This document shows, piece by piece, positions 1 through 48,178 of a DNA stretch of 48,178 nt. Source of the DNA: Arenicellales bacterium (GTDB taxonomy: Bacteria > Pseudomonadota > Gammaproteobacteria > BMS3Bbin11). The number at the start of each line of letters is the position of its first letter. The stretch's first letter is position 1. The stretch covers positions 1 to 48,178 of the forward strand of contig JARFQE010000109.1 of the NCBI GenBank assembly GCA_029287915.1, read 5' to 3'. A program made the position numbers and the translations under genes. Under the pieces are notes generated by a model that saw only the letters and a program-made list of their open reading frames with translations, was not told where the DNA came from and did no database searches.

Positions 1-480
1 CTCGTGACCCACGGCGGTCGCTTCGCCGGCTACGGGTTCTACCTGCTGCAGGGCAAGCCGGTCCACACGTGGAACCTGCTGGGGATGAAGCTCGTCAAGT
101 GGCAGGGTCCGGATGCGCTGGCTCCGGGCAAGCACGTGCTCGAGTTCGACTTCGAGTACGACGACCTGGGGGCCGCCACGCTGCAGTACGGAAGCCCCAG
201 TGGCCTGGGACGCAGCGGAACCGGCTATCTAAAGGTCGACGGCAAGGTGGTCGCCACGAAGAAGATGGAAAAGACCATTCCAATGACCATGCAATGGGAC
301 GAGAACTTCGACGTGGGTGCCGATACCGGCTCTCCGGTAGCTGACGAGGATTACCAGACTCCCTTCCGTTTCACCGGCAAGCTCCACAAGTTGACACTGA
401 CCATTGATCGGCCGAAGCTCTCGCCCGAAGATATCAGGAAGCTCGAGGCGGCTATGCACAGTAACCCGGCTAGCGAGTAA
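1..480 (+). CDS. Arylsulfatase, C-terminal part (5' end outside window)
   Basis: The reading frame is open from base 1, so only the last 159 codons are present. The protein has the beta-rich C-terminal region typical of long bacterial arylsulfatases: a GKPVHTWN stretch, a PGKHVLEFDFEYD strand, a GYLKVDGKVVA strand and DVGADTGSPV followed by PFRFTGKL. The catalytic formylglycine domain would lie upstream and cannot be seen. The family hydrolyses sulfate esters in the periplasm or outside the cell. Codon use is strikingly GC-rich (19 of the first 20 codons end in G or C), unlike the genes that follow, which suggests recent acquisition. The identification rests on recalled family pattern. Confidence 0.8.
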   Translation, partial: LVTHGGRFAGYGFYLLQGKPVHTWNLLGMKLVKWQGPDALAPGKHVLEFDFEYDDLGAATLQYGSPSGLGRSGTGYLKVDGKVVATKKMEKTIPMTMQWDENFDVGADTGSPVADEDYQTPFRFTGKLHKLTLTIDRPKLSPEDIRKLEAAMHSNPASE

Positions 481-501
481 TTTCCTCATACGGAGAAAAT
501 A

Positions 502-693
502 GTGAGTAATTTTAACAAACGTGATTTCCTTAAGTATTCAATCGTTGGCCTGGTCACCGCTGGCCCAGCGGCATCATTACTGTCGACTGCATCCGCTTCA
601 GACAAGATGCCACAATCAAAAGATGGGCCATCAAAAGATGACAAGGGAGATACAATACTTCGCGCAATTGCACAGGCGTCTCAACAAAAATGA
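502..693 (+). CDS. Small protein with Tat-like signal sequence
   Basis: A 63-residue protein with a GTG start, preceded by a good GGAGA ribosome site at about 490. The N-terminus has NKRDFLK, a Tat-like motif with KR in place of RR, then a hydrophobic stretch and an Ala/Ser-rich cleavage region near residue 32. The mature part would be only about 30 residues, charged and Lys/Asp-rich. It starts 21 bases after the arylsulfatase, so it may be co-transcribed with it. It could be the intact small protein seen here or the front end of a longer gene that has been cut by stop codons at 691 and 703. Function is unknown. Confidence 0.5.
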   Translation: MSNFNKRDFLKYSIVGLVTAGPAASLLSTASASDKMPQSKDGPSKDDKGDTILRAIAQASQQK

Positions 694-789
694 ACACAGA
701 CATAAGCGCAATTCAGACAGGATAGAAACCTTGATGAGCTTAATGCAAAAGAGGCAAACTTAAACGTTGATCACTGCGGTAATGCGTTC

Positions 790-1872
790 ATGAAAAAAGG
801 CATCCTGCAGGTAATAGTGGTGTACTGTGTTATTGCTAGCCTGCTTGGCGCTTGCAACGTTACCGGACCAAACGCGATCCGTAGCGGGCGCCTGAGTTAT
901 AACAAGGCTATCGCCGAGACCAATAACCAGCAGATGCTAATGGTGCTGATCCAGAACCGTTATGTGGATCAGGCTAACCTGCTTGCCGTGGCCAGTGTGA
1001 CAGCCAATGTCAGTGTTACCACTGGTGCTGCCATTCAGCTTGGATTTGGCGATACTGCCAACTATACAGGGAACCTGGTCCCATTTGGCGCCAATGCCGT
1101 TTATGAAGAGAACCCGACAATTTCTTACGTACCAGTTGGGGGGCAACAATATCTACACAAAATCACATCTCCAGTACCGGTGGCAGCGTTTGCACAGCTT
1201 ACGTCAACGCTGGCTGATCCAACATATGTATACAACGCTTTGCTATCCAGTGTGAACGGGATCTACAACCCTGATTTTAAGTTCTCTACTGCCGACCCCG
1301 ACCCCCGCTTCAATCGTATTGTAGAGATCATGGTAGAACTCACTCGTATGCATAGACTTCACTGGGTCGAAGATCCGCAGCTCAATGGCAAATTCTCGAT
1401 CGTCATCAACGATTATTCACCGACCTATGACGCAGAGGTCGACGAGTTGCTAAGCCTGTTGGGTCTGGCTGTGCCCATGGATCGTTTGCAAACTGTGGTG
1501 ATGCCGGTATCCCTGGCACTGAGTGAGCGACAATCAGGGGCAATCGGGATTACCACACGCTCTGTGCTGCGCATGATGGAAATACTTTCCGCTGCCATTG
1601 AGATACCAGCGGAAGATACTCGAAATGGTACCGTCACAGACTATCCGTCACTTGGCCTGCCAGGCGAAAAATTATTGATTCACTACAGCAAGGCCAGGCC
1701 AGACCATGCTGCTATCGCTGTACAGTATCGAGACGGGTGGTTCTACATTGACGAAAGGGACCAGGCTACCAAGCAATTTTTCAGACTGCTTGAACTGTTA
1801 TGGTCTGTCAGCATAGCAGAGAGTACCGCTGGGGCTGTCGCCCCTGTACTGACTGTTCCTGTCAGCCGCTAG
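790..1872 (+). CDS. Predicted lipoprotein of unknown function
   Basis: This 360-residue protein has a short basic N-terminus, a hydrophobic stretch and a lipobox LLGAC with the acylated cysteine at residue 22. It is therefore exported and lipid-anchored. The remainder has no motif I recognise. The region around residues 30-75 (SYNKAIAETNNQQMLMVLIQ) looks helical. There is no clear Shine-Dalgarno site before the ATG. It lies in the same orientation between the sulfatase/Tat-like pair and two predicted outer-membrane proteins, so an envelope role is likely. I do not know its function. Confidence 0.8.
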   Translation: MKKGILQVIVVYCVIASLLGACNVTGPNAIRSGRLSYNKAIAETNNQQMLMVLIQNRYVDQANLLAVASVTANVSVTTGAAIQLGFGDTANYTGNLVPFGANAVYEENPTISYVPVGGQQYLHKITSPVPVAAFAQLTSTLADPTYVYNALLSSVNGIYNPDFKFSTADPDPRFNRIVEIMVELTRMHRLHWVEDPQLNGKFSIVINDYSPTYDAEVDELLSLLGLAVPMDRLQTVVMPVSLALSERQSGAIGITTRSVLRMMEILSAAIEIPAEDTRNGTVTDYPSLGLPGEKLLIHYSKARPDHAAIAVQYRDGWFYIDERDQATKQFFRLLELLWSVSIAESTAGAVAPVLTVPVSR

Positions 1873-1905
1873 AACAATATTGGCTGAGGGCAACAAGGTT
1901 TATAA

Positions 1906-2057
1906 ATCAACGTCAATGTCGATGCCAAGGAAATTGGTGATGTGAAGGTCTGGCAACGATGATGGATGGCCGGTTTACCTATAAGATTGAAATTTCACAG
2001 CAGGAACACGACGAGTTCTCGGATAGAGAGTCATCACTCTGGTACTATTTAAGATAA
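1906..2057 (+). pseudogene. Possible degenerate coding remnant
   Basis: Two short open stretches in different frames overlap near 1959. The first, from 1906, ends in KEIGDVKVWQR before a TGA at 1960. The second, 1959-2057, begins MMDGRFTYKIEISQQ and runs 32 codons to TAA. Together they read like one small protein broken by a single frameshift. No family is recognised and there is no ribosome site. This may be chance. Confidence 0.2.
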
Positions 2058-2358
2058 ATAAACCGGTTTGAGCTGATATTATTTGCCTTGTCTGGGTACA
2101 ATTAGTGGTGAACTATATTTAATAACTGGATGCCGATAGATGGGAGTAGGGGAATTTCATACAACGTTTTTTTGTAAGACATGTGTCAGCTCTTAAGTGA
2201 CCTGCTGTAAGTGGATAGAATAAAACAGGGTGAAATAACCACCTATGAATTCTTATTTAGTCATCTAATCTATCCTGATGTCTCTTTTAAAGGAATCAAT
2301 CGGGGCCAGTTTCGATTAATCTGAGATAACTCTATTACACTGAATGACTGGAGTAATA
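2058..2358. other. AT-rich intergenic region with no assigned feature
   Basis: About 300 bases lie between the possible remnant and the next gene. I see no RNA gene, no strong terminator and no promoter that I can defend. It presumably carries the promoter of the outer-membrane protein gene that follows. Confidence 0.5.
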
Positions 2359-3162
2359 ATGAAGTTAAAAAAAACATCTATGCTGATGTCATTAGGCGCC
2401 TGTCTTGTTTCCTTGCTGTCGACAATCGCAATTGCAGATGAGGGTGTCAGTGATGCGGCGCAGGCAAACAACCCACTGGCCAGCATGACGGCCTTCAACC
2501 TGCATAACTACTACATCGGAAAAACCACGGGATCGGGCGATGATGCCAACCAGTTCTGGATGCGCTATGCCATGCCGTTTAAGATTGGCGACAGCAATTG
2601 GCTGATGCGCGCTTCGTTGCCAATAAACACATTCCCCAGTCTTCCTGATGGCGACAAGGAGACCGGCCTCGGTGATCTGAACGTGTTTGCCGCCTACCTG
2701 TTCGATACCGGCAATCCGGCCTTAAGCTTCGGTCTGGGACCGCAGATCAATGCGCCCACTGCATCGAAAGATTCGCTGGGCAGTGACAAGTGGGCTGCCG
2801 GTGTCGCAAATGTCCTGTTCGATGCGAGATCTAAAAGATTCCAGTACGGTTACCTGTTGACCTGGATGGCGAGCTTTGCCGGCGATGACGACAAGCCGGA
2901 CACCAACGTCGGGGCTTTCCAGCCATTCGGGATCTATCAGCTCGGAAAGGGAACATATTTACGTTCCACCGGTATCTGGGTCTACAATTTCGAAACAGAT
3001 AATTACTCGGTGCCGCTTGGCATAGGTATAGGACAGGTGATCCCAAAAGGAAAAACGATCTTCAATGTTTTTCTCGAGCCGCAGTGGTCAGTGGCAGATA
3101 AGGGCCCGGGATGGCCTGAATGGCAGGTGTTTATTGGTTTTAATATGCAGTTTAAAAAATAG
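2359..3162 (+). CDS. Outer-membrane beta-barrel protein, neuromedin-U-like/transporter type
   Basis: A 267-residue protein. The ATG at 2359 is chosen because TGGAG lies just upstream and because it opens a normal signal peptide ([10 protein letters not shown], hydrophobic core, cleavage near AIADE). The mature part alternates aromatic and glycine residues in strand pairs, as in [34 protein letters not shown] and a C-terminal strand ending in aromatic FIGFNMQF. This matches the predicted porin-like proteins often labelled neuromedin U or transporter. The substrate is unknown. It precedes the K+ channel gene in the same orientation, with a gap of about 140 bases. Confidence 0.65.
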
Positions 3163-3302
3163 CAAAGTGCTGTATCAAAGTAGATGGGCATCACCAGTGT
3201 CCACGGGTGCATGAAAAGCGGATCTAATAGCGCTTGTATGGACAAAAATTGACGCCTGGTAACATGTTTACCTACAGCAGTGTTCAAACGCAGGGGGGGC
3301 AA

Positions 3303-3632
3303 ATGCTCAGTCTCTATTTAACTATACTCAGATTTTTCAAGGCTATTTACCATTCAGCAAAGGATAAAGAGTTCCGTGCCCTGGCTGTCATTACGATTAT
3401 CCTGCTACTCAGCGGAACCCTTTTCTACTCCAGTATAGAAAACTGGAGCCTGCTCGATTCACTGTATTTCTGCGTCATGACGATGACGACTATCGGTTAT
3501 GGCGACCTGACACCGACAACAGATATCTCGAAGATATTCACCATCATCTATGCCTTCCTTACCATTGGAATATTTGTTTCCCTCGCCGCGAAACTTGCGA
3601 CGGGTCTTATGCAGAACTATAAAAAGCATTGA
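3303..3632 (+). CDS. Two-TM potassium channel family protein
   Basis: A 109-residue protein of the Ion_trans_2 (two-transmembrane) type. The first membrane helix is at about residues 27-43, the pore helix and selectivity filter TIGYGD at 63-68, and the second helix at about 78-98. There is no cytoplasmic RCK/TrkA_N regulatory domain, so it is a minimal pore subunit expected to form a tetramer. The ATG at 3303 follows a very strong AGGGGGG ribosome site; an upstream in-frame start at 3234 would add about 23 residues without a good ribosome site. The TIGYGD filter indicates K+ selectivity. What gates it cannot be seen. Confidence 0.85.
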   Translation: MLSLYLTILRFFKAIYHSAKDKEFRALAVITIILLLSGTLFYSSIENWSLLDSLYFCVMTMTTIGYGDLTPTTDISKIFTIIYAFLTIGIFVSLAAKLATGLMQNYKKH

Positions 3633-3713
3633 CGCACGCATGTTGAGCATAAACTGCCTGGCAGGCGATAATTAGCTGCCGATAACAGACTTATAGATTG
3701 AACAGGCATTCTC

Positions 3714-4631
3714 ATGAATCTATACCGATTACCGTTGTATGCAGTACTTTCATGGATTGCATTGCTAAGTGTTTCCTATGCGCAGGAACTGGAGCCACGC
3801 CGCTGGGCACATGTTCCTGTCGACACCAACTTTTTCGGTGCCGGATACGTTAGAACTGACGGTGATGTGCTGTTTGATCCGGTACTGAGGATTGAGGATG
3901 CAACGGTCTCTATCAATAGTATCATTGCTACCTACCTGCGGTCTTTTGACTGGTCAGGCAGGACGGCACGTTTTGATATCCGGGTACCGTACCAGAAGGC
4001 AACCTGGAAAGGCCTGCTCGATGGGGCCCCTGCGAAAGTGGTACGTGAAGGTCTCGGTGACCCGCGCATTCGCCTGTCGGTCAACTTTATTGGCGCCCCG
4101 GCACTAAAAGGCAAAGAGTTCCAGTCATACCGTGCTTCCCGCGTCGTCAACACCGTCGTTGGTGCTGCATTGGCGATAACGTTACCGTTGGGACAATATA
4201 AAGAAGATAAACTGCTGAACCTGGGTCAGAACCGTTTTAGCATCAGGCCACAACTAGGCGTGGTACACACGCGAGGACCATGGTCCTTTGAACTTACCGG
4301 CTCAGTCTTTTTTTTCAGTGACAACGATGAATTCTTCAATGGCAGCAAGCGTGAACAGGACCCGTTATATACCCTGCAGGCACATATTGTCCGTAACTTT
4401 AGACACGGCATCTGGGGGTCACTGAGTGCAGGAACCGTAAGGGCAGGGCAGTCCAGCATCAATGCAGAGGAAAAGGACGATCAAAAAGAGGATTCGCTCT
4501 ACGCAGTAAGTGCCGGTATGGCTGTCAGCCGTACATCTAGCGTCAAGATTGCCTACGCGAAAGGGCGTACCCATAAAGAAGTGGGCTCCGATGCGGACAA
4601 CATCGCCGTGGCCTATATACGCGCATTCTGA
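3714..4631 (+). CDS. Outer-membrane protein of the phenol_MetA_deg/transporter family
   Basis: A 305-residue protein with an N-terminal signal peptide that ends near SVSYAQ (residues 1-23). The N-terminus of the mature protein, RRWAHVPVDTNFFGAGY, followed by repeated amphipathic strands and a C-terminal strand ending AVAYIRAF, matches proteins annotated as transporter/MetA-pathway of phenol degradation. In such families the aromatic C-terminal residue guides assembly by the Bam complex. It is the last gene of the rightward envelope cluster. Its substrate is unknown, and the family name should not be taken as evidence for phenol metabolism. Confidence 0.7.
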   Translation: MNLYRLPLYAVLSWIALLSVSYAQELEPRRWAHVPVDTNFFGAGYVRTDGDVLFDPVLRIEDATVSINSIIATYLRSFDWSGRTARFDIRVPYQKATWKGLLDGAPAKVVREGLGDPRIRLSVNFIGAPALKGKEFQSYRASRVVNTVVGAALAITLPLGQYKEDKLLNLGQNRFSIRPQLGVVHTRGPWSFELTGSVFFFSDNDEFFNGSKREQDPLYTLQAHIVRNFRHGIWGSLSAGTVRAGQSSINAEEKDDQKEDSLYAVSAGMAVSRTSSVKIAYAKGRTHKEVGSDADNIAVAYIRAF

Positions 4632-4935
4632 CTGTCATATGTAGCGTATAGCAAAATACAATGAATCTCGTTATCAATAAGTAATATAAAACATATACTT
4701 ATAATTGATAATTAACGTATAATATTACGCGATTGGGCGTTTGAATAGCCCCGTCCACAGCATAGAATTTAATAGCTTTAATCAAATACTATGCGCTTCA
4801 ACCACTTAACACAGAACGACATATCGGTACTGTCGCAAGCGTATATCCCAGCAACGACAGTTGATCGGGGAAAACGACCAGTTCTGTCGCGCTGTATCTA
4901 CATATGTAGGATATAAAAAATCGAGGACTTCCTAA
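4632..4935. other. AT-rich convergent intergenic region
   Basis: About 300 bases separate two converging genes. A run of TA-rich sequence with a CGTA...TACG inverted repeat lies near 4715-4732. I see no strong stem followed by T-tract for either strand, and no RNA gene. Confidence 0.4.
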
Positions 4936-5124
4936 CTAACTCTCAGTGTCATCCTTTGAGTCTTCATTTTTGATTTTTTCATAGATTTCCTTTCGGTGTA
5001 CCGGAACTTTTCTTGGTGCATCTATCCCAATGCGAACCTGGTTTCTTTTAATTCCAAGCACAGTTACCTGGATCTGATCACCAATGTTTAAGGTCTCACC
5101 TGTATGCCTTGTTAGTATAAGCAC
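4936..5124 (-). CDS. csrA: Carbon storage regulator CsrA
   Basis: A 62-residue RNA-binding regulator. The N-terminal strand [16 protein letters not shown], the central [15 protein letters not shown] and the helix beginning [11 protein letters not shown] match the CsrA/RsmA family across its full length. The family binds GGA motifs in mRNA leaders as a dimer and controls carbon metabolism, motility and biofilm genes. The acidic tail (DSKDDTES) is variable in the family. Neighbours do not include the alaS or tRNA genes often found beside csrA, so this could be one of several paralogs. Confidence 0.95.
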
Positions 5125-5697
5125 TTTATCATCTCCTTATTTTTATATTTCAGCCATTGCGGCTTGTCCGTGAAGCTTTCGCCCCCTCTGATCAAGATAA
5201 AAAATTATCTAAAATCTACTTATAAAGTAGCAGAAAAATACCATTCATCAAGAAAAAATTGCCGTTTATCTGCAATAACTTGGTCAGAACCCAATAAAAG
5301 CGGCGTCAGAAGGACTGGCGAAACAGGGTCTATCGCATGGCAGGAATCGGTCATTCGACAGGCGATATTCTCTTCCCTGTACTGACCTGCTCGGGTAGCT
5401 AAACGCGCCTCCACACTGCTATCACATGATGAAGCTGCAGGGTGGTGACGTTACTGGCTGAAGGTGACTGTTTTTTCTGTTGCTGACAGCCGTGTTCCTC
5501 TGAGCGCAAGCAGTACAAGAGGGTTGTCTGCGGTGTTGTTGATACAGCTCATAGGTAAGGTTCAGTATTAAAGTTTGCCGAATTCAGGTGGGCAAATTTT
5601 TACTAGCCAGAGGTCCAGTTGTGCAAACGGATTTAGAAAATATCCTGTATCTGCCTGCGAAGTGAAAGTGTTAGTAGCTGTTTAGTGGTTTCAATTT
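5125..5697. other. Intergenic region of about 570 bases, no convincing gene
   Basis: Short open frames exist on both strands here (about 5164-5385 plus, 5220-5414 minus), but they overlap each other, lack good ribosome sites and have unremarkable composition, so I do not call them. A weak stem TTTGCC/GGCAAA at 5574-5596 followed by TTTTTA could be a rightward terminator, possibly of an unannotated small RNA. No tRNA T-loop motif is seen. Confidence 0.35.
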
Positions 5698-6063
5698 TTA
5701 GGTGTCAAGCGGAAAGTGTTTGTACAGGGATTCTTTATTAAAGATGACGCCTTCATTCGACAGTACATCGGCGACAGTATCGAAGGCATTGCGTTTGGCA
5801 GTGGCATCATCATCCCCGTTAAATATATCGGCAGCGACAATATAATCGTATAGTTTAAACAGATCATACTTTTCCAGCTCCTGTTCCAGACTGAGCCGTT
5901 CACTGACCTGATTATTTTCTTGACTCTCTGCGTCTCTGGCCTTTTGCAGGGAGGGCAGATCACTGGTGAGGTGCTGTATTACCTTTTGTGTTTCTTTAAG
6001 CGAAAACTGCAACTGCTGTACCAGATCGATCAGTTCTTCTTTCGTCATTTCAGACAGGTTCAT
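5698..6063 (-). CDS. Unknown coiled-coil protein
   Basis: A 121-residue cytoplasmic protein with AAGGAAAG just upstream of its ATG on the minus strand. The N-terminal half (MTKEELIDLVQQLQ onward to about residue 65) is heptad-like and probably a coiled coil. The C-terminal half is acidic and predicted helical (YDYIVAADIFNGDDDATAKR). I recognise no family. It is separated from its neighbours by more than 200 bases on each side, so it is probably monocistronic. Confidence 0.65.
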   Translation of the reverse strand: MNLSEMTKEELIDLVQQLQFSLKETQKVIQHLTSDLPSLQKARDAESQENNQVSERLSLEQELEKYDLFKLYDYIVAADIFNGDDDATAKRNAFDTVADVLSNEGVIFNKESLYKHFPLDT

Positions 6064-6291
6064 GCAATACTTTCCTTTTCTTTTGTATTCTTTCAGCAGG
6101 GCTTCAAAACAGTTATGCCCCTGGTTTATGTCTTGTGTTTATTCCCTGCTAATTCTGTGGACAGCAATCATACCGTACATTGAATTGTATTCACAGGATA
6201 CATCATCAATGTTGAAAATGGGAAAATCCAGATCACAGATAATAGAGATAAAGTTGATATAAAAAACTGCCCTGTGTTTAAATTTTTCTCA

Positions 6292-7245
6292 TCAAGCCTC
6301 TTTATTGAATGCGCGAAACAAGGGGGATAGCAGATTAACGCCTAACAGGACAACAGCGCCGGCAATAACACCGGCAATAGCATTCAGTAACATGGAAGTC
6401 ATAAAGCTGACGACATTACCCAGGGGCATAGTTTTTACCGCTTCAGCTGCATGATGAACCACATCATAAGCCAGTGGGATACCATGTACCAGAATGCCGC
6501 CACCGACTAAAAACATCGCGGCTGTTCCGACAATAGATAATGTCTTCATCAAGTAGGGTGCAACACGTAATATTGCACGTCCCATCGTCCGTTTAAATCC
6601 GGCCCATGCATCCAGAGAATTTTGTTTTATCAGGTGTAGACCCACATCGTCCAGTTTTACAATACCGGCGACGAGACCATAAACACCAATCGTCATCAGC
6701 AGTGCAATGCCAGCGACCACCAATACCTGGGTATGCATTGGTACACCTTTTACGGTACCCAGTGCGATGACGATGATTTCTGCCGATAGGATAAAATCAG
6801 TACGAATCGCGCCTTTTATTTTATCCTTTTCGAAAGCAACAATATCCACATCAGGGTCGCTGATAGCTTCGATGATTTCGGCATGCTCAGCTTCATCTTC
6901 CTGCTTACTGTGCAAGAATTTATGGGCGACCTTTTCAAAACCTTCATAACAAAGATATGCTCCACCGACCATCAATAATGGTGTGATTGCCCAGGGCGCA
7001 AAGGCACTGATAGTCAGAGCGGCCGGCACCAGTATCAGCTTGTTTTTGAATGAGCCCTTAGCCACGGCCCACACCACGGGCAATTCGCGGTCCGCACGCA
7101 CACCAGAAACCTGTTCTGCATTCAATGCAAGGTCATCGCCCAGTACACCGGCAGTTTTCTTTGCCGCAACCTTGGTTAATAAAGCAACATCGTCAAGGAC
7201 TGAAGCAATGTCATCAAGTAGGGTCAGTAGGCTGGTTCCTGCCAT
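6292..7245 (-). CDS. DUF808 family integral membrane protein (YedI-like)
   Basis: A 317-residue protein. The start [21 protein letters not shown] and the following [24 protein letters not shown] are the signature of the DUF808/YedI family. Several membrane segments follow: near [23 protein letters not shown], near [34 protein letters not shown], and two in the C-terminal half. The ATG at 7245 is chosen over an in-frame TTG at 7260 because CAGGAG sits just before it. The family's function is unknown. The gene stands alone in this window. Confidence 0.9.
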
Positions 7246-7780
7246 GTGTGCTCCTGTCAATGTTTATATATGTGATTATTACATTGATTATTACATCAAT
7301 TACTGTCATGTCGTTATACCTGAATATTGGTTTAACTGAACAATCTGCAGCCACGATTTAATAAGAATTGATATTATGCTCTATATGATTCTATAGTCAT
7401 CACGGTAAGCTGGAAAATAACAATGCGCAATAGACATAAATACCCGCCAGGACAGTTCTCTGTTTGACTACTACCATTTCTTGCGGGATGTGCGAAACTG
7501 CTGGATAGTAGTGATCAGGAAGCGTCTTGCGTGTTTAGCGATGGTAATAAATAATAGCGCACCAGCGGCGGCAGGTGCTGCAAGCCGCAAATAGATCAGC
7601 ACCCGGGCTATCAGGTGTTTTTCTGCTAGCGAATGGCATCAATGCCTTGCTCGCAAGGTGTTCCTGGCAAGGCTTGCCGACAATAGTATCGATGTCCATT
7701 GCAAAGCCGTCACATCAGAACTTAGTTCAGATGTACATATATCATTTAACATAATTAATAATTATCACAAGGATGACTCT
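7246..7780. other. Divergent intergenic region of about 530 bases
   Basis: This region separates the leftward DUF808 gene from the rightward transpeptidase gene, so it should hold promoters for both. Apart from the small frame at 7471-7602, I see no feature that I can support. An upstream extension of the transpeptidase frame to 7658 is not used, because the ribosome site lies at about 7770. Confidence 0.4.
7471..7602 (-). CDS. Possible small membrane peptide or gene remnant
   Basis: A 43-codon frame on the minus strand opening with GTG contains a plausible membrane segment (LAAPAAAGALLFITIAKHA) with a basic tail ending RTSRKKW. The frame stays open a little upstream to 7638, without a better start. 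No ribosome site is visible. It could be a true small protein, the end of a decayed gene, or chance. Confidence 0.2.
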   Translation of the reverse strand: MLIYLRLAAPAAAGALLFITIAKHARRFLITTIQQFRTSRKKW

Positions 7781-9484
7781 ATGCGAAATTGGCAACATAC
7801 AACAATCGTGACAGCGCTTGTGGGATTCGTATTTTTCAACATGTCCGCTGGTTTTGCGGTATCAAAACAGGAATATCAGAACGAGTTCATCGAAGTGCTG
7901 GAAGTGGGTCCAGCCTCGGATCTGAAGGTCAATGTTCACGGCAGAAGCGCGGCAGAAATCGATGGAAGTCTCTCTGATATCTATTATGAGAATATGCTAC
8001 AGCCTTTCTGGATCGAGGACGGTAAACCCAGCAATCGCGCCGCCGAAATTATTAGCGTATTGGAAGATGCGGAAAGTCACGGTCTCGATCCGGCCGATTA
8101 TTTTGTCGACAGAATTAACCAGTACATAAATGACAGGAGCACAGCTGAGCTGGTGCGTCTGGATGTTCTATTGTCTATGGGCATGATGCGTTATGTTGCT
8201 GATCAGCGCGAGGGACGCAAGCAACCGCGTGAGATAGATCCTAAGCTTTTTGATTCTGCCAGTGATGTCGAGGTGAACTGGACCGTACTAAGGCGTGCTG
8301 CTTTTGAAGCATCCGACATGAAGGCATTCCTGCAACAGCAGGCGCCGCCTTTTTTACAATATCGCGAGTTACAGAAAAAACTGTCTGAATATCGAGCCAT
8401 CGAGACGGCAGGTGGTTGGCCTACAATTGCTGCCGGAGACACGTTAAAGCCAGCAATGAAAGACCCACGCATAAAATCTGTACGACAACGGCTGGCTGTC
8501 ACAGGAGAACTGGCCGAGGGGAATATAGACAATATGCTGTTTGACGCAGAACTGGAGGAGGCCGTCAAACGGTTCCAGAAACGTCATAATTTAAACCCGG
8601 ATGGCGTCATCGGCAAGCAGACGCTGGCCACGATGAATGTGCCTGTAGAAACTAGAATTGAACAGATTATCATTAATATGGAAAGGTATCGCTGGTTGAA
8701 CAGGGACATAAAGGGACCCCGGGTAGCCGTCAATATCGCTGGTTTCAAGGCTCTGGCTGGTGAGCAGGGCAGGCTCGATCTTGCAATGCCTGTTATCGTA
8801 GGAAAACGACATCACGAAACACCGGTATTCAGCGACACGATCAAGCACGTTGTTTTCAATCCTTACTGGACACTGCCTCCTAGTATTGCCCGCAATGAAA
8901 CATTACCGAAACTGAAAAAAGACCCTGATTACCTGCAGAAACACAATATGAGAATTTTCCTCGGCTGGGGCGAGGGTTCAAAAGAGCTAGATCCTGCTAG
9001 TATTGACTGGAGCAAGATGACTAAAAGTGAGATGAATAAATACCGTATTCGCCAGGATCCCGGCCCAGGTAACGCTCTCGGAACCTTAAAGATAATTTTC
9101 CCGAACAAATACAATGTATATCTGCATGATACACCGACCCACGGCCTGTTTAAGCAAGAAAAGCGGGCGTTCAGCCACGGCTGTATCCGTATGGCTCGAC
9201 CGGTTGAAATGGCATCCTTTGTGTTAGGCGGAGAAGAAATGGGGTGGGGTGTTGATCGAATTAAAGAAATAATCAACGGCCGCCAACGCCAGGTAGCTGT
9301 ACTGGAAAAGCCACTGCCGGTGCACATTCTTTACCGAACAACCTATGTCGATGTCGAGAGCGGCACACTTCATTTTTATGAGGACATTTATGGTAGAGAC
9401 AAGATTCTGGCCAATGCGTTGTTCGGAAACCGCAGTGTTATTTCGGACAGATCAACAGCAATTCAGGGTAGCAAAGGTAGCTAG
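7781..9484 (+). CDS. ldtD: L,D-transpeptidase, LdtD/YcbB type
   Basis: A 567-residue exported enzyme predicted to make 3-3 crosslinks in peptidoglycan. The ATG at 7781 follows AAGGA and opens a signal peptide (residues 1-27, ending AGFAVS). Next comes the scaffold domain (YENMLQPFWIEDGKPSNRA), then a peptidoglycan-binding domain near residues 230-300 with AVKRFQKRHNLNPDGVIGKQT. The YkuD catalytic domain occupies the rest, with the motif HDTPTHGLF and then SHGCIRM, whose cysteine is residue 468. Size and domain order match the YcbB family. It is likely monocistronic. All catalytic motif residues expected for the family are present. Confidence 0.9.
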   Translation: MRNWQHTTIVTALVGFVFFNMSAGFAVSKQEYQNEFIEVLEVGPASDLKVNVHGRSAAEIDGSLSDIYYENMLQPFWIEDGKPSNRAAEIISVLEDAESHGLDPADYFVDRINQYINDRSTAELVRLDVLLSMGMMRYVADQREGRKQPREIDPKLFDSASDVEVNWTVLRRAAFEASDMKAFLQQQAPPFLQYRELQKKLSEYRAIETAGGWPTIAAGDTLKPAMKDPRIKSVRQRLAVTGELAEGNIDNMLFDAELEEAVKRFQKRHNLNPDGVIGKQTLATMNVPVETRIEQIIINMERYRWLNRDIKGPRVAVNIAGFKALAGEQGRLDLAMPVIVGKRHHETPVFSDTIKHVVFNPYWTLPPSIARNETLPKLKKDPDYLQKHNMRIFLGWGEGSKELDPASIDWSKMTKSEMNKYRIRQDPGPGNALGTLKIIFPNKYNVYLHDTPTHGLFKQEKRAFSHGCIRMARPVEMASFVLGGEEMGWGVDRIKEIINGRQRQVAVLEKPLPVHILYRTTYVDVESGTLHFYEDIYGRDKILANALFGNRSVISDRSTAIQGSKGS

Positions 9485-9636
9485 CTGCATCGTCATGATT
9501 TGTATAATAGATATACTGCCGATGTACCTGCTGCCTGTATACACCCTGTACACGTCTTGATATACGTCTCGAATATTTCTTGATACATTCATATCTATAT
9601 TCTCGACAGAAAACCCTATACAAATCAGGATTATTA

Positions 9637-11133
9637 ATGCTTATTGATGCAACAGAACTCACTAACGGCGATAGTGTCGAAGCCGATCTTTGTATAGTTG
9701 GAGCAGGGGCTGTAGGAATCGCCATGGCGCTCGAATTTGACGGCTCCAATAAAAAAGTTGTAGTGCTTGAAAGTGGTGGTTTTGAGTTAGAACCCCGCAC
9801 ACAGTCATTATATAAAGGGACTCACGTTGGTCGACCAACCTATCCTCTTGATAGAAACAGATTACGTTTTTTTGGCGGCACGACAAACCACTGGGCCGGC
9901 CATTGCCGTCCCTTTGATGATTTTGATTTTTCAGTACGTGACTGGATCCCGCATAGTGGATGGCCGATTCAATTTAATGATGTGGAGCCCTATATTGAAC
10001 GCACTCAGCAGATACTGGAACTGGGAAAATATGATTACGATTCGCTTGAAGAGTACGCCAGCCAGTTAGGTTTCAAGACGTTGCCACTGGACAGCAGCCG
10101 CCTGATATCAGTAATGAAGCACCAGAGTCCCCCAACTCGCTTTAATACCGCTTACAGAAAGCAGATGAAGGATTCGGAAAATATTTCAGTTTTCCTGCAT
10201 TCAAATGTACTGGAATTGTTAACCAACGAGTCTGCATCGCATATAACCGGGGCCGATGTAGCCTGCATCGACGGACCCAGGTATAAGGTCAGGGCAAAAC
10301 AATTTGTATTAGCCACCGGCGGGCTGGAAAATCCGCGCATCATGCTGTTATCTAACTCAACCGCACCGAACGGACTGGGAAACAGTCGTGGAGTCGTTGG
10401 ACGATATTACACAGATCATATTTTGATACGGCCGGCATTGGATATCTCCCTGTCACGCACAGATCTGGATTTCAGGTTGTATACCGACCTGCATGAGATC
10501 AATGGTGGACTGATGTTTGGCATCATGACTGCAGCCGAGGAACTGACCCGAAAGGAAAAACTAACACGCTTCAGGTTCCATTTATACAATCTCCCACCTC
10601 GGTATGATGTACCGGTAGGGGGGGTGTTTTCAGCTATCGATGAGGCGCCGGAAGTCAGTCCCTTGTCTAAAGAACCAGGTTCCCATATACAGGTTCATAT
10701 GGCGATGGAACCCATTCCTAATCCCGACACCTTTGTTCGTCTGTCGAGCACAGATACAGATCTGTTTGGCCAGAGAAAACTGGAGGTCAACTGGCAGGTT
10801 AGTGATGCTGAACTTGCTAATGCACACCGGGCTGTTGAAATATGTGCGCTGGAATTTGCCCGTATGGGCTTTGGTCGTGCTTATTCACCACTACTGGAAA
10901 ATCCTCATCAATGGCCCTCCACTTTCACTTCAGGCAAACATCACTGCGGAACGACACGTATGTCAGACAGCCCTGACACAGGCGTGGTAGATAGCAATTG
11001 TAAAGTCTTTGATATTGACAACCTGTACGTTACCGGCAGCTCGGTATTTCCAACGATAGGTCATACCAATCCTACCCTTAACCTGATTGCTCTATCACTG
11101 CGCCTCGCAGACCATCTGAAAGAGAAATTGTGA
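9637..11133 (+). CDS. GMC-type FAD-dependent oxidoreductase, large subunit
   Basis: A 498-residue flavoprotein. The N-terminal dinucleotide fold has CIVGAGAVGIAMALE near residues 18-32, followed by FFGGTTNHWAGHCRP, characteristic of membrane-associated sugar or alcohol dehydrogenases of the GMC family. The C-terminal part has HHCGTTRMS, and then DNLYVTGSSVFPTIGHTNPTLNLIAL, the conserved GMC C-terminal signature with the catalytic His/Asn region. It carries no signal peptide. Its stop codon overlaps the start of the next gene, which has a Tat signal, so the pair probably forms a complex exported together. The substrate is not predictable; a polyol or sugar acid is likely. The ATG at 9637 is preferred to upstream TTG at 9580. 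Confidence 0.85.
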   Translation: MLIDATELTNGDSVEADLCIVGAGAVGIAMALEFDGSNKKVVVLESGGFELEPRTQSLYKGTHVGRPTYPLDRNRLRFFGGTTNHWAGHCRPFDDFDFSVRDWIPHSGWPIQFNDVEPYIERTQQILELGKYDYDSLEEYASQLGFKTLPLDSSRLISVMKHQSPPTRFNTAYRKQMKDSENISVFLHSNVLELLTNESASHITGADVACIDGPRYKVRAKQFVLATGGLENPRIMLLSNSTAPNGLGNSRGVVGRYYTDHILIRPALDISLSRTDLDFRLYTDLHEINGGLMFGIMTAAEELTRKEKLTRFRFHLYNLPPRYDVPVGGVFSAIDEAPEVSPLSKEPGSHIQVHMAMEPIPNPDTFVRLSSTDTDLFGQRKLEVNWQVSDAELANAHRAVEICALEFARMGFGRAYSPLLENPHQWPSTFTSGKHHCGTTRMSDSPDTGVVDSNCKVFDIDNLYVTGSSVFPTIGHTNPTLNLIALSLRLADHLKEKL

Positions 11134-11564
11134 TGAAAGCTGCAACTGCCTTAAGCCGTCGCGGGTTTTTAAAAGTCACCTCGTATTCGGCACTGCTGAC
11201 GATGGTGACAGTGATGACAGCCGGTTGCAGCCCTGATAAAAATGATCTTCATATCATTGCACAACGCCTCATCGCACTGCTAAGTCATCCGGAAAGAGCA
11301 CGTGAGCTGGGTGCAATGTATAATGCCCAGTTAACAGAATCCGTGCAACCTTCCCACGAGGAACTGACCCGGCAACTACTTGCTGTGCTGGGATTTGATC
11401 CGGGAATAGTTACGAATCACTCACTGGATACATTGGAGGCGCGCTTTCGCCAGCAGGTGCGGCAGGATTTTGATGATGAAAATATAGTGATAGTGAAAGG
11501 CTGGATGCTGTCGAAGACCGAAATCATGTTGTGCTCGCTCGCCGCTATTTCTACTGATAGCTGA
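11133..11564 (+). CDS. Small Tat-exported lipoprotein subunit paired with the GMC oxidoreductase
   Basis: A 143-residue protein. A Tat motif SRRGFLKV lies at residues 8-15 and a lipobox TAGC gives an acylated cysteine at residue 32. The mature part has helices beginning DKNDLHIIAQRLIALLSHPERARELG, resembling small subunits of gluconate or fructose dehydrogenases. In those systems the small subunit supplies the export signal for the flavin subunit, which lacks one. The TGATG overlap with the preceding stop indicates translational coupling. No cytochrome c subunit follows, so the electron acceptor is unknown. Confidence 0.75.
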   Translation: MKAATALSRRGFLKVTSYSALLTMVTVMTAGCSPDKNDLHIIAQRLIALLSHPERARELGAMYNAQLTESVQPSHEELTRQLLAVLGFDPGIVTNHSLDTLEARFRQQVRQDFDDENIVIVKGWMLSKTEIMLCSLAAISTDS

Positions 11565-11716
11565 TATCTGTATAGCTATAGACAATTGACGGTTGCAGGA
11601 TTTTTTCGTACAGGCTGCAGCAAATTCTCCAAAACTGGTCAATAGGCGCGAGCTGGCGTTGAAATTGAACGGGAACGATTAAGATATCAATACTAGATAA
11701 CGAATATATTAAACAC

Positions 11717-12043
11717 ATGCGCAATATAACCCTTATTTCACTCCTTCTCGCGCTGGCAGCCGGTGCCGTGTTGTGGCAAAAACTGCTAGTGAAGAACACA
11801 CCAGAGCGGTTACTCGAACCTGCTGAATACTCGTCGACGATAAACGAGAGTGAGAAAAGCGAAGAAGGGTATAGCGGTGAGTGCGAGGAACCATACGCAG
11901 GGGCTTCTGAATGTGACTCTTCGAACGAGAACGCGGAGCAGGATGAAATGACAGAGCAACGTCGCCGTGCCCATGACACCATGATGAAATCCTTCGATAA
12001 TAAATACGATAAATACAGGGATCAGCTCGACGGCAAGATGTGA
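11717..12043 (+). CDS. Unknown small membrane-anchored acidic protein
   Basis: A 108-residue protein with an N-terminal hydrophobic segment (residues 4-24) that could be a signal anchor or signal peptide. The rest is strongly acidic and serine-rich, with two cysteines spaced as CEEPYAGASEC. The C-terminal third is charged and helical (EQRRRAHDTMMKSFDNKYDKY). No ribosome site is obvious upstream of the ATG. The function is unknown. It lies 150 bases after the GMC/Tat pair, so it may or may not belong to that unit. Confidence 0.55.
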   Translation: MRNITLISLLLALAAGAVLWQKLLVKNTPERLLEPAEYSSTINESEKSEEGYSGECEEPYAGASECDSSNENAEQDEMTEQRRRAHDTMMKSFDNKYDKYRDQLDGKM

Positions 12044-12075
12044 ATCAACCGAATTCTTGTAAATTTGTACACAAT

Positions 12076-12097
12076 CCTTATATGTACCTTATATGTA
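12076..12097. repeat. Tandem 11-bp direct repeat
   Basis: Two exact copies of CCTTATATGTA sit head to tail, at 12076-12086 and 12087-12097. The 11-base period is about one helical turn. It lies about 100 bases upstream of the small ORF and Cas6 pair, in front of which it could act as a binding site; it may also be a chance duplication. Confidence 0.8.
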
Positions 12098-12132
12098 TAC
12101 TGAATATAAACTGATGTATATCCTTAGTCTTG

Positions 12133-12151
12133 TCATGCTTTATCAGCATGA
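12133..12151. repeat. Perfect 7-bp hairpin
   Basis: The arms TCATGCT (12133-12139) and AGCATGA (12145-12151) pair perfectly around a TTATC loop. No T-tract follows, so it is not a typical terminator. It sits 48 bases upstream of the ATG at 12200 and could be a leader hairpin or operator. Confidence 0.5.
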
Positions 12152-12199
12152 TGAAGGTTTAGAATAGGTCCAGGTAAATAGCTGACGTGGAATTTTGCA

Positions 12200-12388
12200 A
12201 TGTTGTGGTTAAGTGAAGTGTTGTTACAGCACCATGAACTGGCATCTTTTGATGACTTGGTCAGAGTGGTGCGGAACGGTGGTGGGAAGGGTGAAATGTT
12301 TTTCCGCATGGATGTCAAACCTCCTTTCAGTGATACCCCAGAAAACTGGGAAGAATTGCTGGAAGCATCATTTACTTCCAGAGGCTGA
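12200..12388 (+). CDS. Small unknown protein upstream of the Cas6-like gene
   Basis: A 62-residue protein that ends one base before the start of the Cas6-like gene, indicating a coupled pair. The sequence (LQHHELASFDDLVRVVRNGGGKGEMFFRMDV, in two parts: the helix to VRVV, then a basic glycine-rich turn) has no motif I recognise. The tail PPFSDTPENWEELLEASF is acidic and helical. The ribosome site is weak. Tight linkage and reasonable composition argue that it is real, but no function can be assigned. Confidence 0.5.
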   Translation: MLWLSEVLLQHHELASFDDLVRVVRNGGGKGEMFFRMDVKPPFSDTPENWEELLEASFTSRG

Positions 12389-12389
12389 T

Positions 12390-13070
12390 ATGTACTGGAC
12401 TGAAGATTCAGATAAAGACACCAAGCTCAAGGTTCCCGATAATATCGTCGACCTCAGCTTTAAACTCGACTGCAAGTGTTTACCGAATGACCATGCCTGG
12501 GAGTTGAGTCAGGCAGTACAGCAGATGTTACCCTGGATTGCTGATGAGCCACGGGCAGGCATCCATCAGATTCATGGTGCAGAATCAATGAATGGCTGGA
12601 TCAGGCCTGAGCAGCCGGATGCTCTAATACACCTGAGCAGGCGATCAAAAATGACGCTTCGTGTGCCTGGCGAACTTGTTGGTAAAGCGCTTGAATTAGA
12701 AGGAACAACATTAAATATCTCAGGTAACGTACTGAAAATTGGTAAGGCGATGGCTAAATTGTTAAGTTTGTACGAGGTCCAGTTTTCGCGTTATGTGATC
12801 GCTCGTGCAGATATGGATGAAGAGCAATTTCTGCAGCAGGCGGCCGATGAGCTAACAGAAATGAATATTCCTGCAAGGAAGTTGCTTAGCGGTAAAAGCC
12901 AGGCTTTTACAACTCCTGACGGTGACTTTACCACCAGAAGTCTTATGGTCGCTGACCTCGAGCCTATGGAAGCCATCAGGCTGCAGGAAACCGGCATAGG
13001 TGAGGGACGTTTGCTGGGCTGTGGTCTATTTGTTCCACACAAGGGTATCAAGCACGCTAAACAATCCTGA
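12390..13070 (+). CDS. Cas6-like RNA endonuclease, Cmx6 (type I-MYXAN) family, orphan
   Basis: A 226-residue protein. It has the layout I recall for Cmx6: VDLSFKLDCKCLPNDHAWELS at the start, EEPRAGIHQIHG-like PRAGIHQIHGAESMNGWIRP near residues 52-72, LIHLSRRSKMTLRVP, and the C-terminal Cas6 glycine-rich motif GIGEGRLLGCGLFVP. The Cas6 family cleaves CRISPR precursor RNA. The ATG at 12390 follows GAGG; the frame extends upstream to 12213 but overlaps the small gene there, and that extension does not look like the family. No cas genes and no repeat-spacer array are in this window, so its role here is unclear. It may process other RNAs or serve a distant array. Confidence 0.7.
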   Translation: MYWTEDSDKDTKLKVPDNIVDLSFKLDCKCLPNDHAWELSQAVQQMLPWIADEPRAGIHQIHGAESMNGWIRPEQPDALIHLSRRSKMTLRVPGELVGKALELEGTTLNISGNVLKIGKAMAKLLSLYEVQFSRYVIARADMDEEQFLQQAADELTEMNIPARKLLSGKSQAFTTPDGDFTTRSLMVADLEPMEAIRLQETGIGEGRLLGCGLFVPHKGIKHAKQS

Positions 13071-13296
13071 CGATAATTTTTATATCTGGATTAAACAGAT
13101 TAATTGACGAGAGTTGCCTACTATTCGACAATATTACCGTTTAGTAATATTTAACTGCTTAAATGAACAGAGTAGATGAAGACTATTGAGGCATATTCAC
13201 TCGGGCTAGCCCGTTTGGGATATGGCGAATCTGGCTTTATCCAGCTATATTCCCGCTACGATATTATCTAATTATTTCCTCACCGGAGAAGATCGA

Positions 13297-13500
13297 ATGA
13301 GCACTAAACAGGAAAAAATCCAGAAAATGCTGGAAATGCAAAAGAAATTCATCGAAAACGAACACGCCAATGGTTTCGATGCTAAAGCGTACTACACCCC
13401 TGATTCAGGTGACGTCCTGGACGGATATATTGATACCTACAATGATATTGCCGTGGATGTGATGAATGATGCTCACAAAGAACGTGGATCTAAGCGGTAA
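13297..13500 (+). CDS. Small conserved-looking unknown protein
   Basis: A 67-residue hydrophilic protein. The ATG at 13297 follows GGAGA at a suitable distance; an in-frame start at 13222 would add an unrelated leader. The first part (TKQEKIQKMLEMQKKFIENE) is a charged helix, and the second has acidic turns (YTPDSGDVLDGYIDTYND). A textbook terminator follows immediately. I recall similar short proteins in sulfur-oxidising gammaproteobacteria but cannot name a family or function. Confidence 0.7.
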   Translation: MSTKQEKIQKMLEMQKKFIENEHANGFDAKAYYTPDSGDVLDGYIDTYNDIAVDVMNDAHKERGSKR

Positions 13501-13521
13501 TAGAAATATAAATATCTAATC

Positions 13522-13545
13522 AAAGGCCGCATATGCGGCCTTTTT
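13522..13545 (+). terminator. Rho-independent terminator
   Basis: The stem AAAGGCCGC (13522-13530) pairs with GCGGCCTTT (13535-13543) around an ATAT loop and runs into a T-tract. It closes the small gene just upstream and also lies before the converging dioxygenase gene. Confidence 0.9.
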
Positions 13546-13587
13546 GCATTTATTAGATATTACTCTTTAGCATTAGTCGTCGGCTTT

Positions 13588-14259
13588 TTATATTTCTGCC
13601 CACATTCTAACGAGATTGATATAGCTGGTGCTGACTTTCTGCGTTACCGAGCTCTCAGGATCGCTAGTTATCAATTCATCCCGTGCCTGGCTGAGGTTAT
13701 AAAGCAACTCCCGCTTTCCAGCGTCCCGAATCATGCTCTGTGCCCAGGTCACCGCTACCATGCGGACACCGCTGGTGACTGGTTGTATCTGGTGCAGGCT
13801 ACCAGAGGGATAAAGTATAGCGTCCCCGGCAGGAAGCTTGTTTATGACTTCCCCATACTGGGTTGTGATCTTAAGTTCGCCGCCTTCGTATTCATCGGGT
13901 TCGTTCAGGAACACGGTAATCGATACATCGGTTCGGTAGGTATCGCCGCTACCCATGACTGGATCATCAACGTGGCTGCCATACTGATTGCCGGGCCTGT
14001 AGCGTGCGTAGAACGGTGCCGCGATACGATGCGGCAGAACACCATATTTATAAACTGGATGATTTACCAGCTGTCCCATGACAATGTTATTGAGCCTTGC
14101 CATATCGGGGTGGTTCTGCGGCAGTTCTTCATTGCTCTTAACTTTAACTGCCTCTTTACCCGCAGACAGCTTGCCATCGATAAAGTCAGCGGAGTCGAGA
14201 ATTCCCCTGACAATTGCCAGTTTGTCTGATGGAATGAGCGCCTTGATGCGTAGTAACAT
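13588..14259 (-). CDS. Fe(II)/2-oxoglutarate-dependent dioxygenase, PKHD-type (PiuC/YbiX family)
   Basis: A 223-residue oxygenase. The iron ligands are visible as H96-x-D98 (GSHVDDP) and H156 (SGSLHQIQPV), and the 2-oxoglutarate-binding arginine is R166 (GVRMVAVTW). YARYRPGNQYGSHVD and the C-terminal helical part (ELLYNLSQARDEL) are typical of PiuC/YbiX. The physiological substrate of the family is not known with certainty; some members lie beside TonB-dependent iron-uptake genes, but none is adjacent here. It stands alone on the minus strand. A second, unrelated 2OG oxygenase is found at 19060-19665. Confidence 0.9.
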   Translation of the reverse strand: MLLRIKALIPSDKLAIVRGILDSADFIDGKLSAGKEAVKVKSNEELPQNHPDMARLNNIVMGQLVNHPVYKYGVLPHRIAAPFYARYRPGNQYGSHVDDPVMGSGDTYRTDVSITVFLNEPDEYEGGELKITTQYGEVINKLPAGDAILYPSGSLHQIQPVTSGVRMVAVTWAQSMIRDAGKRELLYNLSQARDELITSDPESSVTQKVSTSYINLVRMWAEI

Positions 14260-14294
14260 AAGCCATTGTTAATTTTTCTATAAAGTGAAGCCTA

Positions 14295-14624
14295 ATGATA
14301 CTGAAAGTTTTTCTTGAAGACCAAACCTATCCAGTTGAGATCCCTGATTCTATTGTGACGGACGCAGAAGAATTCTTCAGTTTCCTGGATAATGACATGG
14401 ACAAAGGCTGGCAAATGAGCCAGATATGGGTGGAAAAGCCGGATACCCACCAACGTTGTCAGATCGTTGCAGATAGAATACTTACCGCCATTAATAACGA
14501 CGATCAAAAAACTGGCGTTATGATGTCTGCCTATATTCTGAATCGGATGCCCGGCACCACTGAATTGCATTTATCTGTCAGTGGTGACATGAGTGAACAT
14601 GTCATATCTGGGGATGAAAACTGA
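14295..14624 (+). CDS. Unknown conserved-looking small protein
   Basis: A 109-residue soluble protein beginning MILKVFLEDQTYPVEIPDSI. It has alternating strands and helices and the segment EFFSFLDNDMDKGWQMSQIWVE, but no motif that I can name. It is divergent from the dioxygenase by 35 bases and its stop overlaps the likely CTG start of the GIY-YIG gene, so the two are probably translated together. I recall similar proteins in sulfur-oxidising gammaproteobacteria, without a function. Confidence 0.65.
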   Translation: MILKVFLEDQTYPVEIPDSIVTDAEEFFSFLDNDMDKGWQMSQIWVEKPDTHQRCQIVADRILTAINNDDQKTGVMMSAYILNRMPGTTELHLSVSGDMSEHVISGDEN

Positions 14625-14902
14625 AACCAGCAGCTAAAAGCTGGAATATCTATATCGTGCGGTGTTGTGACAATAGTCTCTATACCGGAATCACAAATGA
14701 TATAGAAGCCCGGCTTTCACAGCACAATGAAGGCAAGGGTGCAAAATACACGCGTTCCAGATGCCCGGTCGAGCTTGTCTACACTGAGTGTGCCGGCAAT
14801 AAAAGTGATGCCCTTCGACGTGAAATCGAGATTAAAAGGATGAATGCTTCGCAAAAACGCAGGCTGGTTTCTAAAGCGGCATTAAACAGAAAGAGACTCT
14901 GA
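14621..14902 (+). CDS. GIY-YIG domain protein (UPF0213/YhbQ type), probable CTG start
   Basis: A single-domain GIY-YIG protein of about 93 residues. The motif is WNIYIVRCCDNSLYTGIT, with IEARLSQHNEGKGAKYT and ALRREIEIK following. The first ATG-like start in frame is GTG at 14657, but that would remove the WNIYIV strand, which is half of the catalytic motif. Upstream in frame there is only CTG at 14621, with GGGG about ten bases before it and overlapping the previous stop codon, so I propose CTG as the start. The family resembles structure-specific nucleases; its cellular role is not well known. Confidence 0.8.
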   Translation: MKPAAKSWNIYIVRCCDNSLYTGITNDIEARLSQHNEGKGAKYTRSRCPVELVYTECAGNKSDALRREIEIKRMNASQKRRLVSKAALNRKRL

Positions 14903-14915
14903 AATCTAAACAAAT

Positions 14916-15449
14916 ATGAATAATTCCGAACAACATGCCAATCGCAGAATCGGAAAATGGATGATATTTTCAGCCTGGTTGCTGGGCTTTGCCATGTTGT
15001 TGTGGTATTTCAATTTTTTTCTCGATAATGAGCAAAATCCCAACCAGTCCGTCTATAGCAGGATTGATGAAACGGGTAAGACTGAAGTCATTCTAAAGCG
15101 TAACCGCTATGGGCACTATGTTAGTAATGGTAAAATCAACGACAAGATAGTGCAGTTTATGCTCGATACAGGAGCAACGGATGTGGCTATTCCTGGCAGA
15201 GTTGCTGAAGAGCTGGCTCTACGCAGGGGGCCAGAAAAAAAATATAGAACGGCGAATGGAATGGTGACAGCCTATTCAACGGTACTGGACTCAGTTTCGA
15301 TTGGCCCTATCGAAGTTCGCGATGTCAGAGCAAGTATTAACCCGGCATTAAAAGGCAAGGAAATCCTTCTCGGCATGAGTGTTCTAAAACGCATTGAATT
15401 CACACAGCGTGGCGACACATTGATACTAAGACCTTTTAGTGATCACTAG
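14916..15449 (+). CDS. Membrane-anchored retropepsin-like aspartic protease (TIGR02281 family)
   Basis: A 177-residue protein with one N-terminal membrane segment (residues about 14-36) and a periplasmic domain. The active-site motif DTGAT lies at residues 84-88 in FMLDTGATDVAIP, and ILLGMSVLKRIEFTQRGDTLIL is the closing part of the fold. This matches the clan AA, TIGR02281 family of single-domain retropepsin-like proteases. Target proteins are unknown. It starts 13 bases after the GIY-YIG gene, so the three genes from 14295 probably form one unit. Confidence 0.85.
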   Translation: MNNSEQHANRRIGKWMIFSAWLLGFAMLLWYFNFFLDNEQNPNQSVYSRIDETGKTEVILKRNRYGHYVSNGKINDKIVQFMLDTGATDVAIPGRVAEELALRRGPEKKYRTANGMVTAYSTVLDSVSIGPIEVRDVRASINPALKGKEILLGMSVLKRIEFTQRGDTLILRPFSDH

Positions 15450-15496
15450 TTTATCAATAATACCCATACCCTAACATTAAGGCGGATCAGCACCAC

Positions 15497-15528
15497 TATT
15501 TTAATGATAGCTGCTGGTTATTAAAATA
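15497..15528. repeat. Perfect AT-rich inverted repeat in the leader of the large gene
   Basis: The arms TATTTTAAT (15497-15505) and ATTAAAATA (15520-15528) are perfect complements around a 14-base loop. The repeat ends 17 bases before the ATG at 15545 and next to its GGAG ribosome site. It could be an operator for a dimeric regulator or a mRNA hairpin that tunes translation. Confidence 0.6.
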
Positions 15529-15544
15529 ATTTACTGGAGTCAAT

Positions 15545-18500
15545 ATGGATTTTAAACGTTCCATAGGCCTGATACAGCCAAATGAGATCTATGACGAAAA
15601 AGAACGTCGTAACAAGCTACAGCTTTATATCAATCTGAAACTCGCATCATCCGGGCAACCTATTGTCGCAGGGGAAAACGAGGATTTTCTAAATACAGCG
15701 CAGGATTTATTAAAAAGTTATCGGGAAAAAAACCGCCTGATGACGGATTATTTGTGTCCCTCAGACCAGAGGATACAGTCATTTCTGGAACGTTATCTGT
15801 CTGATTTACCGGCACAGGAGATTCCGCGCCTACCCGCCATGACCTTTGTTCTTGACCGACATGGAGTGTCCAGGGAGTTATCAATTCCATTAGGTGAAGA
15901 TGAATTCCACTCTGACATTGTCAATAGTTATCGGGTGAAACAGGGGGTACTGCATAACCCTGCCAGCGATCGGCGCACAACAGAAGGTTCATTTCATATA
16001 GCAGAAGGTGGTTTGCCAATTCCAGGTGACAAGAAGGCTGTACCAATGGCAACCTTTGCGCAGCTTTTAAAACAGGCTTTATCACCGCCTGATGAATTGC
16101 TCAAGATACCTTTCACTGCAAACCTTGATAATTCAGCAAAAATGTTTGTCTCTTTGCTGTTGCGCCCGGTTGTCTGCCCTGAAGTACCGATGCAGGATGT
16201 TGAGAAAAACATGGAGATCCGTTTCTTCGCACCCGGCAACCTGGTCAGCAACCTGGATTTTGTAGAGTCTATCTTTGGCAATGGCGGGAATCCATTTCTT
16301 GCCGAGTTTGATGCCGGCCTTGATGTTACACACTGGACGGGCCATACCGGCTGCGTCATTCTCGCACCACACCTGACTCAATTTTCAAAGAAAGCGGTTG
16401 GTCTGCCACACTACAAAGATGCGACCTCACGGCAACGTGCAGAGGGTATGTGCTGGCAGCATGAGAACGAACTGTATAACAATGGTATGCCATTTAAGAT
16501 CACCGCACGTGATGAAAGCGGCGTTATCGTGACTGTACTTGCCGATAATTATTATGGTTACTGCAAAAAAGAGGTGAAAACGCAGATCAGTTTTTCTACC
16601 AATCTCTTTGGTATGGCTGAAGAAGAGCATGCCGGAGGAGCGCTGGCATTTCCGCGTCGCAATCATGGTATCGAATTTGGCGCAGACTCCAGTACACGTG
16701 AACCCGGCTACAGATTTGAAGATGTGGTTGAGCGCTATGGCGAGATCATGGATATTCAGCCCGAGGGTTATGCTATAGATAAAAAGTATCCCGAGGTCGT
16801 TTATGTGCCGCAGGATTTACGTATGGATCTCGAGGAGCAAACCATTCGATGGGATATTTTTGGCGAACCCAAAACTATACGGCTGCAGCCGGGTAAAACC
16901 TATATTCAACCCAATGGCTATAAGATTGAGATGCAGAAACACCCCAGTGCGCCATCCTGGCGGCTGATCGGCACTGATCCTGAAGGAACGCTGTGTCACA
17001 AACCCTGTACCGTTTCCGGTGGAGGAAAATCTGAAATCTCCAAATCTATCGACGATACAGTTATCTATGGTCCATTGTTTGTAGATGATCTGCAGACTGA
17101 TCTTGACCGTGTAGAAGAGATATATAGAAAAGACTATAGCGATCGTTTCAGACCAGGCTTTGAAGCTGAAGACAGGGATCCATCACGGAGATTAATCAGT
17201 TCGTCGAGAAGTCTTGGCTCTGTCATCAAATTACTCACACCATCACCCAGTTACACGGATGAATACAACGAATGGCTTGCTACAATCCCGCCAAGAATTC
17301 TCGCGCTGGTTTTTATAATTAAACGCTTTTACCGTGATTCCTGGGGTGATAAATGGCGTGATTACATCACCGTTGATGCAATTGATGGGGCAGCGGGTCA
17401 TGAAATAAAGATGTACGACCGGCGCATAATAGCCTCTTATCTCCGCATGGGTTTTGATGAGGCAGGGAAGTGGCGGATTTTTAAGGTCAGGCAGGATTTT
17501 ATTGCCGCAGAAAAAATACAGAAAGAAGATGATATAACAGCCTCAGTAGTCGTGCCACTCAGTTCTCTGCAAGGTTGTCTGCACAGCCTGACAGGAGAGA
17601 ACAGCGTCAAACTGGTGTCAAATTGCGAATATCGGCTGTTTCAGCGACCCGATGATGCAATTACTCCTGGTTTCGACACGCAGGCGGAATCAGATATAGC
17701 AAAAGCAGGAAACTTCCTGGCTAATTATGAACCGCTTCATGGTGAGCAACTGGTAAAAGTGGTCGAGGATGTCCTGACCTTTGATAACTATTCAGAGCCG
17801 ATGAAGAAACGCTTGCTTGATGCCTATGAGGAAGCGACAGGCTATGTTGTTTCATCAGCACACCCGAGGCTCGTGGATGGAAAGCCAAGCAAAAATCCAA
17901 GATATCTACAGACTCGTCAGGATCTTGTAGAACCAGTGCGCAGCTATGTCGCTGAAATGGGTTCGCGTTTTCACCGCAGATTGTCACTTCAGCAGCCTCT
18001 TTGTTATCCGGTTGATGCTGTATTGACGGGACGTCGCAACAACCCTCCTGAGCCAGGTATCCGGCCACTGGCAGTTTATAATCCCATCCATTATCAGGAA
18101 CTGCCTGAACTGTTCATGGATTTTATCTGTAGTCTGACAGGCAAGTCGCCATCGACTACAGGGGCGGGCAGTGAAGGTGCCCTGACAAAGGGGCCATTCA
18201 ATGCATTACGGCCCACCGTTGATCTTAACAATGCACTGGTTTCCTATATACTGACAGGTTATGCCGGCTACTCAAGCTCCGCCGGTCATATTGGTCCTGA
18301 TGTCAGGGTTGATCATGATGTTAGCCTGCTGATACCGGAAATCTGGTCTCGTTTGTCAGAGGATGAGCGTAAACCTGAAGTGATGATTGAAAAAGGCTAC
18401 CTGGAGCCACTAAAAGACTTTGATTACAAGGGCAGTACTGTGCTGGCAAGCCGGCTTGGCTACCGCATAACCAATCGTTTCGTGCATGGCTTGCTCGGTA

Positions 18501-19003
18501 AAATCTTTGATAACCCCAATGCTGTCTTTACTGAAGCTATACTGAAACCTGAAACTCAGAGCCTGGAGGTTTTTGTTGATGGCATAGACAATATTGTCGA
18601 GGCGCAACGTAATGTAGCGCAGCGATATATCGATGATAGTAGCATCGATGATGCCTGCCCACCATTGCGGGCCCTGTTACATATCATGGCTGAAGGTGAA
18701 TACCAGGGCATGAACATTCAGGATTCGGATATCCGCAGCATGTTTACCCGTGATTATCTGCTGCAATCAGACTGGTATCATAGAAGACTCAAGACCAAAC
18801 AGGAGCGAGAAATAGCGTTATGGCAACGCCACATCTCATACCTGGATGGATTTATCAACAGGCCGGGTTTTGCCGACGTAGTAGGAAATATGAATATAGC
18901 TGAAAGGCTGGAAACAGCACGTGAGCGTCTAAGCTATGTCCAAAGCAACGATTATCTGGTGGAACTACAGGGAACACTCGGTGCGGATCCCCTGGGTGTC
19001 TGA
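15545..19003 (+). CDS. Probable PPi-type phosphoenolpyruvate carboxykinase
   Basis: A 1152-residue soluble protein. Length and several blocks match my memory of pyrophosphate-dependent PEP carboxykinase of Entamoeba and propionibacteria: ADNYYGYCKKEVKTQIS from residue 333, EEEHAGGALAFP soon after, and TGAGSEGALTKGPFNAL from residue 872. A phosphate-loop-like SGGGKSE lies at 491-497 and is followed by FVDDLQTD at 512-519, the order expected for the P-loop and metal-binding aspartates of the PEPCK fold. The known enzyme interconverts oxaloacetate plus PPi with PEP, CO2 and phosphate. The ATG follows GGAG. No carbon-metabolism genes are adjacent; a structural comparison would settle it. Confidence 0.6.
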   Translation: MDFKRSIGLIQPNEIYDEKERRNKLQLYINLKLASSGQPIVAGENEDFLNTAQDLLKSYREKNRLMTDYLCPSDQRIQSFLERYLSDLPAQEIPRLPAMTFVLDRHGVSRELSIPLGEDEFHSDIVNSYRVKQGVLHNPASDRRTTEGSFHIAEGGLPIPGDKKAVPMATFAQLLKQALSPPDELLKIPFTANLDNSAKMFVSLLLRPVVCPEVPMQDVEKNMEIRFFAPGNLVSNLDFVESIFGNGGNPFLAEFDAGLDVTHWTGHTGCVILAPHLTQFSKKAVGLPHYKDATSRQRAEGMCWQHENELYNNGMPFKITARDESGVIVTVLADNYYGYCKKEVKTQISFSTNLFGMAEEEHAGGALAFPRRNHGIEFGADSSTREPGYRFEDVVERYGEIMDIQPEGYAIDKKYPEVVYVPQDLRMDLEEQTIRWDIFGEPKTIRLQPGKTYIQPNGYKIEMQKHPSAPSWRLIGTDPEGTLCHKPCTVSGGGKSEISKSIDDTVIYGPLFVDDLQTDLDRVEEIYRKDYSDRFRPGFEAEDRDPSRRLISSSRSLGSVIKLLTPSPSYTDEYNEWLATIPPRILALVFIIKRFYRDSWGDKWRDYITVDAIDGAAGHEIKMYDRRIIASYLRMGFDEAGKWRIFKVRQDFIAAEKIQKEDDITASVVVPLSSLQGCLHSLTGENSVKLVSNCEYRLFQRPDDAITPGFDTQAESDIAKAGNFLANYEPLHGEQLVKVVEDVLTFDNYSEPMKKRLLDAYEEATGYVVSSAHPRLVDGKPSKNPRYLQTRQDLVEPVRSYVAEMGSRFHRRLSLQQPLCYPVDAVLTGRRNNPPEPGIRPLAVYNPIHYQELPELFMDFICSLTGKSPSTTGAGSEGALTKGPFNALRPTVDLNNALVSYILTGYAGYSSSAGHIGPDVRVDHDVSLLIPEIWSRLSEDERKPEVMIEKGYLEPLKDFDYKGSTVLASRLGYRITNRFVHGLLGKIFDNPNAVFTEAILKPETQSLEVFVDGIDNIVEAQRNVAQRYIDDSSIDDACPPLRALLHIMAEGEYQGMNIQDSDIRSMFTRDYLLQSDWYHRRLKTKQEREIALWQRHISYLDGFINRPGFADVVGNMNIAERLETARERLSYVQSNDYLVELQGTLGADPLGV

Positions 19004-19059
19004 TAGGGGGCTGATAACAGTTCTACGAATCATCTATGCCATGAAGCCGGATAGATTTG

Positions 19060-19665
19060 TCAGGCAAAGACTACCCATGTCGTTGCAATATATTTAACGC
19101 CTTTCTCAAGCTCAACGGCCCGGTGTTCATGGGTCCAGAACGGTGGAAAGAGAACCAGCTTTCCACGTTCGGGCTTTATTTTGGCATTTTGGAACAAAAA
19201 CTCAGTTTCACCGCCCGGACCTTCCACATCATTCAGGTACCACAGGGCAACCAGCTGTCGCTGGCTGAAGTCATGGCTGCCGCCATCAATATGCCAGTGA
19301 TAATACTCACCTGCTTTATAGCGCTGAAGATTGTATCCCATATCCTTGAAGGGACCTTTGAAATAGCTGTATTTTTCCCTGAATTCAAGGATGGCCCGGC
19401 CAAGTGACTTAAACAGAGCCTGATCGATATCTTTCCAGTCGGGTTTCCCACTTACCACCAGGTCAGTTGTTTTTTTAATACTATGATTACTACTCACTGT
19501 CTGGCCAATTCTGCCTGGATATTGTTCATCCTCGCTGGCCTCGAAGCGCCTGATCATTTCATCGCAAAGATCGGCCGGTAAGGAGTTCATTTTTTCGAAG
19601 ATAAAGGTATTGGGGAGAATTTCCCTGATTGTTTTAAGTTCTTTACTGTCAGGTTTGTCGGTCAT
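19060..19665 (-). CDS. 2-oxoglutarate/Fe(II)-dependent oxygenase, prolyl-4-hydroxylase-like
   Basis: A 201-residue protein. The double-stranded beta-helix motif is visible as HWHIDGG with H125 and D127, followed by the distal histidine in PPFWTHEHRAV (most likely H181) and the co-substrate-binding basic residue K191 in GVKYIATTW. This is the P4Hc-type oxygenase arrangement. The N-terminal 30 residues are divergent. It converges with the large gene and ends 57 bases from it. The substrate is unknown. It is a different subfamily from the PKHD enzyme at 13588. Confidence 0.85.
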   Translation of the reverse strand: MTDKPDSKELKTIREILPNTFIFEKMNSLPADLCDEMIRRFEASEDEQYPGRIGQTVSSNHSIKKTTDLVVSGKPDWKDIDQALFKSLGRAILEFREKYSYFKGPFKDMGYNLQRYKAGEYYHWHIDGGSHDFSQRQLVALWYLNDVEGPGGETEFLFQNAKIKPERGKLVLFPPFWTHEHRAVELEKGVKYIATTWVVFA

Positions 19666-19810
19666 GGTTGTTGTCAGGCTTGATTTAGACTAAAGGTATG
19701 TTGGCAGGCTGCGATTTAAGTACTAAAGGGTAGCAATCTTTATAACCTGGAACATATTCTGTGGTTATTCATGCATCAGCCTACGCTGCATTAAACATCA
19801 CCGCTGCCAT

Positions 19811-20854
19811 CTAAAAGGTACTGGATTCAATATATCTCTGAAATTTATCCCTGTCTATTGTACCTTCTTTCTGGAACATGCCCTGAAGATCTTTTGCTAC
19901 TGATAACCAGTGCTCTTTTCCTTCATTTGCTATCTTTTCGAATTGATCTATTGAATCATCATTCAACCATTTATCATAACCCTGACGCAGAGCCGGGAAC
20001 AATGTCTTACGCATATTTCCGATATTGGCGATATAAAAATGTAGACGAGCAGGCTCCAGGTTCTCGATGATATTCGGTATGGTCATTATACAATCTGCCA
20101 GATTATCTCTGATGGATCGTAACATCAGCTCAAGCGGTGCATGGTCGGCGGCGCTTAACATCTCCCTCCAGGTTTCTCCCAGCTGCTTTCCCGCTATTAT
20201 TTCGCCTATCTCATGAGCAACCAGAGTTTCTATTTCCCTGTCACACATCAGTGCCAGACTTTCTTCCAGCCTGTTGTTAAAGTCATAGCAAGAAATGGCG
20301 CGTACCAGCGGCGACTGCTCCTTATTCCAGAGGCTTTCTTCTACCTTTTCCCACACTGTGCGGCGCAGTGACTCGCTACGGATAAAAATTGTGCGTCCCT
20401 GACTGAGTGCAGGTGGTGCAGAGAGTTCACGAGCATGTTCCTTGCCACTAACAATGATCTGATATTCATCGTGATTGTGCGTCTGCACGATGTCAGCAAG
20501 AAAAAAATGGGGTTTGCCATGAAGGACATAACCGGCGCTGTAGACGAGATTTTCATTTTTCAGGGCCTTGTTGATGGCATCGATATCAAATGGCTCAAAT
20601 TGCTGATCACCAATGGTTAACGGGTTGAATGGGGTTTCCTCAAGAGTTTCCCAAAGTGATTCGCGCTCAGTTAGCCAGAGACCAATGTTTTCATTATCAA
20701 TGCTATCATCGAAACCAATTGCCTGCTCCCAGCGATAGTACTCGCGCATCTTTAATAGATAAATGCAGAGGGTATAGTGTTTCGCATGCGTTGCATCAGA
20801 TATATGGCAATTATGCTGCACATTCGTTTGCAGTTCAGTTAATTTAAATTCCAT
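19811..20854 (-). CDS. Sfum_1244 family protein
   Basis: A 347-residue soluble protein. The N-terminal block, in which SDATHAKHYTLCIYLLKMREYYRWE is followed by FDDSIDNENIGLWLTERE, is the feature I recall for the Sfum_1244 family, found in sulfur bacteria and other proteobacteria. The C-terminal half is helical and ends in an acidic tail. A histidine-rich pair (DATHAKH) and HEIGEI (residues near 215) may bind metal, but this is inference. The ATG at 20854 is used; a TTG two codons earlier is less likely. It is divergent from the next gene. The function is not known. Confidence 0.7.
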   Translation of the reverse strand: MEFKLTELQTNVQHNCHISDATHAKHYTLCIYLLKMREYYRWEQAIGFDDSIDNENIGLWLTERESLWETLEETPFNPLTIGDQQFEPFDIDAINKALKNENLVYSAGYVLHGKPHFFLADIVQTHNHDEYQIIVSGKEHARELSAPPALSQGRTIFIRSESLRRTVWEKVEESLWNKEQSPLVRAISCYDFNNRLEESLALMCDREIETLVAHEIGEIIAGKQLGETWREMLSAADHAPLELMLRSIRDNLADCIMTIPNIIENLEPARLHFYIANIGNMRKTLFPALRQGYDKWLNDDSIDQFEKIANEGKEHWLSVAKDLQGMFQKEGTIDRDKFQRYIESSTF

Positions 20855-20942
20855 ACACAACCTGTAGCGGTATTCTCAACAGTGTTATGAGATATTGTAG
20901 AATAGACTGCTGATAAAAAAACCCTGAAATTGAGAGCCTATT

Positions 20943-21515
20943 GTGAGAATTCGAAGTAAGTGGAATGTGAAAAATCGAGATCGTACACCGGAAGAGATAG
21001 CCGGTGTCGTTGCTTTTATCGCCTGGCGCATATGTACCCAGGCCGTACTGGATCTTGAAAATAATAATTTTCAGACTGATACCCAGGTGCAGCGACTGGC
21101 AATTATCTGGGAATTTGCAGCCTTTCTAATTCATGTTACTGATCGCATGATGTTTGAACGCATGGATGAAGAGGAACGCGCTGTGTTTATTTCTGCAATG
21201 GCAAAAGCGATGGCGCAGACCATGCAGGACAACATGGAAGATTTTCTCGGTCATGGACATTACAAGCCTGAATTGATCAATACGCTAAATTTGCGTATGA
21301 ACGAATATTCCAAATTTAGCTATAGCGAAGAAAGTGGCCCATCATTTCCAATGCTGCGTTATTTTGGAGAATGCATCACTGCAGTCATGGGTGAAAGGCA
21401 GAAAAAGTGGGTGACCACGCATATAATTGATATCGAGGCGCCTGATGCCATCAAAACATTGAAAAGAGGAATTAGTAACCTGCTGCCAGATGAGGAGACA
21501 AACGAAGATAACTGA
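20943..21515 (+). CDS. Unknown helical protein
   Basis: A 190-residue protein with a GTG start preceded by GAGAG. It is mostly helical, for example AIIWEFAAFLIHVTDRMMFERMDEEERAVF (residues about 55-85), with a histidine-containing GHGHYKP turn. It has no signal peptide and no membrane segment that I trust. It is divergent from the Sfum_1244 gene with about 90 bases between the starts, so the two may share regulation. I do not recognise a family. Confidence 0.7.
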   Translation: MRIRSKWNVKNRDRTPEEIAGVVAFIAWRICTQAVLDLENNNFQTDTQVQRLAIIWEFAAFLIHVTDRMMFERMDEEERAVFISAMAKAMAQTMQDNMEDFLGHGHYKPELINTLNLRMNEYSKFSYSEESGPSFPMLRYFGECITAVMGERQKKWVTTHIIDIEAPDAIKTLKRGISNLLPDEETNEDN

Positions 21516-21547
21516 AATCATGTAAGTAAGCGAGCAGAATCCAGTAC

Positions 21548-22453
21548 CTAGTAACGATGAAAATATTGAGGACTTTTCAGTCCATTTTTATCATGGTCAA
21601 ACTTAATCACTCCATCGCTAGTTCCGATCTCAGTTAGATGAAACGTATCATCAAAATAGCTGAAGAAATAAGGATTCCCTTTTATGCCGAGGCTTTCATA
21701 AACATTTTCGCAAGCGGGTAAATCATCCAGTGATTTACATTTGAGCATCCTGTTATGTGTAGCAGTCAGGTAAAAAAAATTTCCAACCCTGGTGATGTCA
21801 TTCATGCTTTCAAACCCTTGCGGAACCTTGTGTGATCTAACTATTTCATAGCTGTCGTCCTTATAGCTGACGGCGTTGATCTTTCCCGGGCCGGAGATGA
21901 AGTACATTAGTCCATCGATGATATGTATTGACCGGCTGTAGCTTCCGTTAAGAAAATCCATTTTTTTTGTGTATTCAATTTCTATATCATCATTCCTGGA
22001 CACTAATTTTGTTATTGTCTGTGACCATGCTCCAAGTACATAAAAAGCATTAGTGGCATCGTCATATAAGACCCGGTGTGGAGTCTTTGAGATATCGTTA
22101 ATCGCTTTGCGGAATATGAACTTCTTATCCTGACGTTCAAAAATCAGCAGTCTATTCTGGTACGTGTCGTCTACCAGGTAAAAGTGACCATCAGAGGCGA
22201 TTGAATGCGGCCATGACATGGGGATGTCTGCGCCGAGCCTGTTCCATTCGACGAGTGGGGCATCAATTTTTTCTGAATAGATGACCCTGTTGTTATAGCA
22301 GTCAACAATAAAATACTGGTCGCCGAATTTTTCAATATTAGTTGGTAATAGTAATCTATCGGGATAAATTACTCGTTGATGCAAGTGAGAGTAGTCTTTC
22401 GACCATGCCGATGAAGAAATAAATATCATTAACAGGGCAATTATCAAGCGCAT
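21548..22453 (-). CDS. Secreted beta-propeller-like protein
   Basis: A 301-residue exported protein. The ATG at 22453 follows AAGGATA and opens a signal peptide (MRLIIALLMIFISSSAWSKD, residues 1-19). The mature part has repeating NHL/SGL-like units, for example PTNIEKFGDQYFIVDCYNNRVIY and PHSIASDGHFYLVDDTYQNRLLIFE, which suggest a beta-propeller. The two visible cysteines near the C-terminus (KCKSLDDLPAC) could form a disulfide. The function is unknown; propellers of this kind bind ligands or act as lactonases. The preceding gene on this strand ends in a terminator, so this is a separate unit. Confidence 0.7.
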   Translation of the reverse strand: MRLIIALLMIFISSSAWSKDYSHLHQRVIYPDRLLLPTNIEKFGDQYFIVDCYNNRVIYSEKIDAPLVEWNRLGADIPMSWPHSIASDGHFYLVDDTYQNRLLIFERQDKKFIFRKAINDISKTPHRVLYDDATNAFYVLGAWSQTITKLVSRNDDIEIEYTKKMDFLNGSYSRSIHIIDGLMYFISGPGKINAVSYKDDSYEIVRSHKVPQGFESMNDITRVGNFFYLTATHNRMLKCKSLDDLPACENVYESLGIKGNPYFFSYFDDTFHLTEIGTSDGVIKFDHDKNGLKSPQYFHRY

Positions 22454-22500
22454 TTGTTTATCCTTGGGCTGGCTGCGCAGGTTATTCAGATATTCCAGGT

Positions 22501-22526
22501 AAAAAAAAGGAGCGAATTTCGCTCCT
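22501..22526 (-). terminator. Rho-independent terminator (minus strand)
   Basis: On the minus strand the stem AGGAGCGA pairs with TCGCTCCT around a 3-base loop, followed by a run of eight T. It terminates the small gene at 22567-22761 and separates it from the secreted propeller gene. Confidence 0.9.
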
Positions 22527-22566
22527 ATTGACAATAACTTCGATGCTCAGAAGGGCTGAATCTGAC

Positions 22567-22761
22567 TTAGCTTACCCAGTTGCCGAAGTTGTCCTGATTT
22601 TTTTCCAGACCGTCTTCGTAGCCTGCTTCATAGGCTTCGGTCAGGCGCTGTTCTTCACGCTTGACGTTACACAGGTAACCCCCCTGCCAGCCCTGGATGT
22701 ATTCACTGTTAACACCCATTTCTTCCATCTTGACTACTGCATCATAATATTCTTTGTTCAT
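22567..22761 (-). CDS. Small unknown acidic protein
   Basis: A 64-residue protein with AGGGGA ahead of its ATG and its own terminator, both supporting a real gene. The sequence contains YIQGWQGGYLCNV and AYEAGYEDGLEKN; the second block loosely recalls the YxxGYxxG pattern of ribosome modulation factor, but the protein is acidic rather than basic, so I do not assign that function. It is probably expressed strongly given its compact transcription unit. Confidence 0.65.
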   Translation of the reverse strand: MNKEYYDAVVKMEEMGVNSEYIQGWQGGYLCNVKREEQRLTEAYEAGYEDGLEKNQDNFGNWVS

Positions 22762-23064
22762 GAAAAGTCCCCTAGTCCTTAAATATTTCGTCAATGATTG
22801 TCGAGATGACCAGAACAATGCATCCCGAAAAATTCGGTAAATAATTAAACGCTTATTTTGTCCTATAATGCTTTTTTTGTCCAGTCGATATTGCTTTACT
22901 GAGGCGAATTTTAGCTGTGATCCGTTTCGTTGAAAGGGTGGCAGATTATCTGTGCTTTTCTGATGTTTACCATAGTGCCCATACGTTTAATTGGTCATTT
23001 CCGATCATCACAATCTGGTATTATTAGCTATTTGTATTAACAGATAAAATTAGCGGAGTGGATT
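22762..23064. other. Divergent intergenic region of about 300 bases
   Basis: This region must hold promoters for the leftward small gene and the rightward Sel1 gene. TATAAT occurs near 22864-22869, but I cannot assign a convincing -35 box to it. I see nothing else. Confidence 0.35.
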
Positions 23065-23490
23065 ATGAGCGAACAGGATGAGGTGGATTTCGCCAGTGGT
23101 ATGTCGGCGTTTGAAGCCAAGCACTTTTCGACAGCGATGCGTTTCCTTTCGCCTTTGGCCGAAAAAGGCAATACTGAAGCGATGCATCGGGTTGCTATCA
23201 TGTACCAGAATGGTCTGGGCGTGAGCCATGATCCAGAGGCTGCGGTAAAGTGGATGCTAAAAGCAGCCGAAGAAGGTCACGCCATTGCACAACATGGCAT
23301 TGGGTTCATGTATATGGAAGGCGATGGCGTTGATAAAGACATGGAACAGGCAGTTAAATGGTTTACGCTGGCAGCTGAAGAGGGCCTGGCCGGATCGCAG
23401 ACTACACTGGCTATGATCTATGAAGAGGGCAATGGTGTAGAAAAAAATCCCGAGATGGCAAAAAAATGGTATGCGAAGGCGGGTTTTTAG
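23065..23490 (+). CDS. Sel1-repeat protein
   Basis: A 141-residue protein with a GCGGAGTGG ribosome site. It contains about three Sel1-like repeats, for example AAVKWMLKAAEEGHAIAQHG and QAVKWFTLAAEEGLAGSQT, with YQNGLGV, YMEGDGV and YEEGNGV turns between them. These alpha-alpha repeats form a scaffold for protein-protein contacts. It has no signal peptide, so it is cytoplasmic. It starts a series of co-oriented genes leading to dsrS and cysG; the next gene begins 31 bases downstream. Confidence 0.85.
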   Translation: MSEQDEVDFASGMSAFEAKHFSTAMRFLSPLAEKGNTEAMHRVAIMYQNGLGVSHDPEAAVKWMLKAAEEGHAIAQHGIGFMYMEGDGVDKDMEQAVKWFTLAAEEGLAGSQTTLAMIYEEGNGVEKNPEMAKKWYAKAGF

Positions 23491-23521
23491 GAAACTACTG
23501 TAAAACAATGAGAATAATATA

Positions 23522-24577
23522 ATGCGTCCGGCTCACCTGATTAAAGTCCTGGAACGGGAATTCCTTAGTGCCAGTGAAGGTTTGCATACGCCTGTCATGC
23601 TATGGGGTCCTCCCGGGGTTGGGAAATCACAGATTGTTCAGCAGATTGCCTGTTCACATGGGGCAGATGTCATCGACGTACGCCTTTCACAGATGGAGCC
23701 GAGTGATTTACGTGGAATCCCGATGCGGGTAGGTGATTTTGTTGAATGGGCAATTCCTGCCATGCTGCCGAATGAAGAGCGCCATGGTGAAAAGGGCATC
23801 CTGTTTCTGGATGAAGTTACTTCTGCACCACCCAGCGTCTCAGCTGCAGCGTACCAGCTAATTCTTGACCGTAGACTGGGTGAATACAAAGTGCCTTCTG
23901 GCTGGGCTATTTTCGCTGCCGGCAACAGACAGGGAGATCGCGGTGTCACCTATACCATGCCATCGCCCCTGGCCAATCGATTTTCACATTTTGATGTTGA
24001 TATAAATCTGGATGACTGGGTGAGCTGGGCTTATTCACATGGCATTGATGACAGGTTGATCGCCTTTGTTCGATTCCGTCCCGAAAAACTGTTTGAATTC
24101 GATCCTGCCCATAACCCGGTCGCATTTCCAACTCCGCGATCATGGGAATTTGCCAATAATGCTATCCAGAAATTCGAACAACAGCCAGAACTTCTGACAG
24201 AAACGCTGCAGGCCTGCCTGGGTCCTGCAACCGGCATAGAATTAAGGGCCTATATTGAAAATCTGACCAATATGCCAGACCTTGATGAAATTATCGAAGG
24301 CAAGAAAGTAGCTGTGCCTGATGAGGTGGACCTTCAATACGCTGTAGCTACGGCACTGGTTGGACGGGCAATTCGTGCAAAGGACGCAAAGGACAGTGAC
24401 GATGCGATCAAAGTCATCGGAAATATATTGAGTTTTGCCGCTAGCTTTCCGCAACGGGAAATGGGTGTGATGATGGTATCAGATATGAACCGTGCGCTGG
24501 GTGAAGAGATGTTTGCTGTTCCCGAATTTGACCAATGGGCTGATTCCATTGCTGATCTGATGATTTTCGGACGCTAA
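23522..24577 (+). CDS. MoxR-family AAA+ ATPase
   Basis: A 351-residue ATPase. Walker A is GPPGVGKS at residues 29-36 and Walker B is ILFLDEV near residue 95, followed by AAGNRQGDRGVTYTMPSPLANRF with sensor residues and an arginine finger. MoxR ATPases act as chaperones with a von Willebrand factor A partner, and here the next gene, eight bases away, encodes such a partner. In sulfur oxidisers this pair is seen near dsr genes, and here it directly precedes dsrS. The specific client is not known. Confidence 0.9.
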   Translation: MRPAHLIKVLEREFLSASEGLHTPVMLWGPPGVGKSQIVQQIACSHGADVIDVRLSQMEPSDLRGIPMRVGDFVEWAIPAMLPNEERHGEKGILFLDEVTSAPPSVSAAAYQLILDRRLGEYKVPSGWAIFAAGNRQGDRGVTYTMPSPLANRFSHFDVDINLDDWVSWAYSHGIDDRLIAFVRFRPEKLFEFDPAHNPVAFPTPRSWEFANNAIQKFEQQPELLTETLQACLGPATGIELRAYIENLTNMPDLDEIIEGKKVAVPDEVDLQYAVATALVGRAIRAKDAKDSDDAIKVIGNILSFAASFPQREMGVMMVSDMNRALGEEMFAVPEFDQWADSIADLMIFGR

Positions 24578-24584
24578 ACTATCT

Positions 24585-25853
24585 ATGGATCTCACTGTAG
24601 TAGAACAAAAGCTCGCTACTGCACGTACGCAACTTATTCTCGACAGGCCTTTTCTTGGCGCACTGGTTTTGCGCCTGCCATTAGTAGCTGCTGACAGAAA
24701 GTGGTGCAAAACCACTGCCACAGATGCTCGAAAGCTTTATTACAATCCCGAATATATTGATTCTCTCTCGCTTAAGGAAACCGAATTCATCCTCGCCCAT
24801 GAAGCCCTGCATTGTGGGCTGGCGCATTTCGCTCGCAGGGAAAATCGTCTGAAATGGCGTTGGGATATTGCCTGTGACTATGCCATCAATCCGTTGTTGA
24901 TCGATGAAGGACTGACTGCCCCATATGGCATTCTCTATGATAGAGGTTTCGCTGATATGACCGCAGAAGAGATTTACCCCTATCTGGACAAAAAGATGGC
25001 TGACCAGACTATTGACCAGCATATCTATGACGCCGAAGAGGATGACGGCGATCAGGGTCAAGGGACGGGTGAAATGCCATCCAATAGTGATCAGTCTGAG
25101 GCTGATGGCGAAGTAACCGATAAAGGCGGCGGCAGCGACGTTAAGGGCATGACCGGTGGCAGGGCAGAATCAGACACTGATGCAGGTGGGGCAAAACGTC
25201 CTCGACCGTTAACTGGCCAGCAGCGGGAGGATCTTTCTGTTCAATGGCAACAGAGACTGGCGGGTGCGGCGCAGCAGGCGATGCAGGCCGGTAAACTGGC
25301 CGGATCACTGGCTCGGCTGGTAGATCATATGTTGCAGCCAAGCCTTCCATGGCGCATGTTACTGGCCCGCTATCTCAGTTATATTGCACGAAATGACTAC
25401 AGTTATATGCGACCATCAAGTCGACGTGAAGGACCGGCTATTTTCCCAAGCATGCGCAGTACGGAAGTCAATATTGCCGTGGTTGTAGACACCAGTGGCT
25501 CAATAAGTACTGCTGAAATAAGTGAGTTCCTCAGCGAGATCAATGCAATAAAGGGCCAACTATCAGCTCGAATCACCTTACTTGCCTGTGATGCTCAGCT
25601 TGCCAGTGATTGCCCGTGGACCTATGAGGCCTGGGAGGAAGTAACGTTACCGAAAAAACTGGTTGGTGGAGGAGGTACTTCTTTTGTTCCTCCATTTCAG
25701 TGGCTTGGCGAACAGGACATACAGCCCGATCTACTGGTCTATTTCACTGATGCAGAAGGTAAATTTCCTGAACAGGAGCCCGCTGTAGATGTACTATGGC
25801 TGGTGAAGGGAAAGAATAAGGTGCCGTTTGGTACCAGAGTGCAATTGAATTAA
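24585..25853 (+). CDS. DUF2201/VWA-like protein with putative metallopeptidase domain
   Basis: A 422-residue protein. The N-terminal DUF2201 domain has HEALHCGLAH with the zinc-type motif HEALH at residues 72-76. A low-complexity acidic Gly/Asp linker (about residues 145-210) follows. The C-terminal VWA-like domain has DTSGS at 302-306, a metal-ion-dependent adhesion site, in VVVDTSGSIS. Together with the MoxR ATPase it probably forms a metal- and ATP-dependent maturation or remodelling machine. Substrates are unknown; the neighbouring dsrS and cysG suggest siroheme-sulfur metabolism, but this is inference. Confidence 0.85.
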   Translation: MDLTVVEQKLATARTQLILDRPFLGALVLRLPLVAADRKWCKTTATDARKLYYNPEYIDSLSLKETEFILAHEALHCGLAHFARRENRLKWRWDIACDYAINPLLIDEGLTAPYGILYDRGFADMTAEEIYPYLDKKMADQTIDQHIYDAEEDDGDQGQGTGEMPSNSDQSEADGEVTDKGGGSDVKGMTGGRAESDTDAGGAKRPRPLTGQQREDLSVQWQQRLAGAAQQAMQAGKLAGSLARLVDHMLQPSLPWRMLLARYLSYIARNDYSYMRPSSRREGPAIFPSMRSTEVNIAVVVDTSGSISTAEISEFLSEINAIKGQLSARITLLACDAQLASDCPWTYEAWEEVTLPKKLVGGGGTSFVPPFQWLGEQDIQPDLLVYFTDAEGKFPEQEPAVDVLWLVKGKNKVPFGTRVQLN

Positions 25854-25873
25854 TTATCCGGTACAGAACTGCA

Positions 25874-27013
25874 ATGCCGCTTTCAAACGAAGATAATCTG
25901 CGACTGAATGTTCTGCTCAGGCAAAACCTGTATGCCTTGCGTATTGATGAATCAAAAATGCATGTTGAGGCACTGACTGAAAAAGGTGAGGCACAGGTAT
26001 CACTGAACCCCAACTGCCGAGATGAAAAGTACATTCCCATGGTCAAGGAAATGATCTCAACCTATGTCCTGGGATCACCGATAGGTTATCCAGTCTATAT
26101 TCACCGCTGGACTCGTATGGGGCAATCAAGGAAACATGAAAGCCTGCAAAACCTGCTTAAACTCGGCGAGTCGGAAGCAGTTGTTGCTGTCGCCCACACT
26201 GAAGGCTTGCCTGTGGAACTGGCTCAGCACGCCTGGTGGGCTCTGCCTACAGAAGAAAATGCACGCACCTTGCTACGTCATCAAAGCGTTATTGAAAATG
26301 AACTGGGTAAGGAGCTGGCCATGTTCCTGATGGAATTTCTGCCATTCGAATCGGATGCTATGCGAATCGTGGAAACAGTCAGCCTGCTGCTTCAACCAGG
26401 CATTCTTGCCGATGAAGATCGCCAGTCTTTGTGGAAAAAAGCCTCCCATAAATCAGCGTACTATCCGGGGTTTTTAATTACTGCGGCCGATAATTTGCCC
26501 TGCCAGGTAGATGAACATGAAAATTTTACGAATCTCAGTCACCGGCTAGGTGATACTATTGCGCAGGGTAATAAAGTTGCCAAATACTATCTGTGGCTGC
26601 ATAGCGACAGGGGAAGAGCATTTCTTCACACAATAAAGCTGTCATTAAAGAGACCGGCGCAACAGGATGTCGTTGTTGCCCTGTTTAATGCTATCGGGCA
26701 TTACTTTTCTGATCTCGGGCTATCTCGTAGATACCGTACAATAGAGGAATTACAGGCAATCAATGAAAATATTTGTGATGGAAAATGTGGGCCTGAGTAT
26801 AGCCAGCTTGCGACAGAAATTAATCAACTTACTAATTTGTCAGCAGGTAGTGATAAGCGCATTCAGGCCATGCTTGGCCTGGCACAGCTTAGTGAGACTT
26901 TACTCGACCCGTTATTTGGCGGCACAGATTGTCTCGGTTCAGTAATGCGCAAGCGAATAAAACCTGTTAGCGAACCGTTGTTGGAGATGGTGAGACAGCT
27001 TGAAGATAAATAG
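25874..27013 (+). CDS. dsrS: Sulfur oxidation protein DsrS
   Basis: A 379-residue soluble protein. NEDNLRLNVLLRQNLYALRI, then VSLNPNCRDEKYIPMVKEM, and the block VLGSPIGYPVYIHRWTRMGQ match what I recall of DsrS, encoded in dsr clusters of sulfur-oxidising bacteria such as Allochromatium. The middle part includes AQHAWWALPTEENARTLLRHQ and EFLPFESDAMRIVE. Its precise biochemical role in reverse dissimilatory sulfite reductase function is not established. The gene follows the VWA gene by 20 bases, and no dsrAB, dsrEFH or dsrC gene is in this window. Presence here makes a sulfur-oxidising lifestyle likely. Confidence 0.8.
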   Translation: MPLSNEDNLRLNVLLRQNLYALRIDESKMHVEALTEKGEAQVSLNPNCRDEKYIPMVKEMISTYVLGSPIGYPVYIHRWTRMGQSRKHESLQNLLKLGESEAVVAVAHTEGLPVELAQHAWWALPTEENARTLLRHQSVIENELGKELAMFLMEFLPFESDAMRIVETVSLLLQPGILADEDRQSLWKKASHKSAYYPGFLITAADNLPCQVDEHENFTNLSHRLGDTIAQGNKVAKYYLWLHSDRGRAFLHTIKLSLKRPAQQDVVVALFNAIGHYFSDLGLSRRYRTIEELQAINENICDGKCGPEYSQLATEINQLTNLSAGSDKRIQAMLGLAQLSETLLDPLFGGTDCLGSVMRKRIKPVSEPLLEMVRQLEDK

Positions 27014-27069
27014 AGTCTTTCAGTTTTTACCAGTATGCAGTCGAAGCTTAAATCAATTAGCATAACGCT

Positions 27070-27633
27070 ATGAAAGTTTCTAATGTAGCCTTATCTCTTG
27101 TTGTTACCGTCAAGCTAGAAGACCTGGATAGCCATTCTGCTGCGTCGTCGGAAATAGTCGGCAAGGCTCTGGCTGAACAGGTTGCCGACTATGAAAAAAA
27201 AAGACGGCTGGGATATTACCCGCCGCTTGAGTATTTTCAGCAATCGACTGAAGGCATAGAGCCTGACTTGCTGGATGCGGCTGAGAACCTCGCCTGGCTG
27301 GCAACAAAACTGGTACGAGAAGAAGTTCGTAAGCGGCTGCGTCCAATATTCGCCAGTTTGCGCATCGATGCGATGCAAAATCTGCTTTACACCATGCCCA
27401 AAGTTCGTCCCGGTATGCCATCGGCGAGGAAGAAACTTGCTGAACACTTCACCCCTAACAAGGTCAGGCTTGAGTTTACCGCGCTTATCATGAATCGTGA
27501 TGGTCTTGAGAAAGACCTGAAACGCTATTCGTCACATCTCGTCCATCGCTGGCTGGATGAGCATTTTGAACACATTGATGTGACCAGTTGTAGACAGACT
27601 GACTTGAAAACTCACGGTGTGAATGTATCTTAG
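27070..27633 (+). CDS. Unknown protein between dsrS and cysG
   Basis: A 187-residue soluble protein. It is rich in charged helices, for example KLVREEVRKRLRPIFASLRIDAMQNL (about residues 80-105), and carries no recognisable motif. The N-terminal 20 residues form a possible strand. It has a weak ribosome site and lies 56 bases after dsrS and 67 bases before cysG in the same orientation. Position suggests it belongs to the same functional neighbourhood. I do not know its function. Confidence 0.65.
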   Translation: MKVSNVALSLVVTVKLEDLDSHSAASSEIVGKALAEQVADYEKKRRLGYYPPLEYFQQSTEGIEPDLLDAAENLAWLATKLVREEVRKRLRPIFASLRIDAMQNLLYTMPKVRPGMPSARKKLAEHFTPNKVRLEFTALIMNRDGLEKDLKRYSSHLVHRWLDEHFEHIDVTSCRQTDLKTHGVNVS

Positions 27634-27700
27634 ACCTGCAGCCGGAATATTTGATAAAATCACTCAGTTATCTGTTTAACAGGCCTGGCGGGAGCTATGC

Positions 27701-29125
27701 ATGGATTTATTACCTATTTTTCTTAATGTGCGGGAGCGGGATTGTCTCGTTGTTGGTGGTGGCCAGGTTGCTGCACGCAAGATTGCCCTGCTACAAAAAG
27801 CAGGAGCCAGAGTAACCGTTATTGCGCCTGATCTATGCGATGAACTTTCCCAACAGGCTGAAAACAACAAGATCACATATCACCAACGTGATTTTGTTGA
27901 ATCGGATATCAGCAATCAGTCAGTGATTATTGCTGCTACCGATGAACGGCAGGTTAATGAGGATATTTCCAGGGCCGCCCATGCACTGGGTATTCCCGTT
28001 AATGTTATCGACAATCCAGACCTTTGCAGTTTTGTTATGCCATCCATTATTGATCGTTCACCAGTTCAGATTGCTGTATCAACAGGTGGTGCATCACCGG
28101 TGCTGGCGCGTCTATTACGAGGACGACTGGAATCTTTCATTCCATCAGCCTGTGGGCGGCTGGCCAGCCTGGTAGAAGAATACCGAGATGCAGTCAAAAA
28201 GCGATTTGCCAATATTGAGTCCCGCCGTTATTTCTGGGAGCGGATCTTGCAGGGACATGTAGCAGAACTGGTCTATGCTGGACGTGATGACGAAGCCAGG
28301 GCCGCGCTGGACAATGAAATTGCAACTAGTGACGATGTGGAAAGCAATATTGGGCAGGTATTCCTTGTCGGTGCTGGCCCCGGTGACCCAGACCTGCTTA
28401 CCTTTAGAGCACTGCGTCTGATGCAGCAGGCTGATGTCGTGGTTTATGACAGACTGGTATCGGAACCTATACTCGATATGGTTCGACGAGACGCGCAACG
28501 AATCTACGCGGGCAAAGAACGCAATCATCACACTATACAGCAGGAAGACATTAATCAGCTGTTGATCAGGTTGGCCAAAGAAGGTCATCGCGTGTTGCGT
28601 CTGAAGGGTGGTGACCCGTTCATATTTGGTCGAGGCGGAGAAGAAATGGAGGGACTTATGGAGCAGGGCATTCCGTTTCAGGTTGTACCTGCCATTACTG
28701 CTGCTTCAGGCTGTTCTACTTATTCCGGTATACCATTAACACACAGAGATTATTCACAGGCCTGTATGTTTGTAACGGGGCATCTGAAAGATGGCACGTG
28801 TAATCTGAACTGGACAGCGCTAGCGCAACCGAACCAGACTATTGTCTTTTATATGGGTCTGCAGGCAATTAACGTAATTTGCACAGAGTTGATCGCCCAT
28901 AACATGCCATCATCTACACCTGCTGCATTAATTCAGCAGGGTACTACACCAGATCAGAAGGTTTATATTGGCGACCTGGACAGTCTTCCAGAGCTTGTGA
29001 GACTAAATGAAATCAAGGCGCCTACCTTAATAATAGTCGGTCAGGTGGTTAAGCTCAGAGAAAAACTAAACTGGTATAAGAGCGGAAACAGATCTCCGGA
29101 TAAGTCATATGTTTCAGAGAATTAG
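27701..29125 (+). CDS. cysG: Siroheme synthase CysG
   Basis: A 474-residue trifunctional enzyme. The N-terminal half is the precorrin-2 dehydrogenase/sirohydrochlorin ferrochelatase domain ([14 protein letters not shown], then [19 protein letters not shown]). The C-terminal half, from about residue 216, is the uroporphyrinogen-III C-methyltransferase domain with [40 protein letters not shown] and [11 protein letters not shown]. It makes siroheme from uroporphyrinogen III. Siroheme is needed by sulfite reductases, including DsrAB, which fits dsrS upstream. Its last 17 bases overlap cysE. Length is normal for the family. Confidence 0.95.
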
Positions 29126-29888
29126 TGAAGATATCGAATGTGTATTCGAACGTGATCCTGCGGCCAGAAATACACTTGAAGTACTGACCGCCTATCCCGG
29201 CCTGCATGCAATCTGGGGACATCGTCTTAGCTCAATGTTATGGCGCTATCACCTGAAGTGGCTGGCCAGGGTGGCATCACATCTGTTTCGCTGGTTAACA
29301 GGTATTGAAATTCATCCCGGCGCAACCATTGGCTGCCGCTTCTTTATTGATCATGGCATGGGCGTCGTTATTGGTGAGACTGCGGAAATTGGTAACGACT
29401 GCACGATTTATCATGGCGTGACATTAGGTGGCACCAGCTGGGATAAAGGTAAGCGCCATCCAACTCTGGAAGATAACGTCATAATTGGTGCCGGGGCAAA
29501 AGTACTTGGTCCCATAACCATTGGGGCCAGTGCAAAAATTGGTTCAAATTCAGTCGTGGTTAAAGATGTGCCAGCAAGAGCCACAGTAGTAGGTATTCCC
29601 GGTCATATCGTTACCAGTAGTATTGATGAAAATGAGGATAAACGTAAGCAACAGGCAAAAAAAATTGGCTTTACAGCATACGGGGAAACCCAGGACTCAG
29701 CAGACCCTGTGGCCCAGGCTGTAAATCTTATACTCGGACATTTGCACGCTGTTGATTCGCGAATAAACCTGATTGACGAAAAACTCGAACAGGCCGGCCT
29801 TGCTGAGGGAATGGATGAGTTACCCGAACTAGATGTGAAAGAGTTGAGTAGTGGTGATGATGCTTCTGCTGGAGATAAAAAAGAGTAA
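29109..29888 (+). CDS. cysE: Serine O-acetyltransferase CysE
   Basis: A 259-residue acetyltransferase. The left-handed beta-helix hexapeptide region is clear: [44 protein letters not shown] is visible in segments, including the catalytic histidine in FIDHG. It converts serine to O-acetylserine, the precursor of cysteine, the sulfur donor for the downstream isc system. The start lies inside the end of cysG (17-base overlap), so they are coupled. A long acidic C-terminal tail after residue about 170 is variable in the family. A cysE gene just before iscR also occurs in Azotobacter. Confidence 0.93.
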
Positions 29889-29893
29889 TACTA

Positions 29894-29918
29894 ATACTTG
29901 ACTAAATTAGTCAGGTAT
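29894..29918. promoter_or_regulatory. IscR type-1 operator
   Basis: The 25 bases 29894-29918 match every position of the type-1 IscR consensus ATASYYGACTRWWWYAGTCRRSTAT. The half-sites are ATACTTGACT on the left and TAGTCAGGTAT on the right, around AAAT. The site covers the iscR promoter, so holo-IscR would repress this operon, as in Escherichia coli. Confidence 0.9.
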
Positions 29919-29926
29919 TGCATAAT
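29898..29926 (+). promoter_or_regulatory. iscR promoter
   Basis: TTGACT at 29898-29903 and CATAAT at 29921-29926 are separated by 17 bases. The -35 box lies within the IscR operator. The iscR ATG is at 29975. Confidence 0.7.
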
Positions 29927-29974
29927 CTTTATCTAATTTTAACATATCAAATCCAAAACACGCGAGTTATTACT

Positions 29975-30448
29975 ATGAGACTAACTACAAAAGGCCGCTA
30001 TGCAGTGACGGCAATGCTTGATCTTGCCATCCACTATGAAAAAGGGGCAGTGACGCTATCTGATATTGCTGGAAGGCAGGGCATATCCCTTTCGTATCTA
30101 GAACAATTATTCGCGCGTTTGCGACGCAAAGGACTGGTTAAGAGTACAAGAGGACCGGGTGGCGGCTATCGTCTTGCTACTGAACCTGAAAATATCCATG
30201 TCGCAGAAATTGTTTCAGCGATAAATGAGAATGTCGATGCAACACGTTGTGGCGGTGAGAAAAATTGCTCAAAAGACGATCGCTGCCTAACACACTACCT
30301 GTGGGAAGATTTAAGCACACGTATTCACGACTTTTTAAATCAAATCACTCTGGGTGATCTCGTTAACCAGCCAAATGTGCAGGAAGTTGCCTGCCGCCAG
30401 GAAAAAAAATCACAGATGGCCTCATTAAGTTCAATTGGTACTCGGTAA
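29975..30448 (+). CDS. iscR: Fe-S cluster-responsive repressor IscR
   Basis: A 157-residue Rrf2-family regulator. The N-terminal helix-turn-helix ([18 protein letters not shown], then [21 protein letters not shown]) binds DNA. The cluster ligands C92, C98 and C104, and H107, sit at the same positions as in Escherichia coli IscR. With a [2Fe-2S] cluster it represses the isc operon, acting at the operator just upstream. The ATG at 29975 gives the correct family N-terminus; an in-frame TTG at 29918 would not. Its tail (from about residue 135) is longer and divergent. Confidence 0.95.
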
Positions 30449-30533
30449 TACAATAGCGTCAATAGACATTTTAATTGAAAACATAACTATTATGAGCATA
30501 ACAGAGATAAGTAGCAGAACTAAGGCAAAAAAA

Positions 30534-31745
30534 ATGAAACCTATATATCTGGATTATATGGCCACCACACCAATAGACAAACGGGTGGCAGAAAAAATGA
30601 TGCACTATATGACCATGGACGGAAATTTCGGCAATGCGGCCTCGCGCTCACATGTCTATGGCTGGGAGTCTGAAGCTGCTGTCGATGAAGCTCGTAAGCA
30701 GGTCGCTGAATTAATTAATGCAGACCCCAGAGAAATAGTCTGGACGTCAGGTGCGACGGAATCAGACAATCTGGCAATCAAAGGGGCTGCACATTTTTAT
30801 AGTAAAAAAGGTAAACATATCATTACCTGTAAATCAGAGCACAAAGCAGTGCTGGATACCTGTCGCCAGCTTGAAAGAGAAGGCTATGATGTGACTTATC
30901 TTGATCCTGAAGATAACGGATTAATTGATCTTGCAAAGCTTGAGGCTGCGATTCGACCAGACACTATATTGATCAGCATCATGCACGTCAACAACGAAAT
31001 TGGCGTGATTCAGGATATTGCATCGATCGCAAACATTGCACACAAACATAAAGTTATTTTTCATACAGATGCGGCCCAGAGTGCGGGAAAAACGCCAATC
31101 GATGTAAAAGCAATGGATATCGATATGCTGTCCCTGTCTGCCCACAAGATCTATGGACCGAAAGGGGTGGGCGCCCTGTTTGTGCGGCGCAAGCCACGCA
31201 TCAGGATTGAAGCACAAATGCATGGCGGCGGGCATGAACGTGGAATGCGTTCCGGTACACTGCCTGTACATCAGATTGTCGGTATGGGAGAGGCGTTCAG
31301 AATTGCGCGAGAGGAAATGGCGGAAGATTCTGAAAGAATTCTACGCTTACGTAATCGCTTGCTCGATGGATTCAAGGACATGGAAGTAGTCTATGTGAAT
31401 GGTGACCTGGAGCATCGTATACCTGGCAACATTAATATAAGCTTTAACTATGTTGAAGGTGAGTCGCTCATCATGGCACTAAAAGACCTTGCCGTTTCAT
31501 CAGGCTCCGCCTGTACATCTGCCAGCCTCGAGCCATCCTATGTTTTGCGTGCCCTGGGCAGAAATGATGAACTTGCACATAGTTCCATACGTTTCAGTAT
31601 CGGGCGCTTTACTACAGAACAGGATATAGACAGGGCTATCCAGCTGGTGCGCGATAATATTGACAGATTACGCGAGTTATCGCCATTGTGGGACATGTAT
31701 AAAGATGGTATCGACCTGGATAAGGTTGAGTGGGTCGCCCATTAA
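30534..31745 (+). CDS. iscS: Cysteine desulfurase IscS
   Basis: A 403-residue PLP enzyme. [18 protein letters not shown], the PLP lysine region [12 protein letters not shown], and the persulfide loop [13 protein letters not shown] with the catalytic cysteine at residue 327 are all present. The C-terminal tail [19 protein letters not shown] is also conserved; in Escherichia coli this end docks IscU. It removes sulfur from cysteine for Fe-S clusters and thiolation of tRNA. The ATG at 30534 has AAGG eight bases upstream and matches the family start; earlier in-frame starts (30492) do not. The next gene is iscA, with no iscU in the 43-base gap. Confidence 0.95.
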
Positions 31746-31788
31746 ATTACCGATTTATTGAAGACATGTGATTGGACGGAGAAATATC

Positions 31789-32112
31789 ATGGCAATTAGT
31801 CTGACAGAAAAAGCAGCTGAACATGTCCTTAATTTTATCGATAAAAGAGGCGGTGCAGCGGGATTGAGGCTGGCGGTTAAAACCTCCGGTTGTTCAGGTC
31901 TTGCTTATGTACTGGAATTTGTTGATGAAATAGAAGAAACAGATGAGGTTTTTGAATCAGAGGGGGTCAAGGTGATTGTTGACAAGAAAAGTCTTATCTA
32001 CCTCGATGGCACAGAGCTTGATTATAAACGTGAAGGGCTGAATGAGGGATTTGAGTTCAATAACCCTAATGTTAAAGATGCCTGTGGCTGCGGAGAAAGC
32101 TTTACTGTCTAG
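31789..32112 (+). CDS. iscA: Iron-sulfur assembly protein IscA
   Basis: A 107-residue A-type carrier. [17 protein letters not shown] starts it, and the three conserved cysteines are C35 (TSGCSGLAY), C99 and C101 (ACGCGESF), at the same positions as in Escherichia coli. It receives clusters and passes them to apo-proteins. It follows iscS directly. Whether it partly replaces the missing IscU scaffold is doubtful, since A-type carriers do not fully substitute for it in studied bacteria. Confidence 0.93.
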
Positions 32113-32156
32113 TATTTCCCCGATGTTGCACAGTAGCTACAAGAACACCCTCTATC

Positions 32157-32705
32157 ATGCAAACTCCGTTCGAAAACGACTTCTTCGATCTTTTCGGTAT
32201 AGAAAAAACATACTCACTTGATCGTCTGCAACTGCGCGATCGTTTTCGCGCACTGCAGAAAAAGTTTCATCCTGATAACTTTGCCAGTGCCAGTGAACAC
32301 GAGCGTCGTCTATCTGCCCAATATGCAGCTCTGATCAATGAAGCTTATTCAACATTAAGTGATGCAATGCAACGTGGACGCTACATGCTTACCTTGCAGG
32401 GAATTAGCACTGATGAAGAGCTCGATACCAGCATGGATCCCGAATTCCTGATACAGCAGTTAGAATTACGAGAAGATCTCGATACCGCGACAGCGTCTAC
32501 TGACTCAGCTATGGAGATGCTTGCCAGCTTAGCAACCAAGGTGAACAATGAGTTTTCTAAAAGAGAAGAAAGTATCGCCGAGATATTGGATAATACCGCT
32601 GCACAGGACTCTGAGCTGGAAAAAGCACGGCAACTGGTCCGTGAATTGCAGTTTCTCAGTCGCATCCGATCTGAGATTGAAGATGCAGAAGAAGCATTAT
32701 TCTGA
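32157..32705 (+). CDS. hscB: Co-chaperone HscB
   Basis: A 182-residue J-protein. The J-domain motif HPD is at residues 38-40 (KKFHPDNF), and LSAQYAALINEAYSTLSDAMQRGRYML is the family signature. The C-terminal three-helix domain (from about residue 85) normally binds IscU and delivers it to HscA. Both this domain and the J-domain look intact, although iscU is absent here. It lies 44 bases after iscA. Length is typical, slightly longer than the Escherichia coli protein. Confidence 0.93.
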   Translation: MQTPFENDFFDLFGIEKTYSLDRLQLRDRFRALQKKFHPDNFASASEHERRLSAQYAALINEAYSTLSDAMQRGRYMLTLQGISTDEELDTSMDPEFLIQQLELREDLDTATASTDSAMEMLASLATKVNNEFSKREESIAEILDNTAAQDSELEKARQLVRELQFLSRIRSEIEDAEEALF

Positions 32706-32765
32706 AATCCGTCTGATTGCTAATTTTGTTTTATAACCAAGCTCTGAAGGCTGTTGAGATCATTT

Positions 32766-34646
32766 ATGGCACTGCTACAAATAAGTGAACCGGGTAAATC
32801 TACTAACCCGCATGAACACCGTCTGGCGGTAGGCATTGATCTTGGCACAACCAACTCGTTAGTTGCTACCGTACGCAGTGGTGAAGTCAAAGTACTACTG
32901 GATCAGGAAGGGCGCAGCCTGTTGCCCTCTGTAGTACATTTTCGTAAAGATGGAGACCCTCAAATTGGTTACCCGGCGCTGGAGGCAATAGTCAATGATC
33001 CGATGAATACTATTGCGTCTGCAAAGAGGATGATCGGCCGTAAAACCGCTGATATCAAATCATTACGAGATCAATTACCGTACAACTTTGATGATGAATC
33101 TGCCAATGTCCCGCGAATCATCACTGCAGATGGACCAAGAAGTGCGATTGAGGTCAGTGCTGAAATTCTAACGGCACTGAAAAAGCGTGCAGAGGCTTCG
33201 CTCGGTGGAGAATTGAATGGTGTTGTGATTACTGTCCCGGCCTATTTTGATGACGCGCAAAGGCAGGCAACAAAAGATGCAGCCAGGCTTGCTGGCCTTA
33301 ATGTTATGCGTTTGCTTAACGAGCCAACTGCCGCGGCAATAGCCTATGGCCTTGATCAGGGATCTGAAGGTATATATGCAATCTATGATCTGGGTGGTGG
33401 TACTTTCGATGTCTCCATCCTGCGCCTCAACAAGGGTGTATTTGAGGTGCTTGCGACTGCCGGCGACTCTGCCCTCGGTGGTGATGATATGGACAGGCTG
33501 ATTGCTGAATGGATACTTGATGATATAGACGACGATGGATTGTCGAAAGATAGTTATTTTCTGCGACAGACGATGCTCGCAGCTCGCGAAGCCAAAGAGG
33601 CACTGACTGATAATGACTCAACGAATATAAACCTCAGCCTGCCTGATGGTACGATAAGGGAAATCATGCTTGACCGCAACACCATGAATGGCCTCATTGC
33701 TCCGGTGATTGACAAGACCCTGCTGCCCTGCAAACGTAGCCTGCGCGATGCTGGTCTGCAAAAGGATGATATTGATGCCATTGTAATGGTTGGCGGTTCG
33801 ACCCGGGTTCTCAGTGTAAAAGATAAGGTGGAAGAGTTTTTTTCCAAGAAACTATATACCGATGTTGATCCTGATCAGGTCGTCGCTGTAGGTGCAGCTA
33901 TTCAGGCCGATATACTTGTAGGCAACCGCTCAGCGGATGATATGTTGTTACTTGATGTCATCCCTCTATCGCTGGGCATAGAAATCATGGGTGGAATGGT
34001 TGAAAAAATAATTCCACGGAACGCAACCATTCCTGTCACCCGTGCACAGGAGTTTACTACCTACAAAGACGGCCAGACAGCAATGTCGATCCATGTCGTG
34101 CAGGGTGAACGTGAACTAGTGTCAGATTGCCGCTCACTGGCTCGTTTTGAATTACGAGAAATTCCTCCAATGGCAGCGGGAAGCGCTCGAATCAAAGTCA
34201 GCTTTAAGGTTGATGCAGATGGTCTACTGAGCGTAAGTGCAAGTGAATCAACAACAGGTGTAGAAACCCACATAGACGTAAAACCTTCTTACGGCCTGAC
34301 CGATGAAGAAATCGAACAAATGTTGCGAGACTCGATCGCCCATGCCGAAGAAGATATTCATGCCCGCCAGCTTGCGGAGCAGCAAGTAGAAGCTGAGCGC
34401 GTGATTCTTGCTCTTGAAAGTGCATTGGCTGTTGATGGCGACAAATTTCTCAATGAAGCTGAAAAATCTGACCTCATCAGTGCCATGGAAGAATTGAAAA
34501 GATTATCAGATGGTGGCGATGCCGATGCGATCAAGCGCGCAATCAATGACCTAAATGAGCTGTCTGAAATGTTTGCTGCACGTCGTATGGATGCCAGCAT
34601 CCGTAGTGTCATGGCGGGGCATAATATCAATGAATTCAGTGACTAA
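32766..34646 (+). CDS. hscA: Fe-S cluster assembly chaperone HscA
   Basis: A 626-residue specialised Hsp70. [42 protein letters not shown] and [14 protein letters not shown] are the ATPase motifs; the substrate-binding domain begins near [19 protein letters not shown]. The absence of a C-terminal EEVD and the position in the isc operon separate it from DnaK. It uses ATP to help transfer clusters from IscU. The ATG at 32766 is used; an in-frame TTG at 32754 is less likely. It is followed by fdx after three bases. Confidence 0.95.
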
Positions 34647-34649
34647 ACA

Positions 34650-34988
34650 ATGACAAAATTAAAATTCCTCCCTCATCAGGAGGCTTGCCCTGAAGGACTG
34701 GAAATTGAAGTTGAGCCGGGAGTCAGTATCCTCGATGCGGCGTTGGCGAATGGCATAACGATAGAGCACGCCTGCGAGAAGGCCTGTGCCTGTACAACCT
34801 GTCATGTCATTGTGCAACAGGGCTATGATTCTCTAACAGAACCTACTGACGAAGAAGAGGACATGCTGGACAAAGCCTGGGGATTAGAGCCTGACTCAAG
34901 ACTTTCCTGCCAGGCGATAGTGGCTGATGAAGACCTGCTTATCGAAATTCCCAAATACACCATTAACCAGGTTTCCGAGAACCAGTGA
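34650..34988 (+). CDS. fdx: [2Fe-2S] ferredoxin Fdx
   Basis: A 112-residue ferredoxin of the isc type. The four cluster cysteines are in CEKACACTTC (first three, with the adrenodoxin-like spacing) and LSCQAIV. HVIVQQGYDSLTEPTDEEEDMLDKA is the family's central block. It supplies electrons for cluster assembly. It is three bases from hscA and 25 bases from iscX, so all are one operon. Confidence 0.93.
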   Translation: MTKLKFLPHQEACPEGLEIEVEPGVSILDAALANGITIEHACEKACACTTCHVIVQQGYDSLTEPTDEEEDMLDKAWGLEPDSRLSCQAIVADEDLLIEIPKYTINQVSENQ

Positions 34989-35013
34989 GCATGAAACCAA
35001 CAGGAGATTTGAT

Positions 35014-35214
35014 ATGTCACTGAAATGGACTGATACCCTCGATATTGCTATTGAGCTAGCTGACAGCAATCCTGATATTGATCCCCTGACCATTGCTTTT
35101 CCGCAGTTGATGGAGATGGTAATGGATCTTGATCAATTTGATGATGATCCTGAACATTGTGGTGAGAGAATACTTGAAGCCATACAAATGGCCTGGGTTC
35201 AAGAAAGAGATTGA
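35014..35214 (+). CDS. iscX: IscX (YfhJ)
   Basis: A 66-residue acidic protein starting MSLKWTDTLDIAIELADSNPD, with the family's DLDQFDDDPEHCGERILEAIQMAW end. It binds IscS and iron and modulates the rate of cluster formation. AGGAG precedes the ATG at 35014; the frame extends upstream only through an unrelated leader. It ends the isc genes. Confidence 0.93.
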   Translation: MSLKWTDTLDIAIELADSNPDIDPLTIAFPQLMEMVMDLDQFDDDPEHCGERILEAIQMAWVQERD

Positions 35215-35224
35215 GGACTAGTTT

Positions 35225-36550
35225 TTGAAGCAGCGTTCATTCGCAACGACAACACTTGGCTGCAAGGTCAATCTGTTCGAATCCGGCCTTATCGGCCACT
35301 CCTTGCAAAATATAAACTGGCAACAGGTCGATCATACCGATCATGCTGATCTATATATCGTAAATACCTGTACAGTAACCAGTGAGGCTGACCGGCAGGC
35401 CAGGCAAACAGTCCGCCGATTGATCCGCCAAAACCCCCAGTCGCTGATTGTCGTGACAGGTTGCTATGCTCAAATCTCTCCTGATGCCTGTGCTGAAATT
35501 CCCGGAGTCGACCTGGTGCTCGGGAATGACCGAAAGCTGGATTTACATCAGTTATTACCTGACCTGATAAAGGGTGAGCTTCCTGCTGTACTGGTCGGTG
35601 ACCCGAATGAGCATGTATCTCTGCCACAGGATATTGTTGAAGACTGTGACGGCCACACGCGTGCCTTTGTACAGGTTCAACAGGGCTGCAACCAGGGTTG
35701 CACCTTCTGCATCATTCACACTGCACGTGGACCGTCAAGGTCATTTCCAATCACTTTGATTCGGCGACAGGTAGAACGGCTGGTGCTAAACGGTTATCGA
35801 GAAATTGTCCTCTGTGGAGTGGATATTGGCAGTTATGGGGATGATTTGAGTACTGATAAACCGGCCTATAATCTGGCTAAATTATTAACAGAGATTAGTA
35901 GTCTTGATGGAGATTTCAGATTACGAATCAGCTCTATTGACCCTTCATATCTGGATTCTGAGTTGATTGATGTGCTTGCTGGTGAGGAAAAAATCTGTCC
36001 ACATTTTCATCTCTCGTTACAGAGTGGAAATACCCTGATTCTGAAGCGTATGAAGCGACGTTATACTGCAGAGTTGATGTATCAACGGGTCGGTGAGTTG
36101 TCAGCAAGAATACCGGGTGCCGTGTTTGGCGCGGATATTATGGCCGGATTTCCTACAGAATCAGATCAGGCATTTGAAGATAGTGTCATTATGGTTGAAC
36201 GACTGGGCATCGCGTTCCCACATGTTTTCAGCTACTCTGATCGACCCGGTGTGCCTGCACAACGGATACCCAGCCAGGTACCGCATTCCTTACGCAAGCA
36301 ACGTACCCGTCGTTTAATTGAAACAGGTGAAAAGGTGCGTAAGGATTTGTTTGAACGCGTGGTTAAAAATCAGTTAAAAGCAGCAGTACTGGTGGAAAAA
36401 CAGGAGCCAGGATGTCCTCATCGCTCAACAGGTCGATCAGCAGAATATCTGCCAATTGTCATCCAGACCGGCTCATTTGCACCAGGGATGTTGATTAATG
36501 TACAAATAACAGGCATAGATGGTAGCAGACTCATTGCCCGGCCTGTCTGA
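35225..36550 (+). CDS. mtaB: Radical SAM methylthiotransferase, MtaB-like
   Basis: A 441-residue radical SAM enzyme. The N-terminal UPF0004 domain has the first set of cysteines (TTLGCKVN, NTCTVT, TGCYA). The radical SAM cluster motif is GCNQGCTFCIIHTARG near residues 156-171. A TRAM-like C-terminal part follows. It resembles MtaB, which adds a methylthio group to threonylcarbamoyladenosine 37 in tRNA. The start is a TTG at 35225 with GAGGA before it, ten bases after iscX, so it may be read from the isc promoter. That would link a Fe-S enzyme to cluster supply. Confidence 0.85.
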   Translation: MKQRSFATTTLGCKVNLFESGLIGHSLQNINWQQVDHTDHADLYIVNTCTVTSEADRQARQTVRRLIRQNPQSLIVVTGCYAQISPDACAEIPGVDLVLGNDRKLDLHQLLPDLIKGELPAVLVGDPNEHVSLPQDIVEDCDGHTRAFVQVQQGCNQGCTFCIIHTARGPSRSFPITLIRRQVERLVLNGYREIVLCGVDIGSYGDDLSTDKPAYNLAKLLTEISSLDGDFRLRISSIDPSYLDSELIDVLAGEEKICPHFHLSLQSGNTLILKRMKRRYTAELMYQRVGELSARIPGAVFGADIMAGFPTESDQAFEDSVIMVERLGIAFPHVFSYSDRPGVPAQRIPSQVPHSLRKQRTRRLIETGEKVRKDLFERVVKNQLKAAVLVEKQEPGCPHRSTGRSAEYLPIVIQTGSFAPGMLINVQITGIDGSRLIARPV

Positions 36551-36784
36551 GACAGGTAAAATGCGTGCGTTAATTCTACTGCTTGTGGATGACATTTATA
36601 TACTTTAATTCAACTATTTGGGCACTGAAGTACCACTTCAGAACTAGCTGTCTTCATATCTTTCTTGTTAGCAAGCCAGTGGAATCTACGAATATAATTT
36701 CTGGTTTTCACAGGGCTGCTGCTGACCCTGTCCAGCCAGACCCGAAACAGAAAACACAACAGAAAAGTGCACCAGAAAGTAAAA

Positions 36785-37918
36785 ATGAAATTACCTGTGA
36801 CTGATATTGCTGCAAATGAAGCTTCTATTGAGAACCTGATGGGGCACGATCGTCAGGCGCTTGAGCAGTATTTTATATCTATCGGAGAGAAGCCATTTCG
36901 TGCTGCCCAGGTATTAAAATGGGTACACCAGCAGGGTGTCTATAATTTCTCTGATATGACCAACCTAAGTAAGTCTCTGAGAACCAACCTCGCTGGCAAG
37001 GTATCATTCAGGACACCCGAAATTATCAAAGACCAGGTTTCTGAGGATGGAACGCGTAAATGGCTGTTGAGGCTGCAGGATGGCAACAGTATTGAGACAG
37101 TATTCATTCCGGAATCAGGGCGCGGTACACTTTGTATATCTTCACAGGTAGGCTGCACATTGAATTGCAGTTTCTGTGCAACTGCCCGACAGGGTTTTAA
37201 TAGAAATCTGACATCAGCAGAGATAATCGGTCAGTTACGACTGGCAAATCAGTTATTGGTGAATGAGGATAGTCAACGCCCTGTGACGAACGTGGTGATG
37301 ATGGGTATGGGTGAGCCCTTGCTCAATTATGACAATGTAGTGCAGGCAATGCAGTTAATGCAGGAAGACTTTGCTTACGGTCTGTCAAAACGTCGAATTA
37401 CCCTCAGTACTTCCGGGCTATTGCCTGAAATGAGCAGGTTGAGCAGGGATTGTGCAGTTAGCCTGGCCGTTTCCCTGCATGCCCCGGATGACGAATTGCG
37501 TAATGAACTGGTACCAATCAATCGGAAATACCCGATAAAAGAATTGATGCAAGCCTGTCGCGAGTATACAAAGGGGCTCCCGCATCAGAAAATTACCTTT
37601 GAATACGTTATGCTGGAAGGTGTTAATGATACAGATGCACATGCCAGAAAATTGGCAAAAGTTGTAGCAAATGTACCGTGCAAGATAAATCTGATTCCGT
37701 TTAATCCCTTTACAGACAGTGGTTACAGAAGTTCATCAATGTCGCGCATAAATCGTTTTCGAGACATTTTAATGCAAAAAGGAATTATAACGGTCACGAG
37801 AAAAACACGTGGAGACGAAATCGATGCGGCCTGTGGCCAGCTGGCAGGGAAATTTACAGACAGGACGCAGCGCACACTGCGCCTGCAACATCAGCAATCA
37901 ACAGGTGACATATTATGA
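36785..37918 (+). CDS. rlmN: Dual 23S rRNA/tRNA adenine C2-methyltransferase RlmN
   Basis: A 377-residue radical SAM enzyme. The cluster motif is [20 protein letters not shown], with [16 protein letters not shown], and the C-terminal resolving cysteine is in [12 protein letters not shown]. It methylates A2503 of 23S rRNA and A37 of tRNA. The ATG at 36785 is used; a GTG at 36767 lacks support. A 234-base gap before it shows nothing beyond an unconvincing short frame. Its last four bases overlap pilW (ATGA). Confidence 0.95.
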
Positions 37919-38670
37919 AAACCATGAAATATATAGTCACTTTATACTTTTTATCCCTGCTTAGCGCCTGTGTAACAGAAAAGGCATTTCCCGGAGGAGA
38001 ACAAAAACCAGCAGAGGAAAGATCAAAAATTCATGCTGATCTTGCCGGCAATTATCTACAACGCGGCCAGCTTGATGTCGCTCTTGAGGAAATAGATAAA
38101 TCACTTGATCTTGATAAGAACAACAAGTCAGCCAACTACATAATGGCGCTAATCCAGATTCAATTAAAAAAACCCGAGGATTCAGTACGTTATTTTAAGA
38201 AAGCCATAAAAGAACCGGATCCTTTACCAAGTGCGCAGCATGATTATGCAAATATACTGTGCCGCAATGGTGAATATAAGGAAGCTGAAGACCTTTATCG
38301 CTCATTGCTGAATAATCCACTGTACAAGGTGAAATCCAGATTACTAATGAATATAGGCGCCTGTTTCGTTAAGCAGGAGAAATATAAAGAAGCGGGAAAT
38401 GCTTTGCGACAGTCATTAAATATAAATCCAAATTCACCAGGTGCTTTATTGCAGATGGCCAAGGTCAGCTTTACAACAGGAAACCCACTGGAAACGAGGG
38501 GCTGGTATCAACGTTATTTCCAGCTTGGTGCCAGGGATAATGCAGAAATTCTATACATTGCATATGAGACTGAAAAGATGCTGGGAGACAAAAATGCTTC
38601 TGCAAGTTATGCCTTGAAACTGCGCAGCAAATATCCAAATTCAAATCAGGCAAAAAAGATTAATCAGTAA
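37915..38670 (+). CDS. pilW: Type IV pilus biogenesis/stability lipoprotein PilW (PilF)
   Basis: A 251-residue lipoprotein. The lipobox LLSAC gives an acylated cysteine at residue 19. Tetratricopeptide repeats follow, for example [25 protein letters not shown] and [26 protein letters not shown]. PilW/PilF helps the PilQ secretin reach and assemble in the outer membrane. Its place between rlmN and rodZ is standard in gammaproteobacteria with type IV pili. The ATG overlaps the rlmN stop. Confidence 0.9.
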
Positions 38671-38691
38671 TTAATTAGAGAATTATAAACA

Positions 38692-39690
38692 GTGACAGAA
38701 GAGATGTTTCCAAATCAGAATGGCCCGATAATTGGGCCAGGCAAACTCCTGCAAGTGGCACGTGAGGAGAAAAAACTTCGACCTGAGGATGTTGCGTATG
38801 AAATACGCCTGACACCATCACAAGTACTGGCTCTGGAGGAAGATGATTACTCCTCTATGCCTGAAGAAACCTATGTCAGAGGGTATTTAAGAAATTATGC
38901 CAGGCTGGTTGACGTACCAGAAAACGATATTTTACTGCATTTTGCAAGACTGACCCGTAGCAGTGATAAAAACACTCAGCCGATTAAAATTTCCAGTGAC
39001 ATCAAAAAGAGAGGGAATGGTGTTCGTTGGCTGTCACTTGCCGCCATCATAGCGCTCATTTTACTCAGTGCGCTCTGGGTACTGGTGCCTTATGACAAAC
39101 TTAATCTTACTGATGAAACGACTGATGTACCAGTGGTAAAAGAAAAGGTAGTAAGCACTGAAGAAATACCAGTTGGTGCAAGTACACTTAACCTGGATCA
39201 GCAGCTTAAATCTGCTGCAGAAGAAGAGAAATCGACTCAGTCTACGATACCATCTGCTCCACCAACTGAACCAGAGGCTGCCGATGCTGTCAGCCCCCAG
39301 ATTACGCAAGATGAAGAACAGGAAGTGCTAGTAAGCACAGAGCAAGTCACCCAGGCTCAGTCTGACATAACTGCCCCTGAGCAAACTGTTGACGCCGCAC
39401 CTATAACTCAACCTGACAGTAATCAGGCAGCCGCCGGCGATGCCTTACTGCAAATAAATTACAGTAAGGATAGCTGGACCGATATTCGCGATGCCAGTGG
39501 TAAAAAACTGCTCTACCGAACAGTAAAAAAGGGTGAAAATATAACGCTTACAGGAGAACTGCCAATGTCATTATTTTTCGGTTTCGCGCAGGGCGTTACA
39601 GTCACTTTCAATGGCAAAGAAGTTGATGTGCCGGCGTATACCCGGGGTGTATTTGCGCGTTTTACCGTTGGCGAACCTGTGAGCCAGTAA
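38692..39690 (+). CDS. rodZ: Cell-shape protein RodZ
   Basis: A 332-residue bitopic membrane protein. The cytoplasmic helix-turn-helix (KLLQVAREEKKLRPEDVAYEI, then LTPSQVLALEEDDY, to about residue 90) binds MreB. A membrane helix lies near residues 105-127. A Ser/Thr/Glu/Pro-rich periplasmic linker follows, and the C-terminal DUF4115 domain has WTDIRDASGKKLLYRTVKKGE. The start is GTG at 38692. The next gene, hisS, begins four bases after the stop; ispG, which usually lies between them, is absent. Confidence 0.92.
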   Translation: MTEEMFPNQNGPIIGPGKLLQVAREEKKLRPEDVAYEIRLTPSQVLALEEDDYSSMPEETYVRGYLRNYARLVDVPENDILLHFARLTRSSDKNTQPIKISSDIKKRGNGVRWLSLAAIIALILLSALWVLVPYDKLNLTDETTDVPVVKEKVVSTEEIPVGASTLNLDQQLKSAAEEEKSTQSTIPSAPPTEPEAADAVSPQITQDEEQEVLVSTEQVTQAQSDITAPEQTVDAAPITQPDSNQAAAGDALLQINYSKDSWTDIRDASGKKLLYRTVKKGENITLTGELPMSLFFGFAQGVTVTFNGKEVDVPAYTRGVFARFTVGEPVSQ

Positions 39691-39694
39691 ACCC

Positions 39695-40966
39695 ATGTCT
39701 AACTCCATTCAGGCTATACGGGGCATGAATGACCAGCTGCCCGGTGAACTCGCATGCTGGCAACAGCTCGAGCAGACAGCTGCAGAAGTTTTTCGACTGT
39801 TCGGCTACAGGGAAATACGATTACCTGTAGTTGAAAAAACTGAGCTGTTCGCGCGTTCAATAGGTCAGTCGACAGATATTGTTGAAAAAGAGATGTACAC
39901 CTTTCAGGACCGCAATGGTGATCAATTGTCTCTCAGGCCCGAAGGAACAGCGGGTGTAGTACGGGCAATGCTACAGCATGGTTTGCTGCATAATGCAATT
40001 CAGCGTGTCTGGTATGCAGGGGCCATGTTTCGACATGAACGGCCACAAAAAGGCCGTTATCGCCAGTTTCACCAGATTGGTGTTGAAGCATACGGTATGT
40101 CCGAAGCTGACCTGGATGTAGAGATTATTTCAATGACGTCCCAGTTATGGAAGCAGCTCGGTCTGTCCGGTGTAGCGCTTGAAATAAATACACTGGGTAC
40201 TGCTGAATCAAGAAAAACATACCGCTCTGCGCTGGTAGAGTATTACCAGGCTAACAGAGAAAGTCTGGATGAGGATTCACTGCGTCGTCTGGACAAAAAT
40301 CCGTTGCGTATTCTGGACAGTAAAAACGATGCTGTGATCGAGCTGAATAAAAAAGCACCGGATATACTTGAATACCTGGATAATGACTCAAAAGAACATT
40401 TTCAACGTGTTCAGGTGCTGCTTGATAAACTTGCTATAAGCTTTACCAGGAACCCAAAGCTGGTTCGTGGTCTGGATTATTACGGCAGGACCGTGTTTGA
40501 ATGGACAACAGATAAGCTGGGGGCCCAGAGTGCTATATGTGGTGGAGGGCGGTACGATGCTCTGGTTGAAAAGCTTGGTGGCAAACCAGTCCCTGCTGCC
40601 GGGTTTGCCATTGGCATGGAACGCCTCATCGAGTTATTGAAAATTGAACAATTATGCCAGCCTGAAAAAAGACAGGATATCTATATCGTTCAGACTTCTG
40701 ATACAGCACTGGAGCTTGGATTATCGATGGCCATGGAATTCCGCGATGCAGGCTTCTCTGTGACAGGAAATATCGGTGACACAAGTTTTAAAAGCCAGTT
40801 AAAAAAGGCAAATAAAAGCAATGCTCGACTCGCTCTCATAATTGGTGATAATGAGTTACAAACGAATTCTATTACAGTCAAACTGCTGGATGATGGTACA
40901 CAGTTAACAGTATCCAGAGATAATCTGCTTGCTGAAACGAGCAAGTACCTTGCAAATATGGAGTAA
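39695..40966 (+). CDS. hisS: Histidyl-tRNA synthetase HisS
   Basis: A 423-residue class II synthetase. AIRGMNDQLPGE opens it, motif 2 is RHERPQKGRYRQFHQIGVE, and the histidine-binding signature is LVRGLDYYGRTVFEW. AAGFAIGMERL is motif 3. The anticodon-binding domain is C-terminal. It charges tRNA-His. It is packed between rodZ and yfgM. Confidence 0.95.
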   Translation: MSNSIQAIRGMNDQLPGELACWQQLEQTAAEVFRLFGYREIRLPVVEKTELFARSIGQSTDIVEKEMYTFQDRNGDQLSLRPEGTAGVVRAMLQHGLLHNAIQRVWYAGAMFRHERPQKGRYRQFHQIGVEAYGMSEADLDVEIISMTSQLWKQLGLSGVALEINTLGTAESRKTYRSALVEYYQANRESLDEDSLRRLDKNPLRILDSKNDAVIELNKKAPDILEYLDNDSKEHFQRVQVLLDKLAISFTRNPKLVRGLDYYGRTVFEWTTDKLGAQSAICGGGRYDALVEKLGGKPVPAAGFAIGMERLIELLKIEQLCQPEKRQDIYIVQTSDTALELGLSMAMEFRDAGFSVTGNIGDTSFKSQLKKANKSNARLALIIGDNELQTNSITVKLLDDGTQLTVSRDNLLAETSKYLANME

Positions 40967-40971
40967 AGATA

Positions 40972-41619
40972 GTGGATCTTAATCTTGTAGAAGATGACGA
41001 ACATGAAAAGGTCAGGAAATGGTGGCAGGAAAATCGTATGCCGATTATTTCCGGTGTGGTGCTGGGACTGTCGATTATTGTAGGCTTTAACTGGTGGGGC
41101 GAATACAAAACAGGAAGAGCTGAAAGCGCATCAATGCTTTATATGGATTTGCTGAAAAACGATGCTGAAACCAGTAAAGTTTCTATTACAGCTATGGATG
41201 TAGGACAGAAAATCATCGATGAGTATCATGATACCCCGTATGCAGGGAAAGCGGCTCTAATTGTTGCGCGCATCGCCTACGACAACAAAGACATCGAAGA
41301 GGCAAAAGCGAAGCTGAACTGGGCAATAGATCATTCAGATCAGTTTGAAACAGTACATGCAGCAAGATTGAGGCTTGCTAACATTCTTATGGTCGAAAAA
41401 AAGTTCAATGAGGCTTTGGACTTACTAAGTGTGGAACATATGGAAGGTTTTGAGTCCCATTATTTCGAAATGCGGGGTGATATATTTTTAAAGCTAGAAC
41501 AGCCAGCCAAGGCACGAGATGCTTATCGTGCCGCCATTGATGGACTATCCGCTGGTTCGATGTATGAGCCGATTTTGAAAATGAAAATGGATGCAATAGC
41601 TGCTGGCAGCAAGTCATGA
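40972..41619 (+). CDS. yfgM: Ancillary SecYEG-associated chaperone YfgM
   Basis: A 215-residue protein. A short cytoplasmic N-terminus (VEDDEHEKVRKWWQENR) is followed by a membrane segment near residues 25-43 and a periplasmic TPR-like domain (AKAKLNWAIDHSDQFETVHAARLRLANIL in parts). It matches the YfgM/DUF2133 family, which works with PpiD at the Sec translocon. The start is GTG. Its stop overlaps the bamB start. Confidence 0.9.
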   Translation: MDLNLVEDDEHEKVRKWWQENRMPIISGVVLGLSIIVGFNWWGEYKTGRAESASMLYMDLLKNDAETSKVSITAMDVGQKIIDEYHDTPYAGKAALIVARIAYDNKDIEEAKAKLNWAIDHSDQFETVHAARLRLANILMVEKKFNEALDLLSVEHMEGFESHYFEMRGDIFLKLEQPAKARDAYRAAIDGLSAGSMYEPILKMKMDAIAAGSKS

Positions 41620-42758
41620 AACCTGGGTTTATCTTTTTCGCCACCGTCCTCGTTTTCCTCGCTGGTTGTGGAACCTTTGGAGGTAGAGAAGAGCAGAACC
41701 CGCCTGCAAAACTAGAACCCTTCGCAGAAACGATAAAACTCAACAGGATTTGGAAGACAACAAGTGGCAAAATTCTAAATAGCAACAGACAGATTCAGCC
41801 CGTTCTGGTAGATACAATCCTCTATACAGCTTCCTCGGACGGTAAGATCAACGCTTTTGATGCTGAGACGGGTAATAGAATCTGGAGCAGAAAACTCAAA
41901 CTAAATCTTTCTGCTGGTATTGGTTATGGCGATGGCCTGATATTTGTAGGATCCGAGGAAGGAGAGGTCATCGCCTTATATGCAAGTAATGGTGAGCCTG
42001 CATGGGTAGGTGATGCAAAAGGGGGGGTACTTGCCAGCCCGGCCGGGGGAATGAATATTGCTGTTGTTCCCACCTCCGGCAACAAAATAGTAGGTCTGTC
42101 ATCAACTGATGGCTCGGCGGTATGGACTTTATCTGAAACAACACCACGCCTTTTACTAAGAGGTAGAGGGCGCCCGCTAGTTGTTACTGACGTTGTGCTG
42201 GCTGGTTTTGATAATGGCAAGTTGATGTTAATTCGTCTTGATAATGGTCAGCGACTTTGGGAGGTACGGGTTGGAGAGGCTATCGGAAAGACTGAAATTG
42301 AACGTTTGGCTGATGTAGACGCAAGGCCAGTACTGATTAATGATACCGTATATGCTGCAGCCTACCAGTCAAGGATTGTTGCGATCGATGCACCTACAGC
42401 GAAAATGATCTGGGAGAACAAGATATCTACCAACAAGGATATGGATGCAAATGATAAGCATCTCTATGTTGTTGCTGAGGGCGATATTGTTTATGCTATT
42501 AATCGCAATACTGGTGAAACCGTCTGGGAACAGGATAAGCTGGAGAACAGAAATCTGACGCCACCCGCGGTTATTGGCAGTTTTATCATGGTTGGCGATA
42601 GTATGGGTTACATCCATCTACTAAATGCCGAAACTGGAGAAATATCCGGAAGAGTAAAAACAGGTAGCGAGTTACTTTCCCAACCAGTCACACGCGGCAG
42701 TTCCGCCTGGGTCCAGACTCTCGATGGTGATGTCATTGCCTGGCAACTAGCAGAATAA
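41616..42758 (+). CDS. bamB: Outer-membrane assembly lipoprotein BamB
   Basis: A 380-residue lipoprotein. The lipobox FLAGC gives an acylated cysteine at residue 18. The rest is an eight-bladed PQQ-like propeller with repeated units such as DGKINAFDAETGNRIWSRKL and DGSAVWTLSET. BamB supports folding of beta-barrel proteins through BamA; several predicted clients are encoded at 2359 and 3714. It overlaps yfgM by four bases (ATGA) and precedes der. Confidence 0.95.
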   Translation: MKPGFIFFATVLVFLAGCGTFGGREEQNPPAKLEPFAETIKLNRIWKTTSGKILNSNRQIQPVLVDTILYTASSDGKINAFDAETGNRIWSRKLKLNLSAGIGYGDGLIFVGSEEGEVIALYASNGEPAWVGDAKGGVLASPAGGMNIAVVPTSGNKIVGLSSTDGSAVWTLSETTPRLLLRGRGRPLVVTDVVLAGFDNGKLMLIRLDNGQRLWEVRVGEAIGKTEIERLADVDARPVLINDTVYAAAYQSRIVAIDAPTAKMIWENKISTNKDMDANDKHLYVVAEGDIVYAINRNTGETVWEQDKLENRNLTPPAVIGSFIMVGDSMGYIHLLNAETGEISGRVKTGSELLSQPVTRGSSAWVQTLDGDVIAWQLAE

Positions 42759-42778
42759 GCAATTCGCAAAGATTTAGC

Positions 42779-44134
42779 ATGAAACCCGTTATTGCCCTGG
42801 TAGGCCAGCCAAATGTTGGCAAGTCTACTCTATTCAACCGCCTGACGCGCAGCCGTGATGCACTGGTCGATGACCAGCCCGGGATTACCCGTGATCGTAT
42901 TTATGGCAATGCAAGATTTCAGGAAATGTCCTTTATACTTATCGATACTGGTGGTCTGGATGATGGTTCTGATCCATTACAGTCAATGATGTCCGGGCAG
43001 ACCTGGGATGCCGTTGATGAAGCAGATGCCATTATATTTCTGGTTGATGGGCGCGCAGGATTGTCCTCACTTGATGATCGCATTCTAAACCGCCTGAGAA
43101 AACTGGGTAAACCTGTCACTGTTGCGGTTAATAAAACAGAAGGTCTGGATACAGACCAGATAATGTCAGATTTTTTTGCGCTTGGTCTTGGTCAGCCGAT
43201 ACCTGTTTCTTCTGCACATGGTCAGGGTATTTCAGACCTGATGTCACATGTGCTTAATGATTTCCCACAACAGAGTAAGGAAAAAGAACCTGATGCTGGA
43301 CCTGTTATAGCCGTGATTGGCAGACCCAATGCAGGAAAATCTACGCTGATCAATGCTTTGCTTGGTGAAGATCGTGTGGTTGTCTTTGATCGTCCGGGAA
43401 CAACACGCGACAGTGTAAAAATACCGTTTAGCAGAGAGGGTAAAGATTACACATTGATCGATACCGCCGGCGTCAGACGTCGGGGCAAAGTGGGTGAGAA
43501 AATTGAAAAATTCTCTGTAATCAAGACATTACAGGCTATAGACCAGGCTAATGTTGTTGTTATGGTGCTTGATGCCCGACGTGAAATCAGTGATCAGGAT
43601 GCAACCCTTGCCAGTTATGCTATCGATCAGGGAAAGGCAATGGTGGTGGTTGTCAACAAATGGGATGGTTTGAGTCCTGACAAACGCCAGAAAATAAAAG
43701 ACGACATCGATCGTAAGCTTAAATTCATGCAATTTGCAGAGTTTATTTTTATATCAGCATTGCATGGAACAGCTGTTGGGAACGTTATTCCAGCAGTAGA
43801 ACGTGCTTTTGAAGCAGCGATGAAGGACCTGCCAACATCTTTTCTTACTCGCATACTGGAAAAGGCAGTGGAAAAAACTCCACCGCCAATGGCATCTGGC
43901 CGACGAATGAAACCTAAGTTTGCTCATCAAGGTGGCCATAATCCACCAGTCATTGTTATTCATGGAAACCAGCTTGACAAATTACCAGGTTCATATCGAA
44001 GATTTCTGATAAATACGTTCAGAAAAGCAGCGAAATTACAGGGTACACCTATTCGTCTGGAAATGAGAGCTACCAACAATCCCTATCAAGGACGCCCGTC
44101 TGGAAGAAACAAGAAGCATAGGAAAAAACATTAA
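42779..44134 (+). CDS. der: Ribosome-assembly GTPase Der (EngA)
   Basis: A 451-residue protein with two GTPase domains in tandem: G1 motifs GQPNVGKSTLFN (near residue 8) and GRPNAGKSTLIN (near residue 181), with G3 motifs DTGG and DTAG and G4 motifs NKTE and NKWD. A KH-like domain and a basic tail (GRNKKHRKKH) end it. It acts in 50S subunit maturation and is essential in the bacteria studied. It follows bamB by 20 bases and closes the co-oriented block. Confidence 0.96.
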   Translation: MKPVIALVGQPNVGKSTLFNRLTRSRDALVDDQPGITRDRIYGNARFQEMSFILIDTGGLDDGSDPLQSMMSGQTWDAVDEADAIIFLVDGRAGLSSLDDRILNRLRKLGKPVTVAVNKTEGLDTDQIMSDFFALGLGQPIPVSSAHGQGISDLMSHVLNDFPQQSKEKEPDAGPVIAVIGRPNAGKSTLINALLGEDRVVVFDRPGTTRDSVKIPFSREGKDYTLIDTAGVRRRGKVGEKIEKFSVIKTLQAIDQANVVVMVLDARREISDQDATLASYAIDQGKAMVVVVNKWDGLSPDKRQKIKDDIDRKLKFMQFAEFIFISALHGTAVGNVIPAVERAFEAAMKDLPTSFLTRILEKAVEKTPPPMASGRRMKPKFAHQGGHNPPVIVIHGNQLDKLPGSYRRFLINTFRKAAKLQGTPIRLEMRATNNPYQGRPSGRNKKHRKKH

Positions 44135-44181
44135 ATGATGAATGGAAGTTATTAATTATTTTATGAAATCCATTGAATACA

Positions 44182-44210
44182 TTGACATTCTTAGTTTAGT
44201 CAACTAGATT
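44182..44210 (+). promoter_or_regulatory. Strong sigma-70-type promoter with partial inverted repeat
   Basis: TTGACA at 44182-44187 and TAGATT at 44205-44210 are separated by 17 bases. The spacer carries TAGTT-TAGTC-AACTA, an inverted repeat that could be an operator. The next start codon is at 44280. Confidence 0.55.
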
Positions 44211-44279
44211 ATTATATATATATGTATGGGGGAGTCAGGTAACTGACCTTAGATCAATAATAAGCTAGTCGATATAGCA

Positions 44280-45452
44280 ATGGATCAGATAGGAAATACA
44301 TCAATCGGGACAAAGCAGAAAGAGATGCTGATCGTCATGACAGCACTTCTGTATACTGAGCAAAACAATCTACTGTCCCAGTCTCAAATGCGAGACGCAA
44401 AACAGAGCCTGCAGGCACTCTTTCTTCGTACCAGTGGCGAGGAAACGATGCTGCGCAAGCTTATTGAGATTCTTCGCTTCAATGAAGAGATGCACACTGC
44501 GTTCAGTGATTTATCAAAAATCAGCACCCGAATTCAGAGTAGCACAGAGATTATCGCCAGAAAGGTTTCCTACTTACGCAGTTATTTTGACCGGCTTAAG
44601 GTAACTCCGCAGGAAAGTGCCGACTTTTTCACCCCTTTTATGAACTTTACCCATCAGTTTTTGCTCAAGGTGAAAACATTCAACACCAGCATGTCAGAGT
44701 TTCTGGAAATCAAGGAGGTTGAATCAAGGCGCGCAAATGAATACCGCATTGCCAAGGAAGCAAGTGTAAGACTGAAGAAAAGACTGGCCGGAACACTTGG
44801 TAATGACCCTCAGTCCGAGATTGAATCAACTATCAAGGATGAGGTTATACAGACTTTTGATCATGCTGAGGCAAAAAACAATCTATCGATGGTACAGCGA
44901 GAAGCCAGGCTCAAAGAGCGAGAGATTGAAGAATTGCTGGAAGAAATCAACGCAATGTGCCAGCAAGCCATGAATCCGACAATGCGCGAGGTAAAGGACA
45001 GAGATGTATTGATCAAGGAAGAATATGATGATGTCTTCACTCTTTTTGTATCAGCGCTGAAGAAACATCGTCGCCTTGGTAAAATCAAGGACTTTCTGAT
45101 GGACTATTTTAAACTCTATCAACGTGCCTATGGAATGTTTCGACTCGACTTCAATAGCTTCAAGAAGGCTGTCGCCATGATGGCAACGAATTCACAGCAG
45201 TATTTTGAAGACAAAAATGAAGATTACGATCTTCGTGAAAAACGAGATAAATTGAATAAGCTTGAAGCAGTAATAAATTTCCTTGAAGTAGCTGCAAATA
45301 TGGTCCGCGAGGAAAGTGAGCTGAATTATCAAAAGCTAAGCAAGAAACTCTCAGAACTGATCGACAAACCCGAGAGCAACTGGCGCGAGATTTCACAAGA
45401 TCTTCTGGTCGCCAAAGTTTCTGCCGAGGCAGAAATGAGTACCACTATTTAG
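44280..45452 (+). CDS. Unknown long coiled-coil protein
   Basis: A 390-residue soluble protein with no signal peptide or membrane segment. Most of it is predicted helix with heptads, especially about residues 195-235 (MVQREARLKEREIEELLEEIN) and 310-370. The N-terminal third (TKQKEMLIVMTALLYTEQNNLLSQSQM) is more globular. A strong predicted promoter lies about 70 bases upstream, so it is probably its own transcription unit. I recognise no family. A structural or chromosome- or envelope-associated role is only a guess. Confidence 0.75.
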   Translation: MDQIGNTSIGTKQKEMLIVMTALLYTEQNNLLSQSQMRDAKQSLQALFLRTSGEETMLRKLIEILRFNEEMHTAFSDLSKISTRIQSSTEIIARKVSYLRSYFDRLKVTPQESADFFTPFMNFTHQFLLKVKTFNTSMSEFLEIKEVESRRANEYRIAKEASVRLKKRLAGTLGNDPQSEIESTIKDEVIQTFDHAEAKNNLSMVQREARLKEREIEELLEEINAMCQQAMNPTMREVKDRDVLIKEEYDDVFTLFVSALKKHRRLGKIKDFLMDYFKLYQRAYGMFRLDFNSFKKAVAMMATNSQQYFEDKNEDYDLREKRDKLNKLEAVINFLEVAANMVREESELNYQKLSKKLSELIDKPESNWREISQDLLVAKVSAEAEMSTTI

Positions 45453-45508
45453 ATAAAGTCCATTACTACATAAAACATAAAAGCTGGCACTATAAACATT
45501 CTTTTGAG

Positions 45509-46369
45509 TTACTTCTTTTTTTGCTCAGGCAGGAAAAGCATCGGGTCAACTCTGACTTCATTGAGGCTAAGACTCCAGTGCAGGTGAGGACCAGTAACTC
45601 TACCAGTTTTACCAATTTCACCAATTTTGTCACCGCGTTTAAGTTTATCACCAGGTTTTACAGTAATTTTGCTCATGTGGTTAAACATGCTGATCATCCC
45701 TTGACCATGGTCGACAAACACCGTTTTTCCATTGAAGTAGTAATCCCCGGTGTCAATTACCTGCCCGTCGACAGGCAATACAATATCAGTACCCTTTGGG
45801 GCCGCGATATCTATACCGCTATGTGGATTGCGAGGTTGATCGTTAAAGAACCTCCTGAGACCGAAAGGGCTGCTTAGCGGGCCATCGACAGGCCAGGACA
45901 TGTCAACAGAAACGTCTGTGTCACGCCAGGTTTTGAATAACTCACCCATGTGTTTTTTTTCCTTTTTTATGCGGGCAAGCTGTTCTTCATTTGGCGACAC
46001 ATACTTTTTCTGTTTCACGTTGATGCGTTGTTCTGGGTATGATTTAGGTTCTACCCTGATGGTCACTTCCTTGTTTATACCCTTGTCTTTTTCTGTTTGA
46101 TAACTAACGATATAGTCACCAGGCAGTGTCTTTAAAGACAGTCCTACGAGTCCTTTCCAGTGACCATCCTGAGCGATGACCATGATATTTTTTGATCCAT
46201 ATCGGGCCTGTGGTTTAGGTTCGGATGATACACCGAGGTCAACGACTGCTACGCCACCGGGTACCGAAGAGCCAGTAAATGAAGCAGCAGCTGCAACATT
46301 TATCGCGGTATTACAAGCAAGTATTACAGATAACCGAAACATGTATCTGGAAAAAATCGTTTTATTCAT
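45509..46369 (-). CDS. M23 family metallopeptidase
   Basis: A 286-residue exported protein. The ATG at 46369 is used because AGGAA lies at the right distance before it, whereas the ATG at 46375 does not have this. A signal peptide (to about residue 27) is followed by a beta-rich N-terminal domain and a linker rich in lysine. The LytM/M23 zinc site is complete: HSGIDIAAPKG (first His and Asp) and PHLHWSLS (HxH). It probably cleaves peptidoglycan crosslinks. Its start overlaps the end of xseA by eight bases, so the two are coupled. Confidence 0.9.
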   Translation of the reverse strand: MNKTIFSRYMFRLSVILACNTAINVAAAASFTGSSVPGGVAVVDLGVSSEPKPQARYGSKNIMVIAQDGHWKGLVGLSLKTLPGDYIVSYQTEKDKGINKEVTIRVEPKSYPEQRINVKQKKYVSPNEEQLARIKKEKKHMGELFKTWRDTDVSVDMSWPVDGPLSSPFGLRRFFNDQPRNPHSGIDIAAPKGTDIVLPVDGQVIDTGDYYFNGKTVFVDHGQGMISMFNHMSKITVKPGDKLKRGDKIGEIGKTGRVTGPHLHWSLSLNEVRVDPMLFLPEQKKK

Positions 46370-47837
46370 AGTCATTCCTGTATTTTCGAACAATATTGCA
46401 GTGTAAGTAGCCATCTCGGAGGTTTGCCTGTATTTCATCCCCAGCATTAACCTGCTCGACAGAAGTAATTATTTTATGTTGTCCAGGGAATTGTAAGGTT
46501 GCAAAGCCTCGAGCGAGTGTCTGTAATGGACTTAATGTCTGAAGTGCAATTACCTGTTTTTCCAGCTGATTACGTTTGTCATTGAGTAGCTCAGGTGTTT
46601 TCTGCCGGAGTTGTTTTGTAGCCGCGGACAGGTACATTGTTTTTGTCTGTAGAAGATTCCTTGTCAGGTAACTTGAAAGATGTTTATGTTGACTGGAATA
46701 TGCATAACTTGCAGATGAATATTTACCCTTCACAGCTCGAATAAGAGCATATTCCAGATTCCGGTAATGCATTGAGCGTTGTTCCAGCGTTTTTTTTGGG
46801 CTGTGTAGCTGTGAGTTTAACCCTGAAAGTCGTAAGTTCCTGTCTTTTATCAAATTTACCGAAAGACGAAAAAATCTTTCAGCCAGCATGCTATACCGAT
46901 ATTTATCCTGCTTACTTTTATGCCTGAATGAGCTTAGTTGACTGAGCAACAGGTCATTTTGTTGACCCAGTGCCTCAATTTGTCTGGACACAGCATTGAA
47001 TAATCTTTGCTGCAGTCCTCTGTGAGCTTTCAGCAAATGTTCTCTGTCAGGCGAGAGCAACTCGGCCGCAGCTGTTGGTGTGGCAGCCCGAATATCTGCA
47101 ACCAGATCACTGATACTAAAGTCAGTTTCATGTCCCACTGCTGATACCAGGGGTATGGAGCAGTCATATATGGCCCTCGCAACAGCTTCCTCGTTGAATG
47201 CCCACAGGTCTTCCAGTGAACCGCCGCCTCTTGCCAGAATCAGCACGTCACATTCGTTGCGCTGATCTGCAGTGTGAATCGCCGACACCAGTGACTCAGT
47301 TGCCTTTTCGCCCTGCACGATTGCGGGATATATAAGTATTTGAATAGAAGGATAGCGACGTTTGAATACTGAAATTATATCGTGTATTGCTGCGCCAGAC
47401 GGTGAAGTAATGATTCCAACCCGTTGCGGAAGTGAAGGCAGAATACTTTTTTGTGATAAATCGAATAAACCTTCTGCACCCAGACGTACTTTTAATCGTT
47501 CGAATTCTCTTCTGAGGCGACCTTCACCAGCGCCAACAACAGACTGGACTATGAGTTGAAAATCACCACGCTGCTCATAAAGACTGACCCTGGCAGTAAG
47601 AATAACCTGCATCCCATCTGCAAGCTGAATATTAGACAGACGGACACTATTTCTAAAAAAAGCGCAGCGTAGCTGTGCTTTTTCATCCTTGATATTAAAG
47701 TACTGGTGGCCTGATGCCGGGCATGATAGCCCGGATATCTCACCTTCTACCTGGATATTGGCATAACTGGTCTCCAGTAATTTTTTCACCTCCCTTGTTA
47801 GCAGGGAAACTGTGTAGATGGGTTTGCCAGTGAGCAT
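46362..47837 (-). CDS. xseA: Exodeoxyribonuclease VII large subunit XseA
   Basis: A 491-residue nuclease subunit. The N-terminal OB-fold domain has IYTVSLLTREVKKLLE and VEGEISGL. The catalytic domain has VGIITSPSGAAIHDI, ILARGGGSLEDLWAFNEE and SAVGHETDFSISDLVAD, all family signatures. The C-terminal part is a long helix. The complex degrades single-stranded DNA in both directions. The ATG at 47837 gives the family start; an in-frame start at 47882 lies inside the upstream terminator. xseB is not adjacent in this window. Confidence 0.95.
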   Translation of the reverse strand: MLTGKPIYTVSLLTREVKKLLETSYANIQVEGEISGLSCPASGHQYFNIKDEKAQLRCAFFRNSVRLSNIQLADGMQVILTARVSLYEQRGDFQLIVQSVVGAGEGRLRREFERLKVRLGAEGLFDLSQKSILPSLPQRVGIITSPSGAAIHDIISVFKRRYPSIQILIYPAIVQGEKATESLVSAIHTADQRNECDVLILARGGGSLEDLWAFNEEAVARAIYDCSIPLVSAVGHETDFSISDLVADIRAATPTAAAELLSPDREHLLKAHRGLQQRLFNAVSRQIEALGQQNDLLLSQLSSFRHKSKQDKYRYSMLAERFFRLSVNLIKDRNLRLSGLNSQLHSPKKTLEQRSMHYRNLEYALIRAVKGKYSSASYAYSSQHKHLSSYLTRNLLQTKTMYLSAATKQLRQKTPELLNDKRNQLEKQVIALQTLSPLQTLARGFATLQFPGQHKIITSVEQVNAGDEIQANLRDGYLHCNIVRKYRNDYE

Positions 47838-47856
47838 AAGATATTCGAGTAAATAT

Positions 47857-47880
47857 AAAAAAGCCGGGCATAGCCCGGCC
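47857..47880 (-). terminator. Rho-independent terminator (minus strand)
   Basis: The stem GCCGGGC pairs with GCCCGGC around a 3-base loop at 47863-47879, with a T-tract on the minus strand at 47857-47862. It ends the lipoprotein gene at 47906 and lies just before xseA. Confidence 0.92.
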
Positions 47881-47905
47881 AATATGTAAATCTTTTGATG
47901 AAAAT

Positions 47906-48178
47906 TTAATAGTGTGGTTTGGCATTTTTCTCAGCTTCGTACTGCTTACCAGCCAAATCAATTTCAGTATTTACCTTTTTCATCAACTTGTCAGCCTTTT
48001 CCTTATCACCGGCTTTATAGGCTTTATCAGCGTCTTCCAGGAATTTTCCAGTATCACGCCAAACAGCTTCTTTTTTCGTAAGATCTTTTATACTGGCTTC
48101 AGCAGCAGCAACCTGTTTAGCCCAGGCTTCATCAGCTGCCTTGCTGCTACCTCCTGAAGATGCGCAAGCACTAACAGC
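47906..48178 (-). CDS. Lipoprotein resembling SoxXA-binding protein (5' end outside window)
   Basis: Ninety codons and a stop are visible on the minus strand; the start is beyond the right edge. The first residues AVSAC look like the end of a lipobox, so the mature lipoprotein would be about 86 residues. The block VWRDTGKFLEDADKAYKAGDKEKA resembles the SoxXA-binding protein (SoxK) family, whose members have a WRDTGK motif and a paired helical KAGD repeat. SoxK stabilises the SoxXA cytochrome in thiosulfate oxidation. Other sox genes are not in the window. The identification is from memory and moderate; the protein is highly charged and helical. Confidence 0.55.
   Translation of the reverse strand, partial: AVSACASSGGSSKAADEAWAKQVAAAEASIKDLTKKEAVWRDTGKFLEDADKAYKAGDKEKADKLMKKVNTEIDLAGKQYEAEKNAKPHY

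Follow-up and report, generated by a model that had tools for sequence, protein, structure and literature searches.

A solo Cas6 protein and its small partner gene accompany the oxidative Dsr operon in one class of Proteobacteria

A cas6 gene standing outside CRISPR is associated with the dsr genes in one proteobacterial class, and this association is solid. The protein that it encodes (solo Cas6) almost certainly does not process crRNA. On balance, we regard it as a single-copy, CRISPR-independent Cas6 that belongs to an accessory operon of the oxidative Dsr system and acts on RNA. The example followed here lies in a stretch of 48,178 nucleotides from an Arenicellales bacterium (the window). 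In public genomes the gene is labelled 'type I-MYXAN CRISPR-associated protein Cas6/Cmx6' and can therefore pass for an orphan CRISPR remnant. No published link between Cas6 and dsr was found in the literature searched; the family is known, and its dsr setting is apparently undescribed.

Cas6 and dsrA occur together in one class

A survey of 369 genomes of the class, with dsrA called at E ≤ 1e-60 (112 over the profile cut-off), gave 118 genomes with the Cas6 family PF09559 and 117 with dsrA. Both were present in 110, Cas6 only in eight, dsrA only in seven and neither in 244 (Fisher p 1.5e-74, uncorrected for kinship). In seven of the eight Cas6-only genomes (G192 aside) no more than 2.7 kb of contig is left on the side expected to carry dsr, and one Cas6-only genome, G224, has a partial dsrA on that side. 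Similarly, six of the seven dsrA-only genomes have at most 1.9 kb of contig beyond dsrA in the direction of Cas6, so these seven are not a valid negative control; in the seventh (G216) over 14 kb of sequence lies upstream of dsrA, with no Cas6. The two genes share a contig in 81 of the 110 double carriers and are on different contigs in 29. All 79 closely linked pairs are divergent and 0.66 to 4.5 kb apart, while two further same-contig pairs (G115 and G329) are far apart.

Closer to the window, 56 relatives (its own genome included) were searched for dsrA with TIGR02064, counting matches above the cut-off and one cut short by the end of its contig (G040). Cas6 was carried by all 20 dsrA-positive genomes, and was present without dsrA in two, one of them 60% and the other 91% complete. 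Each of the 22 Cas6-positive genomes has one PF09559 match, and the Cas6 proteins of the other 21 are 39 to 77% identical to that of the window. In the window's own genome (G000; 2.78 Mb, 139 contigs, 95.7% complete), Cas6 lies on contig C13 and dsrA on C74 (G000:C74:39-1022; 525.3 bits, cut-off 392.85), and divergent adjacency to dsrA is not found. In this genus X62, the small gene that precedes cas6, and Cas6 stay together, with dsrA on another contig (G000, G001 and G003) or undetected (G005). X62-Cas6 stands beside dsrAB in L030, from another genus of the same family. As the unit lies apart from the dsr operon in this genus, the link with sulfur is invisible from the window.

The cas6 gene and its partner X62

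The first-pass annotation of the window proposed that a 226-residue open reading frame encodes Cas6 and ends in a Gly-rich motif of that family. Family identity proved far above chance, with 199.6 bits against PF09559 (cut-off 26.7), 119.7 bits against TIGR02807 (cas6_cmx6; cut-off 98.85) and a PADLOC match to Cas6 at E 3.6e-58, and the C-terminal Gly-rich stretch (GIGEGRLLGCGLF) falls inside the family matches. All 22 members of set A1 match TIGR02807 at E ≤ 0.001. The window protein also matches PDB chain 8fcj_B, Cas6 of a type I-B CRISPR transposon (E 7.7e-10), and a 22-sequence profile matches type I-B transposon Cas6 in the PDB at E 1.2e-23. By genome profile search PF09559 is single copy in G000. 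The predicted structure of Cas6 is poor (pLDDT 46.5) and that of X62 is three helices (pLDDT 65.8); from these models only the family match of Cas6 is relied on, the top-ranked Foldseek matches being Cas6 chains (E 2e-6). Features of the unit are given in Table 1.

Table 1. Positions of the Cas6 unit and its candidate functional residues in the window
Feature	Position	Strand	Remarks
X62, 62-aa partner gene, no known family	12200..12388	+	One base before cas6: stop codon ends at 12388, cas6 ATG at 12390, both genes on the + strand
Solo Cas6 (PF09559 / TIGR02807), 226 aa	12390..13070	+	Library matches, single copy
Codon of His35, candidate catalytic residue	12492..12494	+	His in 98/99 solo and 7/7 cyanobacterial I-MYXAN-type Cas6 sequences in the alignment
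Codon of His59	12564..12566	+	His in 94/99 solo and 0/7 cyanobacterial I-MYXAN-type Cas6 sequences; His also in CAST I-B Cas6
Cas6 Gly-rich loop, residues 202-212	12993..13025	+	
X67, 67-aa gene, family unknown, 3' of the unit in many relatives	13297..13500	+	Near Cas6 in 53/99 mapped loci

Two kinds of CRISPR Cas6 are close to the solo family. The type I-MYXAN Cas6/Cmx6 proteins of cyanobacterial plasmids (L159-L164) belong to the same family over their whole length and share His35, Arg91, Arg134 and the Gly loop. However, all six are basic and encoded beside cas3, whereas solo Cas6 is acidic and sits with dsr; mean identity of the solo family to cyanobacterial I-MYXAN Cas6 is 25%, and the solo proteins add an NGWxRP insertion, His59 and Arg85. 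Cas6 of the type I-B CRISPR-associated transposon (PDB 8fcj and 8fcu) is the nearest solved structure by both profile and fold. It has a His aligned to His59 and Asn in place of His35 and, unlike solo Cas6, is part of a Cascade-transposon complex. A phage or plasmid origin was rejected: kin of the window Cas6 gave no phage match, no confirmed occurrence in viral contigs and no PHROG, and the plasmid-borne members are cyanobacterial Cas6 only.

The Gloeobacter morelensis plasmid pGMOR1 (L165, 2977-5549) carries an I-MYXAN-annotated Cas6 with a PAPS-reductase-family gene, a cupin gene and hypotheticals, and no other cas gene is present among the ten annotated features of this stretch. It is possibly another non-CRISPR Cas6.

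The cas6 gene had been noted as coupled to a 62-residue gene that stops a single base short of it, and this gap was borne out. X62 has no match in Pfam, NCBIfam, PADLOC or PHROG, and its homologues give only weak, inconsistent library matches. It is nevertheless a real gene, since it is conserved in 106 of the 369 genomes of the class and has a dN/dS of 0.05 to 0.11 against four of five genus relatives (the comparison with L025 was out of register and is excluded). Cas6 is present in 105 of these 106 genomes; the other (G129) has dsrA, and its contig ends just past X62. In 97 genomes X62 precedes Cas6 in the same orientation and within 1.3 kb. It is absent from the 244 genomes that lack both Cas6 and dsrA. 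No X62 match was obtained in 13 of the 118 Cas6-positive genomes. X62 is thus a closely coupled partner of Cas6.

Elsewhere in the window, an 81-residue GIY-YIG domain protein (14657-14902) near the Cas6 unit and an L,D-transpeptidase (7658-9484; YkuD with scaffold and peptidoglycan-binding domains) are ordinary. A 1152-residue open reading frame (15545-19003) has no Pfam match at E ≤ 0.001; PPi-type PEP carboxykinases can presumably look alike.

Neighbours of Cas6 along the genome

To find recurring neighbours, regions of at most 20 kb surrounding Cas6 were clustered. These were DsrA/B, E, F, H, C, M, K and L, a TauD-family dioxygenase, a DsrC-family protein and small unknowns including X62 (DsrB, DsrE, TauD and the DsrC family were assigned by profile, DsrA by genome search, and F, H, M, K and L by eye and position). 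The usual arrangement has the dsr operon running in one direction and, divergent from it, TauD, X62, in some cases a 230-residue gene (X230), Cas6 and a DsrC-like gene. The genomic partner is thus the reverse-Dsr operon, dsrABEFHCMKL; the available passages of its descriptions name no Cas6, X62 or TauD as a member.

The 99 Cas6 loci that were mapped (22 from the set of relatives, 68 picked as linked and nine others) are biased to linked loci; near Cas6 they contain X62 in 84, DsrA in 81, the DsrC-like gene in 78, TauD in 72 and X230 in 37. The commonest orders were TauD-X62-X230-Cas6-DsrC-like (21 loci) and TauD-X62-Cas6-DsrC-like-X67 (16 loci). Neither the DsrC-like gene nor TauD is beside Cas6 in the window. 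Across 54 loci the distance correlations were r 0.75 for Cas6 and TauD, 0.60 for Cas6 and X62, and 0.37 for Cas6 and DsrA.

The DsrC-like protein encoded 3' of Cas6 has a GGY end, or RKGGY within, in 74 of 75 loci. There is no cysteine among its last 15 residues in 71 of the 75, so this neighbour mostly lacks a penultimate cysteine; proteins of this sort go by the name RspA. In DsrC the penultimate cysteine binds sulfur, according to the available text of PMC3397948. According to the corresponding text of PMC5024460, each of its two species has a DsrC homologue that is not part of the cluster and is five locus tags away from dsrA (SVA_1949 and SCL_1279). This is the position expected for the unit's DsrC-like gene.

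Oxidative Dsr operons of other classes

Across the phylum, dsrA was present in 50 of 249 sampled genomes, and 47 of these 50 are from other classes. PF09559 was present in none of these 47 and in all three of the same class, showing that Cas6 is not intrinsically required for Dsr. Among 20 dsr stretches from other classes, four have the canonical dsrABEFHCMKL order with a divergent TauD. In L206-L209 (G546, G460, G598 and G586) TauD-X62 is divergent from dsrA, without Cas6, and in at least L208 it is followed by a DUF6967 gene and then by an open reading frame beginning like sirohaem synthase (a reading made by eye, the profile match being to a NAD-binding domain). TauD-X62 therefore appears to be a wider core, to which Cas6 is a class-specific addition, and is perhaps an accessory pair of oxidative Dsr tied to the sirohaem cofactor.

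RNA and non-RNA roles for solo Cas6

Alignment was one of the checks proposed in the first-pass annotation, and it showed the candidate catalytic histidines to be retained across the solo family, at least one of His35 and His59 being present in all 99 sequences. From its conservation in CRISPR Cas6, His35 would be the catalytic residue. Arg85 and Arg91 are invariant (99/99) and the Gly loop is retained in 95 to 98 of the 99, while solo sequences typically have the NGWxRP insertion and end in PHK. A same-genus relative, G001 (L028), has Asn for His35, the sole such change among the 99, and retains His59.

The charge of the protein is very different. Net charge has a median of -5 in solo Cas6 (n = 99) and is -6 in the window protein, against +6 to +10 in seven cyanobacterial I-MYXAN Cas6 proteins; median pI is 5.9 (n = 99) against 9.3 to 9.6 in the same seven, and exceeds 8 in only six of the 99. 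Such an acidic charge is unusual for an RNA-binding Cas6 and counts against an RNA step.

Searches for a substrate covered the window and the dsr operon. No Rfam element was found in the window. In the dsr operons of L030-L146, hairpins (z < -2) occurred in 67% of 78 dsrA-dsrB gaps and 75% of 72 dsrC-dsrM gaps, compared with no more than 14% in other gaps of the operon. Their sequences vary by genome, with no common motif by eye, and three of four rDsr operons of other classes, which have no Cas6, also show a strong dsrA-dsrB hairpin (z < -3.8). As the latter is not specific to Cas6 carriers, the dsr hairpins are unsupported as a Cas6 substrate. A hairpin just 5' of X62 (stem TCATGC, loop TTTATCA) is absent in five relatives of the genus and one of another genus, and is attributed to chance.

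An RNA role is thus favoured by the retained histidines and Gly loop, and opposed by the acidic surface and the failure to find a substrate. Adoption of the orphan gene for other RNA processing had been suggested from the window alone; the new function is strongly supported, while the RNA processing is weakened by the inverted charge and the missing substrate. Judging from the residues retained, solo Cas6 is likely still to cut RNA. It would keep its active site and serve as a substrate-specific endoribonuclease or RNA-binding regulator, its targets being a few constant RNAs of the sulfur-oxidation programme, and X62 would act as its closely coupled partner. More tentatively, the domesticated Cas6, X62, TauD and the Cys-less DsrC-like protein may together form a control or maturation module of oxidative Dsr that cuts or binds a specific RNA. 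A precedent for non-CRISPR targets is Cas6-3 of Sulfolobus solfataricus, which, in the available text of PMC4041471, cuts the non-CRISPR ncRNA60 besides its repeat. That enzyme still acts on arrays in a CRISPR organism, whereas the solo family shows no CRISPR dependence.

The Cas6 fold could instead have been exapted without RNA activity, binding a protein or an anionic cofactor of Dsr, with the old active site serving that binding. DsrAB maturation, sirohaem maturation or action with the DsrC-like protein are examples of such a role. This is possible, though less likely. The charge inverted to an acidic pI speaks for it, as do neighbours that are protein or metabolic genes (TauD, DsrC-like), distances of Cas6 that track TauD best, the sirohaem synthase-like start of the last open reading frame in the equivalent unit of at least one other-class locus (L208), and the lack of an RNA substrate among the dsr hairpins and in the Rfam search of the window. 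Against it, His35, the Gly loop and the Arg residues are kept in 94 to 100% of sequences, which is not obviously required without RNA.

It is quite unlikely that solo Cas6 is a CRISPR-derived hitch-hiker, kept by descent and by linkage to dsr with no role in sulfur oxidation. The restriction of Cas6-dsr to one class would fit, and linkage could preserve co-occurrence in counts that are uncorrected for kinship. However, Cas6 is retained in genomes of 1.0 to 1.1 Mb without Cas1 (G046, G148 and G292), it stays with X62 after parting from dsr in this genus, and both its invariant residues and a pN of 0.13 to 0.18 against a pS of 0.76 to 0.84 in cas6 speak against it.

Independence from CRISPR

The reported absence of a CRISPR array and of other cas genes from the window was upheld. 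At least 60 repeat families are present, of which the largest 20 consist of two or three diverged, widely spaced copies and are not array-like, and no other cas gene is near Cas6. In the rest of G000, profile searches gave no match to Cas1, no PF10040 Cas6 and no cas3_core over the cut-off (best 37.8 bits, cut-off 102.45). The suggestion that Cas6 serves a distant array therefore finds no support, the more so as Cas6 in the relatives adjoins dsr and not cas genes. Conservation of the Cas6-X62 pair in CRISPR-negative relatives, as a new function would predict, was by contrast confirmed.

The same pattern holds in the class. Of 79 nearly complete Cas6-positive genomes (≥ 97% complete, plus G000 at 95.7%), 42 have neither Cas1 nor cas3 over the cut-off, and both are lacking in eight of 12 single-contig Cas6-positive genomes, including G088, an isolate that carries the unit. 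Cas1 is no commoner in Cas6-positive relatives (5/22) than in Cas6-negative ones (8/34), indicating no association of Cas6 with CRISPR. The complete genome of Sulfuricaulis limicola HA5 is listed with 0 CRISPR repeats in the available text of PMC5024460. That solo Cas6 is a displaced component working for an array at some other place in the genome, of type I-MYXAN or another type, is consequently rejected as extremely improbable: its family name and match, and Cas1 somewhere in 37 of the 79 genomes, would agree with it, but its own genome and more than half of the 79 have no Cas1 and no cas3 over the cut-off, Cas1 is not enriched in carriers, and in the seven compared cases where Cas1 and Cas6 share a contig there is no Cas1 within 20 kb of Cas6 (nearest 22 kb, G244).

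Conclusions

Solo Cas6 accompanies oxidative Dsr almost universally in one class, as a single copy and with the same small partner gene. For the study of sulfur oxidation, this reveals a conserved unit beside dsrA for which no function was described in the literature found. For the CRISPR field, it offers a large family of Cas6 proteins whose evolution has not involved crRNA. If the favoured reading is true, a Cas nuclease would have become part of lithotrophic energy metabolism.

Follow-up and report, generated by a model that had tools for sequence, protein, structure and literature searches.

The genes of the isc operon are regarded as being regulated together, with a single feedback sensor, IscR. 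The operon present in the 48,178-nucleotide stretch of DNA analysed here (the window, meaning the whole stretch) has no gene for the scaffold IscU, and this raises the question of where the scaffold is encoded and how its supply could be controlled. The genes run on the plus strand in the order cysE-iscR-iscS-iscA-hscB-hscA-fdx-iscX (Table 1). Protein identities were assigned with the NCBIfam models and their isc-specific cut-offs, which IscR, IscS, IscA, HscB, HscA, Fdx and IscX all reached or exceeded. As in a canonical isc operon, iscR to iscX are contiguous and preceded by a type-1 IscR site; the canonical place of iscU, between iscS and iscA, is empty in the window and in all seven species of the genus. 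HscB is the co-chaperone that normally delivers IscU, and HscA binds the LPPVK motif of IscU. A preliminary description of this DNA had pointed out that only 43 bases separate iscS from iscA and that the partners of IscU (the IscS tail, HscB with its HPD motif, HscA and IscX) are intact. Both observations stand: the gap is noncoding and holds a ribosome binding site only, and the second is borne out by the sequences and the NCBIfam scores.

Table 1 Features of the isc operon in the window and of the iscR2-iscU unit on contig C17 of the source genome (G000)
Feature	Position	Strand	Evidence or remark
cysE (serine acetyltransferase)	29109..29888	+	ORF 5' of the isc operon; neighbour kept in all congeners
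Perfect type-1 IscR operator, ATACTTGACTAAATTAGTCAGGTAT	29894..29918	+	0 mismatches to consensus
iscR promoter	-35 TTGACT 29898-29903, inside the operator; -10 CATAAT ending at 29926	+	promoter scan
iscR, canonical, C92/C98/C104/H107 present	29975..30448	+	TIGR02010, 210.9 bits (cut-off 207.55)
iscS, cysteine desulfurase, C-terminal tail intact	30534..31745	+	TIGR02006, 737 bits, above cut-off
iscS-iscA junction without iscU, no remnant, RBS (GGAG) only	31746..31788	+	sequence; 7-congener alignment
iscA	31789..32112	+	TIGR02011, 169 bits (cut-off 150.6)
hscB, HPD motif (FHPDN)	32157..32705	+	TIGR00714, 101 bits (cut-off 46.75)
hscA, Hsp70	32769..34646	+	TIGR01991, 886 bits, above cut-off
fdx, ISC ferredoxin	34650..34988	+	TIGR02007, above cut-off
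iscX, intact	35014..35214	+	TIGR03412, above cut-off
iscU	G000:C17:67323-67718	-	PF01592; TIGR01999
iscR2	G000:C17:67797-68285	-	Rrf2-family gene, 78 bases upstream of iscU

The source genome (2.78 Mb, 95.7% complete) is distributed in 139 contigs, a fragmentation that would favour an assembly or binning artefact as the origin of the gap, and an assembly deletion was one of the three options given in the preliminary description. We have compared it with six other species of the genus (completeness of the seven genomes 60-99%). The gene order of the six congeners agrees with that of the window, so that in seven out of seven species, from independent assemblies, iscS is directly followed by iscA without iscU. 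The alignment of the spacers showed that they have diverged among the seven species, with the ribosome binding site alone conserved. A junction common to all of them with an unconserved spacer is neither a product of chance nor a local mis-join and, with iscU found elsewhere in each genome, the probability of an artefact is practically negligible. The sister genus (G007, 81% complete) gave no match to IscU, IscS or SufBD at the thresholds used, so that no polarity could be obtained from it.

Another of the three options, that iscU had moved elsewhere in the genome, turned out to be the right one. The search of the whole G000 genome retrieved a single PF01592 protein (E=3.6e-51), located on contig C17, that scores 222.9 bits against TIGR01999 (cut-off 192.4). 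Cys37, Asp39, Cys63 and Cys106 and the motifs PACGD, YGC, IHC and LPPVK are all intact, and the nearest solved relatives are bacterial IscU structures, e.g. 1q48 and 2l4x. A full IscU is equally found in the six congeners; each of the seven genomes has one, on a separate contig and in a two-gene unit, iscR2-iscU. Wherever the contig extends far enough in the genus, truD is found 3' of iscU, and in G000 a terminator-like hairpin (10 pairs and a T run) lies 3' of the gene. These data show the relocation of iscU out of the isc operon, conserved in seven out of seven species.

The remaining option was that the organism uses a different scaffold, for which SufU, SufB, Nfu and IscA were considered. 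Nothing beyond the iscS-iscA gap itself speaks for it, and with a canonical IscU that retains all its catalytic residues we consider it very improbable. Neither a second U-type scaffold nor Nfu was found in the G000 genome, and SufB/SufD were found in none of the seven genus genomes by a search that was positive in 14 out of 14 control genomes. Despite the 60-99% completeness, this absence from all seven would be hard to explain by assembly gaps. Since SufB/D were not found in the genus, nor Nfu in G000, IscU is probably the sole main Fe-S assembly scaffold in the genus.

The first gene of the relocated unit codes for a protein, IscR2, that aligns to E. coli IscR over residues 1-132, including the DNA-binding and dimerisation parts. 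Its structural matches are the E. coli IscR structures 4hf0, 4hf1 and 4chu (E about 1e-24), which are of proteins with mutated ligand cysteines, as PMC8593673 states for 4HF1. In the alignment to 4hf0, IscR2 keeps S38, S40, Y41, E43, Q44, R59 and the RGPGGGY wing, but none of the four cluster ligands: in the genus E stands in place of C92, Y in place of C98, Y or, in one species, N in place of C104, and Q in place of H107. A single cysteine, Cys129, is invariant in the genus and not in other families. Against the IscR model TIGR02010 the protein scores 115.4 bits, below the equivalog cut-off of 207.55, and against that of the Rrf2 superfamily (TIGR00738) 100.9 bits, above the cut-off of 73.3. 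It is present in seven out of seven congeners, with invariant DNA-reading residues and a mean column identity of 88%. By these features IscR2 looks like a naturally occurring form of the Cys-to-Ala IscR proteins made in the laboratory. The canonical three-cysteine IscRs cluster together with good support (99/93) in the IscR tree, and nearly all of the ligand-less IscR2s are placed outside this group; the exceptions are the iscU-linked IscR of G230, which has all the ligands, and that of G234, with one ligand cysteine. In addition, more ligand-less IscR paralogues were seen away from iscU (L099:3814-4296, L102:3842-4321, L107:4184-4693 and similar), often near similar small conserved genes, and they suggest an apparent wider subfamily of cluster-less IscRs in the Gammaproteobacteria.

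The type-1 consensus used in the operator search is the E. coli IscR motif. With up to 3 mismatches allowed, the operator upstream of iscR is the window's only match (0 expected in shuffles), and it conserves 23-25 of the 25 type-1 positions in the seven species. Upstream of iscR2-iscU we found a putative variant IscR-type operator, ATAACCTACCGAAATAGTCAGGAAT, that matches 19-22 of the 25 positions in all seven species (p<=0.003 by shuffling) and has a CC half-site variant, the left half-site being ATAACC at iscR2-iscU and ATACTT at iscR, each in 7/7. A combined operator pattern (up to 3 mismatches) was found in the 2.78 Mb only upstream of iscR and of iscR2-iscU, and 0 times in the reversed control, a result that measures rarity and not discovery because the pattern was built from these two sites. 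A sigma-70-type promoter, TTGACA-17-TAAAAT, precedes iscR2; its -35, most of its -10 and the operator core are invariant in the seven species, with diverged flanks. Type-2 IscR sites were also searched for upstream of iscR2, where the best matches were mostly at chance level. In E. coli, type-1 sites are bound by holo-IscR alone, Glu43 of apo-IscR contacts the CC bases, and TT in one half-site explains the lack of apo-IscR binding to type 1 (PMC5411485, PMC8593673). Given these contacts, one would expect a cluster-less IscR that bears Glu43 to tolerate the CC variant. The iscR2-iscU operator overlaps the -10 at its left edge, however, and this may also constrain its sequence. In other families the operator of the iscU unit is often, or mostly, a plain type-1 site with the TT half-site and, as such sites are not bound by E. 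coli apo-IscR (PMC5411485), holo-IscR may regulate iscU there.

We have surveyed 276 genomes of the class with a completeness of at least 90%, using the window's cysE as blastp reference for the comparison with other families; in 122 of them good matches were obtained for IscS as well as for IscU. The genes iscS and iscU are adjacent in 102 of these 122 genomes, with a median gap of about 40 bases, and the other 20 have them separated. An operon minus iscU was found in 16 of the 122, belonging to 9 families, so that the split is not unique to the source genus; every such operon examined was otherwise complete. The count of 16 leaves out G013, G095, G103 and G209, where iscS moved instead, a different event. 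In this converse split iscS is gone and iscU stays with iscA (L095/L096 in G013, L124/L144 in G095, L127/L147 in G103 and L131/L151 in G209), and also with hscB/hscA in G013, G103 and G209. The ligand-less iscR2-iscU unit is present in 12 of the 16 genomes (6 families). Another one, G230, has a ligand-bearing iscR before the relocated iscU, and the other three (G098, G204 and G274) have a lone iscU with a type-1-like site upstream and no IscR2. Since the lone iscU keeps such a site without IscR2, the arrangement does not require IscR2. The iscR2-iscU cassette was also found in G147, which had no IscS match at the threshold, and in G043, G224 and G234 (one ligand Cys left in the last) in addition to the iscU of the operon. 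These three look like intermediates of a duplication followed by the loss of the operon copy. G172, which belongs to the same family as G043, also lacks iscU in its operon, but no IscU at all was found in this genome, probably due to an assembly gap.

Some other rearrangements were seen in the survey. About half of the examined operon-minus-iscU loci (L142, L143, L146, L149, L150, L152 and L155) carry a second cysteine desulfurase between iscR and iscS, with about 36-38% identity to IscS where measured. Whole iscS-iscU pairs are duplicated on one contig in G101:C1 and G243:C1, at distances of about 22 kb and 101 kb. The IscU of G039 (L112:4919-6340) has an in-frame interruption of about 346 residues exactly before the catalytic Cys63, with the junctions KTYG|CLVSNS...VMSHN|CGSAIASS. 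Judging from these intein-like ends, it is an apparent intein within the Fe-S scaffold IscU itself.

The operon-minus-iscU trait is scattered on both the IscS and the IscU trees. The best trees, with weak support, have 8 changes for the cassette IscU and 9 for the operon minus iscU on the IscS tree. A single origin of the cassette IscU was not rejected (AU p=0.11), and neither was one origin of the iscU-linked ligand-less IscR2 (AU p=0.31). A common cassette neighbourhood across families was largely absent, with truD in the genus and other genes elsewhere. In three families a spermidine-synthase-like gene (judged by eye) was seen beside or near iscR2-iscU (G043:C14, G060:C1 and G224:C1; L093, L122 and L140), possibly a trace of the common descent of the cassette.

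We propose, with a probability of roughly 70%, that these genomes have one complete ISC pathway whose genes are divided between two loci, with iscU in its own IscR-type-controlled unit together with a cluster-blind IscR2. The main operon, (cysE-)iscR-iscS-iscA-hscB-hscA-fdx-iscX, would supply all the ISC parts except IscU, which would be made from the iscR2-iscU unit with its own promoter and serve IscS, HscBA and IscX in trans. Holo-IscR would repress the main operon via the type-1 site, as in E. coli, and the variant operator may tie the iscR2-iscU unit into the same IscR circuit. The regulatory logic of this unit is deduced from sequence, and the binding of IscR2 to the operators is predicted from its residues. 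Unable to hold a cluster, IscR2 might behave as a permanently apo-like protein that regulates its own unit or modulates iscU, and the supply of scaffold would then escape in part the cluster feedback to which the other ISC genes are subject. A stronger version is a two-regulator circuit that recurs in several gammaproteobacterial families, where the cluster-sensing IscR would control the ISC operon and the cluster-blind IscR2, retained to this end, the scaffold, via a hybrid type-1/type-2 operator and independently of cluster sufficiency; we advance it tentatively. Another explanation is a neutral move, in which holo-IscR would govern the iscU unit in trans and IscR2 would be a degenerate passenger of a duplication of the iscR-iscU segment. 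It would fit with the type-1-like sites that persist before the lone iscU and, in most families, before the iscU unit, and with the intermediate aspect of G043, G224 and G234. However, the retention of IscR2 in 7/7 species, with its invariant DNA-reading residues and 88% identity, is not what decay would produce, and the CC-for-TT departure from type 1 of the genus operator is also conserved in 7/7. We regard this explanation as unlikely.

The recurrent departure of the scaffold only, usually with a ligand-less IscR-like protein, suggests that the dosage of the scaffold could be set apart from that of the other ISC genes. The IscR2s would be equivalents in nature of the apo-locked IscR mutants made in the laboratory and, as their genomes also contain the matched operators, they allow a direct test of the type-1/type-2 (Glu43) specificity model. 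In more practical terms, annotating the scaffold as missing from the operon content would lead to an error in about one in eight of the genomes sampled that have both genes. No published description of such an arrangement was found in the open-access literature searched, whose coverage is incomplete.

All eight proteins of the canonical isc operon of the E. coli type, iscRSUA-hscBA-fdx-iscX (PMC8593673, PMC9628965), are recognisable here. Also shared are iscR in first position, the type-1 operator over the -35 and the order of the remaining genes; the difference is that iscU lies outside, paired with a further gene of the IscR family in a unit of its own. As for the regulator, IscR2 shares with the [2Fe-2S] Rrf2 regulator IscR (4HF0, 4HF1, 4CHU) the recognition helix (S40, Y41, E43 and Q44) and the RGPGGGY wing, but it is missing all four cluster ligands and its TIGR02010 score is below the cut-off. 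The Rrf2 tree of PMC9973013 marks the three-cysteine proteins, and IscR2-like proteins may be present in it, unnamed. Another precedent is RisR of Myxococcus xanthus, an Rrf2 regulator that is encoded beside suf genes and acts in trans on isc (PMC9973013). Both cases have an Rrf2 protein encoded off the isc operon, Fe-S assembly genes controlled in trans (putatively so for IscR2) and matched sites, whereas RisR controls the whole isc and suf operons and IscR2 is linked to iscU alone, in a genus where SufB/D were not found.
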